From: Branchiostoma floridae
Taxonomy: Eukaryota; Chordata; Leptocardii; Amphioxiformes; Branchiostomatidae
NCBI RefSeq assembly: GCF_000003815.2
Contig: NC_049986.1
Coordinates: 14,271,933 to 14,335,932, forward strand
DNA: 64,000 nucleotides
Reading direction: 5' to 3'
Shown here: positions 1 through 64,000 of the stretch, piece after piece
Numbering within the stretch: position 1 is the stretch's first letter
Layout: the number at the start of each line of letters is the position of its first letter
Program-made: the position numbers and the translations under genes
The notes under the pieces: model-generated
Seen by the model: the letters and a program-made list of their open reading frames with translations, nothing else
What the model was told of the DNA's origin: nothing
Databases searched by the model: none

Positions 1-84
1 TCCAGTCTTGCTCTTCCTGGATTGCATATTGATCAAAACGTTAAGTACCCATTTCTAATGTCCCTTGCTCTTTCCCCTCTCAAG

Positions 85-381
85 TTCCCAGTAGTCCATT
101 TGGACTGTATGCCTATGCGTTGGATACAGACTCAATCAGTATAAGTTGGCAGCTACCATTAGATCCAAATGGTGTGATAGAGGGATACAACCTGTACTAT
201 GAAGCGGATGGAAGCGAAGATGAAGAGATGGTTCAAGTTGGTCCAGAGGATGGAGTAAACAGCCCCTATGTGCTGGCTGGTCTGCAGCCCTACACATTGT
301 ACAGCTTGGAAATAGCTGGCGTGACTGGTGGCGGAGAAGGGGACAGGAGCGATCAAGTGAAAGTGACAACCTTGGAGGGTG
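85..381 (+). CDS. TN: Tenascin exon: FN3 domain 1 of window
   Basis: 99-codon FN3 domain with phase-1 borders (acceptor caag, donor gtgggt). Core residues are visible: [18 protein letters not shown] (strand B tryptophan and the NG turn) and [14 protein letters not shown] (strands E-F). It is diverged from the homogenised repeats downstream. Earlier exons are cut off by the window edge. Confidence 0.88.
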
Positions 382-3300
382 GTGGGTACTTGTAAAGAAG
401 TCTTTGGCCTGGCATGACTTCTTCTTTTCGGTGTGCTTCAAGCCTGGTTGAAGGTGATAGCTGGAGAATGGTGGCACAATGCAAACGTGTATGATTGTGT
501 ATGTGCACCAGTACCAAAGCTTGTAGTGGATTAGATGCATAGACTACATGTAGGTAGACAGATGCTTTTCCATTGTAGAATTTTAGCAGTCAACACATCT
601 CTGCAAGAAGTTTGAGCAAAGCTATTTCTAATTTCTATGTATCACCTGTACAATTAAATTTTTTCCTGGTTTATGACTTATCTGTCTTGCACTGTGTGTG
701 GCTGTCATGCACTATTCCCAACACAATGGGCTGTGCTTTGACTGTTCTTCTGCACACATTTTGTTGCGCTTTGTACTGCTTCTGCTGTATAGTACTCATT
801 GTGCTTCAGGCAACATTTGCATGGCAGTCTAGCCATCTTGTAGTTTTGCTGTTCCGTGCTTTGTGGTGCTGTGCTTTGCTGTGCTGTGCTGTGCTATGCG
901 TAAAGTGCAAATTGTAGCAGAATTTCCTTTTTCCCCCAATCAAGTTCCGAGTAAACCTCTCCGGGTTGCTGCCTCTGCTGTCGACCCGAGAACCATTCGT
1001 GTAGACTGGAGGCCACCACGAAAGGCAAATGGAGAAATTATGGGCTACAATGTCTTCTATGGTCCGAGTGATGCAGATGAAGTGTCATCTAAAACTGTGG
1101 ACCCCAATGATAATATGGTCCGACTGGATGGTCTGGAGCCATTTACAGAATATACCATTATCTTGTCGGCTTTCACATTGGTGGGCGGTGGAGACAGGAG
1201 TGAGCCTGTGATTGTGAGGACACCAGCTGCTGGTGCGTACTTCCTGACTGCTGGTAGACAAATGTGACTTTGTGTCTGTAATTGTTGCACCTGTCCTCAA
1301 CNNNNNNNNNNNNNNNNNNNNNNNNNNNNNNNNNNNNNNNNNNNNNNNNNNNNNNNNNNNNNNNNNNNNNNNNNNNNNNNNNNNNNNNNNNNNNNNNNNN
1401 NCATCTAAATATTGCAAAAGAAAACGATGGGAGTTCAACTGACTTGATTAATCCTTTCTACTGCTCCTCTGTTATATGTGCCAGTCTCACTCATGTGCTT
1501 GACTTTGACATGACTCATTTCTTTCCCACTGACATGACATATTTCTTTCTCACTGAAGCACCGACACGTCCCCTAAGCGTGACAGCCGACGGACAAGGCC
1601 CTGACTCTGTAGAAGTCACATGGCAGAGCCCTGCTGAGAACAATGGAAATCTGCTCGGTTATTACGTCTACTACCAAGTTGTGGGGAGTACAGAGACATC
1701 AAGATCTGAGACTGGTCCTGACGAAACCACTTACAGTATCAGTGGGCTGCGGCCTGCTACAGAATACATAATCACTGTCACTGCTTACACATTGGGTGGA
1801 GAGAGTGAACGTAGTGAGGAAGTCCTAGTCAGCACTTTGAGTGGTGGTAGGTCTTTGTTCATTCATACCCATTTAATACTTGCAACAACCGACAATCTAC
1901 TTTAACTTAGACTTGTTCTACAGCCAGACAACTGGACTACTTGCATCTTCAGCTTCAGTATGTCTTGAATGCAACATCAGTAATGATGACATGCATTGGT
2001 CATGATCTGCTTGTGGTCATCTCAAACATGGCAAAATGCCAACTATCTCTTTGCCTCTCTATAACACTGTGTTCTCCTTAAATACTCTTTCTTTGTCTAA
2101 AGATAGAATTTTGTTATAGCTCTGTTACTTTAGCGTGTTGCTAACATTAATGTGTGACAACTTCCAACATGTATTAGCTGACATTAGTGACTTCTTCTTC
2201 TGTCCTCTCAAAGTCCCTTCAACACCCCTAAGTGTGACTGCCAACGGACAAGCCCCTGATACCGTAGTAGTCACATGGCAGAGCCCTGCAGAGACCAATG
2301 GAGACCTGCTTGGCTATTACATCTACTACCAAGTTGTGGGAAGCACAGAGACTTCACAAGCTGAAGCTGGTCCTGACGAAACGACTTACAGCATCAGTGG
2401 GCTGCGGCCTGCTACAGAATACATAATCACTCTCACAGCTTACACAGAGGGTGGGGAGAGTGAACGTAGTGGGGAAGCTCTGGTTCGCACTTTGAGTGGT
2501 GGTAGGTCATGCTTTATGTGGCATTCATACAGATTCTTATATCACAACCTTCAACAACCTACAAGCTTAAACTTCAAAAGTCATTGTTCTACCACAGTAA
2601 CATCTCTAGTTTCTCATAGACATAGCTTACACTGACAACTTCTGTCATCAATACAATGTCAATGTTTACTACCTCATCCTTCATTTGCACTGAAGCCTGA
2701 GTGGCAGTTAAAGTTGCAGTCATGAGTGGCAAACTTGTTTACTGTCCCATTCTTGTTACACTGTCTCCTCTACATGTTGACATGCACATGATGTAAGCTT
2801 TTGTTCTGTCCCCCAAAGTCCCATCAACACCCCTCGGTGTGACTGCTGAGGAAAATGCTCCTGACGCCATTTTGGTTACATGGGAACCTCCGACACAGAC
2901 CAATGGAGACCTGCTTGGTTATTACATCTATTACCAAGTTGTGGGAGACACAGAGACGTCACGAGCAGAGGCTGGTCCTGACGACGTGGCTTACATCATC
3001 AGTGGGCTACAGCCTGCTACAGAATACATAATCACTGTCACAGCTTACACAGAGGGTGGGGAGAGTGAACATAGTGGGGACATCCAGGTTCGCACTTTGA
3101 GTGGTGGTAGGTAGTACTTCTGTCATCTATGTCAGCATTTCAATTGCAATTCAATATATTCTGATAACTCTTTTGAATGTCCCCTCAGGTCTGAGGATAA
3201 ACTTGTCGCTGTCTTGTCCTAGAATCTTACCTTTGTCATGTTTGTCTTAAAGAATGGCTCGAAGTAAATTTCCTCATGCATATCATTTCTTCTTTTGCCC

Positions 3301-6300
3301 TCCTGAAGTCCCACCAACACCCTCTAGTGTGACAGCAGAAGGCGAGGCTCCTGACAGTATTAAGGTTGCATGGCAATCTCCTGCCCAAACAAACGGAAAC
3401 CTTGGTGGTTTCCGCATCTATTACCGCGTTCTTGGGACGTCAGAGAAGTCCAGTTCAGAGATTGGACCTGATGAGATGATGTACAGCATCCGTGGGCTGC
3501 AGCCCGCCACAGATTATGTAGTTACACTGTCCTCTCACTCCGATGGGGGTGAGATCGAGAGTGAACGAACATCGGAAATTGTAGTTCGAACCTTAAGTGG
3601 TGGTAGGTTAAATTTCAATAGCTTAAAAATTGCAGCTTTCTTACAGCTTGCAGCTACAAATGTACATATCACCAGATCAAATCACCTCCTTTTTAGTCTC
3701 ATTCTACATTTCCTGAACAAGCAAAGGCCTTCTTACATGCTGCTGGTGACAATGGCTTCTCTTCCTTTCTTGGGTCATTTCTCATGAAGCTTCTCTGATG
3801 CGCATTTCTGGTCATGCTGGATCCTGTTCATCTGCATTTTCCTCATCATCCAGGCCTGACAAGCTGCTGGGTCTTTCCATCCCATTCCTGTTTGCCTCTT
3901 TGGGTGGCAACTTCTCTTGGGGTTCCAGTCATACCTTGGCTAGGGCATTCTGTGGTGATGGTTGATTGCGGGCCAAGTCTCCCAAGACCTCTGCTAGATA
4001 TCAAATGACATGCACCTGACTTGACATGTTATTTTGTCTTCCTAAAGCACCATCAACACCCTTGGGTGCAACTGCTGAAGGACAAGCACCTGACACAATT
4101 CAAGTTACATGGCAGCCGCCAACCCAGACCAATGGAGACCTCCTCGGTTATTACATCTACTACCAAGAAGTGGGAAGTACAGAGACTTCACGAGCTGAAG
4201 CTGGTCCTATTGAAACCACTTACAGCATCAGCGGGCTGCGGCCTGCTACAGAATACATAATCACTGTCACAGCTTACACAGAGGGAGGGGAGAGCGAACG
4301 TAGTGGGGAAGTCCTAGTCAGCACTTTGAGTGGTGGTAGGTAGCTTTCAGATATTTCACTTTGTCTAATGCTAATTCCTATTGTCCCCTTTTCTCTAAAA
4401 ATGTCTTCACTTTCTCCTTTTTGCTTGTAAAGGTGCAATGTTAAATTGTTGGTGTAGTAGGCTTTTTCTTGATCTTGTCAAAGCCTCTGAAACACCTACA
4501 TACATGTATCTTTGCAATCGCCTTCCATTTATCTTAACATGTGCATAATTTTGCTCAAACCTCACATGAACCTCACTATACATGTACACATGATGTAACA
4601 ACATTTTGTTTTGCTGAAGCTCCATCAGCACCCCTTAGCGTGAGCGCTCAAGGACAAGGTCCGGATACCGTCATAGTTGCTTGGCAAACCCCTGCCGAGA
4701 CCAACGGAGACCTGCTTGGTTATTACGTCTACTACAAAGCTGTTGGAAGCACAGATGTGTCAAGGGCTGAAGCAGGTCCTGATGATGCCACATATATCAT
4801 TAGTGGGCTGCGGCCTGCTACAGAATATGTGGTCACTCTCACCGCTTACACAGAGGGTGGGGAGAGTGAACATAGTGGGGAAGCTCTGGTCAGCACGTTG
4901 AGTGGTGGTATGTAGCTCTTCATCCAGCTTCCATTGCTGCCGAAGCTTCTTATGTCGAATGATCTGGTTCAATCATGCTTCACAGCTCATCATCAATGTC
5001 CCACCATTGCCTGTCACCATGGTAACATAAAAATGCCCTGCTTTCTGCCATGAGGTTAAGCCAACTGAGCTTGCATTTGCCTTGACTGCCTGAAGAAGCC
5101 ATCGTGTCTGTCTTGGCCATTGTACTGTACATGTCCTTGACATCATGTCAAGTAGGTTGTGTAAATGGTTATCATTTACAGGGGAAACATCTAATTCCAT
5201 TGCCTTTGCTTCATCATGCAGCTTCTGTTAGACTTTTAAGGCTTGATAGCTTCCAGTTGCTTCATTGGCCTGCTAAGCTACCATTGCTTGGGGGCAGCAT
5301 CAGCTTTGGATTTAACCTTAATTTTGGAATTGGCAACCTGCTTCAGCTCCCTCCACCACACCCTTTAACCATATTGTCACAATACTGTCATGCTCATAGC
5401 TTTAAATGGTACTTATTTTTGATGGAAACCAGTTTTTTATTGATTACTGCAAATATCTTGTCAATGACCTTCAAACGAAGCTTCTTGCATACAGTTCATG
5501 GCTATTTGATTTACATGTCAACGAATCAAAAATATCTACAGTCTTGCAGGTTCTCCCCTGTGCTACATGTAGCTCTACAGTAAAAACTCTTTCCTTTCTA
5601 CAATACTTTCAAATCCAAACTTCTTGATCTTCCTTTCAATTCAACATGTATTTGTCTCATGCAGTGAAGGCCTGTCCTACAATGCTTTCATATCCTAAGT
5701 TTCTCATCTTTCTCCAATATGTATTTGTCTCATCTAGTGAAGGCAACTGAACACCTTGTGTCCTATTGTAAGTTGATGAAATAAGGATGGACTTCCTACT
5801 GGTCAAACCTGATGACAAACTCTTTATACCAGAGGGCTGCACCATTCATTGTCAACATCTCTGCCATTTGTACACATTTCTTGTTCATCCTCTCTCGTCC
5901 ACCTTCAAGGAAGCCAGCATATATGTACAACATTTCACTGACTCCTCACGAGGGATTCACATTGTCCATAACTGTACCAATTTTTTCTATCAAATGTCTA
6001 AACATTGCCTAACAACAGAAAGGTCCAGACCAAATATCTATCTCACCCTAGACAAACTCTTACCATTGACAGTAACTTCTATTGTTCAAGCACAAATAAG
6101 CATTGCAAATTGCCATCATTGCAAAATGGGCACAATTCCTACCCTGTATCTAAGTGATGCATCTTTTCCTTCTCACTGAAGCCCCATCAACACCCTTAAG
6201 CGTGACTGCTGAAGGACAAGCCCCTGACACAATTACAGTCACATGGCAGGCCCCGGCAGACACCAATGGAGACCTGCTTGGCTATTACATCTACTACCAA

Positions 6301-9300
6301 GTTGTTGGAAGCACAGAGACTTCACAAGCTGAGACTGGTCATGAAGAAACCACTTACAGTATCAGCGGGCTGCAGCCTGCTACAGAATACATAATCACTC
6401 TCACAGCTTACACTGAGGGTGGGGAGAGTGAACGTAGTGGGGAAGTCTTGGTCCAAACCTTGAGTGGTGGTAGGTAGCAGTTGTGGCCTATTTATTGTTG
6501 ATATCAAAATATTGCTAGCATGGAGGTCTGCAGGTTTTTCTTAAACTAGAATTTCATCTAAGAGATTTTATCCATCATACAGAATACCTTTTCAGTACCA
6601 AGGACAGGAACATGTATTTTGCCTTAGTTATTGCAGTATTCATGTCTTTTTTCTGAAAATTATTGCCAAGTTAACGTCTGTACTTTCTTGTCAACATACA
6701 ACTAATAGAAAGACCCTAACGCCACCCTTAAAAAGTGGCAGGCAAGAATGTAACCTCAAGGCCCTGTTTTGTTTTTGCATTTGTGTATGTCATCTGTAAT
6801 TCATTCCAAATTCATTCCAATTTTCCTGACTATAGAGGCAATACCAATAAGTACATGAATCATTGTCCTACCGTGTCAACCACCCTTTCTTGTTCTTAAC
6901 AAGACGTGTCATCCTGCAAATCATTGCCTTTTATACATTTGATTTAGACACTACGTGTGGACATACAATTATCATTGTAACTCAGCATTTATTATGAGAT
7001 GGCCACATAGTCTGTCTTAGCCAACTAGTGTGAATCCAGAGATGGCAACCTGACTTCTAACTATGGCCACTGTGCTACCATCACAATACCACACAGTCCT
7101 GTCATCACTCATCGTCCAGATTTCTTCATCAAGAACTACCGATGAATGCAGGCGAAATGATTCTCTCTTTTCCCCTTGCAACTCCAAGCCCCATCAACAC
7201 CCCTAGGAGTGAGTGGTGAGGGACAAGCTCCTGATGCAATAAGAGTCACATGGCAGGCCCCGACTGAAACCAATGGTGACCTGCTTGGCTACTACATCTA
7301 CTACAACGTTTTTGAGAGTGAAGAGACCTTGAAGGCTGAAGCTGGACCAGATGACACAACCTACCTCATCAGTGGGCTGCGGCCTGCTACAGAATACGAA
7401 ATCTATCTAACTGCCTACACTGTAGGTGGTGAGAGTGAGCGTAGCCAGTCAGCATTTGTTCGCACATTAGTTGGTGGTAGGTGAACCATGAACTTGTCGT
7501 ATCAAACTAAATATTCTTCTTTGATAAGCTTCAACTACCAGCACTTGCTGGCTTTCCCTCTTTACTCGTAAATGCTTCACAATTTTCTTTTGCTTTTTTT
7601 ACTTTATAGACATTCTGTTGTTTTACGTACATGTAACTTAATCTGCACCTGTTTTGATAGTTATTTTCTTTTGCAAGCACTTTTTTTTCTTCTTTTTGCA
7701 CCCTGCACCTTTCCAGCACCTGGTGCACCAGCCAGCATTAGAGCATCCTCACTAGGCTCTGAAGCCATAGAAGTGTCTTGGCAGCCTCCACCACAGTCAA
7801 ATGGAGAGATACTGGGGTATCGTCTTCATTACCAGATAGTAGGAGAAGAGAGTGCCTCGACCCAGGAGGTTGAGGGTTACGAGACATTTTACTTACTGAG
7901 GGGCCTTAGGCCAGTCACAGAGTACTCCATCTGGCTTCTAGCCTTCACTGCTGCAGGGGATGGAGAGAGGAGTGAACAAGTTACTGTACAAACGGCAGAG
8001 GGGGGTATGTACATGCACATTTGTGCCCCAAAGTGATATTATTGGACAGACCAAAGAGGCTATAACCTCCTTGGTTGGACGGACAATGGTCTCCTCTTGG
8101 ACAACTATTTTTTCTGACCTCAAACACTTCCACTGTTTGCCTCTGACCCAGACTGGCACAAGACTGGTGGCAAATGAAATGTATTTTTCTCTTTCTTTCT
8201 CAACTTCTCTTAAGCTTTACATGTATGGGTTGTACCCAATCTTTTTATTGCTTTTCTCTTCAGGCCTTCTTAGGGCCCTGAGGGGCTTAGAACTAACATA
8301 AGAGCCTCTCTTGGTTTTTCTTTCCTCAGTGCCTGGAGCTCCTAGAGATGTCAAAGGTCAAGCCGTAGAACCCACCACTATTACAGTCGATTGGCAACCC
8401 CCCCTAGAGATCAATGGGGTCCTCCTTGGATACAAGGTGATATACATGCCTGAAAATGCTGCTGAGTTCTCGACTGTTGAGTTGGGACCAGCAGAGCTGT
8501 CCACGATGCTGTTGGATTTGGAACCAGCGACGACATATTCCATTGTCGTGTTAGCCTTTACTTCGGCAGGGGATGGGGATGAGAGTGAGGAAATCCTAGT
8601 CAGCACAATGCAGGGTGGTAGGTATCAAGATCCCTGACCAGAGAATGGTCTTTAAGTGTTTTTTCTCCATTCTTCTGGTTTGGAGGTTGCCCATTTGTAA
8701 CTGTAATGTGCTTGCGATAAGTGGCGATAACTTGCGATAACTGCAATCTCTTTGCACCAAGGTCTTATTGACAAAGCAATGCGATATACGTTAATTTAAA
8801 GATAATAAAAGAGTTCAAATGGGACATCAAGAACAAACCAAGGTAAGGTACTAGTTCCAGTTTTTCCTTCTCCTTCAATTACATAAACAACTGCAAGCTA
8901 CATGAAACAATGTTCCCCCCAAACACCCTACATCAACCATGGATATATTATGTACATGTTGTGATGTTTGATCAAGTTTTTTTTCCTCATCAAGTTCCCG
9001 GTGCTCCAACTGATCTTTCTGCTGTCGAAACAACGTCCAACTCCATGAAACTGAGCTGGCAGGCACCCGAAGGCGATATTGAAGGGTACCGTGTTTTCTA
9101 CTCATTAACCGGGAGCGACACCGAGGAAGCCGTTGACACGAGGTCAGCTGATGCATCATGGTCTCTGAGTGGACTGCAGCCGTTCGGAGAGTACTCCATT
9201 TCGGTTCTAGCCTACAACTCAGCTGGCGATGGCGAAAGAAGTGAGACGATCACAGTGCAAACAGAAGAGGGTGGTACGTATACTGCATACACATATTGCT

Positions 9301-12300
9301 GTCTGTATTGTAATCAGATAGAGACTTTGACAAGTTCTCTTGATATGCTAATGCACTGAATTTTGTCCGTATCAAACCGCACCACTCCAGTTTGCGATGA
9401 CCCTGCCCTACCTTTTCGCATGATCTGTGCAACTATTTCCAATACCGTACACTCCCCCCTAACATGATACAATCAAGTTGAACATATTTAGACACTTCAC
9501 TGTAGCACATTGTCACTTACATGTATGAGAGTAATTCACACATATTCACCGTTCAAACAAGAATTCATTAAGACATACATGTTCCTGTAGCCGGGTCATC
9601 AAAGTGTCAAACTCTTTCTGACAGTTACTGTCACTTAGTGTCCTCATCTGTGACTCTTTGTATATGATCTGAGGTATAGAATTGTTATCTGAAAGATGTA
9701 TATATCTTGTGCTAATGACGCTTTGAACATTCTCTCAAGTCCCGGGAGCCCCACGTGAAGTTCAGGGACTTGCCATTGACTCGACAACGATCGAGCTGCA
9801 GTGGATGCCACCGTCACCTGATGAGCAAAATGGTGTGATCAAGGGGTACAAAATCTTGTACAAGAAAGTTGGGGAAGAAGGGGAGAATGAAGAAGATGCA
9901 GGCCTCCTTGACTTGATGTACACTTTGTCTGATCTGGAGAAGTGGACAGAGTACAACATTTGGGTGTCTGCCTACACCAGTGCAGGAGATGGATTAAGAA
10001 GTCCGGTCATAGTTGTCAGAACAGGAGAAGATGGTATGTAAAAGGAAACAACTTCCAACCATCCTCGCACTTCAATCTTTGTAGATCACCTCCCAAGAAA
10101 AGAAGGACCCGTGCACTTCTACCCTCTTGTAGATTCTCACTCTTCTATCTTAGTAGACCAAGAACACCTACAAGAAGGAACTTGGCACTATTAATCTTCT
10201 CTTTAACTTTCTACTCCTGTAACCAAGGTGTTACAATGGGAGCTTATCCAATCTTGATTATTACTACTGAGTCTTCCATCTCTCTATGTAGAATGCCTTC
10301 TAGATCTGTATGTTGTGCATTACTTATAATTTCTGTCATTGCAGTTCTGATGTGTTGGAGGAAGCATACTAATGATGATACCATCTCCCTTTTTCAAAGT
10401 TCCTGGTCCTCCCATCGGCATTGAGGCAAGGCCTGGAGATGATTCTGCTAGCGTACTTGTACAATGGCAGCAGCCAATTGTGCAAAATGGAGTCATAGTC
10501 GGTTACAAGATCTTGTACCAGAAGTCAGGGGACGAAGATGTGGAAGAAACTGATATCGGAACCCCACAGTTGGCCTTCACCTTGGGTGGGCTGGACTGGG
10601 ATGACTACAACGTTTGGGTCGTGGCCTACACTGGAGCAGGAGATGGTGATCGAAGTGATCCGGTGTTAGTCCGACCGGCAGAGGGCGGTATGTCATCATC
10701 TCTCTGGAACAAACTTTCCTCTCTGAGTCTCAAGTCACCACTTCCATATTTCCTTCACCACTAACATGTTCTCTATGTCACTAGTATTCACCATCATAGC
10801 ATTAGCACTGAGTGCCACGTGCAGTTCTCTGGAACAAAGAAATGAGCACTCTTCATCCCTAACCATCTGTCTTGATATGTTGTAAACTTCAGCAAAGCTA
10901 GGAGTGTGTATGCATTTTAGTGTTCTTGACTCATTCCTAAGGCATCAAATAACTTATTACATAAAAGAATGTACTAATAGCAATGTTGTTGAATGAATAT
11001 AGATTTTTACAGTTTACAGGAGCATCACTAAATCTATTCAAATTGCCATTTGTTGTGTCAAAGAAGTTGCCATATTCATCTTGCTAGTATTCTCATCATG
11101 CCCATCTTTTTTTAATCATTCAAGCTCAGCCATTGTGTTTCCATATCTGTGACAAGCTGTGAGCGCTGTGCAATGCACACAGGTAGTTCTCATTATATTT
11201 GAGGCTGAAATGTTTCCATCAACTCATCTACCTCATCCATTTTCCTCTGCAACAATAAAAAAAGTTCCCGGACCACCAAGCGCTGTGTTTGCCAGACCAC
11301 TGGATTTTGATACCGTTGATGTGCGCTGGCAACCACCCCTCTACATCTACGGTCAACTCTTGGGTTACAAAGTCTTGTATCGGTCAGCTAATGAGATAGA
11401 AAACCAGGTTGTTGTCACTCCGACCATGGAAACATCCTTTACGCTACCTGGACTTGAGCCGGACACCATCTACATCATCTCTGTGGTTGCTTACACAATA
11501 GCTGGAGATGGCCCACGGAGCAATGAGTTCGTTGTTCGAACCCTTGAGGGTGGTATGTCTCCCCGTCTTCCCATTCCTTCATTTGTACTGCAAATCCATC
11601 TCCATCTTGCATGCATGTTGCTTGCTCGTGCATGAGTATATCCCACTAACTGCAAGAAGTCGTCTGCCCTTGATCAAGCCATTGCATTTTATGTCTGCTA
11701 TGCATTATGTCTTTAAAAAGTTCTGTAGTTTCTTGCTTTGCCGCATCTGCATTTTGTTCCCAACCTTAACCTTGTGTTCATGCCCTTTCCCCACCCCATG
11801 TCATCCCATCATTGTTTCTGTTACCTCCACCCCGTAGTTCCTGGGCCAGTTCAAAGCCTATCAGGGCTGGTGTGGGATTCACAGAGTGTCCAGCTTCGCT
11901 GGCAACCACCCTATAATGCTTACGGACAAATCCGTGGGTACAAAGTCTTCTATCAGAGGATGGGGCAGATCTCACCAAGCGCTGAAGACACGCAGTCCAC
12001 AGGACCGGTGTATAAACTAACGGGACTGAAGAAGTGGACAGAGTACATCATCTCGGTCGCTGCTTATACCAGCAGGGGTGATGGCATGAAAAGCAATCCA
12101 ATCATCATTCGCACGATGCAGGACGGTATGTGACCAAGGAGTGATGAAGTGTGGAGACACAGCCAACTACTCATCTATGACTTCTTCTGTCTCTGAAGTA
12201 GAACCTCGAGATCACACAGGCATTGTTTAAACCACAGCACATCCACAAAGAAATGACTATTTTTGTACACACAGCAACAGGTTATGGTATTCATTGATAG

Positions 12301-15300
12301 GGTCTCTTATTTCACATCACACATGACTCTCTGAGAAAAGCTTCGCATTCAGACCATATTGCCAACAATGACAACATATACTGACACCATGAAACCTTTA
12401 CAACTTGTACTGCTGCCATCTTTTCCCTTTGCACCTTCCCTTACTCTTCACCTGCTTCTAATTTATGCCTTGCACAATCCAGCATACCCTTAACACATTA
12501 TACCAGCACATATTTTAACAATTTCAATCAGATCTTTATGTCTTTTGTAGCAGTAATTCCCCTATGCAAAATACACGCCATTATTAATAGTATTACTGTC
12601 ACTGCATTGCATTCTCTTTGCCAATAATCAAGTATTTAGTCATTGCTGCATGTAACTGCATACTTTGTGCAACACCTTGTCATGCCACTTCTATGTCATG
12701 ATTTTGTTTGCAATGTTTCCTGTGCTTACATCACCCTTCATCTTCCCCCTAAAAAAGTTCCGGGAGCGCCACAAGACGTCCAGGGGATCGCTCAAGGTTC
12801 AAACGCGCTACGTGTGACGTGGCAACCCCCAACAGATCGCAATGGCGTGATCCAAGGCTACAAGGTTTACTATGCAAGGATGGGCACGGAGGACTATACC
12901 GAAATCAACACACAAAATACCGAGCTCTCCTATGAACTGTCCGAACTCAGAGCATGGACCAGCTACACATTCTCTGTGTCTGCCTACACAAGCGTAGGAG
13001 AAGGGCCGAAAAGTAGTAAGGTGACCACAAGGACAGAAGAGGGCGGTGTGTACCAATCCAATGTGTCATGATGCTAGAGGAGTGCTAACTCTACGACTGT
13101 CTGACTCTTTACGCAGATTTTGTAAACACAATGCTGCTAATCATTTTCTGTTCTTTTTTTTTTTGGAGAAGGAAAATTAACCCTGCACTAAATGTAGTGT
13201 GTCAATATTGTAACATTTTTCATGTTTCAGACTGATGTTGTCTACCTTCACCCATAGGATACCATGTAATACCATTGTTTCCAGTTTAGGAGCACCATAC
13301 CAACCCCACTTACAATGTAGTTGTAGTGACATTCACAAACATGTATGTCTAGTTTCTTTTAGAGCACTGTTACAGTAACACTCTTCAATTCAACTGCACC
13401 ACTAGTAACATGAACTTGTCCATACTTTAGATTTTAATCCTTTGGGATACTAGCACTTTTTTCAGTCCATCACTTCAGGCACTTTGCTGCACAACACATG
13501 ATGGTACATTTCACTAGCCTTCAAACACTTTACTCTAACTTCTACAACAGGCCGTTACTTTGTAAAGCAAATGGTTTATTCCAGGGGTCTTTTTCCATAG
13601 TGCCTAGTGTAGGCCCAGGCAACCTGAATGCAGAAGCAGTCGATGCCGGATCAATCCGTGTGTCGTGGACGAGAATATCAGACGCGGAGGCTGGCGGGGC
13701 ACTGCAAGGGTACCAGGTCTTCTACCAGGCCATACCGGCTGACGGGGCCCTGGAGATCAGCGATGCACAGGTTTACAAAGTGGAGGGTGCAGACACTTTG
13801 GTGAGTTTTCTTTCCCACTGGTTTCTATCCATACTGTGTCTTCGTTTTTCATAGGAATTCAAAACAAATCTCCTTTAATGTAAAAGTTGCTGTACAAAGA
13901 GCAATGACTTAAACATTAAAATCATAATCCTCAGGTAGAAATTTCTCCATACTCCTGAAAAATCAGTAAAATGAAAATTTGCATTTTCCTAAGACAATTA
14001 AGATGATACATGTATGTTTATATTGGCCATCATCTAGTCTCTACCAGACTGACTACGCTGGCTATTACAGGGAGAAAAATTTGCCGGGTAGTTTTGTTAC
14101 CAGAGGAGTTGGTCTGCCACGCAGGGGAAATATGAACCTTAGCGCAGACTGACTCCCTGGCCAATTTGCCGATATTTTGCCCAATTCTACGATCCATGTA
14201 CCCCCTGTAGGAAGGCCTGGTGGAGACTAGCCATCATCCACCTACAAAATGTATCCATACATGTATATCCTTGTACGGAACATTCACTAGTTGTCAAACA
14301 TTTATGTTGGTGCCATGTATCCACAGGAGGCTACCCTAACAGGCCTGGAAGCTGGCACCAGGTATGCCATTACTGTCAGCGGGTACACCAGCAGGGGAAC
14401 AGGTATTCGCGCAGATCTGGTTGAGGCAACGACACAGACCGGTGAGAAAAAAATAGTCCTTCTGTATTCTGTTTTCAAGTCAGCAGAAATGAATCATGTA
14501 TTTCATAATGATGTTTATGCATACACACATGTACAGGTGCCAAAGTTTCCATCTATATATGCTCATTTTGGTGTTGATGTTAGAAAATATTATGATTTGT
14601 AATTTGCATACATTGTTACAGTGTACATTGCCATATTCACAATAATACATGTACATGTATTTACAGTGCACATGTTTATGCCCTGGTTAGGAATATGGTG
14701 GTAAGAATATTTTGCTCAAAGACAACCATATCAAGAAATTTCTTCCCCCACACAAAAAAAGATGTTGAACCAGTAATTAGCAATATCAATGGTGTGGCTT
14801 GCTAACAAGTTTGATCCCCGACTAATGTTTAATCAGCTAACAGTCTAATAATGGTGCTAACATGACACACAGTTTCAACAATGAGTACACTCCAACATGA
14901 ACACATCAGTTAGTCATGTTACATGTAGGTATCTCTTAGTAAGTGATCCTTGAACAAATAATCTTTGTACTTTTTTATCCCGAGTTTTCTTCTAGTCTGA
15001 TGTAGAGTAGACCTTTATTCTTTCAACTTTGCTTTACTTTATCTTATTTTATTTTATTTTATTTCATTTTTGTTTTCGTTGATTAGCATTACATCCAGTT
15101 TTATTTTTCAGTTTTATTTTATATTTTTTTAAGAATCTTATTTCCTTGCTAGTTTCCTTTTCTTTTTATTTCATTATTTCTAGAAAATATTTTAGATCTT
15201 TTTATTTTACATTTCATAGTTTTCTATCTATACTGCTTTTTATTTTAGTTGCCTTTCTTTTTAGTTTTTCTGTTTTATTTCCGTCTTGTTTTCTATTTTG

Positions 15301-18300
15301 ACTGTCTTTTGTTCCTCACCTGGTGCTCCTGCCCCAGCAGGCACGGATGAAGGGCCCGCCGTGGGTCCCGGTGGTGAGTTCCTCAAAATCACCGTGACAA
15401 CATAAACAAAGGACAGAACCACCTCATGTCACGTCACCTCATATATAGATACACAGACTCGATACCATTTCTACAACCACTGCAGTAACAAGACTATTCC
15501 ACAAGACAGTGCCACATTAAGAGACAGAACCTCGGCTGTCAGAAATAAGTCTGTTCTTAGTCTAGCACTTTTTAACCTAAACTCATACAAGTCTAGATGA
15601 TATGTTTTGCTCCCCCACCCCCCATGTTTCTGACAGCCAAGGTTTCATCATCTTATGACGTAATGTATATTGTCAGCAGGGATGTTGTCAGAAAGGGTCT
15701 TTATGCTTTGATTGAGGAAATAGTTTGTGTGGTTGTCAAGAGTTTAAATGCACCAATCAACACAATTTATACCTTAATCTTGTTTATTCACCTCATCAAT
15801 TATGAAGTGCTGGTTTCGTAACAAATTTTGAAAACTTGTCTGATTTCATCCCTGTCTACAATGTATGGATGTCTTAGACTAGAAGTCTTTCAGTATTTTT
15901 GCAATTTAACAAAATTTAATGATTGTTAAAATATATTTTGAAGTTGACAGTTTTGAAATCATTTGTACCTGAATGTATCTAAATAGTATTTTATCTGCAT
16001 ACAGGGAGATGTTATCATTACATTTTGTAAGTCATTTATGACAAGCTAACATCATGTGTCTTTGAATCACTAGTACTGCCATTTTTCTCTTGCATATAGT
16101 ACATGTACAATCATGACAGAGGAGTCACAGCTGTGATTCCAACCTGCTTTTACTTTTTATTTGAGCAGCATCGTTACAGACCATCAAGCGACAATCCCTA
16201 AGTTGTTGTATGCAACATGGACATTAAAAGGAGATGCTCTGACTTTCTGTTCAACCAAAATTCATGACAATTCACTTGTTTTTGATTCACTGCAATAACA
16301 ATGAAAATACTTCAGTAAATGATAAAACAATTCTAATGTTACATGTCGCTGACAATCTGTTCGCAAGAAAATAATCTTTTTCTTACTTAATTCATCAATG
16401 AATAGTTGTGGCATCTCCTGTTCTGTGTTATTATTACCTCTATGATTGTTTAGGTATAAGAAAGCTGTATCAATTGTATCAAATTGAATGTAGATGAACT
16501 GATACCAGTCATTATATTCTGGAAAAAGTTATCTTGTTTTACAATTTGAATCTAACAGTGTAAAACTATTTCTTTGATAAAACTTTGACAAAAGCACAAA
16601 GACTTTATGTATGTTGAGATGTTAAGTTTCTATTCCACTATCCTGCCCACAGGAATCCCTTACCCCAACCCCACGGACTGTGGCCAGGTGGTGGCCAATG
16701 GGGAGACAGAGAGCGGCCCCTTCACCGTCTACCCCTCGGACGGCGGCGAGCCCATCGAGGTTTGGTGTGACATGGAGACGGACGGCGGAGGCTGGATCGT
16801 ATGTTTTGACTTCTGTTTTTATTTTATGCTTAATCTTTTTTGCATAAGTCACCTGATCTCTGACTTTCCTTTGATGACAAAGGTGGTGGGAGTGCACAGT
16901 GGAAGTAGAACCATCTCTGGAGACAGTTGAGATGGTGGCTGGATTTTATGTATCTATAGAAATAAGCTAGCACCGAGTCTCAAAGCTATGATTCTTGGTA
17001 ATTTCTTAGGAACGAATCTTTCTATGAAGAAAAATAGATAGTACATACCATGATAGTAGAAGCAAAAAGTTATTGATGAGATGATAGTTTTGCTAGTTTT
17101 TGTATCATGACAGTTGAACACAAGCCATCTTCCATTCCTTGCCAGTTACACATGTACAATGTATGTATTTTGAGTACAGTGTTTGACAAGTCACTGTAGT
17201 ATGTTTCATCTCTTTGCATGTCTTGCTAATCAAAGAGGCTTAACTTGTCCACCCCAGGTTTTCCAGAGACGGCAGGACGGCTCTGTAGACTTCTGGAGAC
17301 GGTGGAGAGAGTACCGGGCAGGATTCGGTGAAAACACAGGAGAATTCTGGCTTGGTGAGACAGTCGTCCAACGTTTCATTGTTTCAATTTCATTTAAATT
17401 TTTAATCAAGTAACCACATAACCTCCTGAGACTTCCAGACTTAAGACCCCGAGACAGCTGCCAATGTGACTTGGTAAAAGAAAATGGGAATAAATTAATA
17501 TATTTTGTAATGTCTTCTTTCACAGGTAATGAGAACATCCACAGATTATCCCACCAGGGAGACTACCAGCTGCGTATTGACCTGGCAGATGGCACTGATG
17601 CAGTGTACGGAGAGTGGGACAACTTCAAACTCGGCTCAGAGTCGGATCTGTACAAACTTAACATCGGGGAATACTCTGGAACTTCAGGTAGGTTGTGATG
17701 TTGTTTATTTGGGCCCCCTTGGAAGGTGCTGCTTTCTTTAAGCTGTAACCTACAATACACCAAATTCCTCTCTGTCATTGCACCTGTTACTGTTATCAGG
17801 GACAATGTATCATTGTGTTTCACTGTAGTTAAATGACTGAAGTTGTGGTCTTGACACTATGAAACGTAAGCAATGTACAACCTGTGATACTAGGTAAGGA
17901 TATCAACCTCCTGTTTTATGATTTGCCCCACAAAAATTGTTGTGGAAACATCACAAACAAGAAGAGAGATCTTCAGATAATACTGAAGCTTTGTAACTCT
18001 TACAAACAAACAATCCTTTGTGTACAACAACTGTACTACATTGCTCTTCCTTCTTATTCCAGGTGACTCCCTCACCTACCACAACAACAGGCCTTTCTCT
18101 ACGAGGGACAAGGACAATGATGTCGCCCTCAGCCACTGTGCCTTTGCTTACCATGGTGCATGGTGGTACAAGAACTGTCATCGTAGCAACCTGAATGGCC
18201 AGTACGGTGACAACACGCACAGCCAGGGTGTCAACTGGTATCACTGGAAGGGCCACGAGAAGTCTGTTCCATTTGTCGAAATGAAAATGAGATCCATGGA

Positions 18301-18331
18301 TTTTAAGACAAAATATGCAAGAGCAGAGTAA
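85..18331 (+). CDS. TN: Tenascin, 3' part: 19 FN3 domains plus C-terminal fibrinogen-related domain
   Basis: Secreted extracellular-matrix glycoprotein of the tenascin family, which modulates cell adhesion. About 2,070 residues are encoded here on 25 exons; the signal peptide, heptad and EGF repeats would be upstream of the window. Eighteen FN3 domains each sit on one exon with phase-1 introns at both ends, and fourteen of these exons are exactly 288 nt. The nineteenth FN3 is split by a phase-0 intron. A linker exon and a four-exon fibrinogen domain follow. Tenascin identity rests on that last domain, which carries DKDND and [19 protein letters not shown], close to the pattern I know from vertebrate tenascins. 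The single-exon FN3 units could be skipped in any combination without shifting frame, as in the alternatively spliced repeats of vertebrate tenascin-C. Invertebrate chordates have one tenascin, equally related to TNC, TNR, TNX and TNW, so no single vertebrate name fits. The upstream boundary is the first exon seen, not the gene start. Confidence 0.9.
945..1232 (+). CDS. TN: Tenascin exon: FN3 domain 2
   Basis: 288-nt FN3 exon, acceptor caag, donor gtgcgt. [19 protein letters not shown] and [15 protein letters not shown] mark the fold. The FG region reads [10 protein letters not shown]. Its sequence is diverged from domains 3-10. Confidence 0.9.
1302..1401. other. Assembly gap (100 N)
   Basis: A run of exactly 100 N lies in the intron between FN3 exons 2 and 3. 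100 is a common placeholder length, so the true size is unknown. A further FN3 exon could be missing here without disturbing the frame, because all neighbouring introns are phase 1. Confidence 0.99.
1559..1846 (+). CDS. TN: Tenascin exon: FN3 domain 3 (homogenised group)
   Basis: 288-nt FN3 exon, acceptor ctgaag, donor gtaggt. First of the near-identical group: [36 protein letters not shown] and a TLSGG end. It follows the assembly gap. Confidence 0.92.
2214..2501 (+). CDS. TN: Tenascin exon: FN3 domain 4 (homogenised group)
   Basis: 288-nt FN3 exon with phase-1 borders. It carries [15 protein letters not shown] and [19 protein letters not shown]. At DNA level it is nearly identical to domain 9 over the central 200 nt, including synonymous positions. 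Confidence 0.92.
2819..3106 (+). CDS. TN: Tenascin exon: FN3 domain 5 (homogenised group)
   Basis: 288-nt FN3 exon, acceptor caaag, donor gtaggt. [20 protein letters not shown] and [19 protein letters not shown]. The FG loop has SEHSGD instead of SERSGE. Confidence 0.92.
3309..3602 (+). CDS. TN: Tenascin exon: FN3 domain 6 (diverged member inside the group)
   Basis: 294-nt FN3 exon, two codons longer than its neighbours because of an insertion in the FG loop ([11 protein letters not shown]). [20 protein letters not shown] replaces the usual GYYIYY strand, and the acidic BC/CC' segment is changed too. It lies between highly similar repeats yet is clearly more diverged. Confidence 0.92.
4048..4335 (+). 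CDS. TN: Tenascin exon: FN3 domain 7 (homogenised group)
   Basis: 288-nt FN3 exon, acceptor ctaaag, donor gtaggt. [20 protein letters not shown] and [19 protein letters not shown]. Confidence 0.92.
4620..4907 (+). CDS. TN: Tenascin exon: FN3 domain 8 (homogenised group)
   Basis: 288-nt FN3 exon, acceptor ctgaag, donor gtatgt. [20 protein letters not shown] and [19 protein letters not shown]. It is followed by a 1.3-kb intron. Confidence 0.92.
5598..5744 (+). repeat. Imperfect tandem duplication (two ~70-bp copies) in tenascin intron
   Basis: Copies at 5598-5671 and 5677-5744 share CTACAAT-CTTTCA at the start, ATGTATTTGTCTCAT in the middle and a GTGAAGGC end. Each copy ends in an acceptor-like T-rich/AG stretch, but no FN3 reading frame follows. 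Confidence 0.7.
6182..6469 (+). CDS. TN: Tenascin exon: FN3 domain 9 (homogenised group)
   Basis: 288-nt FN3 exon, acceptor ctgaag, donor gtaggt. [20 protein letters not shown] and [19 protein letters not shown]. It is the closest relative of domain 4 in the window. Confidence 0.92.
7189..7476 (+). CDS. TN: Tenascin exon: FN3 domain 10 (edge of homogenised group)
   Basis: 288-nt FN3 exon, donor gtaggt. [20 protein letters not shown] still matches the group, but the second half ([28 protein letters not shown]) is drifting. It marks the downstream limit of homogenisation. Confidence 0.92.
7717..8004 (+). CDS. TN: Tenascin exon: FN3 domain 11
   Basis: 288-nt FN3 exon, acceptor ccag after a T-rich tract, donor gtatgt. 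[20 protein letters not shown] and [16 protein letters not shown]. From here on the FG loop has the AGDGERS form rather than GGESERS. Confidence 0.92.
8330..8617 (+). CDS. TN: Tenascin exon: FN3 domain 12
   Basis: 288-nt FN3 exon, acceptor cctcag, donor gtaggt. [20 protein letters not shown] and [20 protein letters not shown]. Confidence 0.92.
8995..9273 (+). CDS. TN: Tenascin exon: FN3 domain 13 (short)
   Basis: 279-nt exon, three codons shorter than the 288-nt module. The BC turn is trimmed ([19 protein letters not shown], without the usual NG). [20 protein letters not shown] follows. Donor gtacgt. Confidence 0.92.
9740..10033 (+). CDS. TN: Tenascin exon: FN3 domain 14
   Basis: 294-nt FN3 exon with a two-codon longer BC region ([19 protein letters not shown]) and an acidic CC' loop ([11 protein letters not shown]). 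[20 protein letters not shown] is in the F-G area. Confidence 0.92.
10400..10687 (+). CDS. TN: Tenascin exon: FN3 domain 15
   Basis: 288-nt FN3 exon, donor gtatgt. [20 protein letters not shown] and [20 protein letters not shown]. Confidence 0.92.
11265..11552 (+). CDS. TN: Tenascin exon: FN3 domain 16
   Basis: 288-nt FN3 exon, donor gtatgt. [20 protein letters not shown] has YG in place of NG at the turn. [20 protein letters not shown]. Confidence 0.92.
11838..12125 (+). CDS. TN: Tenascin exon: FN3 domain 17, carries RGD
   Basis: 288-nt FN3 exon, donor gtatgt. [20 protein letters not shown] and [20 protein letters not shown]. The RGD codons (12074-12082) lie between strands F and G, the same loop that carries the integrin-binding RGD in FN3 domain 10 of fibronectin. 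Sister domains have SAGDG here, so an Ala-to-Arg change created the motif. Confidence 0.93.
12758..13045 (+). CDS. TN: Tenascin exon: FN3 domain 18
   Basis: 288-nt FN3 exon, acceptor aaaaaag, donor gtgtgt. [20 protein letters not shown] and [20 protein letters not shown]. Last of the single-exon FN3 units. Confidence 0.92.
13601..13800 (+). CDS. TN: Tenascin exon: FN3 domain 19, first half
   Basis: It starts in phase 1 and ends in phase 0 at a gtgagt donor. [20 protein letters not shown] has an unusually long BC loop. The second half is on the next exon. Confidence 0.88.
14034..14230. mobile_element. MITE (CTAnTCTC family), copy 1
   Basis: 197-bp element inside the intron that splits FN3 domain 19. 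The ends are CTAGTCTCTACCAG and its near-inverse CTGGTGGAGACTAG. It is flanked by a perfect 7-bp direct repeat, CCATCAT (14027-14033 and 14231-14237), or 8 bp if the ambiguous G is counted. A second copy is at 62111. No coding capacity, hence non-autonomous. Confidence 0.8.
14327..14441 (+). CDS. TN: Tenascin exon: FN3 domain 19, second half
   Basis: It starts in phase 0 after ccacag and ends in phase 1 at gtgaga. [20 protein letters not shown] supplies strands E-F of the split domain. This is the only FN3 here with an internal intron, the arrangement typical of constitutive repeats in vertebrate tenascins. Confidence 0.88.
14442..15337. other. Tenascin intron with a strongly T-rich tract
   Basis: No exon seen. 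About 14,990-15,310 is dominated by TTTTA/TTTCT runs on the plus strand and leads directly to the linker exon acceptor, giving an exceptionally long polypyrimidine-like tract. Confidence 0.6.
15338..15373 (+). CDS. TN: Tenascin linker exon between FN3 array and fibrinogen domain
   Basis: A 36-nt exon with phase 1 at both ends, reading roughly [12 protein letters not shown]. It is bounded by a cagcag tandem acceptor (15335-15340) and a gtgagt donor. Either AG keeps frame, so the exon can start at 15338 or 15341. The assignment rests on frame, splice sites and position, not on homology. Confidence 0.65.
15374..16652. other. Tenascin intron, otherwise featureless
   Basis: AT-rich. Apart from the inverted repeat at 15527-15646, no exon, repeat array or RNA gene was recognised. 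Confidence 0.5.
15527..15646. repeat. Short inverted repeat in tenascin intron
   Basis: GAACCTCGGCTGTCAGAAAT at 15527-15546 is matched in inverted orientation at 15624-15646 (ending GACAGCCAAGGTTTC), with about 80 bp between. It could be a MITE remnant; no target duplication is evident. Confidence 0.5.
16653..16798 (+). CDS. TN: Tenascin exon: fibrinogen-related domain, part 1
   Basis: Acceptor cccacag, donor gtatgt; phase 1 in, phase 0 out. It begins [14 protein letters not shown] and ends [14 protein letters not shown]. It holds the first disulphide cysteines and the GGGW motif of fibrinogen-like domains. Confidence 0.95.
17258..17354 (+). CDS. TN: Tenascin exon: fibrinogen-related domain, part 2
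   Basis: Acceptor ccccag, donor gtgaga. [16 protein letters not shown] and [13 protein letters not shown], the standard fibrinogen core following GGGWIV. Confidence 0.95.
17526..17687 (+). CDS. TN: Tenascin exon: fibrinogen-related domain, part 3
   Basis: Acceptor tttcacag, donor gtaggt. [19 protein letters not shown] followed by [13 protein letters not shown]. Confidence 0.95.
18063..18331 (+). CDS. TN: Tenascin last coding exon: fibrinogen-related domain, part 4, stop
   Basis: Acceptor attccag; TAA at 18329-18331. It contains [17 protein letters not shown] (calcium-site aspartates and third Cys), NCHRSNLNG (fourth Cys) and [19 protein letters not shown]. These stretches are tenascin-like rather than ficolin- or angiopoietin-like. 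The tail is short (KYARAE). Confidence 0.96.
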
Positions 18332-20130
18332 GGCAAGTGATTTCCCTGTAGTCAAATGCAAGACATATGAAAAAGAAACTTTCAAACTATTTTACAGCTT
18401 TTTCAAATGATGCCTTGCTTCTATGTTTGTTCAAAGACTTTGCACTCATGTTAAAAAAGAGAGAAAGAGCTGTTGATTGTTGTAACCCCCTCTTCAGAGT
18501 ACTTTGGTTTTAAAATAGCCCCCCTCCCAACCATATTTGTGGAGAAAAAATGTACTGTGTTCCAGAAAAAACATATGTTTCCAATTGTCATGGTTATGGT
18601 AAGACAGATGTTTTGTACAATTTCTTAAAAAGAACCTTTTGTTGTGAAGAGACAAACATTTTCCTCCATTCATGTGAGGCATACCTTTAATTAAATCAAT
18701 GCTGCTGGAGTATGAATAGATTCTGTTCAAGTATAAGCTCCACAGTGACGCATACATGTACTGGTAAGCGATTGATCAAGGTAGAAAAATATACGATGAA
18801 AAGGAAACTATCATTCGAGATTTAAAACAGGAATACAGAATATTGAGAAAAATTAGTTACATTGTTGATAATGTCACATCAAGGAAAAAAATGTCATCCT
18901 TACTTACTATACTGCCTTGTTGAGTGAAACTTAAGTTCTATGGGGGGAAGTTAAGTACTTGAAAAGCCAGGAGAGGCTATATGTTTGTGTATATTACGAT
19001 CTGTGTTATGTAGTAGTTCTAGAAGTTGCGTATGTGTAGAGGAGTACTTAACCTAGCTTCAGTTATACTAAGCCTGTTGAAACGCTGCTTGTTTTTTCAT
19101 CATTTCTAACATCAGCTCGTATAATTCTTCTGGGTGCAATAATACCGTCACATGAGAAAAAAATTCAAGTGATCTAAAGAGTTGTACCAATGCCACATCA
19201 GTAATCCTGAGGTATATACACTATACTTAATATTTAGGTGTTCAAGACAATCTTGAGAAGACCTCTGTAACATTTTTTTTTATGTGGTGGAATTATGGCA
19301 CCCAGTAGAATTATGAGAGTTGATGTTTCTTCTTGTTTAGGATAGACTTAATTGGTCTGAGTCGCCCCTCATGGCCTCATTTCTGAATACAAGGCCAAAA
19401 CTTGCCAAGAAAATACTATGAATAAAGTCAAAAGTTCTTGTGAAATAGGATACTTTTTCTTCCTTTTTAACCTGATACTATGTTTAATTAGATAGGATCT
19501 AGATAAGAGTTGAAATATCATTGTGTTTAAAAAGTGCACAAAGGTGTCACAGGAAAAGAGAATCTTGTAGGAGCAGTTCTAGATGCAGCTCTAACCATGC
19601 TTGTGTTTGCGAACAGTGCGGCACATACAACATAGTTGTGATATGTAAAGTTTGTATCAGTTTAAAAAGCATTATTATATAGCGCATATTTCATCAAGCA
19701 GCATTGGTGTCAAGGTCTCTTTATCAACTTAAGCAGGAACAGATGTAGGTTAGAGGTACATATTAGCTGTTTGTATCATATCAACTATATGGTAAATTTT
19801 CTTGTGCAACAGCTATTTTTGTTATTTTCTGTTGAAAGTATGAGGAAACTATTTTCATCAGTACGGATTTGTACAAATTGTACGTTTAATCACAGGTTTG
19901 AAATCCAGAGAAAGAAAAATGGTAAATAGATTTATTTAGTGACAGTATCATTGCAGATTGCAGAACATTGGTGTATTAGCTTGGGTGTGTTTATTATACA
20001 AGATTAGCTCTTTTGACTTGGTGATGGGACTTAAACTTAAAGCCAATACAACAACTTCTCTATACTTGTTAAAATGAAATCCATGGAAGGATGTTTCCTC
20101 AATAAAGAAAGTTTGTGATCTTTATGGCAT
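18332..20130 (+). other. TN: Probable tenascin 3' UTR
   Basis: AT-rich, with no convincing ORF on either strand. Two AATAAA signals are present (19421-19426 and 20101-20106). The second is followed by a GT-rich stretch (ATGTGTGTTACT), making cleavage near 20,120-20,130 likely. The extent is inferred. Confidence 0.5.
20101..20106 (+). terminator. Candidate polyadenylation signal AATAAA for tenascin
   Basis: A canonical hexamer about 1.77 kb after the tenascin stop, with a GT-rich element 25-40 nt downstream. An alternative proximal signal is at 19421. Confidence 0.5.
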
Positions 20131-20137
20131 GTGTGTT

Positions 20138-20205
20138 ACTTGAGCATTTTTCTAGGTATATCTAATGCTGCACTTGAGCATTTCTCTAGGTATATCTAAT
20201 GCTGC
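20138..20205 (+). repeat. 34-bp perfect-period tandem duplication
   Basis: Two adjacent copies (20138-20171 and 20172-20205) differ at one base. Each contains CTAGGTATATCTAATGCTGC. It lies just past the probable tenascin polyadenylation site. Confidence 0.85.
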
Positions 20206-21290
20206 AGTCATCTTTTTATAAGTTGTACATGTATCATATAACATTATAGTATTTAGATGCATCTATGTGGTAGGCAGTTAGCTCCTTGTGAATACAAACC
20301 AAGATACTAGTAATTACGCTCCTCATTTACTGCAGCTCTTCTTTCCCAAAGACAATATTAAAAAGCAATTCCAATGGTTTGAGATTAAATTCTTACACAA
20401 GACATGATATCCAAGAAGAGCACAAGCACTACAGGCAAGTCTGAAAGATGACACAAAATTTTCCACCAAAAAATTCCTTCAGGCTCAACAAAGACCACTC
20501 GTCTGACAGAGAAGACAGATGCTATGTACAGGTTCCTAACACAAGGGAAATCTCCTTAGCTTCTTTTGCCTTAATAAACATCCTGTCCTACAGACTACAA
20601 CCAGTAGCATGCTTGTCTGCACAGCAACTCTCTCCAGAAATAGAACTCTCAACTTACAAAATTACAGGATCACCGAACACTTGAGGGGAAAGTCACTTTA
20701 CCACATGCTAGGGAGGAGATCTTGCCTAAGTCAGGTCTTCATATCTTGTCACATGTGGTAAAGAAAGCTTTATTTTTCCAAATCAAGTAATCATATTACA
20801 AGGTAACAGCTCAATTGGGAACAGGCACGTGCAGATCACCTTCTAGGCTATCTGGTGCTGTGATGTAGCGTGAACTCAGCTGAACCTGTCACTGTACATT
20901 AAATCACTCCCCTACCTTAGACATAACACCATAAATCATCAACACAAAGAGTGAACTTGAGAAACCAAACAATCCATCATACAAGATTCAGCTTTAAGAC
21001 AGCATTTTCAGTACAAGACGCAAAGATTCAAAGAAACCATCCCATTTCAGAATCAAGGTTCACAGAAGGTCAAAACTGACTGTCTTTACTAAATCATCAT
21101 CACAACATGAAGAGTTTGCAGTATGTTCAAGATTGTGGTTTAAACAATAGTCCCAATACAATGGTATTGATGCTGTACATTGCATGTGTGATATTTGCAT
21201 GGTGTGACAAGTGACCACAAAAACCACAAATTCAAAAACATTGTTAGTATAGGCTACCACTCCAATATTTACATTATCCAGTTGACCAAT
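20206..21290. other. Region between tenascin and the last ZGPAT exon seen, no gene recognised
   Basis: This is where the G-patch and C-terminal exons of ZGPAT (minus strand) should be if gene order is intact. The reverse strand was read through for a GIGSKL-type G-patch start and none was found. The sequence looks like UTR or intergenic DNA. Confidence 0.5.
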
Positions 21291-21557
21291 AGAGGTCTGA
21301 GTGGTGCAACGGCTAGAGCATTCGACTCTGGCCCTATAGGTCCAGGGTTCGATACTCACCTTGCCCCAACCTCATGCCCTTGGTAAAAGCACTTTACACT
21401 TATACCCACCATGATGGTGGAGTGGCACCCACCGAGCCTCTTTGTCTTATCTGTCAAAAAGTGTGCGAAAAACACACACAAATTTGTTGCGCCAATGTGC
21501 CAACATCTGCCATCAAGAGCTGTCATTTTTTTTATCCAGATAAACAGATGACTAAAT
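21291..21557 (+). mobile_element. tRNA-derived SINE
   Basis: The head is tRNA-like: AGTGGTGCAACGGCTAGAGC (A-box region) and, about 35 nt on, CCAGGGTTCGATACTC (B-box consensus GGTTCGA). An unrelated body and a T-rich end near 21530 follow. The 3' limit is uncertain because a hAT-like MITE sits immediately downstream. No target duplication could be assigned. Confidence 0.65.
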
Positions 21558-21565
21558 CCCTGCCC

Positions 21566-21905
21566 CAGGGGTTTAGCCAGCGTCCGTTTTTCCGTCAATT
21601 GACGGAAATTTGCTGCGTCTGACGGAAAAATTTTAAAACCAATCCGTCAACCTTGACGGACAAAAATCCTTGGTGGAAGCTACAGGCGGCTTGGGGACGC
21701 CGTCCACGGCCGTAAAAGCCACACACTGTTTGTTTTGCTATTGTTATGATTGTTGACAATGTGTGTCGGCGCCCTTTCGCATACGATAATCTCATTAAAA
21801 CCCGTTTTTCAAGGTCTCAGTTCAGTCCTTCTAATCAATTTTCGCGGTTTTCGCGACAATTGTAATTGGCTGACGGAAAAAAAATTCGAGCTGGCTAAAG
21901 CCCTG
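21566..21905. mobile_element. hAT-type MITE with 8-bp target-site duplication
   Basis: 340-bp element. The left end is CAGGGGTTTAGCCAGC and the right end GCTGGCTAAAGCCCTG, inverted with about two mismatches. It is flanked by a perfect 8-bp direct repeat CCCTGCCC (21558-21565 and 21906-21913). CAGGG ends plus an 8-bp duplication are the hAT superfamily signature. Subterminal TTGACGG/CCGTCAA motifs recur inside. No transposase is encoded. Confidence 0.88.
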
Positions 21906-21968
21906 CCCTGCCCAATATCCATCACTTACATAAGACAAAATGAAACAATACAATGTAAAAGTGCCTAC

Positions 21969-22141
21969 CCTGGTGTGAGCCTCCCACTCTCCCAAGGCAC
22001 ATGTTGCTCCACTGGGGGTCCACACGTATCTGGCAACTTCGTCTTCCTCTTCCTCTGCATCTTGTTGTTGCCTGGCACTGCTGGAACTGTCTCTGTTTTC
22101 TTCACTCTCACTGTCAGAGGATGATGATGAGCTGAGGACAT
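21969..22141 (-). CDS. ZGPAT: ZGPAT exon: acidic Ser/Glu linker before G-patch (last exon seen)
   Basis: Phase 1 in, phase 0 out (donor gtaggc). It reads DVLSSSSSDSESEEN, then an EEEED run, and ends LGEWEAHTR, matching the human segment directly before the G-patch. The expected next exon is absent. Confidence 0.88.
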
Positions 22142-25100
22142 CTGTGAGGTAGATAACAGTCTTCAGATTCAGTCTTCAAAAAACATCATTCAGTCTAATC
22201 AAACAATGGATAGTGAGTGTGAGTGAGTGAGTGAGTGAGTGAGTGAGTGAGTGAGTGAGTGAGTGAGTGAGTGAGTGAGTGAGTGAGTGAGTGAGTGAGT
22301 GAGTGAGAGTGACTGAGTGACTGAGTGAGTCTAATTCATCAACGAGGTTTACTTGGCCAAATTCTGGCGGACAATACAGGCTCATGTCTTCTCTGCTGTC
22401 ACAGAATGACCAATGACCAAAGTGTTGGCTATGCCTTGGTAACATCATGATGGCTGTTTGGTCTTGAATAAAGAACTTAATCTTTGCTATTCAAAACATA
22501 GGATACTTTCCCAAATCAGGTACTCACCTGTAGGATAAATCGACTCAGCACCAAGCACGGCTGTTTCCTGGTATGAGGAATATTGCACTTTGTAGCCATC
22601 CTCCTGAAAACCCTTGACAGTTGCTGGATACCACAGCCCATTCCTGTACTTGGCAAGGCACTGAGATCCTTCTTCTAAAATACTGGACAAAATACAAAAT
22701 ATAGAATACAGACTGAACTAGAGTTCCACGAACACATACCTTTGCCAAATAACAAGGTTTGTTATGTAGAATGATGTCTGTAGACAAATGCGTTACTCAT
22801 TTCATTTTCTTTATAATTATATGCTTGGAGTTGGTTTATAAAATTTCAACATTGATTATGCAAATTAGATCCCAAGGTACCATTAATCGATATCAAATTG
22901 TATCAAGCATTACTTAAGCTATCAGCATACCAAAAATCATGATGATCCTTTGATCCATTCTCGACTTATTCTCTTTCAGTCTTAAATAAAATACACCCCT
23001 TACTCTCTTCCCTCTTTCTCAGTTACATATGTGACAACTTTGATGAAAGTACTATAATGAAATGCAGTGGGTTTTTGTACTTTTCCTAATTGATTAGGCA
23101 AATTAGCTGTTGATTTGCATAATTGGTATCTCATTATTTAGGTCTTCATTTACGCTACCTAAATACCAAAAAACATGATGATCCGTCAACATGTTCATAT
23201 TTTCTCATTAATAATGCAAATGAGGTCATCATTTGCATAATTGATATCTATAGATATTTCTCTCCTTCCCAGCTACAAGTTTGAAAGTCCTATCATGGAA
23301 TGCTGTGGATTTATAAATTTTCCTAATTAATTATGCAAATGAGCTGTTGATGTGCATAATTCGTATCTCATTATGTAAGTCATCACTCATTCTATCTACA
23401 TACCAAAAATCATGACGATCCGTCAACATGTTGTAGAGTTATTTCGTCCAAAGTTGAGTTTCTGCTGCAGTACCTTAGCAAGCCGCTAGGGGGTCCATTA
23501 TCAAACTTGACCTTCGTTTCCCGATCCCTACCCACCTACCAAATATCATCAGGATCCATCCCAGGCTTCTCCAGTTATGCTGTTAACACACACACAGACA
23601 CACAAACACATCCAAAACCTAACCTTAGCCATTCTGGCAAAGGTAAAATTGTCGCAGTGGTTTTAGTCTATTGTCCAGGTTTGTGCGGCAACCCCTCAGC
23701 TCCAAAACCATAACTCCACAAATGTGCATTTTAGTTGTATGAAACTGTTCAGAAGTCACCCTCAAGCTTAAAGCATCGAGAAACAAGTACCATTTCCACC
23801 ACCCTGTCACAATTGCAAGGGGGTAGGCACTACTTCTAAGTTTGCACAAAGCCCACCATACCACATATTTATCTAGAAAATTTTATATAATATTCCCTGG
23901 AGAATCCCTTCTTTACTTTTTTGTAGACAGTCAATGAAAACATATCTGGATATATATATCTTTCAACCACATTTTTAACAATGTACATTATGTACTTATT
24001 GTCTAACTGTGAATTCAGACATCCATAGAAAAAAGTAACCGATATCGTTTCAAATTTCCCTTACGCCTTGTAACCTGAATTCCTTACAGCTGTTCATCAG
24101 TTCATATTCAATTTGATGACAGAGTGATAACGCGCCTACTCACAATAGGGGATGTGTTGAAAAGTCCGAATGTTTGAAGCGTAGCCACAACTTGACTGTA
24201 CATTAAATATATGTAAGTCAATTGGGAACAATGTCCCAAGCTCTGCTCTACTACCTCATGTTCCTTGTATCTCTATGTACACCCAAAAGATTTTCCACAA
24301 AATCACCTCCGTGTAATTTCTGCTGGGCAATTGTCTTCTGAATTAGCTCTGCCCCAAATCTCACAACCATATGATATAAAAGGTAAGATACATGTTCTAC
24401 ATAGTTCAAGCTTCAAAGTTCTGACTCTTTGGAGACAGACTTGAATGCATGAAGGCTTTGAGACTGAAAATGGCTTTTAAAAGACTACTGCAAGGACAGC
24501 TCAAATTGAGACCATGTAGTGAAAAGAGAGATGTCAGTGTACCTACCTCTCAAACTCAAAGGAAGGAGAAGAATACAGACTAAGACCGTTGTTATGTACA
24601 TAAGCCCATCATTTTGGCTTGCCAAGTTGATCATATGGCCTAAGGGTCAACTAACACATTTGCAAGGTCTGACCTTTCCACCTCTGAAATATCAGGTTGC
24701 TCACAGTACTGACTGATCATAGGCCAGTCCAATTCATGGACCAGGAACCCCTCAACTGTGCTGACAGCTGCTAAGGTGGAGTGGGGTTGTACTGCTTCAG
24801 AGGTTTTCGACAAGAATGCCCCTGCTATCCCTACACTAGCCGCTAGGGGGCCCAAACTTATGTCACTAACTCCTGAGCACAACAGCTATCTAACACCCAA
24901 AACTCGTGGCCATACCATGTTCAGAAGATGGAAAAACACACCCGGAAGTTGCGCTGCAGTACCAAGGGAAGCCGCTAGGGGGCCCATTATCGAACTCCCC
25001 CTTCGTTTCCCAGACCCCTACCCACCCACCAAATACCAGCTGCATCCGTCAAAGTCTTCTCGAGTTATGCTGTCCGCAGACAAAAGTTTGCAATTAAACC

Positions 25101-28100
25101 GGCGCCTGCACTTCCATGAAAGCCACTAGGGGGCCCAAACTCGCAGCAATCACTCCCTGCTTTAAGGGCTCCCTAACGCTCAAAAATCACGACCGCAGCA
25201 TGTCCGGAACGCGAGATATCAAGCATACAGGTCCTGCTGCAGTACCTTAGCAAGCCGCTAGGAGGCCCATTATCGAACTCGACCTTCGTCTTCCACACCC
25301 CTACCCACCCACCAAATATCAGCTGCATCCATCGAAGTCCTCTCGAGTTATGCTGCTCACAAACGGGGAGAACCACACCACCAAACCGAAAACATAACCT
25401 TAGCCATTCTGGCAAAGGTAATCAGTGCCTCTCCTTTTGTTACTTTTCATTATCAAATCTGATATTTTAAGCTTAGAAAAATACATTTTCATCAATGTCA
25501 TGTCAGGAATTTCAAGCTTTTGGAACAGTACAGATGGGGTAAATCTTTGTCCATCCTAGGACAGAGGGATGAGCCCTACAGATAGCCCTGGACTAGATAC
25601 CTGCACAAGTGACCAAACCTGTACATATAAGGAGCAGCTGGTCAATGTGACAACTTTTTGATGGTCCGAAATCCACACTGACCACACTGACCACATTTTA
25701 TTGGTCCCCTGAATTGTTTCTTGGGCAGTTCTGGTATAGATCCATCTATCACCTTTATTCAACCTGCCCCGGTAGATTACTTGTGAGTCCATGCAGCTAA
25801 TAAGCCAGCGCTATATGCTAATTAGTCCCCCAGATAAGGATACGTACACTACAGGAGGCATGGACACCTGTTTTGACCATTACAGTCAATTAGGAGGTAA
25901 ATGGTTTGGATCGATAAAATTGTTCAATGCTTTTAGTTCTACACATGAACTGATGCAACTAATGAGCCTGGATAGTCTATGGATAGTGTCACTCCAAACC
26001 TCTCGTGACAGTATCCAATGACTTTAGGTGAAGCTAAAAATAGTTGGATAGAGACAATTAACTCTGTCCCTTTCTTGGAATGATCTTACGACCTGATAAT
26101 TCAAATCTGATCATAAGGAATCCTGCTAGATTTTACCCATGGCTACTATCTCCCTCCCCTGACAGCAGGTTTTATAGGTGTGGATGGATCCTGAAATGAG
26201 CCACAGCTCCGTGACATTAGGTTTTCCCACACCTGTGGACATCCTGTCACACTCTCTGCCAGGATGGACGGAGATCTGAGACAGGAACAGGAGATCTGAG
26301 GCACGAACAGCGGGGATTTCTGCAGCCTGCCGGCTGATCCTGACACCTCCCCGCTGTGCAAACGCCCACTTCCACTTGGGAAGCATTGTAGAAGTAACAA
26401 GGTTGGCAGCTTGTCATGTTTCTAGATTCTTTGCAAGGACTTCTTTTTAACCTGGTGTACAGGGTTTGCCAGAGGAAGCTGACAAGAGGCATAAGTCCAG
26501 AAAATACCACAATTACAGTGACTCAACGTAGAAAACAAGTGGCAGACCAATGGCTATGAAAGGATTATGAAATGAAAATAGATATGATGAAGATGTGTAA
26601 AATACTTCCCAAACCAGGAACTGTGCAGTCAGCAAGGAAAAGTCAGTTCTACAAATTAAAAAAATGTATTGTGTCACCCTCTCTTTCTCTTTCTCTCTCT
26701 TTGAACTATCAATATTTTCCGAAACAAAAGTCTAGAAAAAAATTCCTGCCAAGTGAGACACTGTTGCCTTGTACTTGTACCAGAATCATCTATACTGTTA
26801 ACATCATCACTAAATGGCACAAATATGAAATCAATATCATCCAACTTTATCCTCTCCGATGATGTTTACCTCTATGTTAGCCTAAGCACAAGTCTTTGAT
26901 TTGAAGATGTAGAGAAGTCTCCAGAATGATTCTCAAGTCCTATCTACATTTTGCAGCCTGGCAATCTGCCACAGACCATGGTACAGCCTGATCAGTTCCA
27001 TATCCCAGAATCACTCCCATGACCATGTTCCCATATCTACATTGCCATCTTGTAGTCTGACACGTCCAACAGATTGGTCTCCTTGGTTGTGATTTAGTAT
27101 TTGGGGCATGAAGCAGAGGCAGATGTGAAGAGGTGTCTTTAAGCCAATGGGCTTTAACAAAAATAATGATGGCAAGAACTGGGACTACATTTAAGTCAGT
27201 TCTGACTGTGGTCCTAAAGTGGAATTGCAAACCAACAACAACTTTGACAACTTCTGTTTTGTTTCTCAGGCTTTAGCATGGATGTCTACCACCATATTTT
27301 CCATAAAACACAAATAACTTAGCCTGAGTATCATCCTCCATTGTGACTGCTGGCTTTATCCAGTGGTCAATACAGAGGATGGTACTCAAGCTACAGATAA
27401 CTCAAACCACAAAAGGACTAACTTTCCTGACATCCATCCCATTAGACAGAGACAGCAGGAAATTCATAATGTTGGTTTATTCTAAACCCATTCTAACATG
27501 TGCACATGAGTGCAGCCAAGTGGTACAAGACAGTAGAACACTGAACTTAAGAAAACTAGGGATATGCTTCCAACAACAAATTTCACAATAAATGTAGTAC
27601 CACTCTTGGATGAAGATGATTCCAAGAGATGTGATCCACACTAAAGAGTAAAGTTCAGAAGCCTACAGTCAAACCTGTCTATAGCGGCCACTCAAGGGAC
27701 TGGTCAAAATTGGCCACTGTATATAGAGAGGTGGCCACTATAGAGAATATGCTAATTAATTGACCACAAGCAATAAGTTACACATGGTTTTAGTACCCAC
27801 TGATCTTTATTCACATAATACAGTACTGTACATGTACTGCAATGATTTTACACTATATGTATTAAGAAAACAAAAGCTATAAAAAGTTTTAAATGTTCTA
27901 CAGTTGATATTGTCTGAAGAGACCGGTATCGTCATATTTCTTTGATCTTTCGTCTTGTATCCTTTGATACTTCGCCGTCCGTGTGTTCCCTCCTGCGTTC
28001 ACACGTCAGGTTCGCCCATTATGCTAATGTGGTACTCACAAGAAAAGTCTCGTCATTTTAGACTTATCTCTTAATAAATGTAAGAATAAAATCCACCATA

Positions 28101-31100
28101 GTCTGAAGTTCATATCATTTTGTCTTTGTAACAATTCATTTAGAAAGTTTTTGTGATGAAAATTAACCTAAGCGATAGTGTATTAGAGCGTAACTTTAAC
28201 GCAATTTACCTCCGTAATATTGGTGTCGTCTATTGACCTTATATGACCTCGCTTGTCGGCGGGTATGGATAGCGCCAGTTAACGAAGTTTTGTTTTGAAA
28301 ATAAATCAAAGAGGTTTTAAATCCGGCGTAGGGTGACGATACGGCAGCTGTATATGGCCGAACGCGTGCCGAAACATAGATCAGCGGTCCGCGTGGCCGT
28401 AATCGGCAGTGTTTTTGTACCTGCGGGACCGGAAATTGTGTGGCCGTGGCCGCGTTGGACAGGTGGCCGCTAAGCCTATTTCTTAATCATTACGAATCCA
28501 AGGGACCGACAAAAAGTGGCCACTATGGGCAGGTGGCCGTTATGCAAAGGTGGCCGCTAATACAGGTTTGACTGTATATTGTACAATGTACTTTGATGTG
28601 GGTATGTAGAATTCAGGGGCAGGAAACTTACTGTTTTCCAATAATTCACGGTAAGACTTAACATTTACCAGAACCAGTCAAGTCCTACAGAAACAGAGCT
28701 GAGCAAATTGACATTAATCAACTTACTAGTACGAAAATGGCTAGTTATGCAGAGGTTAGTTTAAGGGTAAAAGCCTGTTCAGTCCTTGAGAAGGTGAAGG
28801 ATTTATACAGGCTCAATACTGTCAATCTTCAGTAACTTCTACAGGCAGCAGACTCTTGGAACAGCACCAGGTACCTGTCTGTGTGCTGTGTTGCTATGGC
28901 AATGGAACATGTGGAGAACATTCCCTAGCCATGCGGTCGGCATTATGTTCCAGATTAGTCCCGCATCTCTGCACTGGAGGTGACATTTGGTAGAGCTGTT
29001 TATGAGTCAGGTTCAGTTCTAGGCTTAAGGGCTTACATGGGGAGATATTGTACTTCAATATTTAAGTCTAGAGAAGAAACAAGCACATAACCTAACTGCC
29101 AACTGGTCCTCTGGGACACATTAGGAGCAATGAGAAGACATAAAAAAATGCAGATGTACAGATGCCATCACCTTAAAATCTCCTTGAATGTGTGTTTGGC
29201 ATTATAATGTCACATCAAATAGCTGATATACACATGAAATTTGGCATTCATTTGTGTGGTATTTATATTATAAAGATAGTGAGTGAGTGTGTGTGATATA
29301 TACCTCTATACCAAGAATTGTTATCAGTTTTTTGTCTTCTGTAAAGACTGTACCATTAACTTTTCAATATAAAAATCTCCCTAGATGCTTTAATCTTCTG
29401 ATCAAAAATGAAGTCAGTTTCTTGGACACAGCTAGACACTATCTAAATGTCTGCTTTATGGTGGCATATAACCCCTGTGTATAAACATCATGATTAAAAG
29501 ATAAGTAGAACCAAATCGGAGACAGTTCAGGCACTGCTGTAAATTATTACAAGTCTGTCAATAGTTACAGGTGTCAAGTGAAAGGTGGTGACATGTTAGT
29601 GATACATTTGAGTAGTTGGTGCTACGCCAGACTGTTCATGATCAAAAGCAGGGTAGTGCCAGGTCATTCCTCCTTGCAAGCTGGTATTACAGGCCAGAAT
29701 ATACTCTGGTATTAGGGGTGGGTACCGGTACAGAAAATTCAGGTACAGGTCTGGTTCAGTCCAGAGGATCAGGTGCAGGTCCGGACCTGAACCAGGACCT
29801 GATTGTTTGTGAAGACTTGCGTCCTCAACTCTGATCCTGGTGGTAAGCCCCCAAATGTGTGAAAGCCTGCCGATATAATCTGTTCATTTCTTAATCAGTC
29901 CAAAATCAGGTCCACTGATTTTATCAGGTCTGTTGTTTTTTTCAGACGGTCCAACAAGAAAAATGGTTTTGTCGTGTACCAGTACCCCCCCCCCCCCTAC
30001 AGGGTATACTCATTTATCTATAACTATGAATATATTCTGGGGTACATCCTGGTCTGTTACATTTTGTATACTAGGAATCTCCTAAAAATAGATAGAATGT
30101 ACATCACAGAGTTACCCAATGTTGATTGCTATCATGGAAGGGAAGAAGAACTCTCATCTAGTGACCATTATGCACCGACTACCAGTACATTTTATGTAGT
30201 CGGTGAGGTTCAGATGTATTTGTTGATCACTAGAAGATGGTACAAGGTTCTTGCATATTTTCTGCCTGAAAATCTACCCTATCTTATCTAATGGGCTCGT
30301 TGATCTCCAAAGATCAGCTGATCCATAAAAATTGCAGGATGATCCATAGAACACCCAAAATATTAACATGGAAAATATCACTGACTCATCGACTGCTCGA
30401 TCAGTTACAGAACTGGAAGGACATACATCTTCATGTTTATCATTACTGACAGAGAGATGTTGAATCAAATTAGACCTAGATAAAGTGGTCCGACGCTGCA
30501 TGTGGTTTCAATGATGCAATAAGCGGATCCCATGTCTGTTCATATTGGGAGCAGTTGCATGCTAGATGTCAAGGTCACACGTATGGAATGCCTTAAAGGG
30601 AAGGCAGGGGGGAGGGATCTTCTTGAGAGATAGGAACAGTCCAATCTTATAAGTATCTCTTAGATTTGAGTTGATTGATTTAAAAAGGTTTTATATTCTT
30701 TGCTTTTCTAAGGCAAGTTTAGAAAAAGTCATAAATTTTTAAATTTGATAAGTAAACTGACTCTTATTCTAAGTGGTAAGCTTAAGCTACAATCGGTTAA
30801 TAATAGTTTCAAAGCAAGTCATATGTCACATCACATGCATTGTATCACAACTAACAACACTTAAGGACCTTGGAATGAGTTTAGTTGACTGTCAGAAACC
30901 ATATACATGTACTACGTTTGCAAGGAACAAAACTGTATACCACAAGATATGGTAACAGGTCTGAGTGTTCCTGACTATAATATGGTTTACATCTTAATCC
31001 TGCCTTCCAGCAATTGACATATTCAAGTTTACAGAGGACATCTATGGGTAAAAAAATGCCCTCTATCAGATGCTGAACAAACTGCACCAAACATCAGTCC

Positions 31101-34100
31101 TTGCTGTCATCAATTACTAAGCTCTATCAGTCTATTGATTTGCTATCTCTAATGCTTTGGTTATAAGCAATCTTGTGTTACATATACAATGTACATGTAT
31201 AACTCAGACATGGTTAATTCAATGACACACAATGTATAAATCAATAAGGAAAAGTCAGTTTTACCTGAAGTCCAGCTCTTTATACTGTCTTAGGTCTGAC
31301 ACAGCCACTAAGTTTCCATGCGAAAACCTGCATTATTAAGGAAACACAGAATTACTACAACCACTACAGTGTACAAAGCAAGGTTAAAATACATTCATCA
31401 AAATCTTAACACAGACAAAACTGCCCCTCGCAAAGTCAATTCACTTTGAAATTCATCATTACACAAGTACACAAGGGCCATCAATCATCATAAATGTATA
31501 TATTGTGAAAGGGACTGTTCTCACCTGCAGTCTTCCTCAGAAAATCTACATTTTCCTTCCAGAAAGTATGAGCATGGCAGCATGCTGTTGGTTATCGGGT
31601 TACAGAAAATCACCCTCACCTGCAGAAAATAAGGAAAGAAAGAGGAGGCACCCATTAGCTGGCTACACAGTGTCATGCAAAACATTTTAATTCAGAACAC
31701 TTTCATATTTGCTCTCCTTCCACTAGCACTGTATTGAAATTGAATGTTGTACTGGGGCAAGTACTAGTAGCAGATGGACACAATTCTGTCTGCAACTCGA
31801 AGTAGAAGGATCTGATATTGGGTCAAACCCTCAGCCTTGTGACTTACAAATAGAAATGCTACAGGCTGGGCAGGGCTTGAAATTCATTTTAGGGAATCGA
31901 TGTAGCAGAAAAAAAATAAAAATTGTTCTCACTTACTCTTGGGAAGTCCACTTCCTGAGTGGGAGGCTCTGCCCCAAGGATGATGGCATTGTGGTACTGT
32001 AGAACACCCCAGTCTGTGGTGAAGGGTGCACAGCACTTCATCCCGGTAATATCAGTATCAGGGTCATTCTCCTCTTCATCCGAGGAACTGGAATCATTTC
32101 CATGGAGCACTGCTGTCTGTGACACTGTGTCTCCTGCCCCTGAAGGCCCAGCCTCTCCTGATATTGCTTTCTGTTGATATACATAGAAAAACATTTAAGT
32201 ATGAAAACTGTGTTTGGCTTAAGTGTTGACATTGTATCTTATATCAATGGAAAGCCTGTTTGCCATTTAATGCCAAATTTCTATGCCAGTTTCTTAGTAA
32301 TCTTACATAGTATTCTACTGATTAGCTGACTGGCAGACAGTGCATAGTGCTGGCACATTTTAAGTAAGGAAAACATAGGTTTTAAGTTTGCAGTTGAAAC
32401 CTGGGTGTAGGTAGGCAGAAGGCAGAAAAAAAATTCGTGATGGTTTTCAGTTCTGACAACTGTGAGTACAAAAGCATCACAAACATTTTGCATTTTATGG
32501 TATGTCAACCATCCCTGACTCTCTCCCACATACCTGAAATACTGCAAACTCATCGTCCATAGACTCCTGTGTGTCCTGAGATGTTGAAGGATCAGTGCTG
32601 CTCCCAGCTGCTGCAGTACTGGTCTCACCTGCAGTATCTGATGGAGACTCCAGCATACCAAGCAGCTTGCTCTTCTTGATGGACAGTAAGCTCTCTAGAA
32701 GTATTAAATACAATATTGGAAAACACAAAATGGTGGCAAACAGCTTTAAAAGACACTACCATACAAGGAAACTTCAAATGCCCTGAATGTCAAGTGATCT
32801 TAGCAATGTCTGGCAGTTGAATAGAGAGTCACTTGTTTTCAATGCAACATTAGAGTCAGAAAATAACTATCAAGACAAAGTATTAGATCTATTACTTCTC
32901 CACATTCCAAATCAAATTATTCAGCACATTCTAATGATATTTCTATCAGAAGGAATAGCAGGTCTGCAATATTACCCTCTGAAAGTGTGATGAGCTCCTC
33001 TAGGTCGTGTTTCAGCTGGACCAGCTCCTCCATTCCCTCTGTACCACCAGAAAGGGCAGCCTCCACTTGAGAAAGCTGTGATGGTGATAAAGTTACACCG
33101 TACTGAACAGTTCTTCACAACAGATCGTTCATATCATGTTGCACCTTTAGCAAAAATGTGTAGCATAATCTATAAATAATCATATTCATAAAGATACATT
33201 TCTGTAACTCTGTCATCAGATGGCAGCAGAAGTTCACAGCTTTGGGATGTGTGATGGTGTGTGCATGGAGACGATTGTTTGACAGCCACTGTCGCAAGGC
33301 TACGCGGGTCACGGGTTCCTCACTGGGCTCCCAGTGACGAAAGTATATTCAAAATGGCGTCATCTCTGGACACCCAGTGACGAAGAAAGTTCGTCACTGG
33401 TTTCCCAGTGATGAATTGCTTTGTTCCAGTGATGAAAATCTCTCGGCACTGGAATTCCAGTGATGAACCTTGACTCGTCACTCAGTTTCCAGTGATGAAC
33501 TTCGCTCGTCACTCGGGACCCAGTGATGAACTCCGCTCGTCACTCGGGACCCAGTGATGAACGTCATTCGTCACTGGACACCGAGTGCGGAACCATCGAG
33601 GTCAAAGGTTCCTCACTGGGTTTTCCAGTGATCGGTGACTCTTCGGCACTGGACACCGATTGATGAAATTATTTTGGCACTGGGCTTCCAGTGACCACGT
33701 TCTAATAGCACTAAAACGTTCCAGTTCTGAGTTCGATATGCAACAAAAACACCCTAATTCACATGTCGCCATAGCCGTGTTACTGTTAGATTTGGTCCGG
33801 GAGTGTTGGGACTTGCAGAGGCGACGTTAGTATAACTTTAAGTGCTAACTTTGAAATCCCCTCAACTGAAACTATGATTCCTTTTTCATCAGTAAACTGA
33901 ATATTTGTCATCACTGGTTTACCAGCTGAGGTTTCCTCATCACTGGAAAACTAGTGACGATAAATATTCCCCACTGGTAAGCCAGTGACGACGCGACTTC
34001 ATCACTGGAAACCGAGTGATGAGAAATTTACCCGTGACCTCGGTAGTTTTGCGCCACTATCTCTTTTTGTCTCAAAATCACTGAAATTAGTTGAGCCGCA

Positions 34101-34274
34101 ATTTTATACACTCTAGATACTGGTATATGGTTTCTATGGTATATACGGGAACGATCGCCGACTGCCCCCCTCCCCATATGACGACACAAATCTTACTGAA
34201 ACTGTTCAAAAGAGAACACATCTCACCTGTTCCTTATAATTCTGGATCGACACCATCAATGTTTCTTCATCCAT
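21969..34274 (-). CDS. ZGPAT: ZGPAT (CCCH zinc finger, Tudor, G-patch protein), 3' exons missing
   Basis: Nuclear factor. Human ZGPAT binds DNA through its CCCH finger, recruits the NuRD complex to repress transcription, and is linked to splicing through its G-patch. Coding exons in transcript order: 34274-34227, 33075-32976, 32694-32534, 32170-31937, 31619-31525, 31327-31265, 22682-22528, 22141-21969. All phases agree across junctions. The start MDEETLMVSIQNYKEQ resembles the human start. A helical LSQVEAALSGG segment, an acidic Ser-rich linker, CAPFTTDWGVLQYHNA, the CCCH finger, the Tudor domain and an acidic linker ending GEWEAHTR follow. In human ZGPAT the next residues begin the G-patch. 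No G-patch or C-terminal coiled-coil exon was found down to tenascin, so the gene is incomplete here through misassembly, rearrangement or real loss. A run of 8.6 kb of repeat-rich intron precedes the Tudor exon. Confidence 0.9.
22213..22328. repeat. (GTGA)n microsatellite in ZGPAT intron
   Basis: About 29 units of GTGA, slightly interrupted at the 3' end (GAGAGTGACTGAGTGACTGAG). The minus-strand open frame through it (Ser-Leu-Thr-His repeats) is low complexity, not a gene. Confidence 0.97.
22528..22682 (-). CDS. ZGPAT: ZGPAT exon: Tudor domain
   Basis: It starts in phase 2 after tgtccag and ends in phase 1 at gtgagt. EEGSQCLAKYRNGLWYPATV and DGYKVQYSSYQETAVLG show the Tudor fold, with the aromatic residues (Y, W, Y, Y) expected at the ligand pocket. 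It aligns with the human segment beginning AGSACLAKHQDGLW. Confidence 0.93.
22850..23430. repeat. Diverged tandem repeat with ATGCAAAT boxes
   Basis: A ~210-bp unit is present about 2.5 times. Copies around 23,040-23,190 and 23,275-23,425 share TTTTCCTAATT, ATGCAAATGAGCTGTTGAT, GCATAATT and CATGACGATCCGTCAACATG-like blocks. An older copy is recognisable near 22,850-22,960. Interspersed-repeat origin is likely; class unknown. Confidence 0.6.
23463..23645 (+). repeat. Interspersed repeat with GCCGCTAGGGGG box, copy 1
   Basis: It shares with the 24.9-25.4 kb copies the blocks GCTGCAGTACC, GCCGCTAGGGGG, CCTACCCACC, AGTTATGCTG and CCTTAGCCATTCTGGCAAAG. The copy ends in a CA-rich stretch (ACACACACAGACACACAAAC). 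Confidence 0.75.
24838..25420 (+). repeat. Interspersed repeat with CTAGGGGGC boxes, two tandem units
   Basis: Two ~285-bp units (24838-25118 and 25119-25420). Each has a CTAGGGGGCCCAAACT block followed by a GCTGCAGTACC...CTAGG(G/A)GGCCCATTATCG block and an AGTTATGCTG end. The last copy ends in the same CCTTAGCCATTCTGGCAAAG as the 23.5-kb copy. Four CTCF-like cores lie here. Confidence 0.75.
25421..27663. other. ZGPAT intron, no gene recognised
   Basis: Non-coding on both strands. A GC-richer patch at 26,180-26,390 could be a regulatory element, but nothing specific was identified. Confidence 0.4.
27666..28574. mobile_element. Non-autonomous DNA transposon, TA-flanked, GGCCAC-rich ends
   Basis: 909-bp element starting CAGTCAAACCTGTCTATAG and ending ATACAGGTTTGACTG. 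The terminal inverted repeats are about 25 bp with small mismatches. TA on both sides (27664-27665, 28575-28576) fits a TA target duplication as in Tc1/mariner-type elements. Both subterminal regions carry many copies of (T/G)GGCCAC or GCGGCCAC. The interior is CpG-rich compared with its surroundings. No transposase ORF. Confidence 0.75.
28577..31264. other. ZGPAT intron, mostly featureless, with one possible inverted-end element
   Basis: No coding exon. Around 29,711-30,000, AGGGGTGGGTACCGGTAC at the left and GTACCAGTACCCCCC at the right are roughly inverted, and a perfect CAGGTCCGGACCTG palindrome lies between. This could be an old DNA transposon. A C-run of about 13 lies at 29,986-29,998. 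Confidence 0.4.
31265..31327 (-). CDS. ZGPAT: ZGPAT exon: end of zinc finger and adjoining segment
   Basis: A 63-nt exon. Its first base completes the Arg codon, then FSHGNLVAVSDLRQYKELDF. The His of FSH is the last zinc ligand. It corresponds to the human FSHGQVVSLDELRPF segment. Confidence 0.92.
31525..31619 (-). CDS. ZGPAT: ZGPAT exon: CCCH zinc finger cysteines
   Basis: VRVIFCNPITNSMLP precedes the finger. With the next exon it gives CSYFLEGKCRFSEEDCRFSH, a C-x7-C-x6-C-x3-H finger. The human finger has x5 in the middle spacer, so this one is one residue longer. Donor gtgaga. Confidence 0.92.
31937..32170 (-). CDS. ZGPAT: ZGPAT exon: acidic linker and conserved WGxLxYHNA block
   Basis: Phase 0 at both ends. 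KAISGEAGPSGAGDT, then DSSSSDEEENDPDTD, then the conserved CAPFTTDWGVLQYHNA that precedes the zinc finger in all ZGPAT proteins I recall. Confidence 0.92.
32534..32694 (-). CDS. ZGPAT: ZGPAT exon 3
   Basis: Phase 1 in, phase 0 out. ESLLSIKKSKLLGMLESP continues the N-terminal helical region (human has ASLVSVRKSSLL), then a Thr/Ser-rich linker ending DDEFAVFQ. Confidence 0.9.
32976..33075 (-). CDS. ZGPAT: ZGPAT exon 2: N-terminal helix
   Basis: LSQVEAALSGG followed by MEELVQLKHDLEELITLSE, an amphipathic coiled-coil-like stretch. Donor gtaata, phase 1. Confidence 0.88.
33320..34022. repeat. Array of ~15 short near-palindromes in ZGPAT intron 1
   Basis: Two blocks (33320-33697 and 33907-34022). 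Units fit TCRTCACTGG, a 4-6 nt centre, then CCAGTGAYGA, so each unit is itself an inverted repeat with arms of up to 10 bp. Unit starts: 33320, 33363, 33391, 33424 (half unit), 33442, 33474, 33504, 33535, 33566, 33609, 33639, 33674, 33907, 33936, 33969, 33997. Spacing is 28-43 bp within blocks. The centres differ (GGCT, ACAC, TTTC, AATT, GGAC). I do not recognise a repeat family. Confidence 0.9.
34227..34274 (-). CDS. ZGPAT: ZGPAT exon 1 with start codon
   Basis: ATG at 34274-34272 gives MDEETLMVSIQNYKEQ, ending at a gtgaga donor in phase 0. The start matches the human MDEESLESALQTYRAQ in length and pattern, which fixes the start codon. Confidence 0.93.
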
Positions 34275-34750
34275 GATACACAGATATTTTTTTCCGACCC
34301 GATCGCAATAATTCTAGACAAATATAAAACTTTGGCACATTTAAAATCTTGAGTAAGGCGCCATCTTAGAAGCGCTGCACGATGGGATTGCTTTTTTATG
34401 TGACCACTATTGCCAAATATTTGCCAGACAAAACTTCGTAGATTCTGTTCATGAAATACTAGTACAAAATTATACTACGAATGAAATAATTTCTTTTATA
34501 GAATTTCTTGCTCATATAGATATTTTTGTAAGATATTCACTGTGATATTAGATATAATATAGGGGACATTTCTGTCAGGCAATAAAGTATCTGCTTAGGA
34601 CAGCAACAATCACAAACATACCATCAAACCGGAAGTAGCTGTCTGAGTTAGTGAAGGAAAGATCCGCAGCTGTCAGTCGTAAAACTACTGTAGTCCTGTC
34701 TTCTGTTGTGCAAGAAAAATCGTCGGTTTTCACTTGAACTTGTTTTTCAG
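34275..34750. promoter_or_regulatory. Shared head-to-head promoter region of ZGPAT and C12orf57
   Basis: 476 bp between divergent start codons. GGCGCCATCTTA (34358-34369) is a YY1-type core (AAGATGGCGCC on the minus strand), in the position where YY1 sites mark starts of housekeeping genes; it would sit in or near the ZGPAT 5' UTR. TTTTTCAG directly before the C12orf57 ATG looks like a splice acceptor, so that gene may have an upstream non-coding exon. Promoter role is inferred from arrangement. Confidence 0.5.
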
Positions 34751-36693
34751 ATGGCCAGTTCAACGAATGAGTCGATACTAACGTTAGAAAAGGCAAGAGG
34801 TAAAGAATAACAACTTGGGTTCACCTTTTTGTAATCTACTCCACTGTCTATTAACGTTATGCGTTTCTCTACACATTGTACGTTTCTATTTCTGTATACA
34901 GTAACGTTACATTGAGTGCAATCTATCTTATTCTGAAGGCATTCGTCTTTGATCTAGGAACAGATAACGTTAAACGCTCTCGTCCTCTGTTTCTCTATCT
35001 GTCTTCGTGTTTCTATGCATGTGTATTGTATTTGTGTATTTTGCATGTCTGTGTATGTGTATGAATTATAATCTTAATGAATGAAAATGGAAAGGTTGCT
35101 CCTACTACAAGAGGTTGGAGTGTTGATGTTCTATTCTTGTGCTGCATGCCAGGAATGTTAAAATTGTGATAAAATTTCTAACCTTATGAAGGTAACGTTA
35201 TGAGGTTCTCAAACTCTTTTCTGTGTGTGTGTATTGTGTATGTGTGCATTTGTGTATTGCCTTTGCCTGTGTGTATTAATACATTTGTGCAAGGAGGTGG
35301 TTTGTGTTTGCACACATATTTGTCAATGTTTGTGTATCAAGGCCATGCACAAGTATGTACATCTTAACTATAATCTTACTTTCACCAAGAAGGTTAAAAA
35401 CAAGATCTTATCTTCAACCTCCTTGCTTTGATATAGAAGCCCTGAAGGATGTTATCAATGCCTTCACCATTCTGTGTATTAAGCTATGTCTATGTGTGTG
35501 TGCATCAAAGTTTATGTGTCTCCAGTCCTTGCACAAGTATGTACACATTGATATTATTTTAACTATAGAAGCCCTGAAGGATGTTATCAATGCCTTCACC
35601 ATTCCTGAGAACATGGCGCGGATGGAGGAGGCACGTGACCAGGCGGGGAACGACATGATGAAGATGATGCAGATCGTGTTTCCCGTAGCAACGCAGATTC
35701 AGCAGGAAGTCATACAAAAGTATGGTTTCTCTGCAGATGGTGATGGTGAGCAGGCTTTGGCATGTTTTATACTGGTGTTTTCCTACTACAGCACTAAGGT
35801 TACCTGTATAGCCTGGCATCCAGTCGTGTCATATAGCCCCGAGTCTCTCCTGAGGACTGAAGAGACCCGGGAGCTATGATACAGCTGGATACCAGGCTAC
35901 TGCCTGCAGCTGTACTAGCCTAGATTCAACTAGATTTTATTTCTAGGGTCACAGGGTCACAGACCACCTCCAACTTAGTCCAAGGCCAACACGCCCCCAA
36001 CTAAATTTTACTTACAGTAGGACCTTGAGACACAGTGGGCAATCCTACTACATTATACATGTACATCATCACAACAGGTTTGCAGAAAAGCTACCTGGCC
36101 CCCAATTTCCTGTAAACCCAATGATAAATGGCAATCACAACATTGGTATAAGCTACTCTTTAAGCTGCTTAGATTGGCCCTGGCTACATGGGCCCTTTCA
36201 ATACACCCTCATTGTTATTGTTGTCATGGGTTAATAATCTTTCTGTTGTCATCGGTGGCACTGTATAATCCTGTGCCTCATGTCATTTTCTAAGCAATTC
36301 TTAATGTTGCCATGGGTGAACAATCTTGTGCTTCAGTTGATTTATACTGTTCTTTATCTGTATCTATATAGCCGCCCGGTATATTGGCGCAACACGCAAG
36401 CTGTTGTCATTAGTGAATAATATAACTTGTGCTTCAGATCGTTTTCTTAGCAGTTCTTCTCGCCTGTAGACTACAATGATCACTAAAGCTGAAATGAACT
36501 TTTAACCAACTTGTGGACCCGATGACAGTATTTTGCACCTTTGTTCTCAGGAGCTGTTAAATTTGCAAATGCCATCCGTCAGTACGAGATGGAGGACCAA
36601 GAGATTGCCAGCCTGTCCAGCAACCTCAAATCCATGTTTCTGCCCCAGATGGCAACACCCCCCACCCCAGCACAAGATGTTGCAACATCATAG
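34751..36693 (+). CDS. C12orf57: C12orf57 orthologue (protein C10)
   Basis: Small conserved protein of poorly known function; human C12orf57 variants cause a brain malformation syndrome (Temtamy). Coding exons 34751-34799, 35569-35745 and 36551-36693 (TAG) give 122 residues; human has 126. Both introns are phase 1. MASSTNES is followed by EALKDVINAFTIPEN, ARMEEARDQAGNDMMKMMQ, FPVATQIQQEVIQKYGFS, DGDGAVKFANAIRQYE and EIASLSSNLKSMFLPQM, matching the human chain block by block. There is no signal peptide or membrane segment. The start is set by Met-Ala-Ser and by length agreement. The first 36 nt of exon 2 are duplicated upstream at 35437. An AATAAA at 37719 is the first candidate polyadenylation signal. 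Confidence 0.93.
34779..35200. promoter_or_regulatory. Five TAACGTTA palindromes in C12orf57 exon 1 / intron 1
   Basis: Exact copies at 34779, 34852, 34902, 34965 and 35193. Each holds two inverted TAACG cores (MYB-like YAACNG is the nearest known site type). The spacing is 50-73 bp for the first four. One copy is inside coding exon 1. Confidence 0.6.
35437..35472 (+). pseudogene. Duplicated start of C12orf57 exon 2 (pseudo-exon)
   Basis: 36 nt identical to the first 36 nt of exon 2 (35569-35604), preceded by atatag instead of ctatag. The flanking sequence shares GCACAAGTATGTACA upstream of both copies, so the duplication reached further and has decayed outside the exon. The frame stays open after the duplicate, but no good donor follows closely. 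Confidence 0.85.
35809..35899. mobile_element. Foldback MITE, TAGCCTGG ends
   Basis: 91-bp element in C12orf57 intron 2. The ends TAGCCTGGCATCCAG and CTGGATACCAGGCTA pair across nearly the whole length as a hairpin. No clear target duplication here. It is related by its ends to the element at 49430. Confidence 0.75.
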
Positions 36694-38582
36694 AATACAC
36701 TGTCAAACGGACAATAGACTGACATTCTCACAAACAACAAGACCACCTCAACTATGATTGGCTGCAATATGTCTTTTGTCACTGAATAGGTTGAATTTCT
36801 GCAAAAAGTTGCTCTCAATACTTCATATGAGAATGTAGCAGACACAAGTTGTGACACACTTAAGCTCTGGTGGAACAATATATAGAACATTTCTACACCA
36901 ATTGAATCTGTTATTGAGAGTTATCAGAAAGTGTTGCATGGTTGTTGTCTTTTTATTCTAGTGTACATGCATGTCACATGTATTGTTTCTTTGGTTTGTA
37001 TTTTGAAATGTTGCACTTTCTCATTTTAGACAATGTTTTCTATAATAGGAGTTAGATATAATTTAGTTAAAGGCTTTATACACTATTGGATTTGAGCTTT
37101 GACCTGACCTAAGTATGTCACATTTGAGAAGAATATGAAGTATACAGTCACTAATATTTTAAGCAGGTAAAATTATTTACCCTGTAGAAAGAAATGCATT
37201 CACACAAATACTTCATAGCAGTTTTTCAGCCATTGGAGCTGTGTAAAATTGTTACACAAAAAGCACAACTTTGTGGTTTACTGTCAGCATCTCGATAGCA
37301 TTTTTAGCTTTAATTGTTCTTTTAATAACCATAATTCCATCTTATGCCTATCATTCCAGTTTGCAACAGGTAGTGTCGTTATCAAATATTTTTATGAGTT
37401 TTACACTTGAAATTTGTATAAAATCTCCTAAATCAATTCTTATACAATGTTATCTATATTGTAAGAGAATGTGGATCATGCCATCGAACAGTACATGTCC
37501 AAAAATAACAGCAAAAGAACTTCATGACTTGTGATCCTTACAATTCAAGCTTACAGTTTCCAAGACTACCAAATACATTAATCCGATGCTTTAGGTATCC
37601 AATGTTTTCTAGACCATACCTACATGCATATCCTATATAAAAGCTCTTTGCGCAAACCAGCAGTATGCAGACATACTTGCCCCGGATTCATTGTTATAGT
37701 ATACAGCGTAATACAAGTAATAAAGATGCTTTTCCACAAAGCTTACTGTACATAATATATGTTAATTCACAAGATATTTCTTCAATTCTTTAACAGAACA
37801 GTCTTATCATTTATCATTGCACATGTGTGTATGAGTAACAATTTGCCAAACTTTCTGTTCTGGAGAATGCTTAAATTATGTGCCTTAAGTATCATACCAT
37901 TGTCTTCTGCAACATTTCCACTCATTCCTTAACTAGGAAGAGAAGACGTTACATATTATCTACCTTTAGAGAGAGGAAGTTGTAATTCACAATCACACTT
38001 TGCATGTTCTCCTCAGAAAGTCCTATTTTTTAAAGTATTTTTTACTGTCAATGAGAAGTCAATTGGTTTAAACAATATACGATCACTAGCCTTACAGCTT
38101 GACTAGACAGCAGGAAGATATAATGTAGCCAGGATAATGGGTACAAAGTGCTTGATGAACAGATACAGGTTAAAACTTTTCATGTCCAAATACAATGGAG
38201 TGGTCAAAACTGCTTCACTTGATTGTCTTAAGTTTCAAACTTGATATTTCAAGGATTGCAGATGGTTGAAAGAGTTGCTGTTTGTTTTCTGGTGTTTAAG
38301 ATGGGATCAGGAGTGCCTAAACATAAGAAGTTTATGAAATTCGTAAATATTATACTTTTATGTAAAATATTTATGAATTTCATTCATCATGAAAAACTGA
38401 AATTTTATCCTTTGTCAGTTTCTTTTTTTATAAAAGCCACTACTTTGTCCATTCCAGTTTGTATGCTTTAAGTAGAATTTCTATGAATCTCATTATAATC
38501 CATATGAGGTGAACAGAATTTGTTTGAATACATGTACTTAGGCACCCCTTGGGATTGTATTGTATACATTGCAATGCAGGAT
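36694..38582. other. Intergenic region between convergent C12orf57 and DUF885 gene
   Basis: AT-rich, presumably two 3' UTRs plus spacer. One AATAAA on the plus strand (37719-37724). No ORF with recognisable homology. Confidence 0.5.
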
Positions 38583-41500
38583 TTACTTCTGCTTGGTGTC
38601 CTGTATGTACTGGTGCACCACCTCCTCCAGGATGTTGAGAGGTACAGAACCACAGCCCAACAGAACAGTATGGAACTCACGGACATCAAACTTGGAACCT
38701 GAGAAATGTGAGAAAACCAATGGTACTGATTAGCAAGGGAAGACCTCTTTCTTAGTAAGATAATGCTACATATGCTATGTGAAGAAGGAGCAAGCAAAAG
38801 CTGGCTTAGCAACAGTTTGAAACACCTAATAGTACAATGTATGTATAATTTAGATAGTCAAATCTACATATCACTACAAATGTAGCTACACTTCCATAAG
38901 CATACCTCCAGGGAGAGACTAAAAGCACACAGCTGGACTCCAGGATAACATATCATAGACTATTTTCAAAAAGCATATTTATGGCTTGCCTATAAATCTG
39001 ACATGTACAGCACTATGAGTGACTACCTAGTTCTGTTTTTGCCTTTTCTCGCAGTTCCTGGATCTTCCTCATCCCAATCTTGTAGGCACAGGCCTGGGAA
39101 TGGGGAAGGAAAAGGGAAGCAATGTTATTTGTACATTTCCAGCATCTGCTATAGGTACGTGTATGATGTATGCATGACTTTTTAGCCCATACAAAGACAT
39201 CAAATATGCCACATGTGCAATAAGATTGAATATTAAATCCTTGAGTCTACACCAAATGTATTGCAGAAACAAAGGGCTTCAAAAACAAGTGACACTTTTT
39301 TGGTTGTAAGACCTGCCTGACACTTAAACATGAAGGAATCTACAGAACATGTAACTACACAGACCCACCTGTCCAGGCCAGGTGATGTACCTGTTGACTT
39401 CAATCTCAATGTGTTTGGGAGAAACAGCAGAATTTTCCTTCATGTACTGAACAGCACGCTCCTTGGACCATCTGGAGGAGTAAACAACATTGTCCAATTA
39501 CATAACTTTATAATCAATGCTGATGCGATAGCCTTCCAAACATTTACAAAATCATAATCTATATATATTTAGGGCAATGTCACATTTCAAAACCGGGGCC
39601 CGGCTGGGATGTTTGTGGAAACGAAAAATAGAATGCATACATAAAAATATACGCAAATAATGCCCATAACTATTCTCTTACTACGTGTAGCTTAGTGTCT
39701 TTTGAATCATACTTTTCATTCCCCAAAAACTTCTGGGGCGGGCCCCAGTTTGGAAATAAATTAAAGGACATTTTGAAAGAAACAACAGCCACCATTCTAC
39801 TATTGTATTAAACTTGGTTTATCAACATTTCTCCTCCAAATCTGAACTTCATTTACATGCATGTATATTAATATTTCTTTCCTGAGCTTTTTTTACTCTA
39901 AAAGTTTACTCTGTTAAAAATATTAACATAAACGGATTTTACCCCATGACATGCATGCCAGTGTCCACAACCAGTCTACAGGCTCTCATGATCTCAAATG
40001 ACAGGTGGCCAAACCTGGATAGACATCAAGGTGAAAACAGGTTAGACAGGAAATGCAGTTTTTATCACACAAAAAACAGCTTAATGTCAACATACTGCAA
40101 TAATATACTATACACATTTATCAGTCTTATTTCTATTTTCCTGAGCATGAAGGAAACTCATCTATGAAAATGTTATCATTTAGATAGTTAATGTGCAGTA
40201 ATATTCATGCTGCACAAATGGTGCCTGGCCACAATTTTCTTACAGTAAATGATTAACACAGTCATGAAAGTGAGTTTGATCAAATGCAATGTATGTATAT
40301 AGCTTAGATTCCTTACAGAGAATAAGGGTCCTCATAGAGCCCCATCTCCTTTCCCAGGTACTCACAGTACAGTCCCCAGCCCTGGGAAACATCACAGAAC
40401 CACAGATTTGGAATAGTTTGAAATATTAGAAGCAGATAGTGTTATAGCAGAAGGATCACAGACAAAACAGCTTCAGGGGAACAACCAAGCAAACTGCCTT
40501 TCAAGGAGGAAAAGATGGTGCAGTAAGCTTAAAAGCAAAAATGGTGTCTTATAAAAACAGCTGACTTGACTTAACTTAATAGCTCTCTCTGAGTGCACTT
40601 TTAAGATTATGTTTTTAGCTATCCATGCTGAGAGCATTTTCAAGTCTATATTGATAGACTTTTCCATGCTATCCTCACCTCCATGAATGCAGTGTACATG
40701 GCAAACCTGCCTGGGGCCTCGTAGTACCGCCGGTCTTCAAAGAAACGCCTGAAGCTTGGCAAATTTCTCTGGTTGAGGGAGTAGCAAGCCTGCACCAAAA
40801 GACATAGTTTGGTAAGTTTATCAGCCTAAAAAATAGACTCAGCAATAGACAATTATTGCATTAATACAGAAACCATATATGTGGTTTTAACCCACCTGTA
40901 GGTGATGTCCTGGTTCCCCCTCATGCAGGGCCAGTGTCATCATCTCATACTTGGGGCTACAGAAAACAAAAATAACAGCTGTGAAGAGTGAGCTGAAGAA
41001 ATTTGTGTCAAAGATACAATGTTAAAAAAGAAGACAATGAAATAGATACATTGTATATCAAAATAGAACTGCTTAATTTCATCTGGCCATTTAGGAGATT
41101 AGTGGCAAGGTGGTCATATTCAGCAAAACGAGCATCCAGTTGTAGCAAGAGGGCAACGCTTTCATCTATTACAATTTATGACCCTTACTTGCTTCTGACG
41201 TCTGAACAGTTGACATAGAAGATCCCAGGACGACTGCCATCATCACTGGGTGCCAGGTAGAACGCTGCTGGACTGTTAGCCATGCTGGGTGGGGCAGGGA
41301 TCACACTAGAACAGAAAAAACAAGTTGAATGTTCCTGCAATGTCTGCTTAATCATCTAACTTTTTGCACTGAATGGAATGAAGTGTGGTCTTGACATTGA
41401 TTTTTTTTCGATCTGAAGAAGGACCAATTGAGGGATATGGTACAGGTTAATGTCATAGCCCTGTCCGCTTCAGTGATTGCCTTGACGTGTGTGACAATTG

Positions 41501-44500
41501 CGGCGCATCCCACCCCTCTCTCATTGTTCAGACTAGCCTTGTATTCAGTCCTATTTTCTCTCTGTGTTTCTTATGGGCTTTGGATAGGGCTATAAATGCA
41601 GTATAGCGCTATGATTACTGGATATGGCTACTATGGGAAAATTGGGAATGGATAACAGTCTATGGTTGGACTGCTAGTCTTGACTGACATCCAGGACCAG
41701 TCTATTCAAGTAACAATTAATCATATGAGATTAGCACATACCTCAGCTCATTGTCTGGAATGTCGTTGAAGAGCTGTGGAAGTCTTGGACGGATTTTGTT
41801 ATTTGCCATATCCTTAAAGCCATCGAGGAGCTCTTGCTGTTGAATCAATGCATTTTCTTGGTTAAAATGATCATGAATTAATCTATCATGTACTGAAAAC
41901 AAGACTCAAGAGACTTGTTGAAGTTTGTGAATTGGACAAGCTGTTGAAGGTACTAGATTTTGTCTAACAACTCTTTAACATCAGAACAAAGTGCACCTCA
42001 TCTTATCAGTATGCCTAAGCTTTCACCTTTCAAGAAATCAGCATGATGTACTTTTTGTAAAACAGACATAAATCTCAAAATAGATGTCCACTTTTCCTAC
42101 TTACCTCTGAAGGGTAGTAGAAGCTGTCATCCTTACGAAGGTGTTCCAAGAAGTCTTTAAACTCTCCTGAAAACCCCACCTTTTCCATAACCTGCAGACA
42201 ACAGAAATATCTTAACATCTGTACCTCACATCTTCAATGTCCATGCATCTTTTATGTTTATCATCATCATCATCATCTTGTTCCATACCAGTACTGCAGC
42301 CAGGCCACAGCCTTCTCATTTGCCTCCAGCAAGTCCCAGGTCAGATGTTGGGGCCCAATATGTAGTCCCATATAATGTGTCCCATAGTCTGGGTAGGGTG
42401 ATCACAACAACACTCAGCTGAGTTATCTTTTATGTTTGTACTACTCGTTCACTTCTCCCTGCTAAAATTGAACAGATGGCTACAATTATAACATTACTCG
42501 TAACTACAATAACTGATCCTGAACCTTCTGCATCTCCTCCCTGATCCTGGCCACCTCCTCTAGCCCAGTTTCGTGCACCTGTTGCGGCGTCATGTCACAC
42601 GTGATGTGGAACCTCAGCGCAGCCTCGTAGTGGGCCGTACCATCCGGCAGGGAGGAGCAGCCTATGGAGGGACGGCAGGCTGGGATGTACTCCTGGAGTG
42701 GGCACACATAGATTCATCTGTTATGTTGTTGCGACATACCATCATAGAAAATTCAAGCTGCCTTAGAAGAAATGATAGTCAGCAAAGTTTTACAATGAAA
42801 GATAAGGTGGTATGTCATTGTTCTATTGAAAAGGGGCAAACCTGCAGAGAGGACCTGCAAATCATACAAAAACTTTTACAAAACTGTGAACTCGACTCAA
42901 GCTGCTCAAATAGCGATCTAAGAAAGGCCAAAGAGAAAGCCTACAGCTGGATTAGGAACGATAAGATATGATGATGACTGATGTGTTACAGGCTCACAAT
43001 GTGTACACAAACAAGAGAAAAAGCCCTGGGTGTCAAATATCAATACTGCAAATTCAAGACAGATGAAGGTGATACCTGCTCTATGAAGTCTTTGATCTTC
43101 TGGAATGCTGGAAACACCTGGTCTTGTATTAAGGCTCTACCCTCGGCCTGCAGTTTGGCGCTGTGAAGGTGGAAAAACAAATCATGTCACTTACTCTCTT
43201 GATGTACATGCTCATATTTGAGCTAATATCTTATATGTAAGGTGGTCTCCTAAACCTACATTATAATGTTTTAAAGATAATAAATTTATGATTAGTAATC
43301 AAATGTTTAATCTTTGTTGTCTTAGGACAGAATAGATACAAGAAAAAGTTCTGTGTTTGTTGTTTCATAGATAGATAGGACTTTTGCAGATGGCATATAA
43401 CAATACCTAGTCTCTAAAAGAAGTTACTACATGCACCCAGGTTCTGCCTGGTGTACTTTTATACTGCTTTACAAACAGAATGTCTGTCAAACATACACTG
43501 TTTCTGTCCCAAGTGCCTCTGGAACTTTCTTGAGTGGCTCGTAGATACCACAGTCCTCTGGTTTCATGGAGACCAGGTCTTGTATTGCATCACACACACC
43601 AATCTGTGGAATATCATACATGTACATCTCAACAAGTCAGACCGTCAGGACTGCAAACGAAGGGGCAATCCATATCACATCATTTCCGAAAAGGAAGATA
43701 CTTCACAAAAGTCTACCTTCTCCTTGATCTATACAAAGATTTGGTATCTCCACATGCCTGTTACATATAATTACTGACACCAATTTTCAACAGTATGGCA
43801 AGTCTTTAAAGAGATGCTATTTAGAAGCTTTTAACATTTCAGTTGCAAGGTTTATTAAGTACATTTGAACATACATATATAGTTGGACAAGAGTTGTAAC
43901 ATTAGATAAAAGGTGTTGTAGGAATAATCGCCTCAGAAGTACATGTACTTACCATGCTGAACTGATGATAAGTTCTTCCCTCTACAATTCCTTGTTTCAT
44001 CAGGTTGATCATCTCTGTTACCTGGAATGATGACACATCTCTTGCATGACTTAAGAAGTAGACAATACTACCTCCGTATATCAGAATGAAAGACTGCTAC
44101 ATTTCCAAGTTGTTTAGTGTCAGACCCCATGTCAATCATAAATATAAAGAGCATCACAACTGATCATGTTTTCATACATGCAATCTCTTTGCTTTCAAGA
44201 CAGGGAAAGAGCATATCCACACGCAAAAAGAAAAGAATTGGTTCCCCCTAGCATAGATATATTACTAGTAATATTTATTCAGTTCTGTTCTCTATTGCCA
44301 AGGTGGCTTTCTACCTGACTCGGGGTACTGCTTTGTAGATAGGCCCTTGGAATGGTTAAGGATTTTCAGCCATGATTGCTTAGATGATAACATTTCTTTA
44401 CTGACCTGATTTGGGAATGCCTTGAGCCTGGAGAAGTACATGTCATAGTCCTGTTTGTTGTTGAACTTCATGAAGGAGATCAGGCGCTCAAACTCCACAT

Positions 44501-46195
44501 GTGGACCCTCCATAGTATTGATAGGGTACAGATGGCTGTGGAGTTTCCATTGAGAAATTATAAGCATTAGTAATGCAGGGGTTTTCATTATTAAATCTCT
44601 GTTGTGACTGTTTGTCTAATTACTAGTAGTGTGAATCTGAAAATTTTCCTGGTGGTTTTGAAAATTCATAATACAAGTATGTCTCCAAACTTGTTTCAAC
44701 AGCAATTTTAAAAACTCCTTTTTCTTCCCACCACAAAATAAAACAAGTTAATGAATTTACAGTAAATCATGTACAGATGTAATATTTCATGCAATAGACA
44801 TTGCAATGTAAGGCAGAAGTCACTTACGGACTAAACTTGATGCCGTCCAGGTAAGTTTGGATCTCTGTCTTGAGCAGTCTCAGACTCAACTTCTCCTCAG
44901 CAGTCGCTCCACTGTCATCACAGTCTTCCACCGTCGTCAGGAACTTCTCACAAAACACCTGTCAGGATTTGTGCAACAATTCAGGAAACTTCAGGAACCT
45001 GTCGCAGCCTAGGTATCATGTTCAGGAGGGTTGGGTACGGTTTTGAAAAAAAAGTCCTTCCCGCGCCTGATGGCGCATAGGGCGGCGCCCATCTCTGTTT
45101 CAGTAGCCCTTGGGCCACACAACGCAATCACTACAGCAGGGGGCTAGTCCACTGGTAGTGGTGTGTGTTCAACTTCCATACTCTTTCCCGAATGCTGAGT
45201 GCTAAGCAGAGAAAGCAGCATGTACCATTTTTAAAATCTTTGGTATGACTCTGCCGGGATCAAACTCACGACCTACCGCCCGCATGCAAGGCGAACACTC
45301 TATCCACTCGGCCATTGCACCGGTACGGTTTTGAAAACATGGAATGAAATAGCTTTCACTATGAATCAAGAAAATTAAAACAGTTTGCTTACACCTCACA
45401 GTTTCCCTGGCAAGCTATACCTTTCCTATTTACACAAAACTGCGATGCGATTCAACATTATATCCTAAGTATAAAATATATAATACTGATTTATACAGCT
45501 TCAAAATTTCCAGGATTATTTATAACATAAAACCTGAATGTTTTCTATCCTGTACTCTACAATTTTAACATCCTAGTTGAGTTGTTGGCAGCGGGACAGA
45601 ATTTTTGCTTGTCAAACGCAGACAGACTGCTGGAGAATATCAATATTTTGAGTCGCGCCATGCACACCTGATGAAACATGCCACGCCCCCTGACCCGAGT
45701 CTGACCCTATCTCAGCTCTACAAGCCTGAACCCAAGAAATCCATTTCGGAGCGGCTAAACCGTACAAGTCACCTATCGTTAACCATGTGCATGATACGAC
45801 AACATACCAACAAGTGCAACAAGTGTAATATCTAGTTGTCACCGGCCATGGATAATTTGAATGGTTCATATCTTTCTAGTCTGTGTAACGCAAACTCCGC
45901 TATCCGGAGCTTGTAGACTCCTCCCCGCGCGGCAGTATGACGGGCCTGAGAAGCGCGGTTAAATCAGGCTAATATCTTTCCAGGCGGAAGTGAAAGTTGT
46001 TGCGGCACATCAAAAACATATGGCAAGTTCTAACCGATTTACCATGCGTTTTCCGTAAGCCTGTGGTTTGTGTGAATCCAGCAGGTGGTCGTACGTGTGG
46101 CAGCCTGTGGAGGTGGCGAACTCCGGGCTCTCCCGCAGTCTCCACTGCCAGAACTCCTCACACAGTTCCGCGATACGGTTCCCTGCAGACGCCAT
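38583..46195 (-). CDS. DUF885 family protein (putative zinc metallohydrolase), complete
   Basis: 578 residues on 17 exons: 46195-46043, 44958-44828, 44535-44406, 44021-43953, 43603-43497, 43160-43076, 42692-42525, 42191-42105, 41836-41742, 41305-41189, 40956-40896, 40789-40679, 40381-40317, 40014-39943, 39471-39369, 39093-39027, 38698-38583. Every junction keeps frame. It begins MASAGNRIAELCEEFWQWRL, with no signal peptide, so probably cytosolic. The family mark HEGEPGHHLQ (H-E-x-x-x-x-H type) is followed 40 residues later by MEGWGLYCEYLG, whose Glu is a likely third metal ligand. GSRPGIFYVN, EVNRYITWPGQ and KFDVREFH are further DUF885 landmarks. To my knowledge Pfam groups DUF885 near gluzincin-type peptidases; substrate unknown. 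The family is widespread in bacteria and patchy in animals. Intron richness shows it is a settled nuclear gene, not bacterial contamination. Confidence 0.93.
39583..39757. mobile_element. Probable MITE in DUF885 intron
   Basis: Ends CATTTCAAAACCGGGGCCCG and GGGCCCCAGTTTGGAAAT are inverted with few mismatches, each carrying a GGGCCC core. About 175 bp. No clear target duplication. Confidence 0.5.
40317..40789 (-). CDS. DUF885 gene exons 12-13: EGWGLYCE segment
   Basis: Exons 40789-40679 and 40381-40317. LPSFRRFFEDRRYYEAPG, then MEGWGLYCEYLGKEMGLY across the junction. EGW-LY-E is the family's second catalytic block. Confidence 0.92.
40896..40956 (-). CDS. DUF885 gene exon 11: HEGEPGHH motif
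   Basis: It encodes KYEMMTLALHEGEPGHHLQ between a ctgtag acceptor and a gtgggt donor. The two conserved His-containing clusters (HE and HH) are the presumed metal-binding centre and both are intact. Confidence 0.93.
45050..45321 (-). mobile_element. tRNA-derived SINE with 16-bp target-site duplication
   Basis: In DUF885 intron 1, minus orientation. The head is GGTGCAATGGCCGAGTGGAT (A box TGGCCGAGTGG), then a B box in GGTCGTGAGTTTGATCCC. The element is flanked by a perfect 16-bp direct repeat GGTACGGTTTTGAAAA (45034-45049 and 45322-45337), which proves retrotransposition by target-primed insertion. The body contains GATGGGCGCCGCCC-like sequence. Confidence 0.9.
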
Positions 46196-47089
46196 GTTTG
46201 TCCCGCCGGCTGGATTGTGGGAAGCCTGTCCCGGTGGCGGGAAATTCAAGTTCGCAACATAACTTATATTTTACAAATTCAAATAAACTCATTCGGGAAT
46301 AATGATAAAGGTTTAGGTAGCTTCCGAGTGTATGCGATGCAATGTTACTTGATTTCTTCAACACCAAAATAGTGGAGTAGAGTAGTCGAGAAAATATGCG
46401 ATCATGCGACGTCGTTGGGTGGTGAGAACTCAATGAAAATCTGAGCGCTGTCCGAAAAGGGTCTTTTTATATGAAACTACTATGCAATACAGCAAAACGG
46501 TCTCATACTGTCAGACAGACACTTAACCCCGAACTTATGGAAACTACTGCCGTCGTAGAGGTCGTGGAACCCTGTCTGCAGTACTTCTTTATGTCGCTTG
46601 TCAGCGCTGATTAGCCTGTGTTGTTTTCTCTCCCGACCCGGAAGTACGTCATTCCGTTCCACGGTCATTTCCGGCCTGGGCAAAGAGGCGGAAATCGGCA
46701 ATCACTGGGGCTCGGGCGACGTACACACGACTTTCGGGCTTGTTTAGACAGCAATAGCTCGTTTGTGAAAACCGGCTGGGACAACTATGAGCCTATTCAT
46801 CCAGNNNNNNNNNNNNNNNNNNNNNNNNNNNNNNNNNNNNNNNNNNNNNNNNNNNNNNNNNNNNNNNNNNNNNNNNNNNNNNNNNNNNNNNNNNNNNNNN
46901 NNNNTCCCGATGCATACCGCTGGGGTTTCCCGAATTCCGTGTTGTTGTTGAAACTGATCTAGACTTCACTGTTTCTCTAAGATCGTCTAACTTACCCTGG
47001 ATTTTCCCTTTGGGGTCTCGCTTTCTTATTTTGGAAGGGTAGCAGACTGAAAGTCTCGCGTGTTTCCTTTTCTTTTCTTGTTGCGGAAG
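46196..47089. promoter_or_regulatory. Probable divergent promoter of DUF885 gene and a plus-strand gene; contains assembly gap
   Basis: CpG-rich compared with its surroundings. Several ETS-type GGAAGT cores (for example CCCGGAAGTACGTCA at 46637) with an adjoining CRE-like ACGTCA. 100 N at 46805-46904. A short open start, ATG then SLFIQ, runs into the gap at 46789; not called as an exon. Confidence 0.4.
46805..46904. other. Assembly gap (100 N)
   Basis: Exactly 100 N. A first exon of the plus-strand gene may be lost here. Confidence 0.99.
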
Positions 47090-47221
47090 TTTCTTGTGGC
47101 CAAGCTTGTGTGGGTTCCCCCGTGTTTTATGCCCAGAAAACCCCAAGGTTCTCCACAGGAAGCTCTACAGCACACGCGGCCACCCCAGGCCACCCCTCCC
47201 CATACCACCCCTCAAGCACAG
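47090..47221 (+). CDS. Candidate 5' exon (distal) of unrecognised plus-strand gene
   Basis: Pro/Ser/Thr/His-rich frame containing GSPVFYAQKTPRFSTGSS and ending HPSPYHPSST plus one base before gtagaa. The phase (1) fits the exon at 63177, giving ...SST-D-SPQG. A pyrimidine-rich tract and AG precede 47090, but the 5' limit is uncertain and the initiating Met would be upstream, perhaps in the gap. An overlapping frame starting at ATG 47130 (MPRKPQGSPQEALQ) ends in phase 0 and would not join that exon. Confidence 0.3.
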
Positions 47222-49429
47222 GTAGAAAGATCAAAGAGACACTAAGTCTACATTTCCTGATTAGCGTTGTTTGGATATTTGATTCTGATGAAAGAGTGTT
47301 TTTGTGTCCTTTCTAAATACTTTAAAATGGGAGGGGGGTTCCAAAGGGTCGTGAAACTTTAGATGCGCAACTAGAATAGCAAACGTCTTAAGAATTCCTT
47401 TAAACAATCACCTAGTAACATCAGAAAGTAGTAGTGTAGCGTAGGTGGAGTGTAAGTAGCCTTGTAACAGTGCCCTCCACTTGTAAGGGAGATGTTTACA
47501 CAGCCAAATAGTCGTGTTTGTATACAAAGAGCATGGGCGTATCCGTTAATCATGGTAAAAGACTAACGTGTTTCCAAATTACGAAGCTATTTAAAATGTC
47601 CACTCTGTATATTCTACTACTAATAACTAAAATACGAAACGGCAGTGTATTATGTTGGAAAATTGAAGATCCCCTTTCCCGGATTCAAAATAACGCAAAT
47701 ATTGTTACCACTGGAATAATTCTTTGTTGACAGAAGTTTTAAACCCCACGTACATTACCCTAAACCAACTCCTGGAAAACAGATATTCCTGCTCTCTTCC
47801 AAGAACCAGAAAGAGGAAATACTTTGAATCATCAAAACAGAAAGAGGAATATCAGGTGTCCCAAAAGTTCCCTGGCAGATGAATAAACACAATCATGTTG
47901 AAAGAATGAGGAAGTTTTGCTGAAGGTGGGATTTCTTTAGTATATACCACAAAGTCAAAACAAAAGTTCTTTAAATCTATGTTGTCGTTGTACTGTCCAA
48001 AGGGGGATTATCAACATACCCAATGTTTCTGTCATCAGCGAACCTTTTTATACCATAACACTAGTGATAGTTATAAGTTTTAACATGTAATTGGTAACTT
48101 AGAACTCCAAAGAGACCTATGGAATTTCCTAGTACAGAAAGAAGACAACATGAAGTGGTATATTGTTGTTTGAAATTGATATGATTTATTCATTAGCTTC
48201 TATTGTTTTTAGCTTCTTGGTTTTGCTGTTGATGACAGGTTCCCTGTTGTTAAACACTGTGAAAACAAACGAAGACAAGTCAATAATAAGGAAGCCATGT
48301 GTTAGGTATTGTTAAAGCTCAATACACAATAGGAACTATTGACATGATAAACATGTTGCCTCTGTAGAAGCCATGTCTGTATATATGATCATTTTCATCA
48401 CAAATCCTGTTTTATGCAGAATAATATGGATATTATGGGCGTCTTGCATGAATAATGGCATGCTTTACTTACAACACTTGTTTTGTGTCGCTGTTCTTTG
48501 CAAATTTTATGATCTGATAATCTAATAACTTATAAGCCAACAAATTCCTCTCTCTTCTTTTTTCGACAGGCTGTGTCAGTTAATTTTACTTGATACATGA
48601 CTTTGACAGCATCACATATCTTTAAACAATGTACCATTACTAGTATTGGTCAAGGACTACAAGTTGCTCTTCGTAAAACACTTGAGAAACATAACTCCTA
48701 ATTTCAACTTTACTAACAAGGTTTGTACAGCCTTGGGTAATGAATGATTCAGAACACAGTCTGCACAGCGTCAGGGATAGCAACACTGATAACTGATGAT
48801 TCATTTGGGCTTGACCTCTTTCTGACACTGGCAAAGGAAAGATGCCAGCCACAGCCAAAACAGAAGATTGTCAGATAATATCATGGGATTAGTAATCAAG
48901 GCACAAAGGAAGTTTTTCACAAGAGACGCATAGAGTATCTGCTATACACGAAAAAATATTGTCACACAGTAAATTACAGCTGCCTTGGTTGTACGGCTGC
49001 TATGTGATAATCATACCAATTTCCAAGCAACACACGTACCAAATATATGACCATGTTTTAAAATGCTTTCACATTATATTGCTACATTCAAAGAGCACTT
49101 CAAGGTAGTAACCACAACCAGTAAAATATTAGAACATGTCATGATAGGTTTTCAATGAGAGAGAAACATTTGCATTTAAGGAATGCAGGAAAATGTGGTT
49201 CCCTCAAATCTTTCGTATCCCAGAAATCCAGATGTGCCTCCCAGCTGTTGAAACACTCCATCCACCCACTGATCCATTCTTTATAATTATGTCTTTTCCA
49301 AGGTGGGAATCCACGTGTGAAAGCCATCATTATGTTGTCAGCTTGTAGAAAGTCTTTGTCACAAAGCGTGTTGCCTTTATCACATTTGAGAGGTGGTTGT
49401 GTTTTTACACAGCTGTGAAGGAACAAAGG

Positions 49430-49550
49430 TAGCCTGGATACCAGACCCCAGCCAGATCTCAAAAATATCTATCGTGATATCAATCAATCATGATAGAAAT
49501 ATCGTGATAGATATTTTTGAGATCGGGCTGGGGTCTGTATATCCAGGCTA
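49430..49550. mobile_element. Foldback MITE with 9-bp target duplication
   Basis: 121-bp near-perfect hairpin, TAGCCTGGATACCAGACC at the left and its inverse at the right, with arms of over 50 bp around a short AT-rich loop. The 9-bp direct repeat GAACAAAGG flanks it (49421-49429, 49551-49559). A 9-bp duplication and long inverted ends suggest a Mutator-like origin. Confidence 0.88.
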
Positions 49551-52500
49551 GAACAAAGGATGCAGGTAAACAGGCATCTGGGGTTGCCTTGCTCAGCAGA
49601 CTGAAACAATATGGCAATGTTACTTGTAGGTGACCAAGCATATATAGTAGTCAAACTGCTTCACCCCTCCCCCTTTGGTAAAGAGAGAGAGAGAGATGTA
49701 GAGTAGAGGGCTTGAAATTTTCCCCTCTTGACACTTCGTGTAAATAAAACAATTTATCATCCTAGTGACAATCCTGTTCTAATTGCAAGCAAATAAATTC
49801 TTCGGTTTGATCTGACCGGACCTCATGACCAGAAATAGAGACCAGCCTTCTGCCTGTGCGAAAAACAAACTTGCCTTTGTCTTTGATCTTTGACAGATAA
49901 GATAAAGAAGGTTCTTCAGCCATACTGCAATGGTTTTTAGTGATAGCATGTAGTCATGTGTTCCTGAGCCTAAGGTATGATGATATGTGTATGTACAGAT
50001 GTTGTCTACTCAGGGTTTAATGTCTGTGACAGCCACTGGCTGAAGGCCAGGCCAAATGCCACAATCACAGAGCAAACAGGACCTGGACATGTGTGACATT
50101 CCTCGACGTGGTACTAACCAATAAACATCATGTCGTCAGGACGGGTCGGTGTGCGTTCGTTTTCGTATCAGAGGCGTTTAGCACGAGGTGACAAGGCCGA
50201 GGCAAGTGGTGGTGCTTGGCACAGACTGAGAGGTCAACTGTCAAAATGTCTGTCATTGTAAACATTTCAAGGGAAGGTTGAAATTGAATCCTTGTGAAAA
50301 TACCCCCTGTGTCACCTCCTAGGATCTAAATAGGATATGAACACAACAGTTGTCATTTCTGTCAAAGAATTTGCTTTGATATTCTCATGTATCTCATGTA
50401 AAAGGAAGGAAGGACAAGCACTACGTAGTGGTTCAGGGACTTCCTGAGATTCTAGTCAGCCATCTTTGATATGCCTCAAATAAGCCTGTCTAAATCAAGA
50501 AGCCTATCATTTTAGTCACATTAATTACTCGGTATGATTCCAGCAGATTTTGTTACTAAGACCAGGATATTGCAAGCGGATGCCTCCAAACTGTATACAG
50601 TATCAAGGTATTCGGAGGGGAAATTTGCGACCCAGATAATGCAGTTGACCCCCAACCTGTGTCTGAGATGTGTTTTCCACATGGACCATCTACATGAACT
50701 GCCACTGTTGCAGAAAACAAGTGGTGATTTGTGGCGCCTATTAGGAACTCACAAAGCTTGGTACCTGCCGGAAAAAATGTTCTATTTCTTGTGTAGCAGA
50801 ACTGGTTGAATCTATCAAGGCTGCCTTTAGTCAATATTGTCTTATCACATCACAGTACAATAGCTGTTCTGGTTTGTGAATTTTTCTGTAAATCACTGCA
50901 TAAAAATGTCAGATACTGGCAGACTGTTTGTATTTGCCCATTTAAAATTTTCTTATAAACTTGTGTCTAAAATCAAAAGCTGATATATATAGGTCATTTC
51001 TGTGTTTTAACTTTTAGAATGTGACTTACGAAAGAAAACCTTAGATAATTTTATACAAATGAACATACGAAAAACCTGTTAGTGAGTCAGTATTTGGTAT
51101 TTGAAAGCAGTCTATACCAGCCTGTTGATTGATTACAGATAGCTTGTTCCTCTCAACATAAACACATAGCAAACATTCCACCCTGCAAGCCTAGCCTATA
51201 ACAGCTCTATACATTTCTACCTTACCATAATAGGTCTATTTTGGTTTGTCTTATAGGGTTGGACACCTCCATAGATGGCTAATTCCAATATGTTTTGTTG
51301 CTTATATCCTCATTTGGCAGAAAAGTTTGTTTTGCATTTTTCTAACCCAGGCTCTGTTTTTGCCATGACATTTCTGGGAAATTCCTCCTCTGTTCCTCAT
51401 TTCTTCCTGGCTGGTGTGTTGGTTTAGTTGACATTCCTTCTCCTGGTGGATTGGAGCCAGTTCCAAACATCTCCTTGTTTGAGCAGAAGAGAGTCTAGTC
51501 AGAAAAACTGGCTGGCAACTGAAACTCCCACAGACTTGTTTTTCAATTTCACTATTCCCACCTGTCACAACCACTGCATGTGTGTCATGCTCTGTGACCT
51601 GGTCCCTAATATAGCTTCTGTCTGATATTACAATTTACATAGGAAAAGTCAGGCTACTTTACGCAAATTTCTAGAGTAGAGCAGAGTAGACTAGACTGGA
51701 CTAGAATATAGTAGAGCATAGCTCATATCGACTCTAATATTAGTAATAATCACACAGTTGGATCATATATACTTGTATCTTATCACACAGTGTACACTTT
51801 TGCTCATAGCAAACAGGCTTTTAACTCTTGGCTTGCCACTACAAATTCCAGCAATTTTGTTCCGCACGATTTCGACCGGGCCTATTAAACTGAGTAGAGT
51901 ATACAAATACCTGTTCGTCTAATGAACTCTTCTGCCAGTTAGGGACTGGATGTGGGTGGAAGTTAGGGTCCAAACATTTTTCCCAGGCCGTCCGCCTAGT
52001 TCAAAAATTTTTCCCTCTATATTGATAAAAAAAATTTTCCTAGGCTCAATTTTTTTTCTATCACCCTCCCCCATTGTAAATCTATACAAACGTTAGGACG
52101 TTATAGAAAAATATTGTTCAGTCCCTTATGCATTACAAGGATTCTTCCTATTTTAGATAGTAGTCTTATCAATGTGGATGGATGTGTAAGTATCAATTGG
52201 TTCCACCAGAAGAAGTTTTGATATGGTGAGGTGCCAACTGGTATCACTGCTGCCCCTGGTAATTCCTAGTGTTGGCCTGACTCCAACTGATTTGTACTTT
52301 TGTAGCTGTGCCATTACAGTTCACACATGCCTGGAATTTTCAAGTCTAGTAGGTGAGAAAAAAAAGATTTACTTGATGCAAAAAAAGTTGATGTGAAATG
52401 TTTGACTCACATGAAGTACAACTCATGAAAAAGAACACAATAACCTGCCCAAATTAATGGAGGGTAGGGAACGGAAAAGTGGCGTAATACGGTAGGGCAT

Positions 52501-55151
52501 AGGGCTTTCAGTAAGATCCTATCCTGCTGTAGGCCCGTGGGAAACTACTGGCACTGAGGGTTATGTTACTACAATCAATATATTGCATGTACACTCAATA
52601 AACAAGGTGCTAAACACAAGTGGCATGAATTAACTATTGTTTCATATGCGTTATCAATATGTCTATGGAGCATGACAGAAAGGACAAAGTGTACAGTTTC
52701 TACTATGGGAGAATCATAACTGTATCAAGCTTGAGGCCATTTTCAGGTTCATGTAGATTGTACAGAAAGGTGATTGGGTAACCTGGTCAAGGCCTGAACT
52801 CCCTGTGTACACAATCTTAACTACCCAATGCTTGTTGAACCCTGGCCTACTGCCACATACCAGCCGTACAGGGACACATAGTTCACAGGGACACACATTT
52901 GTACATGTGCATATGCCATGACACTGAACAGCTTTCTATGGAGCTTGGTGCAAGGTGATATTAGCCAGCTATGTGTCCCCCCAGGGCCAGCTTTGTGTTT
53001 TGTCTTAGCAGCCACTCACAGACTGTCTGTCCCTACATCCTGACAGCTCTATTGTCGATTGTAGAAAGGGGTTTCTGATATGTCTTAAGAACTTAAAGAC
53101 TTAAGGCTAAAAGTATTTTTGTTCATTCTCTGTAGCAACTTAAGTACTACTCTAGCAGTTGGCAAAAAGTAAGTATAAGGGCTCAAATACATGTTACATT
53201 ATTATGTGACAACTTGAAAATGAGTAAAGTATATACAAGACATTCAGAAAAGTGAAACTTCAACAAACAGAAATTGATTTCATATTTGTTAGCGAAAAAT
53301 ATGTGAAAAGCAGTGGAGAAGATTCATTTTGTAGATAGAGATAAACAAAACAAACTGAAATCTATTGATTAAAAGATAATCCCAAATAATGCAAATGGGA
53401 TTTTTCGTGCCATGACACACCTACACCTTGCCAAGACCACACACACTCATACCTGCACCATCAGGAAACTTGAGTTTTATTATTATAGAAACTGTAGATT
53501 CCCCACAAGGTCTACTGGTGCTACATGTACATCCCTTGAGAAGACTAGGCCAACCTTCTCTGCCAAAAGTAGCATTTAAGTGATAAGCTTATCTGTGAAT
53601 CAAAATACTTCCTATGCTCTGAAATAGGAACGTTAACTGATAAGTAGAAAATGTATATTTGAAAACTTTGCTTCAAGCAAGGGGTGGGTGGCCACTGTAT
53701 GTAACTGAAATATATGATATAGGAACTTGTTTCCCAAACAAGGCCAAACATTTGTGACTTGACAGTGAGAGCATCTCTTTCAGTTTCTCTTTCAGCATTT
53801 TTACTCAGTCTTTAAGTTTGACTGGAACTAGCAGTAGCAGTGTTTTGAGCTGGCACCAAAGAGTAGATGGTTACTTGATGACCCAGATCTTCTGTAGTAA
53901 AAAGGTCTGACCTCTTTCTCTAGTAGGATCCCTACATAATCTGAAGTGACAGTTTAAACACCAGTCTCCCAGGGGGCCCATTACTTGGGGTGGCTTTCCA
54001 AACGCCATAAATATCCAGCCATAATTGTAATGATTAGGGTAAGGTGTACAGGTTAGAAGTGATCATATTCGCAATGCTGGAGGGCACAGATCATCAAACT
54101 TCCTGATACAGACCATATGGTTCAAATGCGTTCTTGAATTTTTGGAGATACAGGATCTTAAGAGTGATCAATAACATGTTTTCCCTTGTGGACAACCACA
54201 ATGAAACATTGATTTGTCTTTCTGCACATGCTGCCAAGAGGAAGTGGTTTAAAAATCATTCACAACTGCGACCACAACATCCTTTTTAATCTTTATTACA
54301 ATAACAAAACTTAAATTTCAAGACAGTACACAAGTCTAGCTTCCTGTTTGGTGACTGAGTTCTTTGTAGTTGCACAGATTTGAGACCCTATCCACCCACA
54401 TACCCTACCCACTTACAGTTACATCATACACTTCACCAGCGCACCTACATTTGTACATGTAGGGCAGAACAATACCTGTAGACCTGAACTTTGCCCTGTC
54501 TTGTGAGTGGGCAGATCTCTTACCAAGGCAACAATGCGAAAAATTACCCCTAATGTATGCTTGAATCAATAGTAGTGGAGGTGTTTTGAACTCTTGTGCG
54601 TGGTTTTCGTGTGATGTCATGCCCATGTCTAGAAGTTGTAAACTGTAGCAGCCACTAGAGACTGCCATGCTGAATGGAAAACAGTAGGCAGAAACAAGTA
54701 TAAACTATAATGTGCTCTTTGTACGTATGATATGTCAAGTTGTTGGTAGCTCGCAAAATAGATGATCTTTTTATTCGATAACTCATAATCGTGGGTATTA
54801 TATATGTACAAAATGTATATTGTGCTTTTAATTTAAGATTATTTTGACTTGTTTACAGTATTACTCTGTCTTTTGTTGAAAGACTATTTGGGAAGAGCGG
54901 AAGCAATGAATTGCCCATGATAAAGGTTGGAGTTAATATTGAAGGTGCATAAACTGAGTTTGTGAGCCAGTTGATTTTGAGTGGTGTGCAGCGTAGATGA
55001 CATAGTGACTAGTTTTCTCTATTGTGTACATGTACGTACACTTGTCATGTACATGTGTTGAAGTACAGCTGTTCCCCTAGCTGGTACATGGTACAGGTGA
55101 CCCACTGCCCACCCACAGTACATGCATGCACCTGTCACTACATGTACCATA

Positions 55152-55286
55152 CTATTCTCCAAACAGAGGTTGAGTCTCAGAGATATAGTATTGGTCAGGA
55201 TTTTTACCAGCTCGTGAGAGGAGTGAGCGGATAAAAATCCAGACTTCTACTATATCTCTGTGATTCAACCTCTGCTTTGAGAATAG
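55152..55286. mobile_element. Hairpin MITE, CTATTCTC ends
   Basis: 135-bp element. CTATTCTCCAAACAGAGGTT pairs with the right end AACCTCTGCTTTGAGAATAG. Inner blocks GAGATATAGTA / TACTATATCTC and ATTTTTA / TAAAAAT pair as well. It is flanked by TACCATA on both sides (55145-55151, 55287-55293). The end sequence CTAnTCTC and a 7-8 bp duplication resemble the 14034 family. Confidence 0.85.
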
Positions 55287-56213
55287 TACCATACCTCCAA
55301 CATGTGTATAGTCAGTCTATTCCATCTACTTCACTTTACAAAGTACATTGTGGCTTTCACAATCTACAATTCTTGCATGTAGCATGCACATAGCCTTAAG
55401 ATTAAAGACAAGTTTTAAATGAGACTGTTATATAATTGACATTAGCTACAACAGCCTTAGAAAACCAGATTTTTGTTGTTGCAAAACTTTTATGAACAAA
55501 CATAAAGTAACCATTTCACATAGCACCAATGGCATGCTTCAAGTTCCCTAAATCAATTTCACCTTTTCTCCAGACATGACAAAAATCTTTTTAATCTGTC
55601 AGTAATATCATGAGTGAACCCAAGGAGAGATGGAACATAATAGATCATCAGTATCACAATCCATCTTCCCTCTCTGTAAGATTTCCCTCAGGAGCTGGCA
55701 TAGGGAGTGCAGAAAACAAGTCAGCACAATGACAGTCCTGGATGCTTGCCAATATCATAGCAAAATCCAATCAGCGGAAAGCTGTATCTTCATTCCTGTC
55801 TTCAGTCTGATAGGAAAGCTCATTCCCCGAGGAGGGATATCTAATCATGTCAAATGGACCGTACCACTGGGAATAGGGAATAGCTGAGTGAGAGAGGTGA
55901 ATCTGAGCTAACTGTTGTCTGTAATACGCAAGGGTGGAAATTATGAAATTTGTAGATTTATGTTCCAAGAATCTGCCAACAGATGTAGTCCTAAATTGTT
56001 TGTTTGAGGATTCAAAGTTGAAGTTTATTGCATACCTCTACCTTGGTTGGGGATTTTAAAGCTTTTTGTTGAATAACACTCATTGTAAAAGAAAGAGTGA
56101 AACTTTCTGAGAAAAAAAATCATGGATACACGTATAAATGAAAAAAGAGGAGTCAGTCAATGTTTCAGCACAGGATATTGAAGAGGTAAAATCAATGAAA
56201 AAGTATCCAGAAT

Positions 56214-56356
56214 TAATCTCCAAGCAGATTCTACAATGGCATAAGATAGTACCAAACTGGCCAAGGAGTGTAGTCAGTCAAGAGGTGTCCATTTGCTCAC
56301 TCCTCTGCCAGCTTTTGATACTATCTTACGCTACCGTAGGATCTGCTTGGAGATTA
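56214..56356. mobile_element. Hairpin MITE with 9-bp target duplication
   Basis: 143-bp element with TAATCTCCAAGCAGATTCTA at the left and its near inverse at the right. Inner arms ATAAGATAGTA / TACTATCTTA pair too. The perfect 9-bp direct repeat ATCCAGAAT flanks it (56205-56213, 56357-56365). Confidence 0.9.
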
Positions 56357-58187
56357 ATCCAGAATATGAGTTGAACTTCAACAGAACATGGAAGTAAGGG
56401 AACTCAAACAGCAGTCATCAGGAATTCCTGGCATGTGCCTATCTGCATATTTCAGACCCATAGGTCACAGCCAATTACTTTCTAACCCCTTCTAATCAGA
56501 CCCAACTCTCAGGATTTGAACCAATCAGAAATCCTTGATCCTTGGTCATTGCTAAGTCTGACTCCGCTTAGCTCTGTGGCAAAATTTGCTGAGGAATTCC
56601 ACTTGTCAATGTTAGAGGTCAAATTCATTCAGTAGCCAGGTTATAAAAATGATGATAAGCAGTCTTATCATCTTCATCGATCATGGATGTCCCTCTGCTT
56701 ACAAGCCTAGAAAAGTTATTCCTCGAATATAAACCAAGTAAGAATTCATGATGGTGATAATATATACTGTAACTTACTGTGTAAGGTTTACTTGAATTCC
56801 AACCAGAAATCCTAGCTTTAGGATCTGCAGCTGTAAAAGAAGAGAGAGTCATGCCTACCTTACTAAGCTTACAGCCCCACTTCACTATCTGATTCCCACC
56901 ATATCACTTGGTACTGTACACAGAACATGCCAAATTGTGTCCGCCTACACAACAATCTGGCTAATGAAGTACCTACATTACTACTACAATCAGGGGCAGT
57001 CATGGTGTCTCTGCTAATGAGCATCTAACACTCAAAGGCTCCCGTCAGATGCACCATTCAATTTTGACAAGGTCTTCATTGCTCCCTTATCTACTTTCTT
57101 GTTTTGCCAGGAATAACGCTCAATTTTGTCATCTAACTGGTGTCAAGGCCTAGCTTTGACTCAAATTGGGTGTGTAGGATAAAGTCAACATCCTCTGCAT
57201 GGCCTGAAGTGGCACAGTTTTGACCAGACAACAGCTCCCCCTAGTGACTGACTAGAGTCTGTGCACCCATCCCTCCAGACACACATGTACACATCCATGT
57301 ATGCACTGGTCATAACAGTGTGATTGTCTAAAATGGCAGCAGTAAAGCTATTCCTGGATGGTTTGACCCTCAGGCTGACCACCATGTCCAAGGCCAGAAG
57401 TGAAGCTTAATTTTAATCAGCCCTGACTGTGAATACAGATTACATTGGAAGATACAGTATTTGTCAATTTTGAATTTTTGGCCACAAATGGAGTTATACC
57501 TCCAGACTTAGCTTGTGATCCAGACCTGCGTTTGCTTCAATACCACAGTGACTATACCACTACATTCCCCTTTGTCTTCAGACTGAATCAGAGTGCCCAA
57601 TGATTGACACAAAGGCTGGTATCTCTAAAGGTAATATTCCATCAAATGTCAGACAAGATAAAGTCTGCTGATATTAAGCAAAGATTTGGTGCTGTAATAA
57701 TCATGATATTATGACATGTTGTATATTAGAATAGACACTGTTGTGTGCAGTTAATGGAAGAAAAACATGACTAACCCCTCTCCCATATACAGAGTAAACT
57801 CCTCAAAATAGCCCAGTGCTCAGCGACTAGAATGTCGGCGGTATGCAGAGTTATGCACCCCGGCTCCGACACTGGACCGAAGTGGCACATACACCGCCCA
57901 ATCCACCACACGTACCAGCATATCCCCTGTTTTTCATCTGTGCTCCCATTCCCACATATGGAATGGCTGGGGATTGATTTTTTGGGAGCGCTGAGTAATT
58001 TCACCTCACTGTAGATTCACAAGCAATTATGTATGGGCAGAGCGCTGTAGTACCTTTCCACGGGCATGCAATTCAAATGTGCCGGACGACCCTATCGTGG
58101 ATTCACGCAGGCCATAACTCATAACTGACATAGGTTGAACTGAGATAGCAGTATTTTTAGCCGTACACTGGACCTTGGGGATTGAAA

Positions 58188-58239
58188 ATGTCGTGGTTTT
58201 GTGTTGCAAACGACCCGGACTACTATAGCTTGGACTGCT
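58188..58239 (+). CDS. Candidate alternative first exon of unrecognised plus-strand gene
   Basis: ATG in AAAATGT context starts MSWFCVANDPDYYSLDC and stops at a strong gtaagt donor in phase 1, the phase required by the exon at 63177. The joined codon would be T+AC (Tyr). The 400 bp upstream are CpG-richer than the surroundings and could be its promoter and 5' UTR. Not recognised as any known protein start. Confidence 0.4.
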
Positions 58240-61200
58240 GTAAGTATCGCTGCCCATCCGTCCCCCACGCCGTGTGCGTGCATCAGAAAGGTCGGACAGT
58301 TTCTGTGTACATGTACATTCCTAGCATGTGCGATGTTTTCCCATCCTTGCTGTACATGTGTAAAGGACAAGACATCCTATGTGTTTTACGAGGGGGAGGG
58401 GCATTGATTTGTTTTCGCTGTTTGTCTGTTGGTTCAGGATGACGTGTGACTAAACTGGTCACTTGATGTAATGTGGTCAACTGTGGGAAAGTGACCAATG
58501 TGATGACCAGGCTGCTTTAGGACCCATTATTCATCCTGGAATGTAAACAGCTCAATTGGCCAAAGCACGCACCAGTCATTGTTTATTGCCCCTGCTGTTT
58601 ATTGCCCTCTTGTTATCAAAAGCAGACCGTATTCCACAGGATAGGCTTCACAGCAGTACTGCCATGAATGCTACTTTCATTTTAAATGGTACAAATGTTT
58701 TCCACCGCCAGTACTCATAACCTATTTAGTAGTTACAAAGGTTACTGTCCTCATCCTTCTTACTACGATGCCATCTGTGTGACACTGTCATTGCTGCCCT
58801 TGGATTCATACCATATTCTCATGAATTGTCTGGCTACTGGCTGTCTGCAAATTGCTTTACAATTGTACAACACATATTTGCTTTGTCATAATTTACTCTC
58901 ATATCATAAGGCCATCAGTGTTTTATCAATATCATTTGCTATTCCTATATGTGAAAATCGCTTATAATATCAACTGACTGTTTGGATACTATTGTAATGT
59001 TATACAAATGTAGTTCCAATTTTTCATTTGGAATATTGTTGTCCTTGCTTGGTTTATAGCATCATTCATTCATTGAACTACAATGTTGACCATGGTGTTT
59101 CAAGTTTTGTCTTGCCTTGTAATGCACAAAGTCACTTGTCCCAATGAGGAACTGCCTTGGTTATCCTTACTGATGCACTAGTAACGTTATATTGTATCCT
59201 GACGTTATGGAAATTTCCAAAATGACGATTACCTAGCCTTATTTCTGCTTACAATACATGCTGTATGTATGCCCAATCAGGACCCAACATGCTAAAGGTC
59301 ATGCATTGTGCAATGTTTGTTGTGACCTTCAACATTCTTTTCCTGTCTTCCATAGTTTCAATCATAACCAAGACTATCCTCAATGCCTTTTCGGATGGTT
59401 ATTCATCCCCATATAAACTAAGAAGGTCATAATATTCCTTTTTTAACCTCCTTGCATAAACATAAGTCATTCTACTATTAACACAAGTACAGTACTAGTA
59501 CTTTCCATGTTAATCAGCAAGGAGAGGAGGTGTCTATATTCAATGACCACCTGGTGGGGTGTTTATTATTGGGGTGCCAAATATGGAAGGGTGCAATATT
59601 GCCGCCTGTCATGGGTCATTCCTATGCAATTAGCCAGAGTAATGAGTTTTTTCCACTTCAAGAGGCAAGAAGCCCCACTTGGAATAAAACTTGCATGGGG
59701 TACCTTTAAAACAACATTGTAGGGAGATAGCTTTCACCTGTGTAAATGACATTCGCACTCAGATATTGTTAATGCAATTAGTCCACTGAACTGTAACCAT
59801 TTGAAATAAAAGATAATGTTTTTTTACACCATGTTGATACTTAAATTTGTAATCATACCCTGGGAACTTGTGAAATTGCTTTGGCCATGCTCTACCTATT
59901 GATGTCAAGGATTTGTCCAGTAAGGGTTATTTTTATCAACCAAGGACCAAAATAATTACAGTGTTTAGATTGTGAGGTAACACAAACTTGTTACAATTTT
60001 GTTACTGCTAAGTCAGGCATTCAGCTTGGGGTTACTGTAGGTCATGACAAAATGTGCCTGTAAGTTTTGTTGCTTTCTTTCATCATGTACAGTACACATG
60101 CCATTCAGAAGTTGGTTGTTGTTTTATTACACAGCCACACAGACAGTATTTTCTCACCAACATTTTTGCATTTGCTACTTCTTGCCAAAGGGTGTCATAA
60201 GATCAGTCCCAAATTGTGATATATAAAATTATAAAAAGTATATCATGTAAAACCTGTACTAACTTCAAGTTGCCCCAAGTGGCCAAAGGTGCGAAAATTC
60301 AATAAGCAAGAGCAAAGTAGGTTGCCATCCTTTACAGATGTCCCAATGACAGGTATTATTATAGTCCCTGAATAATTGAGAAGACCTTACTGGCAGCAAG
60401 CTGATGCTGAAAGTACCTAATCTGGTGACATACTGACATCATTACTACCTTTGGTTTCTCAGCCAGGTTCTGGGTTGTCTACAATATTCCTATAAGCAAA
60501 CCTAGATACATGTAGCATCTTATGAACAGGATTTGGAAAAATGTAACACTCTTTTACCTTCAATCCAGAAACGTTTTCTGCATACTGCAGGTTTTAGGGT
60601 GGTGTTTCGAGCCCTGTTTAGCCTTGTTTAGGTCGGTGTATTGACATTTCAAGCAATGTCAATAATTAGGAAAACCTTCCGAGCTGAAAATTGGTTCATG
60701 TTGGAGTAAATGAGACATTGATCAAGGTACTAGTATTCAATTTGTAAAAGAGTTGACCCATATTGCCTAGTACCCAGCACTGTTATGTACATGTAGCCTA
60801 TAGGGCCCAACTCTGATCAGGGCTTGATAGAAGACAAAGAACCTTGGTCATAGCTAACAATGCAAACCTGCAGATCAGAACTACTGTAGTAGCACAATTA
60901 GTAATACAGGATTCATACATCCACATGTTAGCATGAAAATACAACGCATAGCTGAGGTATTAGCTAAATGAATTGTTAATAGTACCACTGAATATTGCTT
61001 TTAGCATTTTATGATAAAACCAAGACTACCACTATTAGCCATGTTTGGTGAATAACCCTGTAAAATAGGTTCAATATCTGATATCATGATTACAAATTCT
61101 TTGTTGATTAACTATAGGAAAGGTCAGTTTGATGGATATTTGTATAAAAATTTCCTATTCTGTATTGCATCATTGCTATGACTCATTTTTATTTTACATT

Positions 61201-61654
61201 AAAAGAAAATTATATTACGACAACTCAGACATGTCATCATATTTTAGGTAATACATGCAAATAACTCATTAAAAATACCTCATAAAACACTCATATTGAG
61301 CTAATACTCCCATAGGAATAGTCTTAACATAATTTAATCTTTGGTGGCAGCCATCACGTCATTAAAAAGACATTTATAGAAGTACAAATAACATCCACCT
61401 GATGTGTAGACTCTTCAATGGTATACAGATATCTCATTGATATAAGTAAAATAGTTGATGAACTCCATCATACTGACCAGATACAAACATTCAAGTTGTA
61501 TTTTGGTCAGAAGAGTAGGCGTAACGTAATAATGCATAATATTTGATAAGGGCATTTTCAGACCCTACCCCAGATGCCAGGCTACAATTGGTTTTGTCCT
61601 GTTATCTATATTCAAATAAGTCCAATAGAACCATGTAAAAATATACTTTTATTA

Positions 61655-61860
61655 CCTTCGCCGGGAAGGTTATATTTTGGGTAACGTTTGTTTGTTTGTA
61701 TGTGTGTATGTGTGTATGTATGTATGTATGTATGTATGTAGAAGACCAGCATAACTCAAGAACGCCTGAATGGATTGTATTGATATGTGGTATGTGGGTA
61801 GGTCTTGAGACCTGGAAATGATTAGATTTTGGCCCTCCTAGTTTTGGTATAAGTTGTGTA
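61655..61860 (+). repeat. Interspersed repeat with (GTAT)n core
   Basis: It starts ATTACCTTCGCCGGGAAGG, followed by a GTTTGTTTGTATG run, GTAT repeats (61,713-61,740) and CATAACTCAAGAACG. This layout is familiar from dispersed repeats in marine invertebrates; the family is not named here. Confidence 0.55.
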
Positions 61861-62110
61861 TTTTTCATGCAGGGTAAATGTAACCTGGTACAAATGAAGG
61901 GCAGAAGGTAAACCCCTGGCCCAGATTACATTACATGCACTGTTTATATTGTATTGTCTTACACCCATGTACATGTATATGCACAGTCAATCCCATTGGA
62001 AACCTGGTCAAATCCTTCATTTCTTGGGTCATACAAGTTGTACATGTATTTTTTGGATGGTAAATGTATACTAAGTTAACTTGTGTGAAGGGCAAAGGCT
62101 GGACCAATCC

Positions 62111-62286
62111 CTATTCTCTTCCAGACTGACTACACTGGATATTAAAGGGCGAATAATTTGCTGGGGGAGTTTTGCTATCAGAGGAGTTGGTCAACCCTAG
62201 AGGGGAAACTGACTCCTCTGGACAATTTCCCGATTTTACGGAATTAAGATCCCCACACCCCCATAGAAAGGCCTGGTGGAGGCTTG
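62111..62286. mobile_element. MITE (CTAnTCTC family), copy 2
   Basis: 176-bp diverged copy of the 14034 element. Shared blocks include CCAGACTGACTAC near the left end, AGAGGAGTTGGTC in the middle and AAGGCCTGGTGGAGGC near the right end. Flanks ACCAATCC (62103) and ACCAACCC (62287) are an 8-bp duplication with one mismatch. Confidence 0.75.
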
Positions 62287-63176
62287 ACCAACCCCCGCCC
62301 CAGCTGTCAGGGAGCCATAAGATTAATGCCTCTTAGCTGATGTCAGTAAACATGACTCATGGATGGATCCATAATTAGGAGGATGAGGACATGGTGTTTA
62401 TATATGGGAGCTGTGGGCACAAGTGTTAGACAGTGGTTGATATTCAGTGGGAAGGGAAGGTAGCACAGGGCTGAAGGGAGCATGCGGTGGATAGCTGGAC
62501 TGAGGGTTAAAGATACAGGTACAGGTGCATGAGATAGTACTGGTATTCTCTTGTCTAATCCTTGAAAGAGATATTATTCAAGAATACACTTGTTATTGTT
62601 ACCATAAATTGTAAATGGCCAATTCTATTCTACATTGTTATCTGTAAAAAAAAAAAAAAAGAAGTGAGTACCACTTGAAGATTGGACTGGAATGCTGTCC
62701 ATTGATTTCAGACTATATCTTATTTGACTTTATGGCATTTTTGGTTGGTACATGATTATAATTGTTAATATCTTTGTAATTGTTTCATTGAAATTTGGCT
62801 CTTTCAAAATAAGTTATTGTCCTGAACATGTTTCTCTGTTTCTCAAATGGTGTAAACTCAAACATGTCATAATTAATGTGACAACTTTGGTACGAAAACA
62901 ATCTTGACACATTTGAGAAGCCTTTCATAACTAAGGATATATTGCCAGTAATAGCATGATAAATGTTAACTTTATATCCTTTATGGTGGATACATATATA
63001 ATTTTGATCTTTGTAATTGGTTCATTGAATGTCCGGAAAATGTTTTTCTAAATGATGTTTCAAATGGTATGGTACTAAAACAATCTTGACACATTTGAGA
63101 AGCCTTTCATAACTGATGATACATTGTCATTGATAGCATGATACATACATATTTACAGTCATGTTGTATTTTCCAG

Positions 63177-63361
63177 ACTCCCCCCAAGGCCAACAGTCCA
63201 CGCTGGGGAACAAGATCCGCAGTGGTGTGGGGAAGGGGGTGGAGGCCATCCAGCGGAAGATCACCCTGAGCAAGTCCCAGTCCAGCCTGGGGAAGCTGCA
63301 TGTCCGCCGCAAGAGCAGCGACGAGGGCAGCGATGGGACACAGAAACCACAGGTGGAGAAG
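63177..63361 (+). CDS. Internal exon of unrecognised plus-strand gene
   Basis: 185-nt exon with acceptor tattttccag and donor gtaggg; phase 1 in, phase 0 out. It encodes STLGNKIRSGVGKGVEAIQR, then KSQSSLGKLHVRRKSSDEG: a basic, Ser-rich segment with an amphipathic stretch and possible kinase sites (RRKSS). GC-rich third positions contrast with the AT-rich flanks, supporting coding. I do not recognise the family. The gene continues beyond the window. Confidence 0.7.
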
Positions 63362-64000
63362 GTAGGGCGATGTTTACATGGATGCAGATATGCAGTCAGA
63401 TATATGCTAAAATGTTGATTGTATTGCTACCCACATGGCCGGTGAGGCTTTGGGACTGGTGAGGTGAGGTGAGGTGATATGCTAAAACACAAGTGAAGAT
63501 TGGTAGTATCATACAGTACTGGATAGCAATTAGCTTTGCAAGCAACTATAGAATATTGCTCTCACTATTTAGTAGTATATATGAAGATAACAGAAAATTT
63601 ACTTATTCTAAATGACATTAGCTGCGGTCTGCTTAGGAAAAAACACATTAGTGATTAGAAAAGTTGCAAAGAATGGCTTCTCCCAGAGTAATTACTTGAT
63701 AATAACAAAGGATACATGTAATGATGTATACAGGTATGATGCCCTGGGTCGGACTTCTTATTGAGATTTTCCTTCTGAAAATACCGCCAAAATGTTCAGT
63801 GGTTGAGTATGTGTATTGTTCCATATGTTGACCAGATAAAAGCAAAGGAAACATTCCATAAGGCTCAGACTCCACTCAGGAGGTCCTGACTATCCACTTG
63901 TACTAACAAGCCAGCCTGTCTCCTCCCCCCTTGATAGCTGTGCCCCCTTACACATACATGTGCCTCCTACACACACACATGCAGTCTCCAAAGCTGTTTC
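63362..64000. other. Intron at window end, nothing recognised
   Basis: A short GGTGA tandem run near 63,456. No exon seen before the window edge. Confidence 0.5.

Follow-up and report, generated by a model that had tools for sequence, protein, structure and literature searches.

A helically phased array of palindromic units in a young non-autonomous DNA transposon of Branchiostoma floridae

The near-palindromic units arrayed in intron 1 of a ZGPAT-like gene of the amphioxus Branchiostoma floridae belong to a young non-autonomous DNA transposon and are not a feature of the intron, as is revealed by its dispersed copies, their common ends and the 9-bp duplications that adjoin them. With a probability of about 0.7, we read the phased units as dimer sites of a transposase acting in trans, whose recognition base would have been switched in concert through the array. 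The analysis covered a window of 64 kb (the whole stretch of DNA under study, to which positions refer) and the 513-Mb genome.

The palindromic array and the element that carries it

An earlier note on this DNA had claimed about 15 near-palindromic units in two blocks. A rule-based scan requiring at least 10 of 12 correct core bases confirmed this, with 15 units of the form TCRTCACTGG-n4-CCAGTGAYGA, 11 at 33317-33697 and four at 33908-34022. The centres, announced as 4-6 nt long, measure 4 nt in 14 units and 5 nt in one. Unit-to-unit steps are chiefly 31 bp, the others being 43, 52, 42, 33, 32 and 29 bp. Exact matches to CACTGG-n(2-8)-CCAGTG occur six times in the window, every one within the array, whereas 100 dinucleotide-preserving shuffles averaged 0.05 such matches and never gave more than 1. 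Arms are typed here by their fourth base, the switch base, which is T in 24, G in 4 and C in 2 of the 30 half-sites of the window element.

The left block consists of units 1 (33317-33340), 2 (33360-33383) and 3 (33391-33414), a lone half-site on the minus strand (CCAGTGATGA, 33426-33435), unit 4 with one G-type and one T-type arm (33443-33466), units 5 (33475-33498), 6 (33506-33529) and 7 (33537-33560), unit 8 with mixed arms (33568-33591), unit 9 with the 5-nt centre (33610-33634), and units 10 (33643-33666) and 11 (33674-33697), both with mixed arms. According to the unit scan and the frame list, a core with short frames only (33698-33907) separates it from the right block, which comprises the weak unit 12, whose right arm is the weak one (33908-33931), unit 13 (33937-33960), unit 14 with one C-type arm (33968-33991) and unit 15 (33999-34022).

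The entire transposon spans 759 bp (33294-34052, plus strand), as delimited by genomic matches and the aligned flanks of its copies. Terminal inverted repeats (TIRs) of 23 bp stand at its fixed ends, the left one GCAAGGCTACGCGGGTCACGGGT (33294-33316, plus strand) matching the right one ACCCGTGACCTCGGTAGTTTTGC (34030-34052, minus strand) at 18 of 23 bases by eye; the right repeat was also read from the sequence, the inverted-repeat list and a right-end pattern search. Beyond them lie the left copy GCCACTGTC (33285-33293) and the right copy GCCACTATC (34053-34061) of a 9-bp target-site duplication, identical at eight of nine bases. Frames in this copy reach about 74 aa from stop to stop, and many dispersed copies apparently devoid of coding capacity are as expected of a MITE. 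Foldback elements have long inverted arms built of repeats; the window element contains 87-nt inverted arms, 71% complementary, but palindromic units would yield such arms in any orientation.

Searched with an 881-bp query, the genome yielded 115 match rows from the 40 candidates scored out of 279; full-length matches mostly run from query positions of about 48-58 to about 813-826 at 82-96% identity. In the aligned flanks, similarity ends at GC...GC and the adjoining 9 bp are duplicated. The duplication is perfect in 26 of 37 two-ended copies, which lie at different places and include the window copy; it matches at seven or more of nine bases in 32 and at fewer in five, and three further loci yielded one end only. 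In end-pattern searches allowing up to two mismatches, the right end of the window family gave 63 matches genome-wide and the left-type end 150, at least 56 of which, among the 100 listed, belong to the window family by eye. The family therefore has some 60 dispersed copies, and the 31 that were aligned are 91-99% identical to their consensus (window copy, 97.2%). The earlier note had taken the array for a free-standing one of unknown kind and had opposed to this the interior of a MITE. The array is indeed such an interior, making up most of a MITE-like 759-bp transposon present at about 60 genomic places.

Satellite DNA, which forms long head-to-tail arrays at few loci, was ruled out, the 15 units being irregularly stepped, bounded by TIRs and target-site duplications, and dispersed. 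A scan of the window with 4227 Rfam families at gathering score returned no match. Among the perfect duplications, a mild insertion-site preference was seen, with A or T at position 4 in 24 of 26 and T at position 6 in 18 of 26. Two copies on C323, at 267850 and 311387, lie about 43.5 kb apart and have a common right-end variant, perhaps marking a duplicated segment and not two insertions. At C11:21754737-21754813, the left and right ends of the family stand within 77 bp, a copy shrunk to both tips.

The location in intron 1 near the gene start, also claimed in the earlier note, fits the sequence: the gene lies on the minus strand, its start codon, first coding stretch and splice donor falling at about 34226-34275, and coding sequence resumes within 32917-33114. 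The first coding exon (MDEETLMVSIQNYKEQ, 34226-34275, minus strand) was read by eye, and the gene is a putative ZGPAT, named after the human protein. Pfam searches of four frames gave CCCH zinc-finger matches in one, all below threshold, and nothing in the other three. Elsewhere in the host gene region, window positions 28380-28571 resemble positions 19-336 of locus L045 on another chromosome, with similar conceptual translations, and probably represent a further dispersed repeat. A (GTGA)n simple repeat of 28.5 copies occupies 22219-22330.

Helical phasing and two versions of the arm

The left-block steps are, in order, 43, 31, 52, 32, 31, 31, 31, 42, 33 and 31 bp, which correspond to 4.1, 2.95, 4.95, 3.05 helical turns and so on. 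In a scan of periods from 9 to 12.5, the unit starts of this block were most coherent at 10.5 bp (R 0.95). Only 0.24% of nulls in which the steps of about 31 bp were fixed and the remaining ones shifted by at most 5 bp matched or beat this coherence. The left end of a second, related family behaves in the same way (R 0.91, 0.14% of nulls as good), although homology between the two families means that this is no independent confirmation. The right blocks alone showed no significant phasing, with 54% and 18% of nulls as good. Two weak units, at consensus offset 412 and at offset 220 of the relative's right end, were omitted from the test.

The second family emerged from the left-end search, which also found the ends GCAAGTATACCGAAGTCACGGG and GCAAAACTACCGAAGTCACGGG, paired at distances of 1.1-4.4 kb among the matches listed; one of its copies was read at both ends. 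The duplication flanking this copy, ATGTTATAT and ATGTTATCG, matches at seven of nine bases, and its right end recurs at no fewer than 39 further places at 77-98% identity, some of them matching part of the query (40 of 269 candidates scored). The first eight units of the second family stand at offsets identical to those of the window-family consensus (24, 67, 98, 150, 182, 213, 244 and 275). Comparison of these matched units revealed a change from T to G, or the reverse, on both arms of nearly every one, most neighbouring arm positions being unchanged: across 16 half-sites the fourth base is T in 14 for the window family and G in all 16 for the second. The two families accordingly agree at this base in 2 of 16 half-sites and at position 3 in 5, compared with 14-16 at positions 5-8 and 10, and 13, 14 and 11 at positions 1, 2 and 9; their linkers agree at 57 of 83 bases. 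The switch is incomplete in the window-family consensus, where 6 of 32 half-sites are G-type and 2 C-type. The right end of the second family is also less uniform, its switch base being G in 10, T in 2 and C in 2 of 14.

A genome-wide search with patterns of equal breadth found 1513 G-type and 267 T-type strict units and no C-type or A-type unit, whereas reversed-pattern controls gave 0, 1, 0 and 0 for G, T, C and A. Because the two arms must carry an identical base to fit the pattern, mixed units fall outside the count, and single C-type arms do exist. By eye, 49 of the first 50 T-type places are in or beside window-family copies; the remaining one, at C2:533515, lies away from the listed copies. 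Of the first 50 G-type places, three fall in one second-family copy and the remainder in other clusters (by eye). Clusters outside both families include those at C1:3937374, 8100475, 12482818 and 16636046, several of them with 31- and 52-bp steps, which reveals that further G-type families exist.

Arm conservation and the role of the units

Non-CpG divergence from the consensus across the 31 copies was lowest in arms (1.4%) and highest in centres (6.1%), with TIRs (2.2%), linkers (3.0%) and core (3.9%) in between, so that the conserved arms and variable centres claimed in the earlier note hold between genomic copies too. In the 18 copies with neither gain nor loss of units (13 were dropped for length), variants shared by at least two copies are rarest in the arms, at 5 of 258 non-CpG sites (0.019 per site), compared with 16 of 192 (0.083) in the core, 9 of 125 (0.072) in linkers, 3 of 37 (0.081) in TIRs and 10 of 59 (0.169) in centres. 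Singletons per site amount to 0.167 in arms, 0.135 in TIRs, 0.232 in linkers, 0.245 in the core and 0.288 in centres. Arm conservation is thus stronger among variants that passed through transposition, the singleton/shared contrast between arms and core being borderline (p = 0.053 for the 18 copies, 0.39 for all 31). Singletons, too, are scarcer in arms, and the look of selection could therefore arise from homogenisation among units. Copy lengths point the same way: 18 of the 31 copies measure 747-767 bp, and six of 728-733, two of 789-793 and one of 822 bp fit one or two 31-bp steps, so homogenisation probably acts as well. Four copies, of 710, 722, 773 and 783 bp, do not fit such steps.

These data bear on an alternative that we consider unlikely, though the most serious of the competitors: the transposon would be real and the units a functionless by-product of tandem duplication and gene conversion, in the manner of minisatellite growth. 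It would account for the nine copies that lie about one or two 31-bp steps off the common length class, for linker text common to several neighbouring units and for the scarcity of singletons in arms, which conversion between units would produce, and it is compatible with the existence of the 77-bp copy. Duplication explains the 31-bp steps, however, and not those of 43, 52, 42 and 33 bp that keep the left block in 10.5-bp phase. It also leaves unexplained the two arm classes, with no unit carrying A or C on both arms, and a change in 14 of 16 matched half-sites, on both arms, amid mostly constant neighbouring arm positions.

Action of the units as RNA or DNA hairpins (cruciforms), for instance in intron-RNA processing or structure recognition, appears very improbable. 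The folding check suggested with the RNA-hairpin idea of the earlier note did return a strong fold, gene-strand RNA from 33310 to 34030 reaching -312.8 kcal/mol while 20 shuffles averaged -210.1 (sd 10.45; z = -9.8), but any palindromic array would fold in this way. Likeness is lower between the two arms of one unit than between arms taken from different units (7.8 versus 8.13 of 10 bases; 99.75% of 2000 shuffles at least as good), and left and right arms have habits of their own, such as a C at position 9 mainly in left arms. Arm changes are therefore uncompensated and pairing within the unit is not what is preserved, which disfavors the hairpin; the 10.5-bp phasing, moreover, is a property of the double helix. 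Least credible of all is a host regulatory element, a set of dimeric transcription-factor sites under selection on ZGPAT. While the first-intron position near the start and the palindromic sites would suit it, the same array at some 60 places shows that it is not peculiar to the ZGPAT intron. The window copy, 2.8% from the consensus, falls within the 1.4-8.6% range of the other aligned copies, nothing was seen tying the array to ZGPAT, and the inserted copy is probably neutral for its host gene.

A dimeric DNA-binding factor, one of the possibilities raised in the earlier note, is thus judged the best reading of the units, and we favor a transposase in this role. On this view, a short non-autonomous transposon inserted into the first intron of the ZGPAT-like gene, duplicating 9 bp of its target. 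Each unit would be a two-fold site for a transposase dimer supplied in trans by another element, and dimers may load side by side on one face of the helix, by analogy with Galileo and Muta1. The phased row of sites would then help the enzyme to load cooperatively and the ends to pair. The T/G arm base would be the recognition base. It would have been altered concertedly along the whole array, with T probably replacing G, when the window family split from its G-type relatives, and the spread of the new type would be aided as units are gained and lost, mostly 31 bp at a time. The 77-bp two-tip copy, if it moved in that form, speaks against a need for the units.

The broader proposition, to which we give somewhat less than an even chance, is that amphioxus has a whole class of transposons with helically phased palindromic transposase sites, in rows that make up their ends, and that the recognition base was rewritten in concert, probably from G to T, on the two arms of almost all units, giving two specificity groups and no unit with A or C on both arms. 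If true, the genome would preserve the traces of a transposase that altered its recognition code and diverged from its kin. Subterminal repeats are common in transposons and their role is rarely tested; what is unusual here is that palindromic sites form a phased row and exist in two versions at matching positions. A single genome offers 1780 strict units of a single site, 1513 of one version and 267 of the other; in two families they occupy corresponding positions, and at the two left ends examined they stand in helical phase. It thereby becomes testable whether the array confers specificity on a transposase, whether phase has a role and how a multi-site code could be switched without loss of mobility.

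Affinities and the search for a transposase

Duplications of 9 bp are found in non-autonomous Branchiostoma DNA elements in Repbase, which would belong to the same class; the window family, or relatives of G type, could already figure there. Merlin makes a target-site duplication compatible with 9 bp, and Galileo one of 7 bp, in contrast to the 9 bp of the amphioxus element. A search of titles and abstract openings in the open-licence literature found no description of comparable palindromic subterminal arrays in amphioxus, and Repbase may list the family. The 9-bp duplication fits both Mutator-like elements and Rehavkus, falling within the 8-11 bp range reported for MULEs in the available part of PMC6446971. 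As described in the same portion, Rehavkus resembles the amphioxus element in its 9-bp duplication, its TIR of 26-400 bp and a minisatellite before the 3' TIR, and differs in its occurrence in arthropods and annelids, its PHD-finger transposase and a minisatellite not called palindromic there.

The element resembles the Mutator-like Muta1 in its 9-bp duplication and subterminal repeats, and may belong to the same superfamily. In the accessible text of PMC5225508, Muta1 and other Aedes aegypti MULEs make 8-9 bp duplications and have numerous non-autonomous derivatives that differ in how many subterminal repeats they carry, and Muta1, classed as a type-2 foldback element, bears rows of 12-bp repeats near its ends (nine copies, 3-4 bp spacers). 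Those repeats are tandem and lie in 145-bp TIRs, whereas the amphioxus units are palindromes in 31-, 43- and 52-bp steps next to imperfect 23-bp TIRs. Further differences are the unequal unit numbers at the two ends and the fact that no MULE transposase was found in the copies; long TIRs, typical though not universal in MULEs, are also absent. For Galileo, of the P superfamily, the consulted extract of PMC3688188 reports a transposase THAP DNA-binding domain that binds sites repeated inside long TIRs; three sites were found, two in long direct repeats, and palindromic units are not described in that extract.

Neither the copies nor the samples that were examined yielded a transposase. The longest end pair, 4416 bp among 100 of 150 matches listed, is a relative on C7, of which the two ends (641 and 501 bases) and the middle (901 bases) were read. 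Seven frames of the 901 interior bases contained no recognised domain, the single Pfam match being GspL_C (E = 0.025), below the cut-off and taken as chance. Merlin transposase (PF12762, IS1595-type) has three genome places, none near listed copies by eye. The MULE domain PF10551 has 27, none inside listed copies by eye and the nearest about 10 kb from one. These 27 places score over the Pfam cut-off, and most are in open frames; in the available part of PMC6446971, the authors could not confirm MULE transposases in B. floridae.

Five copies with long interiors (L030, L042, L043, L045 and L050) were considered as autonomous elements and rejected, their extra 1.1-2.2 kb being inserts. Four of the five inserts have inverted ends of their own, the frames listed for L042, L043, L045 and L050 are short, and the L030 insert is 99% identical to DNA adjoining another copy. 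At L045 3934-6718, a copy of the element is nested in another copy, and its duplication CCCAGTGAG is itself a unit-like sequence.
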